The notes under the pieces are model-generated. The model did no database searches. It was not told where the DNA came from and saw only the letters and a program-made list of their open reading frames with translations. A stretch of DNA of 64,000 nucleotides. Origin: Xiphias gladius. Its lineage: Eukaryota; Chordata; Actinopteri; Istiophoriformes; Xiphiidae. The stretch lies in the NCBI RefSeq assembly GCF_016859285.1, contig NC_053414.1, positions 4,361,517 to 4,425,516 of the forward strand, given 5' to 3'. Below are positions 1 to 64,000 of this stretch, piece by piece. The position numbers and the translations under genes were made by a program. The stretch's first letter is position 1, and every line of letters starts with the position of its first letter.

Positions 1-1600
<1,600 letters not shown>

Positions 1601-1742
1601 AATCAACCTGAGCATTATTTGATGACAACAATCTGTGATGGCAGCTGCAGCTGTATATTTATATACACACACACTGCCGACATGATGAGCTGATGGACTG
1701 CAGGTGGCGGAGAGAGAGGGAGAGAGGTGGAGGGAGGAGCGC

Positions 1743-1743
<1 letters not shown>

Positions 1744-1788
<45 letters not shown>
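1744..1788 (+). repeat. (CA)n microsatellite
   Basis: A pure CA dinucleotide tract of about 22 units is preceded by a purine-rich GAGAGGGAG stretch. It is the reverse complement of the (GT)n tract about 700 bases upstream. Confidence 0.95.
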
Positions 1789-1790
<2 letters not shown>

Positions 1791-1799
1791 GAAACACAA

Positions 1800-3060
1800 G
1801 GGAAGAAACTGAGACGTTGACAGAAACTCGCTGTAAAGCTCCGAGAGGCCGAGAAGAGCCGCAGGTTCATCACTACAAGCGACCCCTTTCTTACACTGTC
1901 TCGTCGTCACGTGAGTTTCTTATTATAAAAATATCAGTTACAGCCCCTCTGATATTTCAGCTGAACAAAATGAACTTGGCCCCCGTGGGGTTTGATCTGG
2001 CCCCGCGGCAAGGAGCCCCTGCCAGTTCACTACAGAAAATGCTTCAAAGCAAAACAAAAGAGAAGTTCCCTCAGCAGTTAATGATTATTTCAGTTTCTGA
2101 TTCATTATTAATTCATTAAGTCAAACATTAAGTTAAAAGCGACCACTTGCCCATCAGAGCTCTTATTTGTCTAAATGATGTCTAACAGTAACTTCTATTA
2201 CTGATGCTGACATGGTGATTATTTATTAGAGAAAAGCAAATAAATCCCATTAGAGGAAGTCAAACCAGGAAATATTTTGTATTCTCACTTTATAGACTGA
2301 ATGAATTCATATTTTTGTTTATAATTTCTCTTCTGATTAGCAGCAGTTAAAGAATCTCGTCCTTTGACAAACGCTGAAGAGCTCGTTATTTTCCGCCTTG
2401 CACATTTTTACCTGCTGTCTGTTGTGTTTGTGTTTTTAGCTTCTCAGTTTCTTTTAAAAAGATTTCTGTGCTTTTTACCTTTTTAAAGGACCTGCTGTTT
2501 GGGATTCAGGGGGATCTAGTGGCAGAAATGGAATAAAATATTCATGATTTCGTGTTTTCGAGCTTTTCCGTTACAGGTCGAACTGAACACGAACCTGCCG
2601 GGTCTGCGCAAATGCAAGAGAAGAACCTGACGGTGGCAAACCTCTGAACTGCTCGTACGTTTGTTTCTCGTCTGCGTGTGTTTAATAAAACCCGAAGCAG
2701 CAGCTCACCAAACTACGGCTGCCTGCCGGCGTGCAGCCTCCTTCCATTAATCCTCGCTGAAATATCGCACGAGAGAGAAAAAAATTACCTGAAATGGCTT
2801 TTTGATTAAATATCTATATGATGGATTAGGCACGAGGTTTATCTGCACGTTTCACGGTATGGAGAGGCCTCGGTGTTCGGAAGGTCAGGTCGTCACTGTT
2901 AGAGTCAGAGTGAATCTCATTTTTGATGAGTGGAGCAGTGAAAACTGATTTATTAGGGAGATATTTGATAATATTTTCGTTATAATTCATTTATTTATTA
3001 ACTTTTCCAAGTAATAAAGACATATTTCAACACCACACAGATTTTGAACACTGAGCTAAA
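1800..3060. other. Intergenic, nothing recognised
   Basis: AT-rich sequence without a credible coding segment or a repeat that I can name. Confidence 0.5.
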
Positions 3061-3063
3061 AAT

Positions 3064-3254
3064 CTTAACTCAGCGTCCACTTACTCTGCTAGCCTTTTCT
3101 GGAGCTTTCATCTCTGCATCTCGCAGTCTTCATCCGCAGCTGGAGTTTGCTCAGTTGTTATGGGCGCGGACGATAACCGAGCTGTGTCCATGACAAGACC
3201 ATGCGACGGGGTCGGAAGCTCTGCAGAAAGGTAGTAAGTGGACCCTGAGTTAAG
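3064..3254. mobile_element. Short inverted-repeat element (MITE), family A copy 1
   Basis: A 191-bp segment is bounded by 21-bp terminal inverted repeats that differ at one position: the left end starts CTTAACTCAGCGTCCACTTA and the right end is its complement. A second member of the family, with the same CTTAACTCA/GTCCA ends, lies at 39895-40086 inside capn9. There is no open frame, so it is a non-autonomous DNA transposon; the mobilising superfamily cannot be told. Confidence 0.7.
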
Positions 3255-3259
3255 ATCAT

Positions 3260-5120
3260 TTTGCCCAGTTGGCTGATGTGTTGTAATCATTTCTCTACTG
3301 CCTGGAAAAGCTAATAAAACTTTGAATAAAGGCAAAAGAACATAATATTAGAAATATAATGATACTGCATATAAAGGAAATAGATAAAAACTGTATAAAA
3401 CATTTACTAATTTCAGAATAAACATAACAAAGCAAAAGTTAAATAAAAACGATTGTTCAAAATAAAGATTCTTCCCAGTTTTGCGACATATTTTTGTCAA
3501 ACTACAAATTCCGAGGTCAGCAACACGTTACACAACCTGTGACAATAAATCATCGCAAAACAAATAAAAATTTTAAAATATAAGCATTGAAAAAAATCAT
3601 TTCAAAACCTATGGAGCAGTAAAGCCACGACAATGGTAGGGATATTTATTTCATATTTTTACATCTGCAGTATATGAAAAAAAAAAATGACACCAGGCCT
3701 CACAAACTTTTTCCTTGATAATCATTAGTTCTTGCAACAAAAGGAGGAAAAACAAGGTGGCAGATGAAATTACTTCCGAGTCCTTGTAGGCTCCATCTGA
3801 CCAGTGGGAAACTGGCAACCAAAAAAAAAAAAAAAAAAGCAGCCACAACTGTACCTTTTTGCAGCTGGAGGATTTTCGAATAGGGATTTTTGATCCCCCT
3901 TAAAATGGATATGGCACATTTATTGCCCTCAGCCCTTTGACAGCCATATTCAAGGTGGACCCTGAGGTCTTAAAGATCACTGCCAACCGAGCTCCGCTGC
4001 TCGCTCGACGACTGACCTTTCCTCAACTGGAGAGAGACGCAGGGCCACCTCTGGACGATGTGATGGGACACACGAAAGCAAGCTCCTCGGCTCAACCAGA
4101 AAGTTCTATAAGGCCCGTCTCGCTTTTCTGCTCAAAATTGAACAAAATATCGTACATAATTTCAAAATGTGCCCTTTTTTCTCCTCCTTCCTCAGGGGAC
4201 GAAGGCTGGAGTTGGAATATGTGGATTTTGGGTCTGTGTGTTTGCTGATTTTATATTATAAACATTCAATAAAAAGGTTAGAATAACAGTAGAAGAGGAT
4301 ATTGTTCTATTCTTGTTGTTCACCGGTTGACTGTTTAATGACCTAATTCCCTCAGGGGTCTGCATTTTGTCACCGACACCAGTATCAGATGAAAAGAAAT
4401 CTGGGCACGGCTTTCGTCCGACTCCCACGGAGGCTTAGGAAGTCGGATGAAGCCTGGTACTGTCCCCGAACGAAGCCGGAGCCAAAGCTTGATTTTTTTC
4501 CATCCAGATTTACAAGTCGGCAGAATCTTTGCTCACTCTGGTCTAAATCCTCAACACGCCTTCAATCAGGGGGATTTAAAGAAGCTCTCACAGCTGATGG
4601 AGCCCGAAGAGACGAGTCTTCGTCTTTACAGACGCACAAACCCCTACACAATGTTATTGTAAAGGCAGCGACGCATAGGAATAAAATGTGCGAAACACCT
4701 CGCGTGTAAATGTATACAAAGGTTTTGGTGCCGCAGATGAAACCGGCATGAATGATCCAAACATCTTCCCTCGCGTTTGACTCGCGTCTGTTTGTGAGCA
4801 GGCTGCAAAGTTTAATTCGTGAATCTGTTTTTGATGAAGCATAACGCCGCCCTGAAGACCTGTCGCTTGTCGCCACTCCGACCAGACATTTTTCGTGACT
4901 CGACTCTGGCGCTTAAGAAGAGATGTCCAGGAGAAGGCGCTGATGCTGCTTCCTAGTGCGGTCAAATTTGCCATGTTCATTAAAAAAAAAAAAAGTCAAT
5001 TTGACAGACCCCCTTACACGAGATTCAAGATTTTTGAGGGGGGAAACTGTGTTTCTAGTGAGATGAAAGTGACTGTTCAGAACTTTCCAAACCGGATTGT
5101 TCGTTGGCGTTGAGGGAGCA
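3260..5120. other. Intergenic, nothing recognised
   Basis: AT-rich sequence with poly-A runs (3677-3687, 3821-3838, 4981-4995). A fragment near 3950-3975 resembles the end of the MITE at 3064 (GGTGGACCCTGAGGTCTTAA). I see no supported exon. Confidence 0.4.
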
Positions 5121-5124
5121 CTGG

Positions 5125-5260
5125 CGGCGCAGGGGTAGAGTCATGTCCACCACTGTAAAGACTGGGTTTTGATCCCGATGGCTGTACCTCCGGCTCGGAC
5201 AGTTCCTCCAGTTGGCCATGTTTGTGGTAGCGCCAGGATGTTCGAGCGTTTTGTTTTATT
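5125..5260 (+). repeat. Possible tRNA-derived SINE fragment
   Basis: The segment contains GGCGCAGGGGTAGAG followed about 35 bases later by GGGTTTTGATCCC. That layout resembles the A and B boxes of a tRNA-derived SINE head, as in the clearer copy at 49305-49500. It is diverged, and no tRNA fold is claimed. Confidence 0.35.
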
Positions 5261-7370
5261 TTCCCAGCGTCACGTACCGGCTTGGGACCTTTAAGTGCTT
5301 CAGGTGTTGCACGTCTCTCGGGTCACAAGAGTGAAAGGCACACAAACATGTTATATTGGTATCAGGTGGAAATAAAACAATATGCTTCAATGTCCTCCCA
5401 AAATATTGAGCAGCAGGCTACATATAGCTGATAACTTGTGAAATCAAGAGGTGTTTTTACTTGATTTACTGTGATATTTGTGTTGAAGTAACTAAACACA
5501 ACTCCACCATCTCATATCAGAAGCCGAAATAATAAAATGACCTGGAGACGATAGAGGTATTTCAATCAACATGCGAAACAATTAGTAACACTAACGGGAA
5601 CTAAAAGTTGTGTAACTGGAGCAGCGAAGTGTCTCCAATGTCCGCAGGAATCAGGAGTAATATCCACAGGCTAACGGGCTAAAAGGCGCTGAGTCTACTG
5701 TCCGGCTCTGGAGCGTGAACGACTCCCGCGAGGCCCGGAGCTCCCAAGCGCCCTCTTCAGCATGATTCGGCGTACGGGCGGCAGTACGGCATGTACTGGG
5801 CTTGCTGCGGGCAGCGAGTACGTACCAGAGCTGGTATCGGCTTCGGCTGAGTAGAGCTGAGTTGAGCTGAGTCCAGAGTTCGGGTTCGTACGGGTTGTGC
5901 GTCACCGAACGGTCTCAGCGGCGAGCGCGCACAGCCGCAGTCAGCCCTACCTGCACTGCTTAAAGCTACACGTTGTCACACCGTACTCAGGTGAGTTTGT
6001 GACACTATTTAACATGGCAATGCTTTCATTTCCCGTGACCGGCAGTTGGTTTGGTGACGTATGGAAGGCGAGCAGGCGGGAGAAGGTGGAAGCCTTCGTT
6101 GGTGCCGGACTTAAGAGTGTGAGCCAATGTCACGGAGGCAGTACGTACCGGTGTAAACTCCATTCATATCGAAGTCACAACGAAATCCCTGTAAGAAAAG
6201 ATTAGATGTTTGTTCATTTTGGGCCAGCACCGGTCTGTGGGTGGGAAGCCAGTGAGGGATCATGCCTCAGCTCTCCACGGGCCAACAGAAGGACTGGTAA
6301 TCCGGTACAATCGGGCAATTGATTGCAGAAAAACCGACGTAACCCCCGCGTGTTTCTGAAATGATATAAAAAGAGATGTCTGAACAGCAAAGAGTTAAGA
6401 GTTTAAAACCTAACTTTAAAAAATTCGAAAAACTCTCACAAAAGCTGGCTGTGGCTGGATAAAACGTACATTTTACACTGAGTTAGGCTGCGTTTTGGGT
6501 GATGCACCTGAATGGTGACCTGTATTTCATGTATACTTTTGCGTCAGCATCCTGTTTTTTAACATCTACGGCGTTGAGCAGATTTCATAAGGGTGACCTG
6601 TTCAGAATGGATATTTAAATCAGAAACATGCAGCCGAACAAAACCTCAGATCTGAGAAGAAACTGAAATCTGTGCTTTTCAGAAGAAGAACAACGTGGGA
6701 GCGTCTCAGTGTTACAGTGAACCGTGACCTTGGCAGGTCAACTAGTCCCACGTGCACAACTGTGAACGCCTTCACCTTTGAATCGATGGTGTGTATATCT
6801 GAAGTTTCCTCTGAACCATGGGGTCTTGATGCCTGGTGCGGAACTGAACAATGCATTCCCATTTACGTCGACATCTCTTTTCGATTCACCTTTCGATTCC
6901 ACTTTTTTCTGAATTAAAAAGGGATTTTTTTCCCTCTTTTTTTCTTTTTAATCAATCAAGGTTAATCTGAGCTCCCCTGCTTTACTCCCGCAGATGGAAT
7001 AACTGGTCAAATGGATTATCACTGGCGTAGGAACAGTTTTCTGCCTGAGTAATCGCAAACACCAACCGTGTTACACTCGATCACGCTGAGGTCAAAGATA
7101 AAGTCCCTCCCTCGCCATCGCAGGCGCCGTCGTCATGATCGGCGGCGGCAGTTCTCAGCCTGTCTGGGTCGAGCACTTTGGCCACTGGCCTGCGGTCTAG
7201 TCTAGTGATCACCGCTGTCGTGGTAAAGTAAAAACGTCACTGTTGCTTCATGTTTGACTTATATATCATAGAGGCAATCAGCTCAGACACAAAATGCAGA
7301 CAAGCTCTTTTCACCGGAGAGGTCGGAGGCCAAGGGAACCCGGGGGAGGCCTGACACGGGGAAGGGTAGC
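5260..7370. other. Intergenic; possible non-coding exon near 5880-5990
   Basis: Most of this stretch is unassigned. A CpG-containing island at about 5690-5990 ends at a strong consensus donor, CTCAG|gtgagt (5990/5991). That could mark a first exon of an unannotated transcript, but no partner exon was found and it has no recognisable protein. Confidence 0.3.
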
Positions 7371-7374
7371 ACCC

Positions 7375-7500
7375 AGCATCAGGTCTAGACCTGACTAATG
7401 CTCCTGTGTCTGAATGGGAGCTAATCCCTGCAGCCAGTCCCCAAAATCTGGTGGAAAGACTGAACCCAGAACGATGGAGGCTGTTGTAGCAGCAGTTTGA
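7375..7500 (+). mobile_element. Tc1/mariner relic, transposase 3' end
   Basis: The sequence reads like the end of a fish Tc1-type transposase gene: a segment equivalent to the stretch before the ATCTGGTGGAAAG motif, followed by the conserved GGAGGCTGTTGTAGCAGCA. Only the 3' portion is present, with no intact frame, so this is a dead fragment. Confidence 0.6.
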
Positions 7501-7849
7501 TTTTGATTTATACGTAGTTTTCCACATTTTTTATGTTATTTTATTCCTCTGCTTGCTCTGTCTACTTACTCGGCCTGTTTCTTCTCCCCCCGGGGATCGA
7601 TTAAGTCTCATCCTTTATCCTTTCTTGTCCTCTCTTGTCACCTTGTCTTGTCTTGTTTGGATGTCCACAATTTTTGGCCATTTGCACATTGATAAACTAG
7701 ATGAACAACTGGTTATTCACGTTTTTTGTTTTATTATTATTATTATTTTAACATTTTCTTCCAAGCCTTTATTTGGGACTGGCAGTTATTTGCTCGTACA
7801 GACTGTAGTGAAAGTACCAAAGTACAACCACTGAAGTACCCCGGCCTCA

Positions 7850-8460
7850 TACACTCACTGAGCACTTTATTAGGAACACCTGTACACCTGGTTAGTCATC
7901 TAGATATTCAATCAGCCAATCACGTGGCATCAGTGCATCAAATGCTGCAGATACAGGTCAGGAGCTTCAGTTAATGTTCACACCAAACGTCAGACTGGGG
8001 AGAAAATGTGACCGTGGCAGGACTGTTGGTGCCAGACGGGCTGGTCTGAGTGTTTCTGAAACTGCTGATCTCCGGGGATTTTCACACACAACGGTCTCTA
8101 GAGTTTTTTAATCCGGATTGTGTGAAAAACAAGGGACATCCAATGAGCTGCGGCTCTGTGGATGGAAACACCTTGTTGATGGGAGAGGTCAGAGGAGAAC
8201 GGCCAGACTGGCGGGAGCTGACAGAAAGGCTGCGGTAACTCAGGTGACCACTCTTGACGACTGTGGTGAGCAGGGAAGCATCTCAGAAAGCACAACACGT
8301 TGAACCTTGAGCTGGACGGGCTAACGACAAAAACAACGGCGGCTTCCAGTCCTGTCGACAATCTGCGGCTGCAGTGGGCACAGACTCGCCGACACTGGGC
8401 AGCTGAAGACTGGAGAAGCGTAGCCTGGTCTTCAGTTCTAATCGACTGGTGGGGAGTCCA
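7850..8460 (+). mobile_element. Tc1/mariner transposon relic, 5' half
   Basis: The left inverted repeat is clear: a TA target followed by CACTCACTGAGCACTTTATT. A degraded transposase follows, recognisable across frames: a helix-turn-helix region (residues like DRGMIVGARRAGLS), then RGQRRTARLAGADRKA and GEQGSISESTTR, then VAWSSDE-like sequence near 8430 where similarity stops. The catalytic DDE-containing second half and the right inverted repeat are missing. Several frame breaks show that it is inactive. It abuts a Penelope-like fragment at about 8470. Confidence 0.8.
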
Positions 8461-8469
8461 GGCGTTTGA

Positions 8470-9200
8470 CCTCTCGTAGGGTCGTTAACACCTTGAGAGG
8501 TCACATGTGAGCCGTTGACCCACCTGGCCCTCCTGTGGGTCATTAAGGTCACATGAGCCAATACTGCATCTCAAGACTGCATTGTGAGAGGGTGACAGGT
8601 GGTGTCGTAGACCACCTGCTCTGTTTAATGATGGTCGTTCCAGTTTGAAGTAAATGGTTTTCTTTCACGCCTCCTTCAAACCATCGGTCTTCTCTGGCCA
8701 AAATGTGTACAGTTGTTCTGTCCTCAAATGAGTGTCCCATGTCCTGCAGATGTAGGTGGACCGCTGAGTCCCGAGTCCACGACAATGTTGTTCCGGTATT
8801 TGTTGATTTCTTCTCTGTCCGTCCTGTATCTTTTTGTGGTTCTGACGAAGGCCCGGTTTGGGTAACCACACGTTTTAAGCGCTCCCCAGCTTTTGTTCCA
8901 GTGGGTGATGAGAATCAAAGGGTAAATGCTGACCTGTGGGTCTGTGGTTTTTGTGTACACTTCAATGTTGAGGCGTCTGTCATCTGCAATGTGCACCACC
9001 CAGTCCAAGAAGGACAGACTACGTCCTCTGACATCCTCCCGAGTGAGCTTGATGTTGCCGTCCGCTGCACTGATCAAAGAGAGCTTCTCAAGGCAGACCT
9101 CAACCCAACTGAGCATGTTTTTCACTTCCCGAAGACACAACTGAGGGCAGAAAGACCCACGGACGAGCAGCAACAGCCTGGCAAAGCATCTCAAGGGAGG
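8470..9200 (-). mobile_element. Penelope-like retroelement fragment (RT tail plus GIY-YIG)
   Basis: Read on the minus strand, the higher-coordinate part (about 8860-9150) encodes reverse-transcriptase C-terminal sequence of Penelope-like elements: SFLDWVVHIADDRRLNIEVY (the usual FLD...VYRKPTHTDQY block) and KTCGYPNRAFV. The lower part (about 8600-8790), in another frame, encodes DSAVHLHLQDMGHSFED and ILAREDRWFEGGVKE. These are typical of the end of the GIY-YIG endonuclease domain in fish Penelope elements. The frame changes and the missing 5' portion show a dead, truncated copy. The order RT then endonuclease in the minus direction is the normal one. Confidence 0.75.
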
Positions 9201-9374
9201 ACACTCAGCATTTGGTGACGTCCATGGGTTCCAGACTTCAGGCAGTCCATGTCTTTATAAGCGTAAGGATTATTAAAAATAATCCTCTTGTTTATAATTA
9301 TGTTGGTTTGCCCGATCACTTTTGAGCCTCTGAAAATGAAGGACTATGTATAAAAATGGCTGTAAGTCCTAAAG

Positions 9375-9530
9375 GGTTAATGTGATATTTTTGTTAAACC
9401 CCTTGAATTAAAGCTGAAAGTCTACACTTCAGTCACATCCTGGTGGTTTTCGTTTCAGATCCATTGTGGTGGTGTACGGAGGCAGAATAGCACAAATTGT
9501 CACTGTCCAAGTACTTTTGTCCCTAACCGT
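9375..9530 (-). repeat. Dispersed inverted-arm repeat, family B fragment
   Basis: TTAAACCCCTTGAATTAAAG, a CTACACTTCA block and CCATTGTGGTGGTG match, in reverse, the element at 17886-18215 inside ifngr1 intron 4, including the GACAGTG(T)AC-type edge. It is one arm of a palindromic non-autonomous element found widely in fish. Confidence 0.6.
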
Positions 9531-10125
9531 GTCTCAGCATGCTCGAGAAAATGTACTTGGTCACTTTCGTCACCTATTCTTGAGCGCCGGTCCAGATGTC
9601 GTTCATGACGATGCCGATGCCAGCGCCGATCAAAGACGCACACTAACTCGCCCACCCTCCAGCTGTCGGGTCGAACATCTGTCTGGAATCGACCCAGCGG
9701 GATTCTCGGTGCCTGGGGGGGGTGTTTGTCCCCGCAGGATTTGTCCCCGCAGGATTACTGGCCCCGGGCGTGCAGACCGCCGCTGTAATTACTCCTCACG
9801 TGGCGAGCTGAGTGGGCAGAAATATGAGGACCGGGTCCGAGTACACAGAGGTGGAGAGGAGGATCATGGGTAGAGTCCGACCTGTCGTGACACCACTGAT
9901 GGTTGCCTGAGTAATCCCGCGGCCCTTGACTGACAACACATGTTTTTTCCTCCGTGTGTCCACCAGCTGGTACAACTTAAACTTCAGCGGCGCCTGACGA
10001 AGTATTGATATCATTTACTGCGCCACAACAATGTAAAAATACTACAGTACAAGTAAACTTCCTGCATTCAAAAGTTTACTCGTGTATTATCTGGGCGTAT
10101 TATCTGTATTTAGGTAAATAAGTCC
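9530..10125. other. Intergenic, nothing recognised
   Basis: No supported gene. A short direct repeat (TTTGTCCCCGCAGGAT twice, about 9725-9756) is present. Confidence 0.5.
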
Positions 10126-10390
10126 GGTGTGTCCCAACCTAAGGGTCGGGGCCCTCCAAAGGGTCACAAGATAAATCCGTGGGGGGTCATGAGATGATTA
10201 ACGGGAGGGTAAAGAATCTCGTCTTTGCTTTTTCTGTTGACTGTCGGATGTATTCACCACTTTGTTCCTTGCACGGTTATTCTAAATGGAGTCGTCTGAG
10301 ACGTTTTGAGCGGAAATCATTCTGCCGTGGTTCTGCTGACAAGACCCCCGGAATGCGGCACAGATGTTTTGTAAGGATTTTAGAAATACC
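10125..10390 (+). repeat. Dispersed repeat, family C copy 1
   Basis: TCCCAACCTAAGGGTCGGG, CTCCAAAGGGTCAC and GTCATGAGATGATTAACGGG match the sequence at 37930-38260 in order and orientation. Two copies in one window show an interspersed repeat. I recognise the type from fish genomes but not its class. Confidence 0.65.
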
Positions 10391-10394
10391 GAGG

Positions 10395-11160
10395 TAGTGA
10401 ATCCACGGCTCATGAAAATCTGACTTCATTTATTTTCTGTTATGGGTTGCATTGTTTAGGGAGAAATAAACAGGAACCCTACTTGGTCCCAGGCCCCGGA
10501 TTCCCGCCCACGTCGCTGATTTCTTCACCGATTCAAGCAGGACTGGGGTGAAACTAAATAAATGACTCTCCTTTGCTGCGAGATCAGAGAAATCTGAAAG
10601 GACAGTCTCGCTTCGTGCTCCGTGTCTGCCGCCCAGTTGTTGTCGTCTTAGCCCCGGGCTGCTGTGACAAAGCGTGTTTATCGCACCGTGCCGACGGCAT
10701 CCAACTTCAGCGGAGTGAAAAGCAAAGCCTCTTACGGGATTACAGCTGCAGTCTTTTACTGAGTCAGAGACAGAGACGAGGAGAAGAGCGATGTCCACTC
10801 GCACAAACTAGATTCCCTCAGGAAAAACATCAAAACAGTCGTTGGACATTTTCCTAAAATACATAAAAATTATTGTTAAGACGGGACAAGAGACTTCAGC
10901 CGTTGAAACCGATACTGTATCCTGTGGTCATTTTGGACGAGGAAAGACAAGTTTACTTGTTTATCGCCTCTCAACAGCAAAGTGCTTCGCAAACGACATA
11001 AAGAAGACAATAAAACGAGATGTAAGAAAAAACACAGGGCAAAACATAACAACATTAAAATAACGTGTAGGCAGGGTTTGTGCTGCAGCTGTCAAAACAA
11101 TGGAAGTGTCCTGTCAGGGTGTGAACTGTAGGTGGCGACGAAGACCAGCTTTCCTTATGA
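10395..11160. other. Intergenic, nothing recognised
   Basis: No gene or repeat that I can name. Confidence 0.5.
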
Positions 11161-11161
11161 A

Positions 11162-11420
11162 AATCAGTCTATCTCTCTATCATCTATCTCTCTATCTATC
11201 CATCTCTCTATCTGTCTGTCCATCCATCTATCTCTCATTTATCTGTCTATCCATCTATCATCTGTCCATCTATCATCTATCAGTCTCTATCTATCCATCC
11301 ATCTATCCATCTATCCATCTATCGCTCTATCCGTCTCTCTCTATCTAAAATCTATCATCTATCCATGCATCTGTCAATCTATCCATCTCTCTACCCATCT
11401 ATCCATCCATCCATCTGTAA
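11162..11420 (+). repeat. Imperfect (CTAT/CATC)n microsatellite
   Basis: About 260 bases of interleaved CTAT, CATC and CTGT tetranucleotides. It is open in several frames only because of the repeat composition. Confidence 0.9.
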
Positions 11421-11679
11421 AGGTATTGAGGCTTTTTTAGTTGTTTTTTTTCTGACTTTCTTGCATTTATTAGACTTTATCTGTTTCGATGTCTCCAGCT
11501 TGTTTCCCTGTTACACTCCATTTAGCCTCCCCGTGTATTTGTCTGCTTGTTTATTTATCCACCTCTAGCTTTTTCCTCTCCAGCGATTTTTCTGTTGTTG
11601 TTGTTTTTTTTTTTTTTTTTTACCTCTAAGACCTTCTAAAGCCTTTATTTTGAAAAGCAACAAACCAAGCAAATCACGG

Positions 11680-11955
11680 CCCGGTTTCCGCCGCCGACGT
11701 CACCCAGGTGTGTTTCCAGACCGGCCGCTTCATTTGACCGGCGTGTCTCCGCCCTCGGTGCCCCCACGTGCCTGGGGCTGAGCTTTCGGCTTTTGTTTTT
11801 CTCCGAGAAAGTGACCAGAAGGAAACCGGGAGCCTCGCCGCTGTGAAACGTCCCGGCGTCGTTGCGACAAGCCCGGTGTCCCGCGTCCGTTTTAAAGCTG
11901 GCCGCTCGGCGCTGAGGGGGGAGCCGGCGAGCGGACGGCGCGAGGGGCCCGAGCC
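11680..11955 (+). promoter_or_regulatory. ifngr1: CpG-rich promoter and 5' leader of ifngr1
   Basis: The base composition changes abruptly from AT-rich to CpG-dense just before the ifngr1 start codon. The stretch holds a CACGTG E-box (about 11766-11771) and GAAA/GGAAAC half-sites near 11806-11827 that could be read by IRF-type factors (weak inference). No TATA box is evident. CpG richness continues through exon 1 and again at 12500-13500. The exact transcription start cannot be fixed. Confidence 0.55.
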
Positions 11956-14900
11956 ATGCCGCTGGACGGCGCGTTCACGGCGCTCCTCCTTCTGACCAGC
12001 GGAGTTTCGGCCGCGGCCGGTGAGTAGGTTCGCCCGCGGCACCGCGCTTTCGGCTCGCGGTCTGAAACGACTTCGAAGCGGTTCTCAGCAAAGTTTACGT
12101 GGAGCATCGGGAAGAATAACGTTGTAGAATAACACAGTCTGCTTTCTAATGAGATGAAATTAAAAAAGAATAAGAATCTCAACTCAAGAGGATCTGGAAA
12201 AGAAAATGCTGGGTCCGTTTCGTGCTTGGATTCTACACCCGTTATTAAAATCATTGCTAAAAAGAAGTAAAATTGGAAAGAAACGAGGAAAATTCACGTC
12301 GACACCCGCGCGTTTTACTGTTCACCGCTGAGTAAAGTTTGGGTTTTTATTTGAAAGAAAAAGAAAGTTGTGCATCGTAAGTGAGAAATAGTCAGAAAGT
12401 CTTTTTTTTTTCTTTCTTTCTCGCGATGCTGCAGAAATCAGTCGATTTGATCAAACGGTTAATCGACAGCAGATGAATTTTCCAAACTTCTCTAGTCGAA
12501 CTGTCCCCGGTGTCAGAATCTGCTGGGTCGGTTCGTTCGCTCGTTCATTTCCCGGTCGACTTTCGGTGACCTCGACGAGGTCGGCGCCGGGAAATTCACA
12601 GCACACACCCGGCTCATGTTTTCTCCAGAAGATGCTTATCTTCATTCAACTTCCAGGGAACCTGCGCGATACCGCGACGCTCTTGAGACATCGGGGGGGC
12701 AGGGGGGGGGCACGGTGCAGACCGCGTCTGTCACGCTTTTGGTTTTTTTGGTTCTTTTGGTTTTTAAATATCCAGCCAGAAGCAGCAGCCGCTTCCGTGT
12801 CCGCGAGGCGCACTTTGGGCGCAGCTGACTCATTTGTGACCAGCGTCGAGGTTTCAGAATGACGCGGGGGAGGTTCTGGGTTTTCCCGTCCTCCCTCCGG
12901 ACAGAAGTGAGCGTAACGCGGTTCCTCTGCGCTCGGACTCCTGAGCGGATGATACTACGTGTTGGGGGGGGGGGGGCAGGCAAAAGAAAACCTTACTGAG
13001 CCAACAGTTTCTGTTCCAGCGTGACATGCGGCACGTTACGCTCTGGAAATCAACCCTGGCACTCCCAGACCGGGGAGGGGCGGGGGGGGCAAAGGTCGAG
13101 GGCGAGGCCACCGGTTCCCCGGTTCTGTGTCGCCCTCGGAAGAGTGTGTGTGTGAGCGGCGGCGCGGCGGGCGACGCAACGCCCGCCCACGATGGTGTTG
13201 CTCACCTTTTCATCAGACCGTGGAAAACAAACATGCGGCGGACACACCTGTGCGCCACACTGTCAAAAGTATGTGGACGTGCATGGTTCCAATGGGGGGA
13301 GGGGGCTTTCAGTGGTAGTCAGTGCCAGGTCCACAAAGAAAGGGGGTCTCGACCGGCCCGCACGGAGCCCCTGACCTCAGCCCCCGTCCAGATCAATATC
13401 GCACTATTTGCGAATCGAAAACGTCTGGATACATTACGCTCGTACGCGCGGGTCTGGTGCGAGGCTCCGGAGGAATGCTGGAGAGCAACCGCAGGGCGGC
13501 TGAACATACCGGCCTGGCCGAGCGCCTGAACGTGTTTTAGTTTAAAACGTGGCCGTCGGTTTTAAATTTGGGTTTTTTTTTTCTCAAACCGCTCTATTTC
13601 TTTTTATTTTTCTGTGTATCAAGCGATTAACACACAGCAAACGTCATATTATTCCGCCCCAGGAGAACTGTAAGGTTTTTTCCATTTATCGATACACCTG
13701 ACAGTTATTGTCTTTAATAATCGATCGTTTATTGAGTCTGTAAAATGCCACAGAATGGTGAAAGGGTCAAGTTAACATATTCCTCATTGTGTTGTTGTTT
13801 TTTTTTTTTCCTGATCAACAGGAAACTGGAAAACTAGCTAATATTCATTTGTGCGAAGCTGGAACCGTCGAGCATCTGCTGAAAACGGACTTATCGGTTT
13901 TCAAAAATCGTTGCCACTTGATCTAAAATAATTGAAAGTTTATTTAACTCAGTGGGACTGAGATGTCCTTAGAGGCCCCCTTTTGTTTTTAGGAGTTTAA
14001 CCCAGCTGAACCTGAAGGCTCCGGGGTTCACCACGCGACAGTTGGTTTGCGGTGGTTTAACCGATGGCGACTTTGCTAGCCTATCCTCGGCGAAATAAAT
14101 GAGCTGGACGGGGCAGTAGAAACCCGGTCCGTGCAACGAAACAAAACAAAAGCGATCGCAGAGTTAAACCGCGGCTAAGTCTCGTAAACAGTTTCGACGG
14201 AAAACCGGACACTGGAACCTTCATGAAGGAGGATTTATTGCAGGACAGTTGCATCAGACAGGATTAGTTTTTAGTCAGGAAGTTCTTAATAAACTGCCAA
14301 CTAATAAACTCTTATTTGCAAACCCGACATTTTGGGCCGGTGCGGTTTTGGAACCAGAGCCAAGTTGATTTGAGCGTCCAAAACTGAAGGGGTCCATCCG
14401 CTGGGGAGCACGATTGTATATGTGTAACCTCACACGTATGTCATTCGAGTCTGGCTGGGGACCCCTGTGTTGCATCTCTCCGTTTTAGGTTTTTGTATTA
14501 AGGTGCACAAATGCCCCACAGCTACCGTTGTGTACACAGAGTACCGAACCAGCGTTCACTCAGGGGTCTCGTCTCCTCTCCTACAGTTCCGCCTCCAACC
14601 AACGTGACTTTGAGCTGCCAAAATCTCAAAACCACAGTCAGCTGGGAATACAGCAAACAGCAACCGCCAACCTACTTCAGCGTTCGTATCGGATCATCTG
14701 CTGGGTAACACTCAACTGATATTCTACTACATGACATGAAATTCATAATTCATATTTTTTAGTTATTATTTGTTATTATTATTTTTATTTGTTATTATTA
14801 TTTATTTATCTAGATTTTAGTTGCATTTTAGTTTTTGCCTATAAGTTATGTAAAATGTGTATTGGTTTTTTTTGGGGGGGGCTATTTCTACATAATTATT

Positions 14901-17900
14901 AGGCAGTAATTATGATCGTGGACTGTTTTAGCTACATATCAATAAAAATTACGATTTATCAAAACATTTTTAAGCTGAAAAAAATGTTAGGATTTATCAC
15001 TATTATATAGATATATATCTATATATCTATATAGATATAGATATATAGATATATATAGATATAGATATATAGATATATATAGATCGATCTATCCATATCT
15101 ATATAGATATAAAAATATATATATAGAGATATATATATTTTTTTTATAGATATCTATATCTATAAAAATATATCTATCTATCTGTCTATCTATAGGTAGG
15201 TAGGTAGGTAGGTAGGTAGGTAGATAGATATACTCACACACACGCAGATGCTCAGTTATCAGTTTATTAGGAACACCTTGCTAAACTATTTCAGTCTGAT
15301 ACAACAGTCCCGTGATAGATCCTCAATCATGAAGGTTTCAGTGGTCAGTTTTTGTTGAAACTATGTTAAAGAAGTGTCGACTCCACTGTGTGACGGTTGT
15401 GTAGGACGTAGTCTATGGTGCTGCCGAACTGCACGTCGACAGGTGTGCCCATTATTTTGTCCACTCCATTCAAATCGAATGAGGGTAGGCTGGACAACAG
15501 AAACGCCTCTTCGTATGATGCAGCGCAGCTCAGCGGCTCCACAAACTACATCCCCCGAAACGATCGCACAGTTGAATCATCCTCTTAACGCAGTTTCAAC
15601 GAAACCTGAACATTACAACCTTCACAGAGGAGGATTTATTGCAGGACAGTTGCATCAGACAGGATTAGTTTTTAGTCAGGAAGTTCTTAATAAACTGCCA
15701 ACTAATAAACTCTTATTTGCAAACCCGACATTTTGGGCCGGTGCGGTTTTGGAACCAGAGCCAAGTTGATTTGAGCGTCCAAAACTGAAGGGGTTCATCC
15801 GCTGGGGAGCACGATTGTATATGTGTAACCTCACACGTATGTCATTCGAGTCTGGCTGGGGACCTGTGTTGCATCTCTCCGTTTTAGGTTTTTGTATTAA
15901 GGTGCACAAATGCCCCGCAGCTACCGTTGTGTACACAGAGTACCGAACCAGCGTTCACTCAGGGGTCTCGTCTCCTCTCCTACAGTTCCGCCTCCAACCA
16001 ACGTGACTTTGAGCTGCCAAAATCTCAAAACCACAGTCAGCTGGGAATACAGCAAACAGCAACCGCCAACCTACTTCAGCGTTCGTATCGGATCATCTGC
16101 TGGGTAACACTCAACTGATATTCTACTACATGATATGAAATTCATAATTCATATTTTTTAGTTATTATTTATTATTATTATTATTATTTGTTATTATTAT
16201 TATTTGGGGGGGGCTATTTCTACATAATTATTAGGCAGTAATTATGATCGTGGACTGTTTTAGCTACATATCAATAAAAATTACGATTTATCAAAACATT
16301 TTTAAGCTGAAAAAAATGTTAGGATTTATCACTATTATATAGATATATATCTATATAGCTATATAGATATATATAGATATATCTATATAGATATCTATAG
16401 ATCGATCTATCCATATCTATATAGATATAAAAAATATATATATAGATAGAGATATATATATTTTTTATAGATATCTATATCTATAAAAATATATCTATCT
16501 ATCTATCTATCTATAGGTAGGTAGGTAGGTAGGTAGGTAGGTAGATAGATATACTCACACACACGCAGATGCTCAGTTATCAGTTTATTAGGAACACCTT
16601 GCTAAACTATTTCAGTCTGATACAACAGTCCCGTGATAGATCCTCAATCATGAAGGTTTCAGTGGTCAGTTTTTGTTGAAACTATGTTAAAGAAGTGTCG
16701 ACTCCACTGTGTGACGGTTGTGTAGGACGTAGTCTATGGTGCTGCCGAACTGCACGTCGACAGGTGTGCCCATTATTTTGTCCACCCCATTCAAATCGAT
16801 TGAGGGTAGGCTGGACAACAGAAACGCCTCTTCGTATGATGCAGCGCAGCTCAGCGGCTCCACAAACTACATCCCCCGAAACGATCGCACAGTTGAATCA
16901 TCCCTCTTTAACGCAGTTTCAACGAAACCTGAACATTACAACCTTCACAGAGGAGGATTTATTACAGGACCGTTGTGTTAGACTGCGTTAGTTTTAGCTG
17001 ACAGTACCTAATAAACTGACAGGTGAGTGTATATATGATATCGTTGAATAACCTTTTGGTTGCCGATTGAACTAAGCAAGAGCTCTTCGGCTGAACCCCG
17101 TGGATTTTATTTTTTGGATTGACTGACACACGTGCTGCTTTCTGTCTGCGTTAGCGTGATGTTACTCGTGGGATTAATCTGCCGTCTCCTTGCTTTTATT
17201 CAAGGCCTTATGAGAATGAAACCGCGGACCACCGGTATGATCTGAGCCATTTTGTCTGGAAAACCGAAGAGCACTACATGGGCTTCCATTACGTCAATGT
17301 AACAGCCATACAGGGAAGCACCAAGTCCCTACCAGTACAGTCCAAATCCCTCACCTTTAATAACTTGAAGACGGCTCATATAAAATGTAAGTAATAGGTA
17401 GAGATAGAAATGTGTTTATTTCACAACAGATCACGTCACTTCCTGGAGCGTGACGCAGGTCAGAGGAAGATGTTGGAGTTATGAAATTTCGTTGCGTAGT
17501 TTCTCCTGCAGAGAATCAAATCTAAACTGCTCTTTACAGGTGCTTTGGATTTCCCCCCCGCGAAACTGACCTCAGAGGACTCGGGGACAACAGTCAGTTT
17601 CCAGAATCCCCTCCACTTCTACAAAGAACTGAAACAGGCCAACAAGTTGCACAAAGTCTTCTTTGAATTCAACGTCTCTTCGGATGACGTAAGTTCCATA
17701 AATTTCAAGATTGAGATTTTATGATTCAGTTCTTAATTGAACTCAGATTTAAGTACGGGATGACGGAGAGCTCAAACCGGATATTCTTAAAACTGCATTT
17801 GGAGGATGGTGCTGTTATGCAGACTGACACACAGTGGAAAGGCCACAAGTCCAAAGCCCTACGTAAGCCCCCAAAACAAAGTCAGGTACATGAGTATTTG

Positions 17901-20900
17901 GACAGTGACACAATTTTCGTGATTTGCCTCTGCGCGCCACCACGATGGATTTGAAACCACGCCGTCAAGATGGGATTGAAGTGTAGACTTTCAACTTTAA
18001 TTCAAGGGGTTTTCAACCGTTTAGGAATTAGGATTATTTTTAGTATTTGGATGAAAATCCTTTGCAGCCAACGACTGCCTGAGGTCTGGAAGCCATGGAC
18101 GTCACCAAATGCTGAGTTTCCTCCCCTGGGATGCTTTGCTACACTTCAATCACATCTTAATGGCTTTGTTTCAAATCCACCGTGGTGGTGTAATATTTCC
18201 TCCAGCTCCCAGAGTTTCCCTGAGGATGGTGCTCATTTTTTGATTATCGTTTTGATTCTGAAGTAAAAGGAAGGGGACGTGACGGAATCGCTTTTTTTTT
18301 CTTGTCAGTGTAACAGTCAAATACTTGGAGATTTTCAGTTTTCAATTATATCAAACAGAGGCAAGCAGTATATCCTGAAACTCCAACCAGCAAATAAATT
18401 CTCTGTCCATGAACTAATCAATCAATCAGCAAATCCTTTCAACCCTATTTTCATCCTCTGGGGAGACTGAATATGCGCAGTATATTAATACAACACATTG
18501 GAGGTCAAATGCTTGTTTCATTATTATGATAATATGAAAATAAGATATTAATTATCTGTGTTCTGTGACTTTCAGAGACATTTTGAGTCAGTTTGCAGCT
18601 CGGAACAGATCATTTGCAAGGAAGTCATCTCGTTCCCTGAGGGCGTGGAGGAGTGCGTCACGCTGAAAGGATGGTTGGGTGGTGAGAAGAGCGCCGACAG
18701 AGTGGTGTTCAGAGAGACGGGCCTCATCTGCCTCAGCAAATCAGAGGGCAAGTCTGGGAAGGTTTAATCATATCCTGCATGCCGCGTCAAAAATGTGTCT
18801 ACTGTAGGGCTATAGTGAACACAAGAGAGGCTTGGTCAACTGAGATCGTAGCTACTCGTCAACCAATCGACTGGTCGCGGGGGGGGGGTATGCTTGTCAT
18901 CACAAGATGAACTAAATCGGCCACGGGATACTGAGTGCTCTCTACCTGGTAGCCTTATTAGCCTGAATTAATGATAAATAATAGCTAGTATTTGCAGCAT
19001 ATTAAATAGTTTTAATCTAATTATTTTATACTGATAACAACAGACTCAGCGCCGACCGGCGTGCTACTACCCATATTCGTACGATCTCTGAAAACAGAAC
19101 TATGTCAACTGGTGATCCCAGCACAAGACCTATTGAGGAAAATACACTCAAAGCCTCAGGCGTTAAACACGGAACATTGACAGAGCTTCCTAACGCAGAC
19201 AAAGTCAGACTGCAGTTTTTAGACGATGTTGGTTGTTGAGGTTGCAGCGTTTACACTCGACCTTCTGGTTTGTTGTAACAAAACGCAGCCACGCCAACAA
19301 TGAGTTTGGCATGACTCTCAGAGTAGACGATGGCGATGAACCTACAGAGAACTGTCACTGGGTACCTCTGCCAAGGACCTGTGTCTGCTTGTCAGTTTGC
19401 TTGTCGGAAGGATTAAGCAACAGCTACTGCACACTGATCCCTCCACCGAGTGGGGGTTGGGCCAGGGAAGAACCCATTACATTTTGGAGCGGATCCAGGA
19501 CTTTATTAATTTCCTTAACATTGCGAGAGAGGGCATTTTTCGCCTCGACGGAGGTATGCGCTGTTCTCGGTGCCGGTCTAGTTTTAATTGTGATTTATGG
19601 ACCAGACAAGTACGACACTGACACTAATAGAGACGACAGTAACGCCCCATCAAATCTAAACCATGGACATTCTGCTGTGTTGAGGGGTTGTAGGGCTGTC
19701 ACCGCTTTGTGACGATCATTATACCCGTCCTGACTCATTTTTCCCTTTTGCTCCTCACTGCAGGAACAAAGTAAAAGCAACAGTGCACATAATATTAATT
19801 CTACTTTATATTTCACCGACTATCAACCAAATTAAACTGCTGATGTTTTGCACGATGCACTCAACGTTACCTGAGGGCGAACTTGTTGTTGCGCCTCCAC
19901 AGGTCACAGAATCCGCCGGGTCACAGAGTGCAGCGTATCACCAACGGGAAGCTGAGGCCAAGCACTCGTCCTTCTCAAGTCCTCAAAAATAACACGAGAT
20001 CTTAGCTCGACATGTCGGACGATTTGCAGTTGTTCTGTTGGTACGTCGCTGAGTGATCAGACCCTTGTTTACATGATCGGTCTTGTTTTTCTTTGCTGAT
20101 GCCTGCGGTGTCAGAGAAGGAGGCGAGAGAGACTAAACGGAGCTTGTGAACGAAACGATTCAATGAGGGATTCGTTGGGCGCGGAGCCAATTCCACTTTG
20201 GATCCAGTTCTAATGCTGGTAAAATGCCCGGATTTTTTATAGGAAGCTGACATGAGGCTTCGGTCTGAGTTCGGCAAATCAACTGAACGTCTTCCAAAGT
20301 TAGCAGTTCAGAATCCGCCCTTTGTGTTTCTGACAGTTCCCTCGCTGAGCTGCAGTTGAGGGTTAGTCACTCGAAGAGGGAATTGATTGTCCACCTCCGA
20401 CCTCTCCCGCCTCATTTTGGGTTCAGATAAACTTGTTTTGGGATGTATTTTTGCACAGAAAACAAAGACTTGTTGATTTCGTGCCCCACCTCGTACATTG
20501 GAAGTGCATCTCTTAGTGGCCGGGATGAACAGGAGGACTGATTACAGCAAGCAAAAACTGATCCAACATACATATGGTCGTCAGACTGTCGTTTTCAGAC
20601 AGATTTGAAAAATGGTGACCATATCCTTAAAAATAAAACTTACGTTAAGTAAGAAAATTTTCAATGAAGCTAATTTTTTTTTTTCTTAAATTTCAGAGGG
20701 CAACGCAGAGGTGACGCTTACTATACTGCTGTGTGTTGTTATCCTCGTAATCTGTTTGATAACAGCTGCCATCTGTAAGGTGAGGGCCTGGACAATGAAG
20801 CTACAAAGTCCACCCAAAGCTCTGGTAAGTTGTCATATTGGGGGGGGGGAAACCCCCAAAACACTAGTAATTATGTTGTTTTTCATCTTTGTGACACATG

Positions 20901-21322
20901 TTGTCTGTCTCTGTCTTCTTGTCACCAAGGACTTAGAGCTGTCAAACCATGGTGAACGGCACTTGAGGTATAATACTGTGGCCACCACACCGATCAGTGT
21001 TGTCCGACTGATAAAGGCGAACGGCTCCACAGAGAACCTCCAGGACAGCGGCCTCTGCTCGGTCTTGCAGCATCTCACCAAATCCCTCTACGCGACAGGA
21101 GGACTTTCGGAGGAAAGCAGCCAGAGGCTGAAAGCTGTGGGGTTGATGTCCGAGGGACACGGGACAGATGACGACTCTGCAGACGACTCTTTGAAAACAG
21201 AGTGTGTTTCGATGGATGAGGCGGAAGAGGAAACGGAACCCGTGTCAAACTATGACCGCCCGCACATTCTGCAAGCGGACATAGGTGATGGAGACATGGT
21301 CGAGGTTTACACCAAGAGGTAA
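11956..21322 (+). CDS. ifngr1: Interferon gamma receptor 1 (ligand-binding chain), seven coding exons
   Basis: Class II cytokine receptor that binds interferon gamma at the cell surface and signals through JAK1 and STAT1. Coding exons are 11956-12019, 14587-14704 (with an identical alternative at 15986-16103), 17205-17386, 17540-17688, 18576-18747, 20697-20824 and 20930-21322. Phases agree at every junction and give 401 residues. Visible parts are a signal peptide (MPLDGAFTALLLLTSGVSAA), two fibronectin-type extracellular domains (about 22-228) with NxT/S glycosylation sites, a membrane helix at about 234-255 (VTLTILLCVVILVICLITAA) and a 130-residue tail. The tail contains TPISVVR, comparable to the JAK1-binding segment, and YDRPH at about 379, matching the YDKPH STAT1-docking motif of mammals; that motif is the best evidence for identity. 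The exon layout is that of the family. Oddities are the duplicated exon 2, a GC donor after exon 5 and an in-frame-open last intron. Whether this is the crfb13 or crfb17 paralogue is unresolved. Confidence 0.92.
12980..13240. other. CpG-rich part of ifngr1 intron 1
   Basis: GC-rich intronic sequence with a poly-G run (12963-12976). It holds open frames from composition only; no splice-consistent exon was found. Confidence 0.4.
13250..13450 (+). mobile_element. Tc1/mariner relic in ifngr1 intron 1
   Basis: ACTGTCAAAAGTATGTGGAC resembles the terminal repeat of a fish Tc1 family. Further on, TCAGTGCCAGGTCCACAAAG and a GACCGGCCCGCACGGAGCCC block resemble the later transposase region (the AGTCCTGACCTCAACCC part). 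It is internally deleted and frame-broken. Confidence 0.5.
14185..14306 (+). mobile_element. Right end of inverted-repeat element D (older copy)
   Basis: CAGTTTCGACGGAAAACC through CCTTCATGAAGGAGGATTTA to TTCTTAATAAACTGCCAAC matches, with divergence, the right end of the element at 16915-17030. It lies just upstream of ifngr1 exon 2 and supplies the left partner for the recombination that duplicated the exon. Confidence 0.7.
14587..14704 (+). CDS. ifngr1: ifngr1 exon 2, copy 1
   Basis: 118 bases between a TCCTACAG acceptor and a GGGTAACA donor, encoding the first half of D1 (PPPTNVTLSCQNLKTTVSWE onward to RIGSSAG). It takes one base from exon 1 and passes two to exon 3. Its length is not a multiple of three, so it cannot be joined in series with copy 2 without changing frame. 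Confidence 0.85.
15000..15232 (+). repeat. (TAGA)n/(TAGG)n AT-rich microsatellite, unit 1
   Basis: Interleaved TATAGA and ATCTAT tracts form self-complementary stretches, followed by TAGG tetranucleotides at about 15193-15222. It recurs as the unit 2 copy at 16335-16552 with different repeat counts. Confidence 0.85.
15251..15628 (+). mobile_element. Inverted-repeat element D, left part in unit 1
   Basis: Starts TCAGTTATCAGTTTATTAGG and runs to the recombination block. Its first 110 or so bases are the inverted complement of the right end at 16915-17030, so the intact form has long terminal inverted repeats. The right end here is replaced by that of the older copy (from 15641), forming a chimaeric element. 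Confidence 0.75.
15629..16963 (+). repeat. Direct tandem repeat, unit 2 (contains second ifngr1 exon 2)
   Basis: Second unit of the exon-bearing duplication, about 1.32 kb and shorter than unit 1, mainly through a deletion in the intron after the exon. It is followed by the authentic right end of the younger element D. Confidence 0.9.
15986..16103 (+). CDS. ifngr1: ifngr1 exon 2, copy 2
   Basis: Base-for-base identical to 14587-14704, with the same acceptor and donor. Use of either copy alone gives the same protein. Use of both shifts exon 3 into a frame that reads a TGA as its third codon. It may be alternatively used, silent, or an assembly duplicate; the chimaeric transposon junction argues for a real duplication. 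Confidence 0.8.
16571..17030 (+). mobile_element. Inverted-repeat element D, complete copy
   Basis: About 460 bases with long inverted arms: the left end TCAGTTTATTAGGAACACC.. and the right end ..TACCTAATAAACTGACAGGT pair over roughly 110 bases. There is no transposase frame. I recognise this as a common non-autonomous element of fish genomes; its autonomous partner is not evident. Confidence 0.75.
17886..18215 (+). mobile_element. Palindromic non-autonomous element in ifngr1 intron 4, family B
   Basis: The left arm (GACAGTGACACAATTTTCGT, CCACCACGATGGATTTGAA, GATTGAAGTGTAGACTTTCA) is the inverted complement of the right arm (CTACACTTCAATCACATCTT, CAAATCCACCGTGGTGGTG). The two arms flank about 100 bases. 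It matches the fragment at 9375-9530. Confidence 0.7.
19365..19600 (+). repeat. Dispersed fish repeat in ifngr1 intron 5
   Basis: The ordered blocks CTCTGCCAAGG, TGTCAGTTTGCTTGTCGGAA, GGGCCAGGGAAGAACCCATT, TTTTGGAGCGGATCCAGGA, GAGAGGGCATTTTTCGCC and GGAGGTATGCGCTGTTC are, from memory, a very common interspersed repeat in fish. Its class is not determined here. Confidence 0.55.
20825..20929 (+). other. ifngr1: ifngr1 last intron, open in frame
   Basis: A 105-base GT-AG intron with donor CTGgtaagt and acceptor CACCAAG, and a run of ten G at 20840-20849. Its length is divisible by three and it has no stop in the receptor frame. Retention would insert 35 residues, including the hydrophobic stretch LVIMLFFIFVTHVVCLCLLV, just after the membrane-proximal segment. 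Confidence 0.75.
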
Positions 21323-22190
21323 AAGAACCGTCAGAGGCCTTGGTTTGGGACTAAAGAACGTTTCTAAGGTCATTCGCAACCTCCTCAGAGTTACGACGCA
21401 AACGGGATTAGATGGATTCCGGTAGGCCCTGCCCACACAGACATTTTGGAAAGACGACACCGGCTTCAGTTGACCTGAGCTCCCGTGGCGTTTTTAATCG
21501 GACGCAGCAGCGCAGGTTAATGTCCAGGAATGGTTGCTTCACAACACCAGAGGGAGATTTTTTTTATTTTTTTTAAATCTCAAACAGTTTTAAAAGAAGA
21601 ACAGGAGTTTGTCGGCTATTTATTTTTAATAATGGCTGAAACTTTCAATTGCATGTGTAGCTGTTCATATAGCTCATAAGGTGAAGGGGGGCTCCATGTA
21701 TTCTAATCTAAAATCTTTACTGTTTGTTTTTTTTTTTTTTTAAGGTGACAGTTCACCCAAATGACTGGCGTGCACACACACACACGTTTCAAGTGGTATC
21801 CAATCATGTAGACTTTGGTTTTATTTGCCCTGGTTTATTTATACGTCTAAGATTTCTGGTATTTTGGATGTGCAGTTCACAGATGTGAATTGTAGTGAGG
21901 CTTAAATAGTTTAAATAGCAAGGTCTAGGTGAGTATAGCAAAGTTGTAGGTGTCGTAAAATACTTCTCAGTGTTGTACACAATGCCACACGTAATTAGTT
22001 GTCTCAACCTGCAAAACCGGCTTTGCTCCTACAGTGTGTGGGAGTTTTATTCTTTTATTTGCATTGTGAGATTAGATCTTTTCTGAACATTACTTCAGGT
22101 TCTGTGCATATTTTTTGGGGGGGTTGTATAAAACTCAATTTCATAAGAGATGGTTACCTATTACAATAAAGTAATTTTACGATAATTGTT
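21323..22190 (+). terminator. ifngr1: ifngr1 3' untranslated region and poly(A) signal
   Basis: The stop codon ends at 21322. AATAAA at 22165-22170, followed by a T-rich stretch, is the first good polyadenylation signal, giving a 3' UTR of about 0.85 kb. T-runs and ATTTA motifs (for example near 21618) are present, as is usual in cytokine-receptor mRNAs. Confidence 0.5.
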
Positions 22191-22679
22191 CAGTTTCCCT
22201 TTAGAATTAAAAATCAAAGTCAAATTGATTTTATTCCTTCTTTTGTATTCTTTTTTGTTGTAAAATGGACTTTAAACCGAGTTTTCCCATTGGACAGAAA
22301 ATCTCCTTTCCTCCACTGCACCTGCTTGTTTGCGTGAGAGGAATGAATGTCAGTGTTGCTCTGCCAAAGATTTCCTGCTCTGCTCTGATGTCAATTTGAC
22401 GCTCAGATAAATTCCAGTCAGACAGGTGATTATCAGCTCGCCTGTGGGGAAAGTGCAGAGTGATGAGATTAACATTAAATCTCTCAAAAAATGCAGAGAC
22501 GTGGACAATATAGATACTAACTCTAATGTGTTTGTGGGGCAGGATATAACTTAAAATTCTCCAACACAAATCCTGATCTGATATGTGAGTTTTAGTACAG
22601 ACACCAAAACGATCTTTTTTTTTCAATTCCTGATTTTGAGGAATATAAAGTTTTTTTGTCTTTAAAATGTTACACATAA

Positions 22680-22960
22680 AAGTTGGACACTCTTCTGTCA
22701 GTCTGTTGAATATGAAGCTACCACCTGCAGCCGGTTAGCTTAGCTTAGTTTAGCACAAAGACTGGAAACCGCTAGTCTGGATCTGTTCAAAAAAAAATCC
22801 ACCCACTAGCACCTCTAATCTCATCTCATTTCTCTCAAAGTATAAAAATGACAAACACCCTTTTCGGTTTTTGAACGGACGAAAACAAAACAATTTAATG
22901 TGTTAATTGGAGCTTCAGAGGTGCCTGGAGGTGGACCCCCCCCCCCCAGGACAGAGCCCG
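22680..22960 (+). repeat. Dispersed fish repeat between ifngr1 and ltv1
   Basis: CAGCCGGTTAGCTTAGCTTA, AAAGACTGGAAAC, GCTAGTCTGGATCTG and CCACTAGCACCTCTAA follow the order of a common fish interspersed repeat. It occupies the space between two convergent genes. Confidence 0.6.
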
Positions 22961-23193
22961 GGCTGCTGTTTCCCCGCTTTCAGTCAAAACTAAGTTACAG
23001 ACCAGAGGGCGGTATTCATTTTCTCATCTTTCCCTTTAAATGTGGTTTCACATGAAAAGCCGCACAAGGAAAAAAAAAAAAGTCTCAAATTGTGAAATAA
23101 GTGAGTAACCCCGATTACCAATATGATTGGGTACAAGCCAAAATGTTTGTAGCACCAAGTAATGAAAAACTGTTGAAGTACGATACCCAGCCT

Positions 23194-23199
23194 TTTATT
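23194..23199 (-). terminator. ltv1: Likely ltv1 poly(A) signal
   Basis: Minus-strand AATAAA about 300 bases beyond the ltv1 stop codon, at the edge of a (TTA)n run. Together with the ifngr1 signal it leaves about 1 kb between the two convergent 3' ends. Confidence 0.4.
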
Positions 23200-23501
23200 A
23201 TTATTATTATTATTAATCCTGGATTTCAAACACATCACGGCACGATGACCTGAGCTGCCGCGTCTTAGAAAAAGTTACTTTTGCTCCTTCCATTTAAAGT
23301 CAAGTCAAATGAACTGGATCTCATGGCGATTTGAGGATGCTCTGCTGTGGTCTGCAAGCCCAGAGCCTCCCGTCAGTCCTCCCTCGTCTGGGGGTCGATT
23401 TGCCGTCCTGTCAGCTCCACTGAAGCGAAGAGCGGCGCGTCCGCTGATGACGCCATTAACGGGTGAAGAGTCTGTGTGGGCAGAGCGCCGGCCGTCAGCT
23501 A

Positions 23502-26500
23502 CTAAAGCTTCAGGCCTTGAATGTTTGTTCTCAGGTTCAACATCTGCTTCTCCTGTCGGACTTTCTCGTCCTTGAACGCCATCTTGTTGGCCTTCTTCTC
23601 GGCTCTTCTCTCCTGAACAAACGCAGAGGCAGAATTTAACATCTGATATCGTACAGATATTTACATGTCCTAATCGTCAGTTGGTATCTTGACCTTCTCT
23701 TACGATAAAAAAGTGATTCGTTGCGATGATGCCCTTTTTAGCTGGTATATATTTGGATTGACATCGACATGTTTGCGGAGGAATCAGAGAATCACCAGGC
23801 TCTGATATAACTTGCACTTGGATAAAGACAAAACCAACTAAAATCACTGACTTGAAACATCTTATTGAGCTGCTTAATGTTTTTCTCTTTGGTAAAGGAT
23901 AAGGCCGGTGTTATTCTATATTCCTCCACGAAAAGTCCGTCTCTCAGTACCGTCTGACTTCCGTTCCCTCTCTGTGGCTCTCAGCTCCGACCCCATTGGT
24001 TCCTACTTTAAGACGTGAATCTTTAAAACACCTCACAAATATATAAGTTCAATTTTTTTTTAAGAAAGGTTCAGTATTTTCCTAAAACAGCTGCTCGCTG
24101 GAGTTTTTAAATCAAACATCACTCAAAGAGAAGAAAAGAGTTTATTTGTTGGGGACTACTTTCGGAGGCGGATTAATCCACATTCGGTGCTCAAGCGAGT
24201 ATTTGGGGCAGCGAAACTGCGTGTGATGGACTGAGTCAAAATAAAGTACAGTGTGTGTGTGTGTGTTCATGGTGATGAACAGCGTGTCTCACTGATGTTT
24301 TAATAGTTTGCTACGGCTCAGAAGAATAAGATAAATCCGGCTTTGATACACACTCAGCACTCGTTAGCAGGAGACATTCGGTGTCGATTTTGGTCCTTCC
24401 ATGGGAATTTTTGGCTGCTGGGATAAATACAACATCAGCGGGATGATCGGTCATTCAGATTGCTCGTATGCGTTCCGGGACCCTGCACGAACTCCGTGTG
24501 TTCTGCCTACGTCGGAAAAGTTTTTGTCATTCTACATGAGACATTTCCGCACTTCTGTTTTTCCATGCCTGCACCCTCCTCACTGGTTTGAAGAGGTCGA
24601 GGCTCGGTTAGCAAAGAGCAGACTAGTATCAAAATGTGATGAGAGTCCCGGGGGTCGTTTGCTCGTGTTACCAGGTCACTGTCACTAAAATCTGATCAAA
24701 CCACACCTACACAGTCCTGATGAACAGGATGCTTTTATTCAAATGTTCCCTAGAATGCTCCCTATTTAGTCATATTTAATATTTAATATTGAACGTTATA
24801 GAGAAGAACTTCATATTTGAAAGCAAGGTTTCATGGGCTTTAAGCCAAACTTGTTCTTTCCCGAAGATCACTGTAACACATGTATTTGTTATAACATAAA
24901 GTGTATTCTTTTCTATTGCACTTTAATTCAGCACTGAACTTTCTCGTTTATCATCCATCCCACTTTCTTTCACTACTCACCGGTTTCCCGGAGGAACGAC
25001 TGAAGCTGAGCGACTACACAATATCAGTAACGCTCCGAACAGCCGCTTCCTCCTGTCTGTGTGTCTCACCTTGCGTTCCTCTTTGATGGCCTGCTTCCTT
25101 GCCTTCCTCTCCTCTTTGCTCTCCTCCTTACTTCGGGGCTGGGTGGAGACACGGGGGAGGTCCGAGTCGTTGATCATCGTCATGCGCGCCACCTGCTTGG
25201 CCGTCAGGCCTCTGGCGGGGAGGACGTCCAGAGGGATGCCCGTCTTGCTGGACACGCGGATCGGCTTCGGCTGAGGACAGAAGAGAAAAGAAAAGAAAAA
25301 AACTGAAGTCTGAGTCAAAACTGTACTTGAAGGGGTAAAAGAGTGGCTGGTCTTGGGAACAGCTTTTCTTTTTTTTTTTTTTACAGACTAGTAAAAAATG
25401 TGTAAATTTATAAATGCAGGTTAAGTAACATTCATCAACTGTGTCTTGACTTTGTGCTCCACAACTCAGCGAGAGCTCAGCCACGGCCCTTACATCTCTC
25501 ACCTTCCTCACTGGTTGATGTTTATCTCAGTTCTACTTCAGTAAACCCATTCACAAAGCAATCAACACAGGAGGGTACATCTGCTGTCCTCAAGACATTT
25601 AAACCTGCAATAACATTCTTTTTCTCCACCTTGGGACAGCAGAAACAAGTTGAGAACAACACTGACATATTGTCTCCTTTTTAAGTTGTTATGGTGAACT
25701 TGTTGGCAAACAGTTGCTTATTTACTCTCAGCAGTTACAGAGCAACATGATCCTTCACGTGGTCCACCAGATGAATCCAAGTCCAGCACTCCCTCTCTTT
25801 TAGCTCTGGTTTTGGTCCCCACCAGCTCCTGAGGGAAACATCTGGCTCTTCAGCTGCTAAATGCTCCACCGTGTTCACCGGCTGGTCTCTGACTGAGTCT
25901 GTCTGCTGTTTGCCGCTGAGCAGGTGCTGGACGGTGGCCTTTCTTACAGCGGTTTCTCTGACAACAGCTGCCTGCTGCTGTGGGAGTGACCCGGAGCCGT
26001 AAAAAAATTGTGTCCGGACAGATAGACGACGAGCTGGAACTCACTGCAGAGCTCCTCAAAGCCGTCGGGGGGCTGCAGATTCAGCTGACAAATTCTCTGT
26101 AGGTTCATCACCACCAGAGACGCCTTTCACACTGTTTTCACACTGTCATTTCACACACTGCTTTTATTAAAACATCAATTACATCTGCCGTGACGTGCAC
26201 GAGTCCTTCTGCTGGAGAAGGTTCCTCTTATCTCAGATACACAGTCTTTACTATTTCCTTGTACTTTTTTGCCGCCTTGACAGTTTCTTCCTCAGTACAG
26301 TCACAGCTGGCGATGGTGTGATTTGCGCCACCAGGTGAACATCGTCATATACCTGTCGCACCAGCGCCAAGTGGCAGGACACTAACTTCCTGTGTGGCCG
26401 CCCGGCAGCTTTTGTGGGGTGCTGGATAGTTAACCCCCTGCACCCTGTTTCATGGTCTTGGTGCGTGTATCTTTTTCTACGTGTGTAAAATACGGGGAAG

Positions 26501-29500
26501 GAGGTCTTTTCGTACCTTTGTTGGCTCTTCAATCACTTTGGGTCTGTTATATATGTTGGAATATGTGCCTGGAGAAGAAAAGAAGCACAGAGTCAAAATA
26601 AGATCAACAGGTACAATATCTACAGGACACAGATATAGTAATACCGTCTGTGTCTCTACCACATACTTACACCTGTCTCTCGCAATAAAATACTGTACAC
26701 AATGTAATTAAGTTGTTGGAGGCGTCTGAACTATTTGAATTTTTCTCTCATCATCTGAGCTGGGACAACACGTCTATCAGAGATACTGTAGGGAGAGAGC
26801 TTTAAATTCTTTTCAGTGCCAGGTCAAATAGGAATTAACAACCAATTTCATAGCTGAAAGTTTAAACTTGAAAATTAAAAGCAGCTGTTGACCTATCAGA
26901 CTGCGTGACTGTTTTTCCTACCAAAAGAAACTGCAATAGATATATATATTTTTTAATTTATAAAACTCAACAAATTAAGACACAAACATTATATTTTATA
27001 GACATTTGTGGGATTTCAATTGGTGCTTTATTACTATAGGACTTTCCAACATGGAGGGACTTCGGACCAAAACTGCTTGTGGGGATTTTTCCTGTCAACC
27101 ATTGACAAGTTTTACTGCACTGACATGGGAAAGACTTTAACCTATGGCCCCGGCGAAACACTAAAAGGTCTCAGCCAACAGGTTAACGCCCATTTTTATT
27201 ATTCAAATTTTATATCTGCAATCGGAGAATCGTTTGATTACGCTGACACTGGTACAGTCTGACAGATAAAAATTAAAGTACGAATAGTGTGGTTCCCCGT
27301 GTTCCATTACAGAAGACGTCAATACTGTCGGTCAAAGTCGAGAGCGAGAGTCGCCCTGTTCAATGACCCTACAGTCCTGCTCGTTACAGTTCGTAAGCTT
27401 TTCGTTGACTGTTCTGGGGTCAGCTCCAGGTATTCCAGATACAGGTTCTTGAGCCCGTTCCCTGATTGGACAGAAACGCGCTGTTCCTGCTGAAGCTAAC
27501 ATACGTTCGTCACGTACATACCCTAAAGATTTTCCAGTACGTGTAAGGAAACCTTGTTTGTCACAAGCCAAATGTGTAACTGCGCTGAAACAGAAGGACA
27601 TTCAGATTCTAGTTAACAGATTTCAGTTTGGTTTTAGATACTTTATGAATGACTTGACTGTGTACATGTCTATGATGAGAAAAGACACGTTTACTGTTCG
27701 GTCTTCTCCCCTCTGTAATTACATATTTATATTTAAGTTTATGTTTGTTGAATGTCTTTTTACCGAGTTGTCGTGTTATTGGGGATGGGGAGGGAGGGCT
27801 TTTGGAAAGGTTTGTTCTGTTTATTTTTTTTTTTAAAACGAACTTGAGCCACTCGTCTTTGTGCAGCAGCTGCAGGATGCGTCCAGCTGCATCCACAGCG
27901 CCCTCTAACAACTACGGTGTGTTTAAATAAACCTGATTCCTGGAGAGACAGCAGGCAAAACATGTTTCCAAAAATGACTGAGTAGACCTACAAACCACCT
28001 TTAATGCGTCTGTCAGGTTTGTTCAGGCTGCTGAATAATGTCCTGGGTCAAGAAAAGCCATTTAAGAGGCTTCTAGTGCTGACGAGGAAACTGAAGGAAA
28101 AGTGAAAACTTGACTCATCCTCGGAAAGCCTCCTGTGGCATTTACCGCTCATACATACACAACTGTACAGAGAAGTGAAATTAAGTGGAAATTAAACTCA
28201 CTGATGATGGTTTCACAGTCCCACTTCTCCTCTGGAGCCGCAATAACGACGGTTTCCAATTCTTCCTCTTCCTCCTCCTCCTCCTCCTCCTCCTCCTCCT
28301 GACAACAGGAAGTTCTTTGGGACCCAAGTCATCAGGCCTCAGGAACCTGAACCACAAAAAGGACACAAATTAGTCACCCGGGTCATTTTGAGCAATGTTC
28401 TTCCAACTAAAAAAGAGCAATCTGATGTCATCCACCAGATTGCTCCATATTTAAACTAAATTTCCCATCACAAAGAAAAAAAAAAGAAAAGTGAATCAGA
28501 TTAAAAGGGGAAGAAAAATAAAAGCCACTCACTCTCTCTCTTTTTGTGTGAAGTAGTCTTTTATGACTTCGTCCAGACGCGCGCTGTCCGGTTCGATGAA
28601 GCCCTCCAGCTCAGCGTTGTCCAGAGCGCCGATCTCGTCATCATCAAACTGTTCGTAAAACTAAAAACAACAACAACACAGGTGCAAGTTTTTGACAAAG
28701 TCTGAAACGTGAACAGATTCGAGGCCCTTCACAAATACACAGGTGACTTGGTGCTGTGGACGGGGATTTCACACGATTCCACGCTCATCACAACCACCGA
28801 GTTCCCAAACCGGCTGTGACGCAAATCAAAGCGTAGAGCTGTGCTGTGATGCCAGGACATAAACAGGCCAGTATCTCGATCAGTGACTGTCAACAACAAT
28901 GATCAATGACATACCAGACACTGCGGCTACCTGGACTAAAGTAGGTAGCTTTAGTCTGCGGCCACCTGGACTAAACCTGCGGCTACCTGTCTGGCGCTAT
29001 CCGGGCTAAACCTGTCTCTGCGGCTACCTGGATTAAACCTGCGGCTACCTGGACTAAAGTAGGTAGCTTTAGTCTGCGGCCACCTGGACTAAACCTGCGG
29101 CTACCTGGACTAAACCTGCGGCTACCTGGACTAAAGTAGGTAGCTTTAGTCTGCGGCTACCTGGACTAAACCTGCGGCTACCTGGACTAAAGTAGGTAGC
29201 TTTAGTCTGCGGCTACCTGGACTACAACTGCTGCTGCTGCTGGTGCTTTTACTGTCACCCCGGTAAAAGAATGACAGAAAATCAGTAGGGACAACAAGGA
29301 CAGTAATATTTATTAAATACATAAATTTACTGACAGCATCCCATCTTGGTCAGTGCTTCCCAGCTGTATAGTAACAAATAATAATAATAATAATAATAAT
29401 GATGATGATGATGATGATGATGATGTGTTCCAACAGCCTGCAACTTCATACAAAATAAAGTTTAACTAATGATTGTAAATGAGATTCAAGACTTTTCAAG

Positions 29501-32500
29501 ACCATCTAAGGGCCTTTGATTGAGGGACCTGAATCAATACTTTCTAAAGCTAAAGACCTGCAGACCCCTCTGTTAATTTGAGGACGGGGCGTGTAGCTGA
29601 TAAACTGCGACTCGGTCCGAGTCAGCAGAAAGGTTAAGAGGGGGGCTAAGTTCACCTTTTCGAAGCGGTCGTCCAGCAGGCTGAGCTGCTCGTTCCTCCT
29701 CATCACGGACGACGTCAGCGAGTACTCGGTGAATCGGCTCTTGGTCTCCTCGTCCATGAACAGAAACTCTCGACCGCGGCCGTCCCCTGTCGAGTGCTCG
29801 TCGCCCGAAAGTCCTCCCTCAGAGTCAAAGTCGCCTTCCTCGTCCGTGTCCTCCCACTCATCATCATCATCGTCGCCATCTTCATCGTGGTCCCCTCTGT
29901 CACAGGTTACACATGAACAGGAAGTCACAAACAGGGCTGCAACTACCAATTATTTTCATTAGCCATTAATTCGGTGATTCTTTTTCAATCACTTCATTTG
30001 TCTATTAAATGCCAGAAAATCCCCTGTTATAATTTCCCAAAGACCAAGGTGACGTCTTCAGATGTCTTGTATTGTCTGACCAACAGTCCAAAATCTTAAC
30101 TTTCCGTTCACTCTCATGTATGACCAAAATGTCTGGAATTTTTTTTTTTTTAGACACACATTCATTTTCTTATTAAATGACTAATCGTTGCAGCTCTAAT
30201 CAGAATTAAATGTCATAGAATATTTACAAATCAAAAATATGGAAAAGTTTCTCATCCTTTTGTGTCTTCTGTGTTTCAGCAGATTGTTGGGAGATATTGA
30301 CAAAATTAAAAATCACAATAATGATAAAATCTGCCAATATCTATAAAAAAATTACCTGTTAAACAGACAAGCAGACGGAACAATCGCATTATTACTGCCA
30401 AAAGTTCCCCTTTTTTGAGTAACAAAAGTGTTAAAATTTACTCAGATGGGGTTGAATGTTCACGTACAACTTTGTGATAATTCATATTATACAGTTATAC
30501 GGTATATATCTTTTACCTGCAAAAGAAAATCGATTTCTCTCTCAAGAAAGAGAGATAATATGGTTGTTATTCTAAGCTACCAGGCCTGTTCTAGTACAAT
30601 ATGATTCTACTAAAAGATGATAAACAATGAATCATTTGTGTTGCTTAAACCGATTAACACTATTAACTGGAATATTAGTCAGAATTTCTACTGCGGCCAT
30701 GTAACGTAAGCAGCAGGAACAATGGTAAAAATTCCAGACACGTCAAAAATATGTCAGAATCCCTCAAATGACGACGCCTTCGTGCAGAAGTCGAAATGAT
30801 GCTCAGTTCTCTACAGCACCAGCCGCATGGAACGACATCAGATAACTCGAATAACCGCTTTTAAAAAACAAGCTTCAAAAATCACGACATCCAGATTTCA
30901 GTTCTTACTCTAGGTCCACTGCCCCCCTCGCACTGTTTGCTTTGAAGATGAAATCGTCATCCAGGAGGTTGTCGGGGTCGTCGTAGTCGAAGTCTTCGTC
31001 GAGAGCGGCCACGATGTCAGGGTCCATGTCCAGACGCGGTCCTGGCGGAAAACGAACAGAGCGGTGAGGAAGACGACGCAGCAAAACGGCGACAGTAAAA
31101 CGCTGCCATGACACCGGAAGTATGTCCAGTTTCTACATGAAATTGAGTAAAGGAGCTCCGGAAGTATCCTGGAGAAAGGATAACGTTCTAAACTATCACC
31201 AAACACGTATCAGTACATCAGCCTTAAAAGCACCTGATCTCTTATGACTCTTACAAAGTCAGGCTGAACTTTTCAACGGTGTTTTCTGTTTCGAGCTGCT
31301 GATAACACAACCGGATTTTTAGATTAGAATAAATCCTGAATCGGGGGAAAAGTGTCTCTGCGTTTCAGCTCCTAACAGTTTCTTAAATCTTGAAAAGTCA
31401 CACACCAATTACCTTAGTGAAACACAGTGTAATCCAAAACATCACAATTACAGAGAGACAATATACGTAATGATGACTTTGTTCCCAGCATTCTTAGGTC
31501 TTAAAGTATTTCATTTCTAAGGTGCTTAATCTGAAAGATTACACGTACACTGCACCACTTCTGGAACCGCACAATATTTAAATCCATCAGTGTTGTTGCA
31601 GCTCCCACCAGCTCTTGCACTGCTTTATGGTATTTTAAGATGAGGAGCCGTTTACCTGAGACAGGAGCAGCTTTGTTCAGAAGTCCCACCTCCTCCTCAA
31701 ACTCTGAGGCAAACACCGAAGAGGGCAGGTTGATGCAAGCTGCCTGCTCGTCGGGCAAAACAGAGACAAAGGGATTATAGATGATTCTATACAAAGAGCA
31801 GAACTTCAGAGAAACGTCAACATTCCTAAGTTAACTTGCTTTTTCGTTTGATGAACAACTGCGTAAAGGTACGTGAGTGACATCTGGTGATAACAGTGGC
31901 CAATTTCTGACCAGCTGCATCAAAAAGTGAACTGATTGGAAAGTTGCGAAGCTTTCCGGGATCTTGTTAAAATCACACTTCGTAAGACAAACCGCAAACC
32001 TCTACCTGCTGGACTGAGGAATCCAGGAAAGCCATTATTTCGCTTCTATTCCTCATAGTTCAGGGATTATGAGTAAACACGTGAACAGAAGTTGATGCAA
32101 GTGAAAGTGTAAATGTAAGGGTGTTCCATAAATTACCACATGATGGCCTCAACCACACAATCCACTGCCTACTTTTTCACCACACTGCGCTGAAATCTTT
32201 AAAGTCTGTTTGAAATATGCAAACAAACAGGACCAAAAAAAAAAAAAAAAACCCTCCTTGGAGGAAGTAACTCAAGTTTGCAAAAATAACAAGCCTAACA
32301 TAAGAATCGGAAATGCCAGAAATCTTCTTTCAAGTTTTCCAAAATCACTTTTTTTCAAAATAGCGGGAAACCGGTATTTAAATTACACAACTTTCCCAGC
32401 ATTTCCATGACTGATGGGAACTCGGACTCGACTCACAGGAAAGGCCTTGTCACCCCTCTCCTCACTTTCCTCATCTTCGTCGCGGAGGGGAATAGGTCGT

Positions 32501-34559
32501 CTGTCGGTGTCCGGGGGTCCGGCTGCCACCAGCTCAGACAGGCCCGACGCCTCCTTCAGGTGCTGCAGGTAGTCGTAGTCGTCGTCAAAGAAAACGCCAA
32601 ATTCCCTCTGCTCCTGGCGCCTCTTCTCCGCTTCCACCTGGAAGGTATCAAAAAGGTATCAGGTTGGACATAACGTCATTTGTGTCATTTGTTTGAGTTA
32701 TTATGAGCAACTGCTCAGATTTATTTTGAGGGATTTTTTTTCTTTAAATTGTGAAAAGCTGAACAGAAAGACCCTCCTCAAGCTTCTTCAAAGGGTGCCA
32801 CCTGTGAGCCGGGGGTCGCAGGGATTTCCATTGCTTTTCTTTAAATTCTCACAAGCCAAAAAGCTAAATATAACACATACGACACTTTTCAACAGAGAGT
32901 AACGCAACATTTATAAAAAGCAGGACTGGAACTAACGATCACATTCATTATTGATTCATTAGCGGATTTTGTTCTCGATCCGTTTGATCGATTGCGTTGT
33001 CTAGAAAATGTCAGTGAAAAATGGCTGCTATGATTTCCCACAGCTCAAGGAGATGAATTCAAACTGCTCGTTTGATTCGACCCAAAAATATTGAGTTTAC
33101 CGTCACATGACAAAAAAAAAGAAAAAAAGAGCAGCAAATCTTCACATTTAAAAGGCCAGAACCAATGGATTTTTGGCTTTTTTGCTTGAAAAGTGACTAA
33201 AACGCTCTACTGCTTATTAAATAGTTGCCGGTTAATTTTCCGTCTAATCGATCAATAGTTGCAGTTCCAGTGAAAAGACAGCACAGTTAATCTGTACCTT
33301 GGTGGCAGGCAGGAGGACGTGCTGTGGTGCTTTCTCATCTGCAGCCAGCGGATCCCTCTGACTTCTGTGGACGAGGTGAAAGGTCACGGCCTTCTTCTTT
33401 TCAATGAACGATTTCTTCTTTCGATGAGGCTGGAGGAGACAAACGCAGCAGCGGTTAGCGGCGATCGCGGCTGAGGTATCCGGTTTGATCTACCCCCTCC
33501 GTCGTTACTCTCGGTGAGGTGCCCTTGAGCAAGGCAGGCAACCTCCAGCTGCTTCAGCGCAGCCACTCAGTCAACAGTCTACCGCGCATCTTCTCAAATA
33601 TTCATTTGGTCTATGAAATGTCAGAAAAGAAGGGAAAATGCCTATAACGATTTCTCAGAGCTCGAGAGGGCATCTTCAAGTAGCTTTTCCAGAATCTGGA
33701 TCTACATCTGCCAGTTATCAGGTGGTGATCGTCATGGCTGCTGTAGCTGCCGTGGTGACAGGGTTTGACTGAAACAAAAAGGGGGCCGAACGGCCTCCTG
33801 CAGCGCAGGCCCACCGTCACAACGGTCCCACTTGTAGCTTATGGGTGCCTGAGGCCTCCCGACACAAAAACACTTAAACGTCACCGCCTGCGGGAGGGAA
33901 GGGAAAACATTTAAGACTTTTGTAAATTCAGTTCTAGACTTTTTCACAGCTTCCAAGGCCTAAACTTCATGCTTTTCAAGACCTGTAGATGCCCTGAAAT
34001 ACAAAATGCAATCAAAAACTAAGCTGTATTGTATTATTGTAAAACGATAGAAGGCTTTATTGACTGAAGCAAGCAGTGTAACGAGTAATTCAAAGTAGTC
34101 TCACCTTTACCCGCTGCAACATTAAAGTGATGTACACGTTAATACATCAATAATTATAATCCCATAGTATCATATTATAAGTGTCATTCTGAAATGGTCC
34201 ATTCTGCACAGTGAGTACTTGAGGTATAGGTTCTGTTCTTTTCTTCAGTTAAAATTCTGATTGCAGGACTTACGGGACCTCACTTGCGACACGTACTTCT
34301 ACACTGTGGTATCTCTATTTTTGCTTTAGTGAAAAGTTGGAGTACTTCCTTTACTACCGGTTAGAAAAACGAGAGTGAAAAGGGGGCGAATTTTACTTTC
34401 GACCACGGCTACAACGCTGTCTAACTATAATGATCTTACTGTAACACAAACAGATATGTACTTCATATTTTCCACATGTGCACTGTTTATTTTTAACGGG
34501 CACACGGGACTGATGTTAGCTAGCAACGTTAGCTCGGCGCAGGACTGTCAGCTTACCAT
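23502..34559 (-). CDS. ltv1: LTV1 ribosome biogenesis factor, eleven coding exons
   Basis: Assembly and export factor of the pre-40S ribosomal subunit, removed during late cytoplasmic maturation. Exons in transcript order: 34559-34557, 33429-33298, 32637-32437, 31743-31656, 31041-30909, 29896-29656, 28660-28533, 28346-28202, 26568-26516, 25270-25070, 23612-23502. Apart from exon 8 the phases agree, and about 478 residues result, against 475 in human. Recognisable blocks are PHRKKKSFIEKKKA at the start, VFFDDDYDYLQHLKE, LPSSVFASEFEEEVGLLNKA, DPDIVAALDEDFDYDDPDNL, EETKSRFTEYSLTSSVMRRN, KWDCETIIS, and the basic end (ARKQAIKEERK, ERRAEKKANKMAF, GLKL). Exon 1 contributes only the ATG. Exon 8 is one base out of frame, so this allele may be broken or the base miscalled. 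Confidence 0.9.
24400..24720. other. ltv1 intron 10 sequence, unassigned
   Basis: An open stretch with no splice-consistent extension. The surrounding 24150-24500 has the feel of a decayed interspersed repeat, but I cannot name it. Confidence 0.3.
28202..28346 (-). CDS. ltv1: ltv1 exon 8 with apparent one-base frameshift
   Basis: The upstream junction puts the start in a frame reading RPDDLGPKELPVV, which fits the family. The downstream junction requires the frame reading a glutamate run, then ETVVIAAPEEKWDCETIIS, which also fits. The two frames meet at a (GAG)n trinucleotide tract (28270-28302) and differ by one base. The exon is 145 bases long; 146 or 143 would keep frame. No alternative donor or acceptor nearby repairs the phase. 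Confidence 0.7.
28919..29226 (-). repeat. Hairpin-containing minisatellite in ltv1 intron 6
   Basis: About fifteen imperfect copies of a 20-21 bp unit (CTGCGGCTACCTGGACTAAA). At four places the unit extends into a small inverted repeat, GACTAAAG, seven bases, CTTTAGTC. In the transcript each would form an 8-bp stem. Confidence 0.85.
29379..29424 (+). repeat. (AAT)n(GAT)n trinucleotide microsatellite
   Basis: Tandem AAT units followed directly by tandem GAT units, in ltv1 intron 6. Confidence 0.9.
29935..30205 (+). repeat. Dispersed repeat family E, copy 1 (ltv1 intron 5)
   Basis: GGCTGCAACTACCAATTATT, CATTTGTCTATTAAATGCCA, CCAAAGACCAAGGTGACGTC and GACCAACAGTCCAAAATCTT are in the order of a very common fish interspersed repeat. 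Related copies occur at 32925-33272, 33593-33730 and 57270-57500. Confidence 0.7.
32925..33272 (+). repeat. Dispersed repeat family E, copy 2 (ltv1 intron 2)
   Basis: GGACTGGAACTAACGATC at the left and GATCAATAGTTGCAGTTCC at the right are imperfect inverted repeats, and the interior has TCTAGAAAATGTCAGTGAAA and TTCCCACAGCTCAAGG. It looks like a complete copy of the family, with terminal inverted repeats. Confidence 0.65.
33485..33565 (-). repeat. Short SINE fragment
   Basis: GAGGTGCCCTTGAGCAAGGCA followed by CAACCTCCAGCTGCT is the body motif of tRNA-derived fish SINEs. The tRNA-like head is absent. Confidence 0.4.
33593..33730 (+). repeat. Dispersed repeat family E, copy 3 fragment
   Basis: ATTCATTTGGTCTATGAAAT, GTCAGAAAAG and CGAGAGGGCATCTTCAAGTA match the interior of family E. 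Confidence 0.55.
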
Positions 34560-34800
34560 CTTGAAACGGAATCTCTGACGGTTTTCTCCGACCGGTCGGG
34601 GTTAAAGATCCGCGAAACCTCAAACTACAGGCAGACGTTATAACCGATAACCGTAAATTAAATCCGGAAACTGTCGCCGATGTTTTGTCTCCGCCGGGTT
34701 CTCCTTCACCACGCTGCTGGTGCTGGTGCGACCATAACTGGAAGGAACCATTCCGGAGAACAACAGGGGAGGGAGGGGGGGTGAAAACTACATTAACATG
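34560..34800 (-). promoter_or_regulatory. ltv1: ltv1 promoter and 5' leader
   Basis: A moderately CpG-rich stretch directly upstream of the start codon contains ETS-like CCGGAA cores (34674 and 34752 region, in either orientation). This is typical of a housekeeping promoter without TATA. The first exon ends exactly with the ATG, before a GTAAGC donor. Confidence 0.5.
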
Positions 34801-34989
34801 CTTTAATGCGGAGATGTGATGTGATAAATTCAGATCCTTAAAAAAAAAACCTACTTTCTGTATAAATGTATTTCTATTAATAATGTAATTCGTGCTACTG
34901 TAGACTGCGGTCGTATTCCCATTACATTGTGGAGTTGTTGGTATTGTCCGAATCGCCTGGGTTCTTTCTCTATTTATTTACTGGCGGTT

Positions 34990-36500
34990 GATAAACCGGT
35001 GGTTGGGCGTGATACCGCCACCTGCTGGACCGGAAAGGGGAGCAGTCGGTGGGTTGACTGTGAAAAGTAAACAAACAAAACAAAAACAACAAAAAAAACC
35101 ACACAGGGTTTCCTGTCAACCAACGAGAGTAAAATCCACTCAACTGAGAGTAAAACTGTCCAACGTTTGCCGGTTTCTAGCTAAAAACAAATGTAAAGAT
35201 GTTTTGGGGGTTTTTTTTGGTCATATACAGTAGTAAATGAAACATCTTTGACTTTTTGACTGATGCATGGACAAAATAAAACAAACAGACCAAGAACAAC
35301 AGACAGAGAGAACATTTCAGACTTTTTAATGCCCCCCCTTTGTTTTTAAGGAAACTGACTTCAGACTTGTCAGGACCTGCAGCGACTCTTCTGGAGGTTT
35401 CAACACCTACAAAAAAAAAAAAAGAGAGAAAGTATTGTGCATGAGACAATGAAAACGTCCTCATATATTGTCTGGACATACCTGTTTTACATTTGATGCA
35501 TTAGCAGTATTATATAAGTGCGTCATGTAACGTCATGTAATTACGAGTTATCCCTTTTTGTCGGTCAGTCTGCGGAATCTGGAGAAATGTGATTTTTCCG
35601 TAACCAGCCTTTGTGCCGTTTCTCTTTCCGCTCACGTTATTACCGGCTAATCCTGCCTGCGTTTTTGGGGCTGTTCTGGTCAAAGAAGCCCCTGACAACC
35701 ACCGGAGCGGTGTCCCTACACGGGCCCCCTTTACCAGGGGCCAGGAGAGTTAGAGAACAGACCCTCTATTACATTACGGTCAGTGTTTGCGAGCCAAACG
35801 CACCGCAGGACATTGCACCTGTAGTTTCCCTCTTACTCCCATCCCGTTGAGGGGTCGGGCCAAAAGCGGAAGACCAGGCAACGGGGCCCAGCAGCCGCAG
35901 GGCCGCAAGCTCGTCATCGGTTCCGGTCCGGGGGCCACTTCAGGAGACGTTCGACTCCATCTCCATCCATCCGCCCATTATGGCTGTCACTCCTAAGGCT
36001 GGGGGGCGGGGACCAGCCCTAGACGACACGGCGGCTCCCTCCCTCGCGGTGCTGCAGGTCCCGCCGCTCCGCGCTCTGGACTCTCGCTTAATTTCCGTGG
36101 CCCCCCTTTTTCAGGGTGCAGGCATCGCTGGCGATACGCATTGTGATGTGTGCCCAGGAAATCCACCGCTGCCCCGTCTCCACTAACATTTCTTCCTCGT
36201 GGCTATTTTTTTTTGAGGGGGGGGGTTGAAACCAGCCTCATTCACAACAGTTAATATGTGAGGCTTTGGCCTGGATTCAAGTCTCCGGTTTTCCATTTCT
36301 GAGCAGGGTTTGGTTACCGGACAAAAAGCCAGTCGTGTGTACTGCACCGCGTCCCCCGGACTTACCGGTCTCTGAGCTCCTTGACCTGCTCGGGCTTCCC
36401 CCTCGGGGGGGGCAACTGCGTGCGGCGGCTCCGGCCTCATCCAACAGACGTTTTGTTTCGCGTTGGAGTTTTGACTCCAAACAGTTTTACCGCGGTGGGT
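34990..36500. other. Intergenic between ltv1 promoter and capn9 end
   Basis: No gene found. 35680-36180 is GC-rich. GGCCCCCTTTACCAGGGGCCAG near 35721 is mirrored by CCCCGCTGCTACCGGGGGCC at 43285, suggesting a shared dispersed repeat. Confidence 0.4.
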
Positions 36501-36529
36501 AAATGTGACAAATGGCCTGGAAATAGACA

Positions 36530-36670
36530 GAGGTGAGAAAACAGCTGCTTCAACGCGCTTTGCGCCGACGCAACGCCACGTGACGAGGCGCGGTTTTTTT
36601 TAGCCCCGCACCGCCGGCTGGCGCGCTGACCGGAAGAAGCGACCTCAGCGTAGACTTATGTGAGTGAAGG
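36530..36670 (+). promoter_or_regulatory. Orphan CpG-dense promoter-like block
   Basis: A short block dense in CpG contains CCACGTGAC (an E-box of the USF/TFE type) and CCGGAAG (an ETS core), and ends in TTATgtgagt, a possible donor. No gene start of this window lies next to it: ltv1 begins 2 kb away and capn9 ends 2 kb away. Confidence 0.35.
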
Positions 36671-37929
36671 GTTCTTTTTATGTGTTTTTATATATTATCT
36701 TGTTATGAGACTAAAAGAAAGCAGCTTATGGAGCTTATTAAACTCAGGTGCTGGTACTAAACAGAGGTGTTATTCTGCAAGGAATGCACCCAAAGACACA
36801 TGGTTGTCTATATGTGACAAACGACCCCTTATATGGAGGCGGCAGGACAGTTTGAGAAACCGTCCTTGGGTGCTGTGTAGTGTCTTGTCTTTTTCTACAG
36901 ATAAGTCGTTAAATGGGGAGAGTCCATCATGTCCAGAGTGAAGTGTCCGTACGAGGGAGGCACATACCTGAGGAGTGACGGAGGTCTCAGCCAATAAGAA
37001 GATGACAATGTTAATTACTATGTTTAAACCTAATATCTGCTGGACCAGGGAGAGAATAGTCACTCAGACTTCGTGAACTGATGTGGATGCTGTATGCTCG
37101 TCAGGGATGCAGAGTCTGGTCCAGAGCTCCGTGAGCAACCTCAGTCTTTAAGACTCGGCTGTATTTTAATAAATAGATGTGAATTTAACTTTTTGCGTCG
37201 TGCATACTTCACTAAACGAATGCGCGCGTCCTGGTGATGTGAAGGATGGACTCAACGTGAGCTGGCGATTTGAGAAGAAAGAAGAAACTGTGGAACAGAG
37301 TAAAGTACCCGGTAAACCTGGGGTCGGGAGGTCGGTGTGTGCTGGGCGTTGAGCAGGTAGACGCGGGGACACAACCGGGCCTTTCTCCTGCACGACGTCC
37401 CGACATGTCACAGCGGGAAAGGCCCAGGTGTGAATAACGAGTTACCCGTGAATGCCAGCGGCACCGACGTTCCTGAGAACGACTCTCGCCTTCGAACAAC
37501 GTGTCGACTGAGAAAGGCGGGTTTTTTTTTCTAGCACACGTCCAACACATCTGGCGTTTTTCCATTTCCCACCGTTCACTCTCACTTTACGTGTAACATG
37601 AAGGTTTATGAAGTGAGTCAGATCCGGTTTTGGTCGAATGAAAACCACATAAGAAAAGAGCACAAAATAAAAATGTGGGACTGAATTCGGCAGAACGACG
37701 GATCCAGCTTTTGGAGAAAGCAGAGCGGAGGGTCACAAACACAAACTTCACCCCCCCCATGTAAAAATTCACCCATAAAATAATGAGGTCTTCCTTTCAA
37801 AATCCTCCTCAAGTTAAAAACAGAAGTAAAAGTACTCGCTCTGCTGAGATTTTTACTACTGATGCATCAATGTGTTGGCAGCACTTCCAGCTGGTTTTCA
37901 CTACTTTATACACAGTTTGGTAGTTTAGT

Positions 37930-38260
37930 CCAGTGGTTCACAACCTAGGGGGTCGGGCCCCTCGAAAGGGTCACCAGGTGAAGCTGATGGGTCGTGAGAC
38001 GACTCATGGGCGAGGAAAGAAAGAAAAACAAACAAACAAACAAACAAAAGCTTTGAAACACAATCTGTTTTCAGTTTTCAGATTTTGCTCCTATCTTTGC
38101 TTTGGCAAAATGCTGGAGCGTTTCAGTCTTTGGGCGTCAAGCAGTTCTTTAAATAAAACCAACCCGATGGGAGACGTCTCTTTGGCGGAGCCGCTGACAG
38201 GTCACGGACACTGGAAACGGGACAAAGAGCCACAACGGCGGGCAGTTTTTTATGAGGGGT
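37930..38260 (+). repeat. Dispersed repeat, family C copy 2
   Basis: GTGGTTCACAACCTAGGGGG, CCCCTCGAAAGGGTCACCAG and GGTCGTGAGACGACTCATGG match the copy at 10125-10390. Confidence 0.65.
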
Positions 38261-38474
38261 AACAGTGCGTTGTACGTTATAGGTCGATCGCATCGCTTTA
38301 TTGTAAAACCTTACAGCCGTCGGATAAATGTAGTGACATAAAAGTGCAATATTTTCCTTTTAAATTTAGTAGAGTAGGTAAATATATAGTAGAAGTGAAT
38401 GAAAATAGAAGTAAAGTACAACGGTCAAACATCGCAGCGTTTCTCTTCAGCAAAGACAAAAATTTGATTCAAAA

Positions 38475-38480
38475 TTTATT
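38475..38480 (-). terminator. capn9: Likely capn9 poly(A) signal
   Basis: Minus-strand AATAAA about 270 bases beyond the capn9 stop codon. Confidence 0.4.
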
Positions 38481-38752
38481 TCCATTCGTGCAGAGAGGAA
38501 AAATAAAACAGGTCATAAAAATTCAAAGTTTAACCCCCACCCACCAAGCAGCAACCCCACCCATTCCAAAACTTTAGCTCAGGAGGCATCTCGCATTAAT
38601 CGCCAAAATGGCGGCATTTAAAATGGGCAGGTGTTCCGAGCTTAAAACAAGAAAAAGAAAATGTGTGTTTGCATCATTAGGGCCTGGACACTCGGAGACT
38701 GTCCGCCGCCCGCTGTTCTTCTGGCGCCTTCGGGTTTGCTCTCGGCTTCTCC

Positions 38753-41700
38753 TCAGACGTTCATCGACAACATCAGGAACTGTGAGGCAAAGAGGAGATT
38801 AGGGCGCGGTCAGATCGCAACACACCGCAGTTAAGCCAAGTCCCAGAACATTGCCAGCTAAATCCGGCCACGTAGCAGGAGGAAAAGGAACAGAAGCGGA
38901 AGCAAAATAAAGCTTGTGACCACTACAGGGGCAGGATAAACCCCACCTGTCTGGTACACCAGGTACGTTAAAACAAGCACCCCAGGTGAGTGGGCTTTTA
39001 CCTGCATGATGTTCATCTTCACCCGCCCTCTCTTGAACTTGTCCATAGCCTGGAAAGCTCCTGGTGCAGAGAAAGAGTTTCAGTTTTCTTTTTCCCTTTT
39101 AACACCAGAGAATCTTTACTGCGATCGCTGACATGCGTTGGTGCAGTTAACTGTAAACCTGCTGCAGGATCTTCATCTTGCCTTTTTTCATTCATTTAAA
39201 AACGTTTTGGGTTTTTTTTTAACGTACTGAACATGTTCTCCAGACGGACGATGCAGGTGAGGTAGTCGTCGAAGTCGATGTCGTAGTTGGCGTCAGCAAA
39301 CCTCAGGCCGACCAGCTGCAGGAGCTGGTTGTTCAGGTGCATGCCTTCGGGGGAGCAGAGCAGTTAGCGTTTCGAACCCACCGGCCACCACACGCCAGAC
39401 GTTCACAGAAACCGCTTATCACTTCCAAAAGCCAAAGACCATCACTTCCTTTTTACTTTTTATGCTTTTTGGATGTAGCGCTATCGCCGTCAGTTCTCGC
39501 AATTCTGCTTTTACCGCTCACCCTTACTACCAGAAATCCAGCCTCTACTACTTTCACTCATATTGTTATAAATAACAAGAGAAGGAACCTCAACTGCCTC
39601 ACGAGCAAATGTGAAACAAACACATACTGACACTGAGAAATCGAATTTATTTAAATTCGCACTGGAATATTGAAACGGGTTTCCCATCGATTTTAGACTA
39701 CATGCTAATATACTGTCACTTTTCCACTTTTCTTCATGAATGTATTACAAAATATAATGACCCTCCTTCATCGCTCTTCTTGTGTGATACAGTACTGTGC
39801 TTGTATCATGGTCTGTATACAATTCATTTCATTCTCTTCAAATAAAAAAATAAAAATCAACCTTGCAAACATTTAATTTGTCGAAAAATAAAATCTTAAC
39901 TCAAGGTCCATGTACTGGCTTTATCAGGGGCTTTCAGCTGCACCCCACGGTCTTCCTGAGTGGATGGAGTTTCTTTCATTTGTCGTGGAGACTCCGTCGG
40001 GCAACCTCCACCATCCCCTCAGGAAGACCGTGGGATGTCGGAAAGCTCCGGAAAGAGCTGGTACTGTGAGTGGACCTCCAGTTAACATTTTCTTGTCAGA
40101 CGAAACACAGCGATTGTGAAACTTGTAAAACAGTACGTGAAAATAAATGTCAGTTTATTGAATCGACATTTATAAACAGAGCATGTCCTTTGCGTGGAAG
40201 CAACAAAATGAAATGAAGTCTTATATGAAATGTCCACCAACTGATATACAGTGAAATTAGAATATCAAAGTGTGTGGATAGTTCCGCCTCACCTGCAGCT
40301 TTGAGGGCGATGCGAAGCTCGTAGGACGACATCTTCCCTGACCGGTCGGTGTCGAAGGACAGGAAGAGCATCTGCAAACAGCAACAGAAGGTTAGCCACC
40401 GCCTCAAAGCGTCCGCCACCAGAGCTGAATCGCACGGTTTTACCACACAAAATCGACACCTACGATCCACTTCTTCATCTTTTCCCAGAAGACCTTAAAC
40501 TCGTTGAACTCCAGCTTGCCCGTGTTGTCCACCTGGTTCACGGCGTCAAGAAAAAGACTTAAAAATAAACGATTCATTCAAAATCGTACACTGTAAATCA
40601 AAGTTCCCCGCCCGCCTTAAAAACGTGAGTCAACTGATCTTAGATGGAACAATTAAAGTCGTTCTATGAGCTTTGAAGAGTCAAGTTCACAAAACTTGAG
40701 ATAAAAGGTTCGTCAGACTCGTGATCTTAAGTTGAATCGTTCATTGTGAGAAGACACAACCACCATTTTACACGAATTAACAGAGAGTTTCCTTCGTGAA
40801 TCTTTTCTTTAAACTAGAAAACAGAAGGGTCCCCGGAGAAAAACACGCAAAGTCAAAACACTCGAAATTTTAAGTCTAGTTGACTTGAAATGAATGAAAC
40901 GAATATGTTCGAGTTAAATTAATGAGTAAAGATGAGTCGATTCCACTAAATCCCTGGATGATGTTTCACAGTGTACTTCTTCAAACTCTCAACCTCCAAC
41001 TTAAGATGTGTCGGTGCTTCAGTGTCAGGATCTACTGTGAATCAAAATACGCAAACGGGAATAAAATACTCCGTCGTTACGTTAAAAAAAGCAAAAAGTG
41101 TGAGGCTGAAATGAGTCAGTCAGTAACTGGGGAGGATACGTCCATCAGGTTGATGATACTGTGGCAGCTGCTGAGACTCAGGCCGTCAAATTTGATCTCC
41201 TTACCTGAAGACAGAGGATTAAAGTAGTAAAAAGTATTATTTAGTCGATCCGGCCACTGAAATAATACAACATAGCAAGACAGGAGAAAGGAAAAACACA
41301 TACTGCACCGGCGAGATTATTGAAGGTGCCACCTGCAGTGTTTTGACGTCTAGTCATAACCACACATTTAATCTTGACACGTTAGTGTTAAATCAAGAGT
41401 CTTTTTTTTTTTTTTCCTTCGACCCCAATCCCGGCCGAAACCTTCACGCGAAGACCTCTATCGGGGTTCTGTGAAATCCGAAGTTGTCCAGGTCTGAGGC
41501 CTGTCGGCTTTTTGCCTCCAGATCTTCTTTACGTGGTGAACAAAGAGCTCAACTCGTATTAACGAGGACTTGTTTTATTTGGTTAAAAGTTCATCAACTG
41601 TTGAGCGAGTTGTTTTGTCTTGCATTTACATCACATGCTTTGTTTGGTGAGAACCAAAAAAAAAAAAAAGCACAGAAGATGCACCAAATCATTTATTTGA

Positions 41701-43660
41701 TTTATTATGGATGCACTGGCTGATGTACGAATAATTCTGATCTGATTTACTTTATCAATTTAATCCCCTGTTTGCTGCTAACGGTATTATTATCTTTCTT
41801 GTCGTGTATAGACAAAATCCTCCATTCCTGATTGAATATCACTAATACAGTGATAAAACGGCTGAGTTAACACCACCACAACTGCAGTTTTCAACAATAT
41901 AGGACCATAAATGAGAGGACTGGCAACTTCCACTCAGGGGTCGAAGTTGGAGGGAAAATCTTCTCTTTTGCGTTACGTTGCAAAAAAACGCAAAGAGGAT
42001 GTTGTTCTCACGTACGGAGCAAAAGCTTTTCTGCTGCCTCTGAACCTTTGCACGCTGTAGAATTTCAGTGTTTTCTCTGGTTAGCTGCAGGAGGTTTCAC
42101 GATAACCAGAGACCGATGTCTTTTAAGCAGTTGGGCAGCGAATGTGAAATGCTCGTGTTATCGGGAAATAGTGAAACGTATTTGCACGGCTCGGACAACA
42201 CATCGCGCATCTGCTGATATCAGGGCCAGGCGTAAGGCTCTGAAGATTAAACAGAAGAGGTCCGAGAACGGACCCCTGTGGAACTCCATAGGTGTCAACT
42301 CGACCAGCACTTGTTCGTTTTACATAGAGCATCTGTGAAAAGGTTTTACAGAAAGAGGCTCTACAGCATCCAAACTCAAAACAAAGTCAGAAAAAGAAAG
42401 AAACTTTTTCATTTACTCACGTCTCCTGAGAACGCCGTTGAGCATCTGCTGAAGCTCCCTGACAGAGATGGCCTTGTCCTGTACACAACGCCAGTGTTAA
42501 AAAAAGAAAACTTTAGAGTCATATGTACTGATGCTATATGACGCTAAATACACCTGCTGAAGAAGTAATAATGGGCATCTAGGAATCTGAGCTTTTTATT
42601 TCAATATTACCGGCTTTAGTTTGAGTATTTAATATGTGAACACCCCTGTTAAGGTTACAGTGTTAATCCCTAATATCACCTTTTTCTCCATGTTGAAAAA
42701 AACGTTTTGGTTTCAGACCCACAAACACTTCTGACATATCATCACCTTATTAAGTGAAATATTAGCAAACAGTTGATCAATTTTACACGAGCGTGGACGA
42801 CTCTCTTCAAGACAGAAGAGTGAAGCTCTTCCCAAAAAGAGGCTAGATTGTCTTTTTTTGGGGGAAAAAAAAAAAAGCCCATGAAGGGTCTTGTAAGTGA
42901 TGTGTCAGTGTTGTGCGGTAATGCATTACTCAGGAAGATGTCGCAGTAATGCGATTCCTTTTTGCAGTAACGAGTCGGAGGGTGGGCAGCTGAGCTTGTG
43001 GAGGTCCGTGTGCAGTCACCGAGGCTAACGGAGTTGTTTAAAGGCACCTTGGACCGTGCTGACAGCCGAGTAACAAGATTAACCAGGAGTGTAACGCACT
43101 GATGTCGCTGCCGAGCAGTTACTCAAGTAATTTCATTACTTTTTCAATGAGTAATGTGTAACAGTAACGAGTGACAGTTTTCACGTAACTTGCCCAACAC
43201 TGTTTAGAACTAACAGGAACTTAGCGTTGCCACTATGTCGGCCACTCTGGGACCGAAAAAACAGACCGACGTCTCTAGAGGCCCCGCTGCTACCGGGGGC
43301 CAGAAGTGATGAACCGTGCTCCCCTTAATTCCCCAGCACCGTGGGGCTTAGAGCTAGACTTTCACTTGGATCTGTCCTTCCCAGTGTCTGAGAGGGAGAA
43401 ACCCCAGGCACTCCTCGTCGTGGTTTAATCTGGTGAAGGTGAGGCTGCTGTTTTCTTACCTCACCGGCCAGCTGTTCAAACAGCCTCCTCAGGCCTTTCT
43501 CCTCGTCGGTTTCCTCCTCTGGGGGACTGGGCATGGGCGGCTGGTGGAAACAACGCACCGTCAGTACAAGTAGACCTGACCGGCTGATCGACCGGACGGG
43601 TGATGGATTTTCAATCTACTTACATCTGGCAGGTCGGCGTCAATGTTGCCTCCCATCTCC
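38753..43660 (-). CDS. capn9: capn9 C-terminal penta-EF-hand exons 12-20
   Basis: Exons 43660-43624, 43540-43460, 42478-42421, 41204-41140, 40532-40464, 40371-40293, 39344-39228, 39060-39002 and 38779-38753 encode about residues 492-688. This is the calcium-binding penta-EF-hand domain that also serves for dimerisation. Loops visible are [13 protein letters not shown] (split over exons 15 and 16) and [13 protein letters not shown] (exon 17). The last exon is nine codons (FLMLSMNV and stop), matching the human ending HLTMNI. A proline/acidic linker, [16 protein letters not shown], precedes the domain. Confidence 0.88.
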
Positions 43661-46600
43661 CTGTGCAACAGAGCCACAAGTTGTCATGGAAATTCAAAGG
43701 ACCGTCAGTGACTGCAATTATTTTGCTCCGATATTTAATATTTTCAGATGTTTCATTTTTCATTTTTAACAATTACTCTGTGTTACTCTAAGAATTGTAT
43801 CCTTATCCGACCGGATAAGCCACTGGAGCTGCATTTAGACCATAGCAGGACACTTCAACTCTCCACTGAACCCAAACAGGTGAAATTATTTTGGGGCCAA
43901 TTCGATTGACAGAAAAATTTATGAGAGTTTTAGCAGAGGAAATTAAGTTTGAACTGAGAGGAGAGAACTGACTTTACTCCTCAAATTCAGTTTTGTTCTC
44001 GAAGACTCACAGAGCTGCAGCCTGTTTCTCGGAGAAGACCCTGATGACGAAGTCGGCCTCGTGGTGGGGCTGGAAGGTGGTGGGGACCAGCAGGTATTTT
44101 CCAGGAGGCAGCGTGAAACGCTCCGACACCTCCCGCATGTTGATGTAGGCCCTGCTACGAGCCTTGGATGAATGGTAGCGGAAGAAATCCTTCCCCTGGT
44201 GGTCCTCGTCGTCTGGAGCCTGAATGGACAGGAGATTAAATTAGCCTGAGTGGAAAAAATAGGATAATTAACATGGAAAAACGCATTAAGCAACACAATA
44301 AGATTAGTAAAGGGCGGAAGTACAAGGCTAACAGACAACAGGGTTTTCAGATTATTTGACAAGTAGGCCTAGGTCCCTTTAGTAGCCATCTTTACGCTTT
44401 TGATCATATTAAATGATCTTCATCATGCTATTGTAGATGCTAATATTTCCGTTTTTCTGAGAATTTTAAAGCCTTCTCGTCCGTATTTCCTTCTCATTCT
44501 GCTACAGCTCTATCGGCGGATGGCGACCAAGTGATATGTCCGAAAGCTCCAAAGCAGCTACTAAATGGACTTTGAGGTGAGGTTGTGTGGTCACCTGCTG
44601 TTTCCAAAGTCAAGAATTCAATTGAACCTGAGCAGGCATATGATTATGGTGAGAAATACATTTTAAATGGAGAAACTGTGATTATTCTGATTGTGAACTG
44701 CAAGAGACCAAAGCTTCCTTTTAAACGTTATTTTTAGAGCTGATATTTAATGGATAACTCTGGGACTTTTGAACCTGGGTCTTTTCCCACGATTGTGGGT
44801 GTAAATGATTGATAGGGACAAAAATCTTTGCAATTGGTCCACTGCTGAGCAAGAACGGTACAATAAGGTCCAGGTTCAAAAATCCCAGAGTTATCCTTTA
44901 ATATCTATAAGGGTCCAGTAAGTCATTTTTAACCATTATTACTACCGATAAATTTATTCTACTTAAAAAAAAAACTTAAATAGTCATATATTCAGTGGAC
45001 CACACTTTTTACACGTCTGTCCAAGGTGTTTGTTTTTTGCAGCTCTGTGTATTTCTTGAAAATACCCACTCTGTTGTTGCATATAATTTTAGGTGTATCA
45101 CAAGGATCAATGTTAGGCCATTTATTCTAGCAGAATAAATCGTTATCTTCCAACTGCAACGTCCATTTTTATGCCGATGATACCATTGTGTGTGTTGTGA
45201 TTGATCTCAATAAGACTTGCTGAAAAGAAGATAGTTTTGCTTACTAAATACATAGTTATAATGAAATTAATTTTCTAGTAAAAAAAAAAAAAAGTTAAGA
45301 AAGTAGCCTTTCTGTATTTCCTAATTTATCTGTTGGACTGCAGAAAAAATGGCATCAAATAATAGATAAAATAAAAATACATCATTAACGAAGTGCACTG
45401 TAATCACTCATTTTGGTATTTTTCTTCATTGCAAATATATTTGAAAGAAAAAATATATAAAAATAATATATACAGTAATATAATACATATTTTTTTCACA
45501 GGCTCTCCTCTGACTAATTATACACTAAGTTAATGTCTTCACATCCATTCAATGTGTCCATAACATTTGTATATTTTTGGAACGAATATCTGCTTACAGC
45601 AAGTATAAACATAGACATTTCTTTTAGACCACATGTCATCAGACAGTTTATTCTATTATAATAATTTTGATATTATGTCTTTTTACATTAGTCCATTTTA
45701 ATATAGTTAAAGGAATGGGAGTAGTTAAAGCCAACATGGAGTCCTGACCCAAAGGTTGAGAAACTCTGTTCTGATGATTTACATCCCTACCCGGAAACAC
45801 TGTCATGGATAATAGATTTGAAACTGCAAGTTCTTTTATACAGAGAAAAAGCGACACCATTAAAAGAAGAACACTTGAAGCAAGTCTGAGGCTCAAACAT
45901 GTTGGTTTTTTTGCTTTTTTCTGACCTCGTACAATGCGAAGCCGATGGTCTCCAGTTCCATGCCTTCCTTCCTCAGCTTTCGTCTGTTCTTCTGCATCAG
46001 CGCGACCACCACGCTGCACACGTCGTCGTCGTCATCGGCGTCCTCCAGCTGCAGCTTGAACTGCGGGTTGGTCCAGAACGTGTCTGCGGATTGAAGATGC
46101 AGAGTTTTAGAGGGATATGAAGACCGACTGAAATGAGACTGACATTTGAACAGTTTAATGCCAAAAGGCAACATATCAAATCAATGTTCATTCTCATGTC
46201 AGGCTTTAATTTTCAGGTCACCATCATCAGCTGGTGGTCTCACCGATGTAGTTCCTGCAGCCTCCAGCGGTGGAGCCGCGGATCCAGTTTCCCTCGAACA
46301 TGCTGACTTCCCAGTGGCGCTTTGTGTTGTCGCTCAGGGAGTCCGGGGTCATGTTGCAGATCTCCACCTTGTCGTAGTTCCTCTTGAAGTCCTCAAACTC
46401 CATCCTGGGGTTGCAAAAACCATCAGTGTCACCTCGGATTACAGCACACTCACAAGCGTTCAGCCTTACGGCATCTAACGTATCGCCACATAGTTCAACT
46501 CTAAAATGGCACAATCGTCAACAGTACAAAGCCAATCTATAAATTATATAAGGTGATTTTTAAAAAAATACATTTTGCATACTTAGATAGTTAATGGTCG

Positions 46601-49600
46601 TCCGTGGATTAGGCAAAGTGAATGTGACTGAACAAGAGCGGACTGAGGTCCAAGACGACTGAATCTCCACTACAAGACCTACAGAAACTCTTCAGTCAAA
46701 TTAAAAGGCTCCTGGCCCCAGACTGTATACTGTACTTTCTTTCCATGTGGCACATTAGCGTGACATATACAACCCTTTATTTATTCCACTTGTTTTTTAC
46801 CGTCTACTACTTTTCCGGCATACATACAGTCATTCTGAATTTAACCGTTCTGATGCTAAAACAAAGTTCTATACAACTGAACGGATCTCTCAGCCTTTAG
46901 CTTGGACCAAATTCCTTCAGGCGGACTCACCAGAATTCACCGTCGTCTCTTGAGTTCTGCAGGATGCGAGTTTTTTCTGCTCTGTCCACATAATTCCACT
47001 CTCTGGAACTGAAACAGGAAGGACACGCAACACATACAATCGGAGGGAAGCAATAACGTCGACACTTTTTGGGAACAACTGTTTTTCCTCTGAGGAATTA
47101 AATCAATCGTAAGTTGTACATTTGGATTTTTCGGAATCATATGCATGAGACTTTAAATGGCCTCAGACTTTTTATGAGAAGCTAAAAGGAGAAAAAAAAA
47201 CTACAATGAAGATACAGTGTCTGGGATTAGGATTAGTTTTGGGGACGGAATAATTTTTATATGAGCAGAAACTGTGGAAAAAATGCAGGTCTTTACACAA
47301 GAAGCTACTTCCACCTGACATTTTACTCGTTTTGAACAACAGGTGGATGATAATGAGCGTCACACCAAACGGACATGAAAAAGACCTTAGAGCACTTCCT
47401 CTGAACCTGCAGATCAGAGGAAGACTGAAAAATTTCATCCCTCCTCCTCTCTCTCTTCTTCAAGAGCATCAGTGATTTAGATTCATTTCACTTTTGTTTT
47501 TGTCTTAAATATTTTGTTGCTCCTTCACGTCAAGTTTGTCCCCGTCAGACGCTGACCGCCCTGATCGCTGACCACGCCGGCCGACTGGGCTGTCTCATCT
47601 AATCGGCCGGTGTAGCCCTGGACGGATCACTGAGCGGGCCTACCGGGCACAGGCCCAGGGGTCCAAGGACTCAGGGGGCCCCTGGGCCTGAGCCTCTGTT
47701 TGAACTGATGCTTTACATTTCTTTTGGGAGAGTAAATCACACGGCAGCAGAAAGACGCAGAACGACAACAAAAAGATGCTAAAGTAGCAACAAAGGGCAT
47801 AAAATGGCAACACAACAGACACAAAACTACCACGAAGGGACACAAAGCAGCCACAGAGAGAAGCAGAACTTCTTCCAAGAGATGTGGAACAACCACAAAG
47901 ACGCGCAAAAAGGACAAGATGGAGGAGACGTGAACAACAACTACAGAGAGACAAAACAACTACAGATTCGGCCACGTCGAGCCATTTTGTGTCAGTCTGA
48001 GGATCTTGCTCCCATAAAGGAGGGATGAGGGTTTTTGTTTTTTGTTTTTTTTTTACATGTCTGTGCACAGGGGCCCATTGTCTCATAGTCCATCCATGAT
48101 CCATCCCTTTATTCTTACTTGTCACTCCAGGGGCCGTTCCACTCCACCTGACCCCAGGGGTTTCTGATCCGGATCAGCTGGACTTTCTGACCTCTGACGT
48201 TCACCTGAAAATCAGACGTAATAAATATTTGTTTATTGTGACGAGTAAAACTATGGTTTATTTACTTAATTGTTTTTTTGTTTTTTTTAAACTCAAAATC
48301 TGTATAACAGACAAAAAATATTACATTTATTTTCTGAAAAATTAAATGAAAAGATCAGAAAACGGATGTTTTTTTTTTTACTGTAATATGTAGTGAAGGT
48401 GTATTCTAATCTGAGCTGGTTTCTTGCCTCCAGTCCGTGGGTCTTACCTCCTCCAGGCCTGTGATGGAGTATGCATGTCCCTTCACTAGGCCGGTGCTCG
48501 TTTTGGCCTCGGACTCAGCAGAGCTGGTGATCTGGACAAAAACCACAACACCCAGACAGGTTTCAAAACAGAGGAGCTGGGCTGAAGTACTGACTAAAAC
48601 CTTTTATATGAGGATGTAAAACGTTAAATGGGAACGTTTTCTTTGGGTCGGGTCTTTACTTCAATAGAGCAGCCCATCATGGAGCCTCTGTCCAGGGCCT
48701 TCTTCATGATCGCGAACAGGTTGTTTGGAGCGCTCTTGGTTTCGTACATTTCCCCAACGCCGCCGGTAAAGTCCTCCATGGCCTCCATTGTGCTGCCGCC
48801 CTTCAGGGACTCGTAGCTGCCGTGAAGTCTAAAATAAGCAGGAAAGCAAGTCAAGGATTTTCACGGACGGCAAAATCAAAAGCCGAACTTAAAGAAGAGT
48901 TTCACGATGGCCTTCTAGCCATGGGTATTCGTGTTCCCCAGCGGATACGTCCTGATCCTTTTGGTCACCCCCTTGACCTTTCCTCTAGCACCACCGTCAG
49001 ACCAAAACGAATGTCTAAGAGTCTACGGCCAGGCCAGCAGCCCTGTGAGGCTTTCCATAAGCACAGCAACGCTACGGGCCAAATGCTAACTTCCGCATGC
49101 TAACATGTGCACTTTGATAATGTTAACACGCTCATTTAGACTAGTTGCATGGTTAGTTTAGACGGTATAACGTTTACCATGTTGACCGCCTTATTTTTGT
49201 GTGTTCGCACGCCCCCGTCAACAGCTGAGGCTGAGGGGAATGTCATTAGTTTTGCAGGTAACATGGGAAATCGCTGCATATCTATAAGCTTTACATTTTT
49301 CTTATTCGACCCTTCGCGCACACTGATGGCAGTGAGTTGCCGTGCAAACGCGCTGGCCTGATCGTGGGGAACAATATGGGGTTTGGAGTCTTTCCCGAGG
49401 ATGCCTCGACATGAACAGGAGGAGCTGGGGATCAAACGGCCAAATCTGCAGTGATTGGACGAGCCCCTCCACCCTCTGAGCCACCGCCGCCCCGGCACTG
49501 TCGGCAAACTGCGGCACGGAACAAATTAAAATTTTTAAACTGATGAGATGCGGGAGATGTAAGGTTGCGGGTCAGTAGAAAAAAAGGGGCGTTTTTGATG

Positions 49601-52600
49601 GAATCGTTACATAACGTCCACAGGCGGCTGTTTAAATCACACAAGTCTCCTGCAGTTTATGTGTTTTGAACTTATTACTGGTGTCTGTAATAATCCTCCC
49701 AGTGACACTATGAGCTTTTGTCGATTCACTGCAGGTAGACTAGCAGTTGAGACTTTAAAAAAAAACACAAATATGTACCTCATGTGGCGCTGGAGGAAAG
49801 TCAGGGGCTGATCGAAGCCTTCGATTCATCTGCTGGGAACAATGAATGTCTGCACAAAATTTCCTGGTAATCCACCCGATAGCTGCTGAAATATTTCTGC
49901 CTGGAACGGCCGGAGCAACGCTGCTAAACTCAAAGGTCATGAAATCTACTGAGCACGTTTACGCTCGCCAGAGGGCGAACCGTTTCCAGTTTGCACACCC
50001 TGTGACCTTTGATCAAGGACCACCATCGTTACAAACACGGCAACAATGCAATGACTTCTCGGGGGAACATTTATGCTCGCCAGAGGATGAACCGTCGGGT
50101 TTAAGCAGAAATGGCAGGACTGCAGACGAACAGTTTAACGTCAGGCGAGGAAACAAAGGTTGATGCAAAGTGTTCTGTGTTTGTCGCGTTTACTTGGCGT
50201 AGGCTTTCTCCAGGAGGGCGCTCCAGAACTCGTTGTTGGAGGCAGAGTGGAGCATGATGAGCTCATTTCTCACCGACGGCAGCCTGTCGTCCACCACCAC
50301 GTCAAGCCATCTGTTGTGCTGCCAGAACTGTGGGAGCAACAGAGAGTGTGTCACTGAACACTTTGCTCCTCCAGCGCCGTTCACCCACTGCCTCATTATT
50401 TATTATCTGTGACACACAGGGGACCCGGGGAGCTTGCCTAGGCCCACTGTGATTGCGTAAAGACACAAAAAGTGAAGAAATTTCCCTCCATTTTGTGAAA
50501 TGACGTGTGTTATTTTTGTCAACTACCACAGCCGAGTGTGATTAGTCGAGACATCAACCAAAATGTCTCCAAAATACCTCTGGTTAAGATCCTACTGTTT
50601 TATCTTATTATTGGAAAAACAACAGAAAATCAATGAAAGTTAGAAGAAGTGAAATGAACTATTGACAAAAAAAGAAAAGAAAAATCCTGTAGAAAATGTA
50701 GCCTTTTTTTAATCAAACAATTAAGGGGATTTTGTGGCCAGAATCTAACAGCTCTCAGAGGAAGTGAAGCTCATGGCGCTTTATTACTGCGTCAGCCCCC
50801 ATCTGCAGTGGACCCAGCATAGTTTGAATACACTGAAAGTTTTTTTTAGATTAATTTATGGCGTGAAACTGGGAGCAGCAGTTAGCAGTAACATTAAATC
50901 GCTTTTATCCCCCCTCCTGAGCATTTATAAGCACTACGATAACCTTTAATAAATTCTTTATAACAGACTATAATGTCGTCATATGCAGATATAAGGATGT
51001 TTTTAAGTGTTTTTCAACAATAACTTCTCCTATGAAGACATATTTTATATGTCCACAGTTGGAGCTTACAACTACATTATAGTGTGTTATTAACCATTTA
51101 TTGACTGTATATATTCTGCTTATTAATGCCGAATGGGTGGGGGCTTAAGGTTAAGTGTTGGTTGGTCGGTTTTTATGATGTTTACTGAAATAATTCAGTG
51201 GGTTCATTTGATTTGTGTCCCCTGCCTCTCGTCTGGCATCAGTGGAGCCTGGCTCCAGCCCCTCGCCACCCTGCAGAGGATAACTGTGTAGAGCTAGTGG
51301 ATGGATGGATGGATGCAGGGCTGGTTTATGTTAAAGGACTTTTGATTATTAAACCAACAGAATGAGCTTCAGCTACTTCCTCGGGCTGGAACTAAATAGT
51401 TGTTCCCGTCCATTCTGCATGAATCTGTGAGCTGTAGTTGTGTCTCCTTCCTGACACAGACTGACAAGGCTGAAAAGGCAGAGGAAGTCAGAATCCCCGA
51501 AGAGACACATATCTGCTCAGCCGCCAGTGCACCTGGAAGTGAAAGATGCCGGCGTATCTGTGGTCAAACTCCTGGTCAGGGGGGACGACTCGGGCCAGTG
51601 CGTCCTTTTTGAGGGTCAGGGATGCGATGGCCGCCAGGAGCCAGCAGTCGCCTGCGGAGACAAACAGGCGCGTCACAGGTCAGCGAGTGAGAAGTGTGCA
51701 CACGGACGACGCAAAATGAGTCATGCAGGCGACTTGAGCACCAACCGAGTTGTCCCTGGCAAATGTCTGTCCTGTCCGCGTCACCCACGATGAACTTTGG
51801 GTTGTCGCAGAGCTCCTGTGGAAGGGACGAGGGAGAGGAACAGAACCGGTTGGTTGGTTTATTTAAAGAAGAAAAAAACAAAACAGAAAGACAGGTGAGA
51901 GGTGACGCCGCTGCCTGTGATAGGTGTGTTCACATTCCAGGCATATTATTCAGCCTGAAACCCCAGTCACTAGAACACGCCACAGGCAGGCAGCCGAAGC
52001 ATTCGCTCTGAAGGAACGCCCAAGACAGAAATGCAGTAGTAACGGGTGAGGTCAGAGCTGTGGGTACGTCAACAGGTAAAGATGCAGGAAGTGAGCTAAA
52101 AGAAAAAACACAACAAGAAAGGCATTTAAAGTGTAAAGTGGCATAGGAGACTGAAAAAAAACCCAATGAGGCCGAGCATCGCCTAGCTTTCGAGACTCCA
52201 TGGAAAAAATGCATCAAAGCTTCCACAGATGTCTTGATCCAAAACCCAGCAGCTAAAAATAAAACAACCACAGTCAACCTCTGGGTACGACGCAGACTGT
52301 CTCACAGCGGTTTCACCGCCGATAACACTGCGGCGTGCGGGGGATAAAGTCTGCGTGCACCTGGCTCTGTTTACACCGTGTTCCCGCCGAACTGGTTTAG
52401 CAGCCACAGCTGCATAAACACTTAATTGCCTCTTTTCTGTGAAAGGAAATAAAACGTCAGATAAACGTTCGCTTGAATTATTTAGTGCCATAACATCAGT
52501 AGTCGGGGATTCTCTGTTGATCGATGCTGCCGGCCTGAATTCACTCAACTGCCATGGACAGCTTGTGGTGCAGGTATTTATTCAGAGAACCAGGGTTTTG

Positions 52601-53109
52601 ATCGCTGGACTTTAAGACTGGGATCAGCTTTATCACTGAAGACAGCTGGAGGACGAAAGCGACCGACCCGTCATGAAACAGCCTGACGTGACCTCTCATC
52701 AGATGGAGAGTTCACCCAGAAAACGCAACATCTCTTTCATTCGACATTTAAAATCCGAGTCGAAGACATTAATCGCAAGACCATTCATGGCCTTAGGAGG
52801 ACAAGCTGCAGTCTGAGACATGTGGACGCTGCTTTGCCCAGAGCATCAGCCAAGCTCCTGAAACTCGAAATCCAAACTCTAAGGCGCTCGGCGCCTACGT
52901 ACCTTGGGCCTCTTCCATTCGATCTGGACGGGAACGCTCTGGCTGAAGAAGAGCGAGGAGTCGGCGGCAGGGAAGTCCGGATCCTCGAACAGGACCCCCT
53001 CCTGCAGACACTCCCGCCTCAGCTCCCTGAAGGACTTGCCGTCCGACTGAGTGTCGACGGCCTGGGCCGAGCCGGAGCCCCGGCCGGACAGAGTGGACTG
53101 GAGAGGCAT
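38753..53109 (-). CDS. capn9: Calpain-9, calcium-dependent cysteine protease, twenty coding exons
   Basis: Cytosolic calcium-activated protease; in mammals it is expressed in stomach and gut mucus cells. The translation is 688 residues against 690 in human, with phases that agree through all twenty exons. Exon 1 (53109-52903) starts [19 protein letters not shown], like the short human N-terminus, and runs to [20 protein letters not shown]. The catalytic triad is complete: Cys95 in GDCWLL, His252 in KGHAYS and Asn276 in RNPWG. The remaining exons are listed in the protease-core, C2-like and penta-EF-hand entries. Identity as calpain-9 rather than calpain-1, -2 or -8 rests on [42 protein letters not shown] and [14 protein letters not shown], which fit CAPN9 best. 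It also rests on the adjoining taf5l, a neighbour of CAPN9 in human 1q42. No break is seen. Confidence 0.92.
39895..40086. mobile_element. Inverted-repeat element, family A copy 2, with internal hairpin
   Basis: The ends CTTAACTCAAGGTCCATGTA and GTGAGTGGACCTCCAGTTAA are imperfect inverted repeats related to those at 3064-3254. Inside, CCCACGGTCTTCCTGAG (39944-39960) and CTCAGGAAGACCGTGGG (40018-40034) are a perfect 17-bp inverted pair. It lies in capn9 intron 17. Confidence 0.65.
42100..42340 (-). mobile_element. LINE reverse-transcriptase fragment in capn9 intron 14
   Basis: On the minus strand the peptide [13 protein letters not shown], a hallmark motif of non-LTR reverse transcriptases (the block before the YADD motif), is intact. 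The flanking residues decay at once, and no YADD follows. Confidence 0.7.
42421..42478 (-). CDS. capn9: capn9 exon 14
   Basis: 58 bases encoding [19 protein letters not shown], the first helix pair of the penta-EF-hand domain; the acceptor is GTGTACAG and the donor GTGAGT. It sits about 80 bases from the LINE fragment in the following intron side, without disturbance of the exon. Confidence 0.85.
43924..46404 (-). CDS. capn9: capn9 C2-like domain exons 9-11
   Basis: Exons 46404-46244, 46083-45926 and 44219-44011 encode about residues 316-491. They carry [44 protein letters not shown] (the acidic loop), [29 protein letters not shown] and [20 protein letters not shown], closing with [10 protein letters not shown]. 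The acidic loop and the PPG(E/K)Y block are standard in classical calpains. Confidence 0.88.
44752..44896. mobile_element. Small inverted-repeat element in capn9 intron 10
   Basis: 145 bases with about 30-bp terminal inverted repeats differing at three positions; both start GGATAACTCTGGGA and continue TTTTGAACCTGG. It has no coding capacity and was not seen elsewhere in the window. Confidence 0.7.
45080..45200 (+). mobile_element. LINE reverse-transcriptase fragment in capn9 intron 10
   Basis: On the plus strand, [13 protein letters not shown], then [16 protein letters not shown], correspond to the paired [13 protein letters not shown] and YADDT blocks of a non-LTR reverse transcriptase, with a stop between them. 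It is inverted relative to capn9. Confidence 0.7.
46931..51815 (-). CDS. capn9: capn9 protease core exons 2-8
   Basis: Exons 51815-51746, 51651-51533, 50327-50194, 48828-48660, 48531-48448, 48204-48119 and 47008-46931 encode about residues 70-315, the two-lobed cysteine protease core. They carry [23 protein letters not shown] (nucleophile cysteine), [48 protein letters not shown] (histidine), [19 protein letters not shown] (asparagine) and DDGEFW. Cys, His and Asn fall on exons 3, 6 and 7. All splice sites are GT-AG and phases agree. Confidence 0.9.
47590..47960 (+). repeat. Degenerate ACAAA/CCAC minisatellite-type repeat
   Basis: After a GGGCCTACCGGGCACAGGCCC block come many imperfect ACACAAA, GACCAC and ACAACTAC units. 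A similar tract is at 54360-54490. It lies in capn9 intron 7-8 sequence. Confidence 0.5.
48870..49305 (+). repeat. Dispersed fish repeat in capn9 intron 4
   Basis: TTCACGATGGCCTTCTAGCC, GTGTTCCCCAGCGGATACGT, CCTTGACCTTTCCTCTAGCA, then repeated GCTAAC/TGCTAACATG words follow the order of a common fish interspersed repeat. It continues beyond the inserted SINE at 49750-50150. Confidence 0.55.
49305..49500 (-). mobile_element. tRNA-derived SINE
   Basis: On the minus strand it starts GGCGGCGGTGGCTCAGAGGG, has a B-box-like GTTTGATCCCC, then CTCCTCCTGTTCATGTCGAG, GGAAAGACTCCAAACCCC and GGCAACTCACTGCCATCAGT. This is the standard head and body of a fish tRNA-derived SINE. It splits the surrounding repeat. 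Confidence 0.7.
49745..50150 (+). repeat. Dispersed fish repeat, second part
   Basis: AAAATTTCCTGGTAATCCAC, GATAGCTGCTGAAATATTTC and two CTCGCCAGAG(G)GCGAACC-type blocks match the interior of the repeat that begins at 48870. Confidence 0.5.
51200..51315 (+). mobile_element. LINE-type 3' tail with (GGAT)n end
   Basis: GGCATCAGTGGAGCCTGGCTCCAGCCCC, CACCCTGCAGAGGATAA and TGGATGGATGGATG reproduce the widespread tail of fish LINE/SINE elements. No coding part is left. It is in capn9 intron 3. Confidence 0.55.
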
Positions 53110-53539
53110 CTTCTCCAGACGAGCGGAGGAGAAGGAGACGCGAGGTGCGGTGTGATGGAGCGAGTCGCCTGCTGTGTGTTCGATGCGGGGACAAGCCTGT
53201 CCGGTTGGTAGGGGTGGAGGGGACACACCCTCCAGACAGAAACCGGTTTGTCCTCCCGTGGCGGTGGACCTCGCCCCTGCCGACTCTCTCTCTCTCTCTT
53301 TGGGCTCGGCCCACAGCAAACAGTAACAATTCATTCCTGGCGGTTTGGCAACACACAGTGGCGGTGGAGGAGGAAGTATTCGGGTCGTTTCACTCGAGCA
53401 AGAGCAACGACAGCGCAGTGTCTGAACGCTCCCGTACCCAAGTGGAAGCGCCATCAGGCCAATGCACCTCAAGTGTCCAAAGTAAAAGTCCTCCGTGCAG
53501 AGAAATGCCCCTGGAGCAGGATTTCCTCAGTCCCAGGTC

Positions 53540-53770
53540 ACGACTAGGGGAGACCGGGCTTCTGCGGTCAAAGGACCTGAGACCTGCAGAGTCAGTAACA
53601 TCTTTTGAATCACTTCTCAAAACGAATCTTTTTAACGGAGCCTTTCATCAGATTTTATTATAGTTTTAGTTTCCTGGCTGCACTTTGTTTCATGTCCCTG
53701 TTTGTTTCTTTTGTTTTAACTTGTCGTTGTTCGAAGTCATTTTTTATTTGTATTTGAGGGATTCTACCCA
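53540..53770 (+). mobile_element. LINE 3' end upstream of capn9
   Basis: The plus-strand peptide PAESVTSFESLLKTNLFNGA followed by a stop and a T-rich tail is typical of the last residues of L2-type LINE proteins (SVSSFKxxLKTHLF). Confidence 0.5.
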
Positions 53771-56330
53771 ACTCTATCACTCTCTTTTAGTTTCATTCAA
53801 AAAAAAAAAAAATCCTTTTTATGGCTGTCGTGGATTTGTTTTAATCTTTCCTCGCTACAGCAGTTTGTAACATATATAAATAAAGCTCTACATTACTATC
53901 AGTATTTTATTACTCATGCATTAATGTTTAAGCGGCCTTTTACTGCTGTAGTGGGTGTAGGCGGCAACAACTCTTCTCTCTTGTATACGCTGGCTGCCAT
54001 GAAGTTGACCTTCATCGTGGATTAATCTGCTGCGAGGACGCGAGAAAACAGTGAGAAATTTCCATCACATTTACCCAGAACTGGCTGGCGACACCTCCAT
54101 ACGTCCAACCCTCAAAAAAAGGTTAATGTAATTTAGGAAAAATCTTTGAGAAGCTGAAACCAGGAAAGGTTTTGGCATGAAAAGTGACTGAAAGCATTAT
54201 TATCATCATTTTCATTATGAGACACTGGGGGCCTGGGACAGACGTGTAAAAGGCCCTCCACCCCTCCGACACAGGAGTAACACACCTGTACCGAAAGACA
54301 CATTATTTGAATATTTCATGTCTCTTTGCAGTTGTTTTGTTTCTTGGTCATTTTGCATCTCAGGCAAAGAGACCACACAGAACGACCACGAGGAGATGCA
54401 CTACGCCTGCAGGGAGACACGGAATTACTACTGGGATGTAAACCGAACAGACACAAAATGAATGCGAAGAGACACAAAACACCCATCCACGGTCACAGAC
54501 GATGAGAGCTGTCTTTCCCCTCCTCCCTCCGTCTCTGAGCAGTGGAGACCCTGCCCGTCTGGCCCAGGGCAGCGACACATTCCTCAGGTAGCTGAGGACG
54601 AGCGATTACTCTTAGCGAGGGTTCATTTCTACTGTATGCGCCCGGTTAGTATGGGTCTGAGACCCGACGGTGGGGGCGGGTCATCGGACGCTTTTGCCCG
54701 TGGACCGACACAGAAACCGGGCTGGGACAAGATGAGGCCGTCTTCTCCCTCCCAAACAAACTACCTTCTGTCTCTCTGCTGTCATTTTGTGGATCTGTGT
54801 GTTGTCTAGTTTTTCCCAACAATAAATGTTAACAGTCACTTCAAACAGAGTCCCTGGACCCGGGGGCCCCCTGACCCCCCTGACCCCCTGAGTCTTGCAT
54901 GCTGGCATTGAATTTAAAAAAAGCATTTATTTAAACACTGGAAGGAAACACTGGGCTTTCTTCACTTTTTTCTTCATTTCGAAGAAGACCCCCCCCCCCC
55001 CCAGGAGCTTCGCCGCCCCCCTCCCCCCACCTCTCCCTTCCTGCAGCCTTAGCCCCTAACTCAGTTTCTCTGTATCCTCGGCACCTGGTTCTGCTGCTGG
55101 GCTCCAAAATCAATTTGGCCAACACTGGAGATTCCAGACCTCAATCCATCATTTGAATGGAGCGGTCACCGTCAGCGGATCTGCCCTCGGGGGAAAAGTC
55201 CTAGAGGTCAGCTTAAGTGAAAACTGCCAGGTGAGTTCGCTGGTTAGGGAGTCCAGATTTCTGACTGGAGGAAGCTCTCGCACTGGCTCTGTTGCACCGT
55301 CTAGTTCCATTTAATCCAGCTCTGTCAAGAATACAAGCATCTCCACAAAGGAGATGCGGCATCGTGTGCAGTGAGTGACCGGACAGGAGCGGATTCCGCA
55401 AACACTGCGTTGACGTACGTCACCAAGCTTGAGGCGCCACGTGTTTCGTGAGGATTTCGCTGTGGCGCTTTCCGCTGTTACCGGGGTCTTTAGCTAGCTA
55501 GACTGGACAGATCCTGGACCCCCCTCTGTGCTGGATGCACAGGGATGAAACTCTTCTCATATGGCAGCTAACAAGCACGTTTCTCAAAATATCAGACTGT
55601 TTTTCGGTCATGAGACATGAATTGTGGTAAAGCAGGTGCGACTCAAGAACATGCCGAGAGTCGCCCTAATACTCTGTACACCAGGAACCACTTCATCCCA
55701 GAACACTCATCTGTGCCCGATCCCATTTATATTCCCACCAACTGATGGATGTCAGACAAAGTTCAGCATTTAACAACCAGCAAAAAAAACAAAAACAACA
55801 TAACTTATGTAATTTAAGTATATTCTTGGTTCAAAATATATATTTCCATCTTCTAGTTGGGTACAACCGATGTTTAGCAGATTCAATTTCTCTTATTTTA
55901 TCCAACAGGAATAATATTTTCCAATAATCACATTTCATACGATGCTTTTATAAATCATTTAACTTGTGCATGACAACAGAAAAAAAACAGTTTTCGACCA
56001 CCAAGGCACCAGACCGTGACCCTTACACTTTTGAAATCATCAGTTACACAGAAACGGAGGAATTCTTTAATACCGATGTCCAGTGGGGACGCTTTGGTAA
56101 AGTGAAAATACCAGCAGGACAGAAGATAATTGATCTATAAGTGAATATCTAAACCAGCTTTTATAGGACAGAGACTTAAGGATTACGAAAAAATTACCAA
56201 AAGAGATATTTAGCCTTGTTTTCTCTCTATTCTGAGAACTAATGAGGGAAACAAAAATCCGACTCCTGGGCAGGTGGTGACATTAGAGGACAAAACAACA
56301 GTCTGAGCGGCGACCACAAAAACCCGACGT
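53770..56330. other. Intergenic between capn9 and taf5l
   Basis: No gene. It contains a degenerate ACACAAA-type repeat (54360-54490), a C-rich run (54990-55004) and AT-rich sequence. ATTAAA on the minus strand at about 56066-56071 could serve as a weak taf5l poly(A) signal. Confidence 0.4.
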
Positions 56331-56336
56331 CCTCGG

Positions 56337-59300
56337 CTACTGTTCTGCTTTCTCTTGTGCAGTTCCCGTCACCAGCAGCAGGTTGCAGGCCATGAACTGG
56401 ACGTTCAGCACGTTGCTGGTGTTTCCGGCGTAGAGTCCCACCAGTTCGCCGGACGAGCCGTCGGCTGGCGTCCCGCCGTGGGAGTTGCGGATGTCCCACA
56501 CCCGGACGGAGTTGTCCATAGACGAGGACGCCACCAGGCTGCTGTCCGGGCTGAAGGACAGGCTGGTAACGCTGTCTGTGTGTCCCCGCAAGTCTTTAAA
56601 CAATGTCCCCGACGCCAAGTCCCACAGCTTCACCCGCTGGTCCTCGCCGGCGGACGCCAAGTACTTCCCGTTGGGTGAGAAAGCGAGCGACAGCACGGGG
56701 CCGCGGTGGCCGGTGAAGAGGCGAACAGACGCCCCCTGCTGGGTGCTCCACAGCCGGACAGTCTTGTCTGTGGAGCCGGTGGCCAGGTAGTTGGAGTTGG
56801 GGTGGAACTTGACACAGTCGACGTCGGCGAGGTGGCCGGCGTAGAGCCGCAGCGAGTAGGTGCGGGAGAACGTCCAGAGGCGGGCGGTGCGGTCGTGGGA
56901 GCCGCTGGCAAAGTACAGGCTGCAGGGGCTGACGTCCACGTCCCACACCGGGTAGGCGTGGCCCTGGTAGAGCGCCGTGTTGGTGAAGCTGCCCAGGTCC
57001 CAGTAACGTATGGTCGTGTCCTCAGAGCAGGACAGCAGGCCGGAGCTGTCCGTCAGGAAGGCGGTACGAAACACCGGGCCGCTGTGACCCCGCAGCGTCT
57101 TTATCTCGCTGCCGGAGCCGTCCTCCTCATCCACCTGAGGAGAAAGGAGACGAAAGAGAGACATCTGACATCACCTGTCTCTGTCCTGCACTGTTAACTC
57201 TGTCTTTTGAAAACATTTGAATGAGTTCAAATCATGGGGAAAAAAAATTTCAACTCTTTGTGATATGAAAACTGCAGCAAACAATTATATTCATTATCCA
57301 TTAATCTGTTGATACTTTTCTAAATTAAGTGTTTCGGGATAATCACATATTATAGGGTTTATTCACATTGATGAAGCTGTAACTGTGCCCCCCAAATAAA
57401 AGATGACTCGAAGGGATTCATCAATTATCACAACAGTTGCAGATTAATTTTCTGTGGATTAATGAATTGACTAATTGATCACTGTAGCTTCAATCAGTTA
57501 ACCAATCGAACCAAACAGTCCTCAAATCAATTAGTTTCACAAATGAGGGTGAATTATGTTTCCATTTAAAATCATTGAAATAAATAGAAATACATAATAA
57601 ATGGAAACACCGATTCTGATCAAACTAAATAGGAAATGTTATGAGGAACTTTTGGTTCTCCATTATGCAGTCTGTAAATTGTGAAGTAATTAAAACCCTA
57701 AACTTTGCAAATAAATAAACCGGCTATTGAAAGGAATCAATAACGTCCAATGAAACAAATAGTCACTTCATTTTCTAATGTAATTTTAATCATTTTGAAT
57801 TAATCAATGGTCATTTAGCAAGAAACACTTCTAAATATTTCAAACCTGGGGATTCACTCCTTTAACTGTTTTACACCACTGTAAATTGAGTATCTTTATC
57901 TGAACTCACCCTGAGCTCCAGAAACTCGTGGTGAATATTTTTCTACATTTTCTGGTATTTTATAGACCAAAAGAATAAATGTGAAAAATGAAAAAGACAG
58001 ACAGACAGAAATCATAGAAGCCATAATCCTGAGGTGCAGCCCTAATAAGCTACGCATACTATCACAATCTGCAAAAACAGGGACAACTACACAGGAACCC
58101 TGCTCCTACTGCCCTGCTTCCGTCGATGTGTCGTCACTGTTTTAACTCCAAAATACATTCGAGCCGCTATACACAACCACTAGACCGGATTTCTCTCTTA
58201 AATCACCTCACCTCCTCCTCCAGGACGTCACAGGCCAGGTGGACGTGCGACACGTCAGCCTGATGCGGCTTGGCCTTCAGCTTTCTGGCTCGGAGGCTCC
58301 ACAGCTTCACCGTGGAGCTGTCGAAGCCGGCGGCCAGCAGCCGACTGTCAGCCGAGACCTCGGCGGTGTTCAGCATCTGCTCCGTGTGGTGGAAGGCGTA
58401 AAAACACACAGTGGTGAGCGAGGGGGGGCCCTCACGCACTTTCTTGATGCAGTCCTGCAGAGCCTCCAGGGCCGCCTCGCTCTGTGGGATCCCTGCGGGG
58501 ACCTCCAGCCCCTCCCTGCCCTCCGCCCCGTCCACTCCCGCCCAGGAGGTGGTGGAGTTTGGGGCGGCAGTTGCCCCGCTGGCGGCTCCATACAGCTGGT
58601 AGTCCGTGCGCCTGGAGGCGGTGACCTCCACCTGCAGGTGTGTGCTGAGGGCCCTGCAGAGGGCGCTGTTGTCCTCGCTCTGCAGGTAACGCAGCAGGTA
58701 GCTGTAGGCCGGCTCCGTCAGGTGAACCACGTACTTGTGCTCCAGGAAAGCACTCAGCTTTGGATTGGCTGCCACATCCTGAGCGGTGAGAACGTGGCGG
58801 AGCTGCTCAATGGTGGCACGCTGCTCGCTGTCCTGAAGAAAGGCGCCGTGGAAGCGACTGTAAAAACCATCTACTGCCCCCTTCAGGCCACATCGCACCA
58901 TGTCCAGGTGGAGGTAGACGAAGAGCGGGTAGAGGATGCTGCTCACCTCCTTCGCCCAGGAAATTTCTGCTTCTAGTTCAGGGGAAATAAAAAATTCTCT
59001 GAGGGATTTGTAAAAACAAGATCATGTAGCCTCTAAAACGGACATGTAAATGAGATTCGTTGGATAAATCTTTCCCAGGCAAAATCAGGCATTTTAACTG
59101 GTAACTACTGGCCATGTCCGAGCACGACGCACAGCTGCGTTGTGCAGCTGTGCGGTGATCCGGTGGCTGTGCAGCATGAATGTGGACTTGGTACCTGACA
59201 GAAAGGAGCGCAGCCTGGAGTACTGAGTCTCGTACTGCTGCGGGTCAGACTGGCAGGGTGCAGCAGAGACGATGTTGGCACAGCCCGACTCTGTCTGCAC

Positions 59301-60246
59301 TGCTCAGAGAGAGAGAGAGAGAGAGGGAGATAGAGGGGGGAAAAAGAAGAAAGAGAGAGAGAAAGAGAGAGGGAGAGAGTGGGGGGGAAAGAAAGAGGGA
59401 GAGAGAAAGAGAGAAAGAAAGAGGGAGAGAGAGAGAGAAAGACAGACGGGAGCAGGTTTAAGAGAAGGTAGAAATACCATCATATAAGCAGAAGTAAAAT
59501 ATTCTTTTACAGAATGGCCCCTTTCATTTTGTCATATGTTACAATAGTGGATTTTTACTATGAGTAAATCATCAGATTCTGGCAGCATTTTAATGTGGCT
59601 AAGTTGTACTTTATTTTATAACCCGTCGGTTGGTTCAAAGACTGTAGATGTGCAAGATGTGCAAACAACTGTCAGTGGATTACTTTGATACTGAGGGAAA
59701 GGTAAAAACGTGATGATTCTCAGGGAAGTTCTGAAGTTATTAGGAGCATTTTTTTCTTCTTCATTTTCTCAGTGGGCGTTTATTCATGATGGACATCAGA
59801 GATTAGTGATGTCTTCGGAAAGTAACTCACACTGAATCAATGTCTTTATTCCAGACACATCTGGAATACAGCCTGCATGCCCAGATGGTAGAGAAAGTAG
59901 CCCAATTCATCACAACCTGCCCAAATCAGTGTTTACCTGCTTAATTAGAGAAAAAAAGTGGCCCGATCTGGCAACACCGACGGAAATGCATCATATCCCA
60001 TAGACTGATTTATATGTTCTGTGTGTAGCTGTTGATGTAACGGAGCAAAAATACAAAAGTAGAATGTATTTCCTTCTCCCTCCCCTTCACCTGAGCAGTG
60101 GGCTCACCTGTGAGGCTGGCAGCCATCTCCTCAGCTGACTGGAAGAGTTTGGCTCCTTTCAGGGAGCCGTCGGTGTCCACATACTGTCTCCTCTTCAGGT
60201 ACTGAGCCACGGCATACTGGATCTGCTCAGTGCGAACCCGCTTCAT
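56337..60246 (-). CDS. taf5l: TAF5L WD40 subunit of SAGA/PCAF complexes, four coding exons
   Basis: Paralogue of TAF5 that takes its place in SAGA/PCAF-type histone acetyltransferase complexes in the nucleus. Coding exons are 60246-60108, 59299-59195, 58972-58212 and 57134-56337, giving 600 residues against 589 in human, with agreeing phases. The start [20 protein letters not shown] matches the family. The N-terminal TAF5-NTD2 region (about 80-240) includes [12 protein letters not shown] and [20 protein letters not shown]. An acidic [21 protein letters not shown] junction leads to six WD40 blades with RYWD, RLWT, RLWS, KLWD and RVWD endings and [20 protein letters not shown]-type strands. The C-terminus [19 protein letters not shown] also fits. 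A glycine/alanine/serine-rich insertion after DYQLYG makes the fish protein slightly longer. The first coding exon starts three bases after an acceptor, so a non-coding exon lies upstream. Confidence 0.94.
57270..57500 (+). repeat. Dispersed repeat family E, copy 4 (taf5l intron)
   Basis: CTGCAGCAAACAATTATATT and ATTGATCACTGTAGCTTCAA at the ends are imperfect inverted repeats like those of the copy at 32925-33272, around a deleted centre. Confidence 0.5.
57500..58200. other. taf5l last intron, nothing recognised
   Basis: AT-rich intronic sequence without a nameable element. Confidence 0.5.
59302..59455 (+). repeat. (GAGA)n purine microsatellite
   Basis: Almost pure purine tract (AGAG, GGGAG and AAAG units) directly beside the acceptor of taf5l exon 3. 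On the transcript it is the polypyrimidine tract, so it may influence that splice site (inference). Confidence 0.85.
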
Positions 60247-60296
60247 GACCTGAAAGAAAAAGCAAAAAGCCGCGTGTGTGTCACTCTGTGTGTCTC

Positions 60297-60325
60297 TCAC
60301 ACACACACACACACACACACACACC
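60297..60325 (+). repeat. (CA)n microsatellite
   Basis: About 14 CA units in the taf5l intron, 50 bases before the start-codon exon. Confidence 0.9.
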
Positions 60326-60802
60326 TGAGACGACACCTGCACATCACTTTCTCTCTCAGCAAAAGATCGTTGGTAGCACAAACGGTTCAAATCTGAGTGT
60401 TTACCAGTAGGTAAGTGGTCACAAAAGACGGTGCATTTCTTTTAAAGTGCTAAACTCCAGTTCATCCTCTCCATGACAACTCTAACCGTCCAGCTCACAG
60501 CATCTTCCCAGTAGCTAATATCCTAGCAAAGCAGCGAGCTACCGTGTTCACTGAGGCAAACCCCCCCACTAAAAACACCCTTAATGATGCTCTAAACATG
60601 GATGTTAGATAATCTGTCAACCTGAAGCAACTTGAGCCCTGGACTAATCCAGTCTAAAGACGCCAGGTTTCCACATTAGAGGAGGGCGTCTAACCAGAGC
60701 TAACCGGCTAATTTAGCGCTTAGCAGCGGGCCTGACGACTCCTGGCTTCTAGCGGGACCGATCCGGTTCCGTGGCTTCACCGGTTGGAATTCTTTTACTC
60801 AC

Positions 60803-60960
60803 TGCATATCGTGCCGTGCTTCTCTGTCCTCAGTTACTGTAATGGTGGGGTTTTTAACGCCACTCAGAGTCCAGCTGAAACTACGCCGCTGCCCTTTTCT
60901 GCCGCTCCATCGTGGTTGTCCGCCCCCCTCCCGCTCTGCCGCCATCTAATCGCGCTAGGA
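60803..60960 (-). promoter_or_regulatory. taf5l: taf5l promoter and non-coding first exon
   Basis: A CpG-containing block on the minus strand includes AGATGGCGGCAG (about 60948-60937), the YY1 element usual just after housekeeping start sites. A consensus donor GTGAGT at 60802-60797 then ends a putative non-coding exon. That exon would be joined to the acceptor before 60249, where translation starts. Confidence 0.55.
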
Positions 60961-60969
60961 TCTTCTACT

Positions 60970-62560
60970 TTGGCCTGGCTTCGCGTTGATCTATCGATGA
61001 CCGACTGCTTAGGTCTGTATCGTTTTATCTTACTCTGAACCAAACCCCGTTAAAAAATCTACCAACTACGCTGTGACTTTGAATATAGAATAAGAAATAA
61101 ACTTTGTAATATATAAAATTATTAATATTCATGAGTCAGACTCGCCAGTTGCGTGTTCGGCTTTTATACTTTACATTAAAGACCAACTAACAACGAAAAC
61201 ATTTACTTATTCTTTCTCAACTGGCGTTAGCTAGTCCCCATTTTGTTAGGGCTATACAAACATTGTAGGACCAGTACATGATAAAAGTATTAATACTATG
61301 AAGTTCTGCTTCATGTATCCCAAATAAGCAACTTCAAATTTAAGATTGTAATTTCTCAGAGGAGTTTGGCGTGACTTCATCGAACAGCACAACTCGGTGT
61401 TATTATCTCCGCCTACTGTTGATTATGTGTAGCTGCTGGCTTTTAACATGTATTTGAAGATTGAATTGGTTTTTCATTAAAGACTATAAACTTGTAAAAA
61501 AAAATCACATATGATGCTAAGCTGCCTCAAGGCTGACACTCCACATAATTACGTAAAGTCAACCCCTAAATATTGTCCGGTCAAAATGATATTTTCACCC
61601 AAAATGACAACATTTTGAGAGAAAAACTTAAGGGCCGCTTCTAAAGAGAAGCACACCGATGGGCTTGTGGAAACAGTGGAGGGAGAATCTGACAGAAAAA
61701 AAAAAACATTCTTATTGCTTCATTTACCCCTTGAGAAGCACAAAAGAAAGAGGAGACACCGTGACGGTGGATGCATCCAGTCTGCCTCTGTCAGTACCTG
61801 TCACTGCCCTGACAGAACAGACAGAGGTAACAAGAAATGAAAATGCAGACACGACACGGTCTCGCCCACATTGTTTGACACAGGAGCTTTGAAAAGTGCA
61901 GGTGAAGTGTGTGCTGGGGACTGACGGAACAATTACAAAAAGATCCGCTTAAAATATATACATAAATACAGTATATACTGTATGTCTTACATACACTCAG
62001 ACACGTTTTCCATTAGAGATTATGTTTTCATTTTAAAACCACTAAAAATACATAGAAAATATCTTAGAAACCTTTTATAAAAATAAAAAAATGCAATTTA
62101 ACAGACAATTAAGGACATGTATTACATTCAATTCATTTCCCCTCATCACATATTTTCACATCCTCACCCCACATTATCGTGTTATGTCATTTGTGTAACA
62201 TACTGTATTCAATACGCTGATCACAGAATACAACTTGCATTTTAAAATTGCAGTATGATCTGCAAGAAAAAGCCAAACCATCAGTTTTAATTATACATAT
62301 ATTTACAGGGATACATAAAATGTGCCATATACAATAAATACAGTACTTGGAAAAAAAACAGGTGATGGGCAGAGTCCCTTACTCTTGCCACAGGGACCAA
62401 AAAAAAAATAAAATAAAAGATATCTGTTGAATAAAAAAAATATTTCAACAGTCAGCTGACGGCGTTGCCTGTGTGTGACAATGTGGCACAGCTTTTAGCG
62501 TCACCTGAGTTTTGGCTCGCAGTAGCTGGACCAATCACAGTTCTTGGAACCAGTCATAAA
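60970..62560. other. Intergenic, nothing recognised
   Basis: AT-rich; short poly-A runs; no supported exon. Confidence 0.5.
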
Positions 62561-62564
62561 TGTT

Positions 62565-62570
62565 TTTATT
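62565..62570 (-). terminator. Likely poly(A) signal of the CARD gene
   Basis: Minus-strand AATAAA about 160 bases beyond the stop codon of the CARD exon. Confidence 0.45.
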
Positions 62571-62729
62571 TTTTTTCCTGCATCCATATAGTCTGTGGTC
62601 TTTCATGCAAAACTCAGAGTGAAAATTCAAAACGAGGTGTTTGAAAATAAAGCATCTCATGCTCTACGGTATAAAATACACTGACACAAGACTGACTGCA
62701 TCAGTATTCAACTGTTTCTTATTTTTGCC

Positions 62730-63034
62730 TCAGTTTAAGTGCAGCAGTTCAGAAAGAAAGGGATCCACCTCACAGAAGGTTTCGATCAGGATCCGACAAG
62801 CCGGGTTTCCCTTTCTTAGCACCGTGTCGATCAGCTCTCGTGCTCTGTCTGCCCTGGGCATTGCTTGAATCGACTCCATTTCCCTGCTGTTCAAAACCCT
62901 GTTCTGCAGAAGCGTATCCAGCAGGTCGTTTAGAACAGAAGTGGACACTCTGTCAATAAACTCTGTCCGACTAGAGAACAGCTTCCTCTCTTCTTCTCCT
63001 GCCCTTTGTAGTTTTTGCCCACTTGGACCAGGAC
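62730..63034 (-). CDS. C-terminal CARD exon of an inflammasome-type protein (partial)
   Basis: A single exon with acceptor AACTTCCAG, entering in phase 1, encodes about 100 residues and a stop. A short linker (PGPSGQKLQRAGEEERKLF) precedes a complete caspase-recruitment domain: FIDRVSTSVLNDLLDTLLQN, RVLNSREMESIQA, RADRARELIDTVLRKGNPAC and FCEVDPFLSELLHLN. Sequence and helix pattern are nearest to CARDs of caspase-1, ASC and fish NLRP1-type proteins, which bind partners through CARD-CARD contact. Because the CARD is the last exon, a caspase (whose CARD is N-terminal) is unlikely; an NLR or adaptor is more likely. The exons upstream on the minus strand were not found before the window end and may lie outside it. 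It could also be a remnant. Confidence 0.65.
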
Positions 63035-63539
63035 CTGGAAGTTAAGAAGTAGAATACTTAAAGTGGATAGCTAGTAGGGAATTTTAAATATTTAGTTTTA
63101 GTCTTGCTGGTCCTTCTGTCTGGGCTCATTAGAGATGCCGAATTGGTAACAGCTGTGACCGAGCTGCGGCTTCTTGACGTGAGCAAGAACACGGTGCATT
63201 GCAGTAGCAGAGACATGGGGAGAGAAAACTTCATTTCTCTGCATTATTTGCTCGTTTACATCCCTTGGCCAAAAGAGCAAAGGGAACAAGGTACGAGGTG
63301 TTGTTCATCAAGGCTCTAAAACTACTGGTAAAAAAAACAAAGATTCCTAGAACAACTTGATACTGAACAAGTCCTCAAAAAAGAAAACAAGACTATCAAC
63401 AACCCCACACATGTTCTCTGGCCACCAGGAGTGTTTTTCAGATCGCTTGTGTGGCCTAAAGACAATAGACCTGTGAACAGACACAGTACAGGTTCCCCTC
63501 GTGTGGATCAACTACTGAGGTGGGCTATGTAACGGTCTT

Positions 63540-64000
63540 GTACCCTTCAGACCACTTCAGCTCATCCAGAACGCTGCTGCCGGAGTTCTAACGATAACCA
63601 GGAGGAGAACTGAGCTCACCTGTCCTGTTCTTAAATCTTTACACCTGCTCCCAGTTACCTACAGAATAGATTTTAGAGTGCTGCTGCTGGTTTATAGATC
63701 CCTCGATGATACGCGGCCAAATCACATTTCTGATCCCCCAGAAGAACAGGAACCCAGCAGGGCTCTTAGATCTCGAGGAAGCAGTCAGCTGGTAGAACCT
63801 TGAGTCAGAACCAATCGGGGTGGCGCTGCTTTTAGCTACGGATAGAACCAACTTCCTCATGATGATAAACGTGCCCCACCTCAATTAAAAACTCTGCTGT
63901 TCTCCTGTGCCTCTGACTGATCCGTCGCTCTGCTGCATTTTTATTTCCTTTGTCGCATTTTGTTGCATTTATTAGTGCACTCTAACTGTATTTCAGCTAT
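63540..64000 (+). mobile_element. L2-type LINE 3' portion
   Basis: The plus strand reads LQLIQNAAAGVLT, RRRTELTCPVLKSLHLLPVT, RIDFRVLLLVYRSL and PSRALRSRGSSQLVEP, the end of the reverse-transcriptase protein of L2-type LINEs, then a T-rich tail. The 5' part is missing and frame breaks are present near the end. It runs to the window edge. Confidence 0.7.

Follow-up and report, generated by a model that had tools for sequence, protein, structure and literature searches.

The ifngr1-like gene analysed here carries its exon 2 twice, and we put the probability at roughly 0.78 that this reflects a real, recent tandem duplication of a single ifngr1 exon, with an allele likely to be of reduced function or near-neutral. 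The two copies are base-identical and lie in adjacent direct repeats, as a preliminary description of the locus had reported; our alignment of the units gives these as 1401 bp and 1323 bp long. All positions refer to the window, the whole 64,000-nucleotide stretch of swordfish DNA that we analysed, which lies in contig C15 (33.9 Mb). The assembly searched comprises 690.8 Mb in 1298 contigs.

The predicted gene lies on the + strand, begins with a probable exon 1 (11956-12019), ends with the stop codon at 21320-21322 and, apart from the doubled exon 2, appears intact, with open frames and splice borders in every model exon downstream of exon 2. Exon 1 is the sole candidate that passed a scan for an ATG, a hydrophobic stretch and a phase 1 donor. 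The predicted exons are:

11956-12019, + strand: probable ifngr1 exon 1, with a start codon and a predicted signal peptide MPLDGAFTALLLLTSGVSAAA; it ends in phase 1 and is followed by GTGAGT
14587-14704, + strand: exon 2, first copy (2a), 118 bp with AG/GT borders; Pfam match on the translation
15986-16103, + strand: exon 2, second copy (2b), identical to 2a
17205-17386, + strand: exon 3, site of the premature stop if 2a and 2b are both spliced in
17540-17688, + strand: exon 4, from the gene model
18609-18747, + strand: exon 5, with a GC donor
20697-20824, + strand: exon 6, encoding a predicted transmembrane segment
20930-21322, + strand: exon 7, encoding the cytoplasmic tail with YDRPH, and the stop codon

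The translation of exon 2 matches the Pfam family PF01108 (Tissue_fac) with E=3.3e-06 and 27.3 bits, barely exceeding the cut-off of 27; no Pfam family scored above the cut-off in exon 3 or across exons 6-7. When the spliced protein was compared with the PDB, allowing E values up to 1, all four of the four matches were to interferon-gamma receptor 1; these matches are weak (E 0.015 to 0.031) and cover residues 1-63 only. Taken with the domain on exon 2, they uphold the earlier identification of the gene as ifngr1. A hydrophobic segment in exon 6 and a YDRPH motif in the tail encoded by exon 7 can also be read from the translation, and we take the latter to be the STAT1-docking type motif of IFNGR1.

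The duplicated units are defined by their alignment to each other:

14227-15627, + strand: first repeat unit, 1401 bp
15628-16950, + strand: second repeat unit, 1323 bp

Aligning 14100-15660 with 15500-17050, a comparison of the kind proposed in the preliminary description, bears out the near-identity of the units, which runs from 14227/15628 until the third copy of a repeat element (E3, below). The identity of the exon 2 copies extends 68 bp upstream and 30 bp downstream. Outside the low-complexity stretch at 14741-15235, which was left out, the units differ at 5 substitutions in 891 aligned bases, or 0.56% (Poisson interval on the 5 substitutions, 1.6 to 11.7 events), plus 3 indels; this low divergence supports a recent event, as had been proposed. 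The difference in unit length is mostly a 67-bp indel together with microsatellite changes. A divergence of 0.56% predicts only about 0.66 differences over 118 bp, so the identity of the exon copies is not notable, and we rejected it as a sign of selection. A search of the swordfish assembly with exon 2 returned two copies (2 of 2 candidates) and no third.

The length of exon 2 has consequences for the reading frame, which had not been part of the preliminary description. At 118 bp the exon is 1 mod 3, and we computed the frames of four isoforms. An isoform with one copy, whether 2a or 2b, stays open for 368 codons, counted from the first complete codon of exon 2, until the normal stop; with both copies a stop follows after 80 codons, at the third codon of exon 3, and with neither copy after 12 codons. 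Because 118 is not a multiple of 3, including both copies or neither shifts the frame, and the receptor is predicted to be encoded only when exactly one copy is spliced in.

Because the splice sites of 2a and 2b, 1281 nt apart, are the same, both copies would by default be expected in the message. Many transcripts would then carry both copies, which would truncate them and make them targets of nonsense-mediated decay; such decay is what PMC5224494 states for duplicated exons in general. The exon 2 donor is weak by a simple matrix, scoring -0.78 compared to 2.9 to 6.5 for exons 3-6; one copy could plausibly be skipped at times, and the weak donor may let some transcripts drop one copy and stay in frame. 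On these predictions, the most likely result is an allele of reduced function or nearly neutral effect.

A second ifngr1-like gene lies on contig C11, at about 9,054,500 to 9,058,600, and was returned by the genome search with E=0.06 only. Within that stretch lie a frame resembling exon 2, an exon for a transmembrane segment and a tail; compared with the PDB, the exon-2 peptide of this gene has an interferon-gamma receptor as its best match, at a weak E=0.027, followed by GM-CSF receptor alpha at 0.039. This second gene may lessen the cost of the duplication, although the two fish receptors are described in PMC5332411 as serving partly different ligands.

Three copies of a repeat element accompany the duplicated exon. 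This roughly 460-bp palindrome is dispersed in the genome and, judged from its sequence, resembles a Tc1/mariner-type MITE:

14177-14304, + strand: E1, one arm of the palindrome, on the 5' side of exon 2a; left end at 14177/14188, approximate
15250-15709, + strand: E2, the chimaeric element, its left part E3-derived and its right part E1-derived; its two arms can still pair with each other; ends approximate
16569-17031, + strand: E3, a full-length palindromic element matched nearly end to end by other copies; ends from the family alignment, approximate
15628-15640, + strand: the switch point, a 13-bp block common to E1 and E3, also present at 14227-14239 and 16951-16963

Searching the genome with 16570-17025 gave at least 80 matches from the 40 scored of 1757 first-look candidates, so that this count is a lower bound; because the element is a palindrome, copies match in both orientations. 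E3 aligned with 28 other copies, some with one end missing, has sharp ends and long terminal inverted repeats. By a loose pattern count, 14 of the 29 rows have TA at their left end, 23 at their right end and 11 at both. The Tc1/mariner-type label is our assumption, resting also on these inverted repeats, sharp ends and TA counts.

The first and last elements differ from their earlier portrayal. E1 had been treated as a whole element, but blastn with the 28 other genomic copies against 12000-14600 produced 50 alignments, from 28 of the 28, that all fall inside 14177-14305; it is one arm only, from about 14177/14188 to 14304. E1 is 75.7% identical to the right arm of E3 across 111 bp. The outer elements had also been ranked as older and younger, a polarity that we find unsupported: mean identity to the family is 79.3% for E1 and 81.3% and 79.2% for the arms of E3 (from 27, 25 and 27 of the 28 copies, respectively), placing all three at about equal distance from the family copies. 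We also rejected the middle element as an independent insertion, because E2 is 96% identical to E3, compared to 71-79% in the better orientation for the other copies listed.

The origin of E2 can be read from its two halves. The window contains GGAGGATTTATT exactly three times, at 14228, 15629 and 16952, spaced by 1401 and 1323 bp, compared to 0.01 times on average in shuffles, while GCAGGACAGTTGCATCAGAC, with up to 3 mismatches allowed, occurs only at 14240 and 15641, so that the middle copy matches the first element. No exact match between the arms of E1 and E3 is longer than the 13-bp block; the next ones listed measure 10, 10, 8 and 8 bp. We scored diagnostic sites in a three-way alignment, restricting the main counts to ungapped sites within the element. 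To the left of the block 20 of 23 such sites are E3-like, the 3 E1-like ones lying beside an indel, and to the right 19 of 19 are E1-like; when the non-homologous flanks are counted, the figures become 32 of 35 and 39 of 39. These counts confirm the proposal that the middle element is a chimaera of the outer two, and the structure of the junction, as read from the sequence, is that left by in-register joining of two diverged repeats.

An element-mediated origin of the duplication is therefore supported at the level of the sequence. The ancestral order would have been E1 arm, exon 2, E3, and a repair or replication event may have joined E3 to E1 in register, either through unequal exchange between the homeologous copies or through a template switch at the 13 bp, which would yield E1, exon 2, E3/E1, exon 2, E3. 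The preliminary description had attributed the event to unequal crossing-over; its involvement of the repeats stands, and the crossing-over becomes one possible route only, given about 111 bp at 76% and a longest match of 13 bp. Classical unequal crossing-over (NAHR) between two copies of the element, instead of template switching, has somewhat short of even odds in our judgement. The in-register chimaeric element is precisely what NAHR predicts as its product, but the stretch common to E1 and E3 has no more than 13 consecutive identical bases, and efficient NAHR substrates are usually longer and less diverged. Moreover, chimaeric joins between different Alu family members have been suggested in PMC6902434 to be template switches and not homologous recombination. 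Because of this short, diverged substrate and the 13-bp match at the junction, template switching appears at least as compatible with the data as classical unequal crossing-over.

If exon 2 were truly single, the assembly would have placed two haplotypes of a single-copy region in series. The 0.56% divergence between the units favours this artefact, as it is of the order of within-fish heterozygosity, and a false haplotype duplication would look alike. False exon gains are also documented in other assemblies: PMC9516828 reports that false duplications made up 4 to 16% of the sequence in earlier assemblies for three species. Several of the examples described in that source, though not all, are marked by assembly gaps; here, neither the window nor another 145,179 bases contain any N. 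The join itself also argues against an artefact, since it falls in exact register inside two diverged repeat copies, which a random misjoin would not yield, and to misjoin through the repeat, an assembler would have to be content with 13 identical bp, or with some 111 bp at 76%. No further direct repeat of at least 150 bp at 90% identity or more was found in the surrounding 104 kb or within 29 other loci compared. Of 31 genome matches to the 5' flank (13640-14180), one is full-length and 30 are short and partial, and genome searches with exon 2 and with this flank found no alternative haplotype contig. We consider an assembly artefact unlikely.

Could the two copies instead be a nascent mutually exclusive pair, with one copy regularly skipped, perhaps looped out by the inverted arms, and the gene normal? 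The frame fits such a pair, since 2a and 2b together are disruptive and each alone is in frame, and the weak exon 2 donor would favour skipping. Inverted element arms flank both exon copies and could pair strongly: the E1 arm and the left arm of E2 are predicted to form a duplex of -120 kcal/mol compared to a mean of -37 for 30 shuffles, and flanking complementary sequences are reported to promote skipping in C. elegans (PMC8330042). In an equilibrium fold of 2.9 kb, however, the arms are predicted to pair locally, with 96.1 expected pairs within E2 and 95.7 within E3; the expected long-range pairs number 0.0 between the E1 arm and the left arm of E2, 0.0 between the right arm of E2 and the left arm of E3, and 2.1 between the E1 arm and the left arm of E3. 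We rejected intrinsic looping-out at equilibrium on this ground, as strong pairwise duplexes coexist with almost no long-range pairing; a kinetic version keeps some low probability. The exon copies and their splice borders are also identical, with no mark for skipping either one, and most annotated human tandem duplicated exon events are described as ancient (PMC9741552), making a regular exclusive pair at this locus quite improbable. Most doubtful of all is a newborn exclusive pair in an immune receptor, caught before divergence, in which the arms of the duplicating element would loop out one copy co-transcriptionally and thereby hold the message in frame.

A recent duplication with a reduced-function or near-neutral allele, the reading we prefer, would if confirmed provide a clean young case of an exon duplicated by a repeat that is short, diverged and palindromic, with a junction resolved to the base, and possibly a segregating loss- or reduced-function allele of a fish interferon-gamma receptor. 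It would allow a direct test of how a frame-breaking exon duplication is tolerated at birth, the step that must precede mutually exclusive exons. The frame consequence is the most useful addition made here, providing a candidate reduced-function allele and a testable start for the evolution of an exon pair. An annotation pipeline may silently choose one copy of exon 2, so the gene model of this species needs checking. Among the paper titles listed by literature searches none concerned this exon, and we do not claim that the duplication is unpublished.

Exon-bearing direct repeats, a chimaeric middle junction and a repeat dispersed in the genome are all present at this locus, and the duplication is a further example of repeat-mediated tandem exon duplication, a class already known. 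The human LDLR duplication of exons 2-6, as described in PMC10835926, involves AluSx copies 77% identical with 23 bp of microhomology and a chimaeric Alu. There, as here, two diverged short repeats in the same orientation flank the duplicated sequence, and an in-register join within a block of microhomology leaves a chimaeric repeat (PMC10835926). In contrast to the Alu case, the swordfish repeat is a palindromic fish element and not a SINE, one of the partners is merely an arm, and a single 118-bp exon is duplicated.

Tandem duplicated, mutually exclusive exons were reportedly treated by Kondrashov and Koonin in 2001. With such exons, as presented in PMC9741552, the swordfish pair shares adjacent homologous copies of equal phase, and joint inclusion is frame-breaking here. 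Unlike them, the ifngr1 copies are still identical, so they offer no isoform diversity, and exclusivity is only hypothetical in this gene. Finally, the class II cytokine receptor ectodomain, with a putative transmembrane segment and a tail motif YDRPH, likens the product to the teleost IFNGR1 receptors CRFB13 and CRFB17, as these are described in PMC5332411; the swordfish gene, which may be either of these two paralogues, differs in its doubled exon 2.

When the two exon 2-bearing units of ifngr1 are aligned with each other, a 67-bp indel between them falls in the left part of a tract that both carry:

14741-15235, first unit: low-complexity sequence and tetranucleotide-type microsatellite
16140-16556, second unit: low-complexity sequence and tetranucleotide-type microsatellite

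Intron 4 of ifngr1 contains a further inverted repeat (17937-18188) with arms of 50 nt that are 88% complementary; a translated stretch resembling that of this repeat also lies on the minus strand within 8727-9254. The intron that follows exon 5 begins with GC (18748-18749; AGGGCAAGT) and, according to the predicted gene model, is of the GC-AG type.

Elsewhere in the window, we found these features:

44010-46517, minus strand: calpain gene with a Calpain_III domain, whose match is clear at 44010-44240 and below the cut-off at 46230-46517
56340-59021, minus strand: TAF5-like gene with WD40 repeats and a TFIID_NTD2 domain
62733-63041, minus strand: exon with a CARD domain match

A second ifngr1-like receptor gene is present in the same genome, on another contig (within C11:9052501-9061500); it has a frame resembling exon 2, a transmembrane exon and a tail that includes GYEKRQ.
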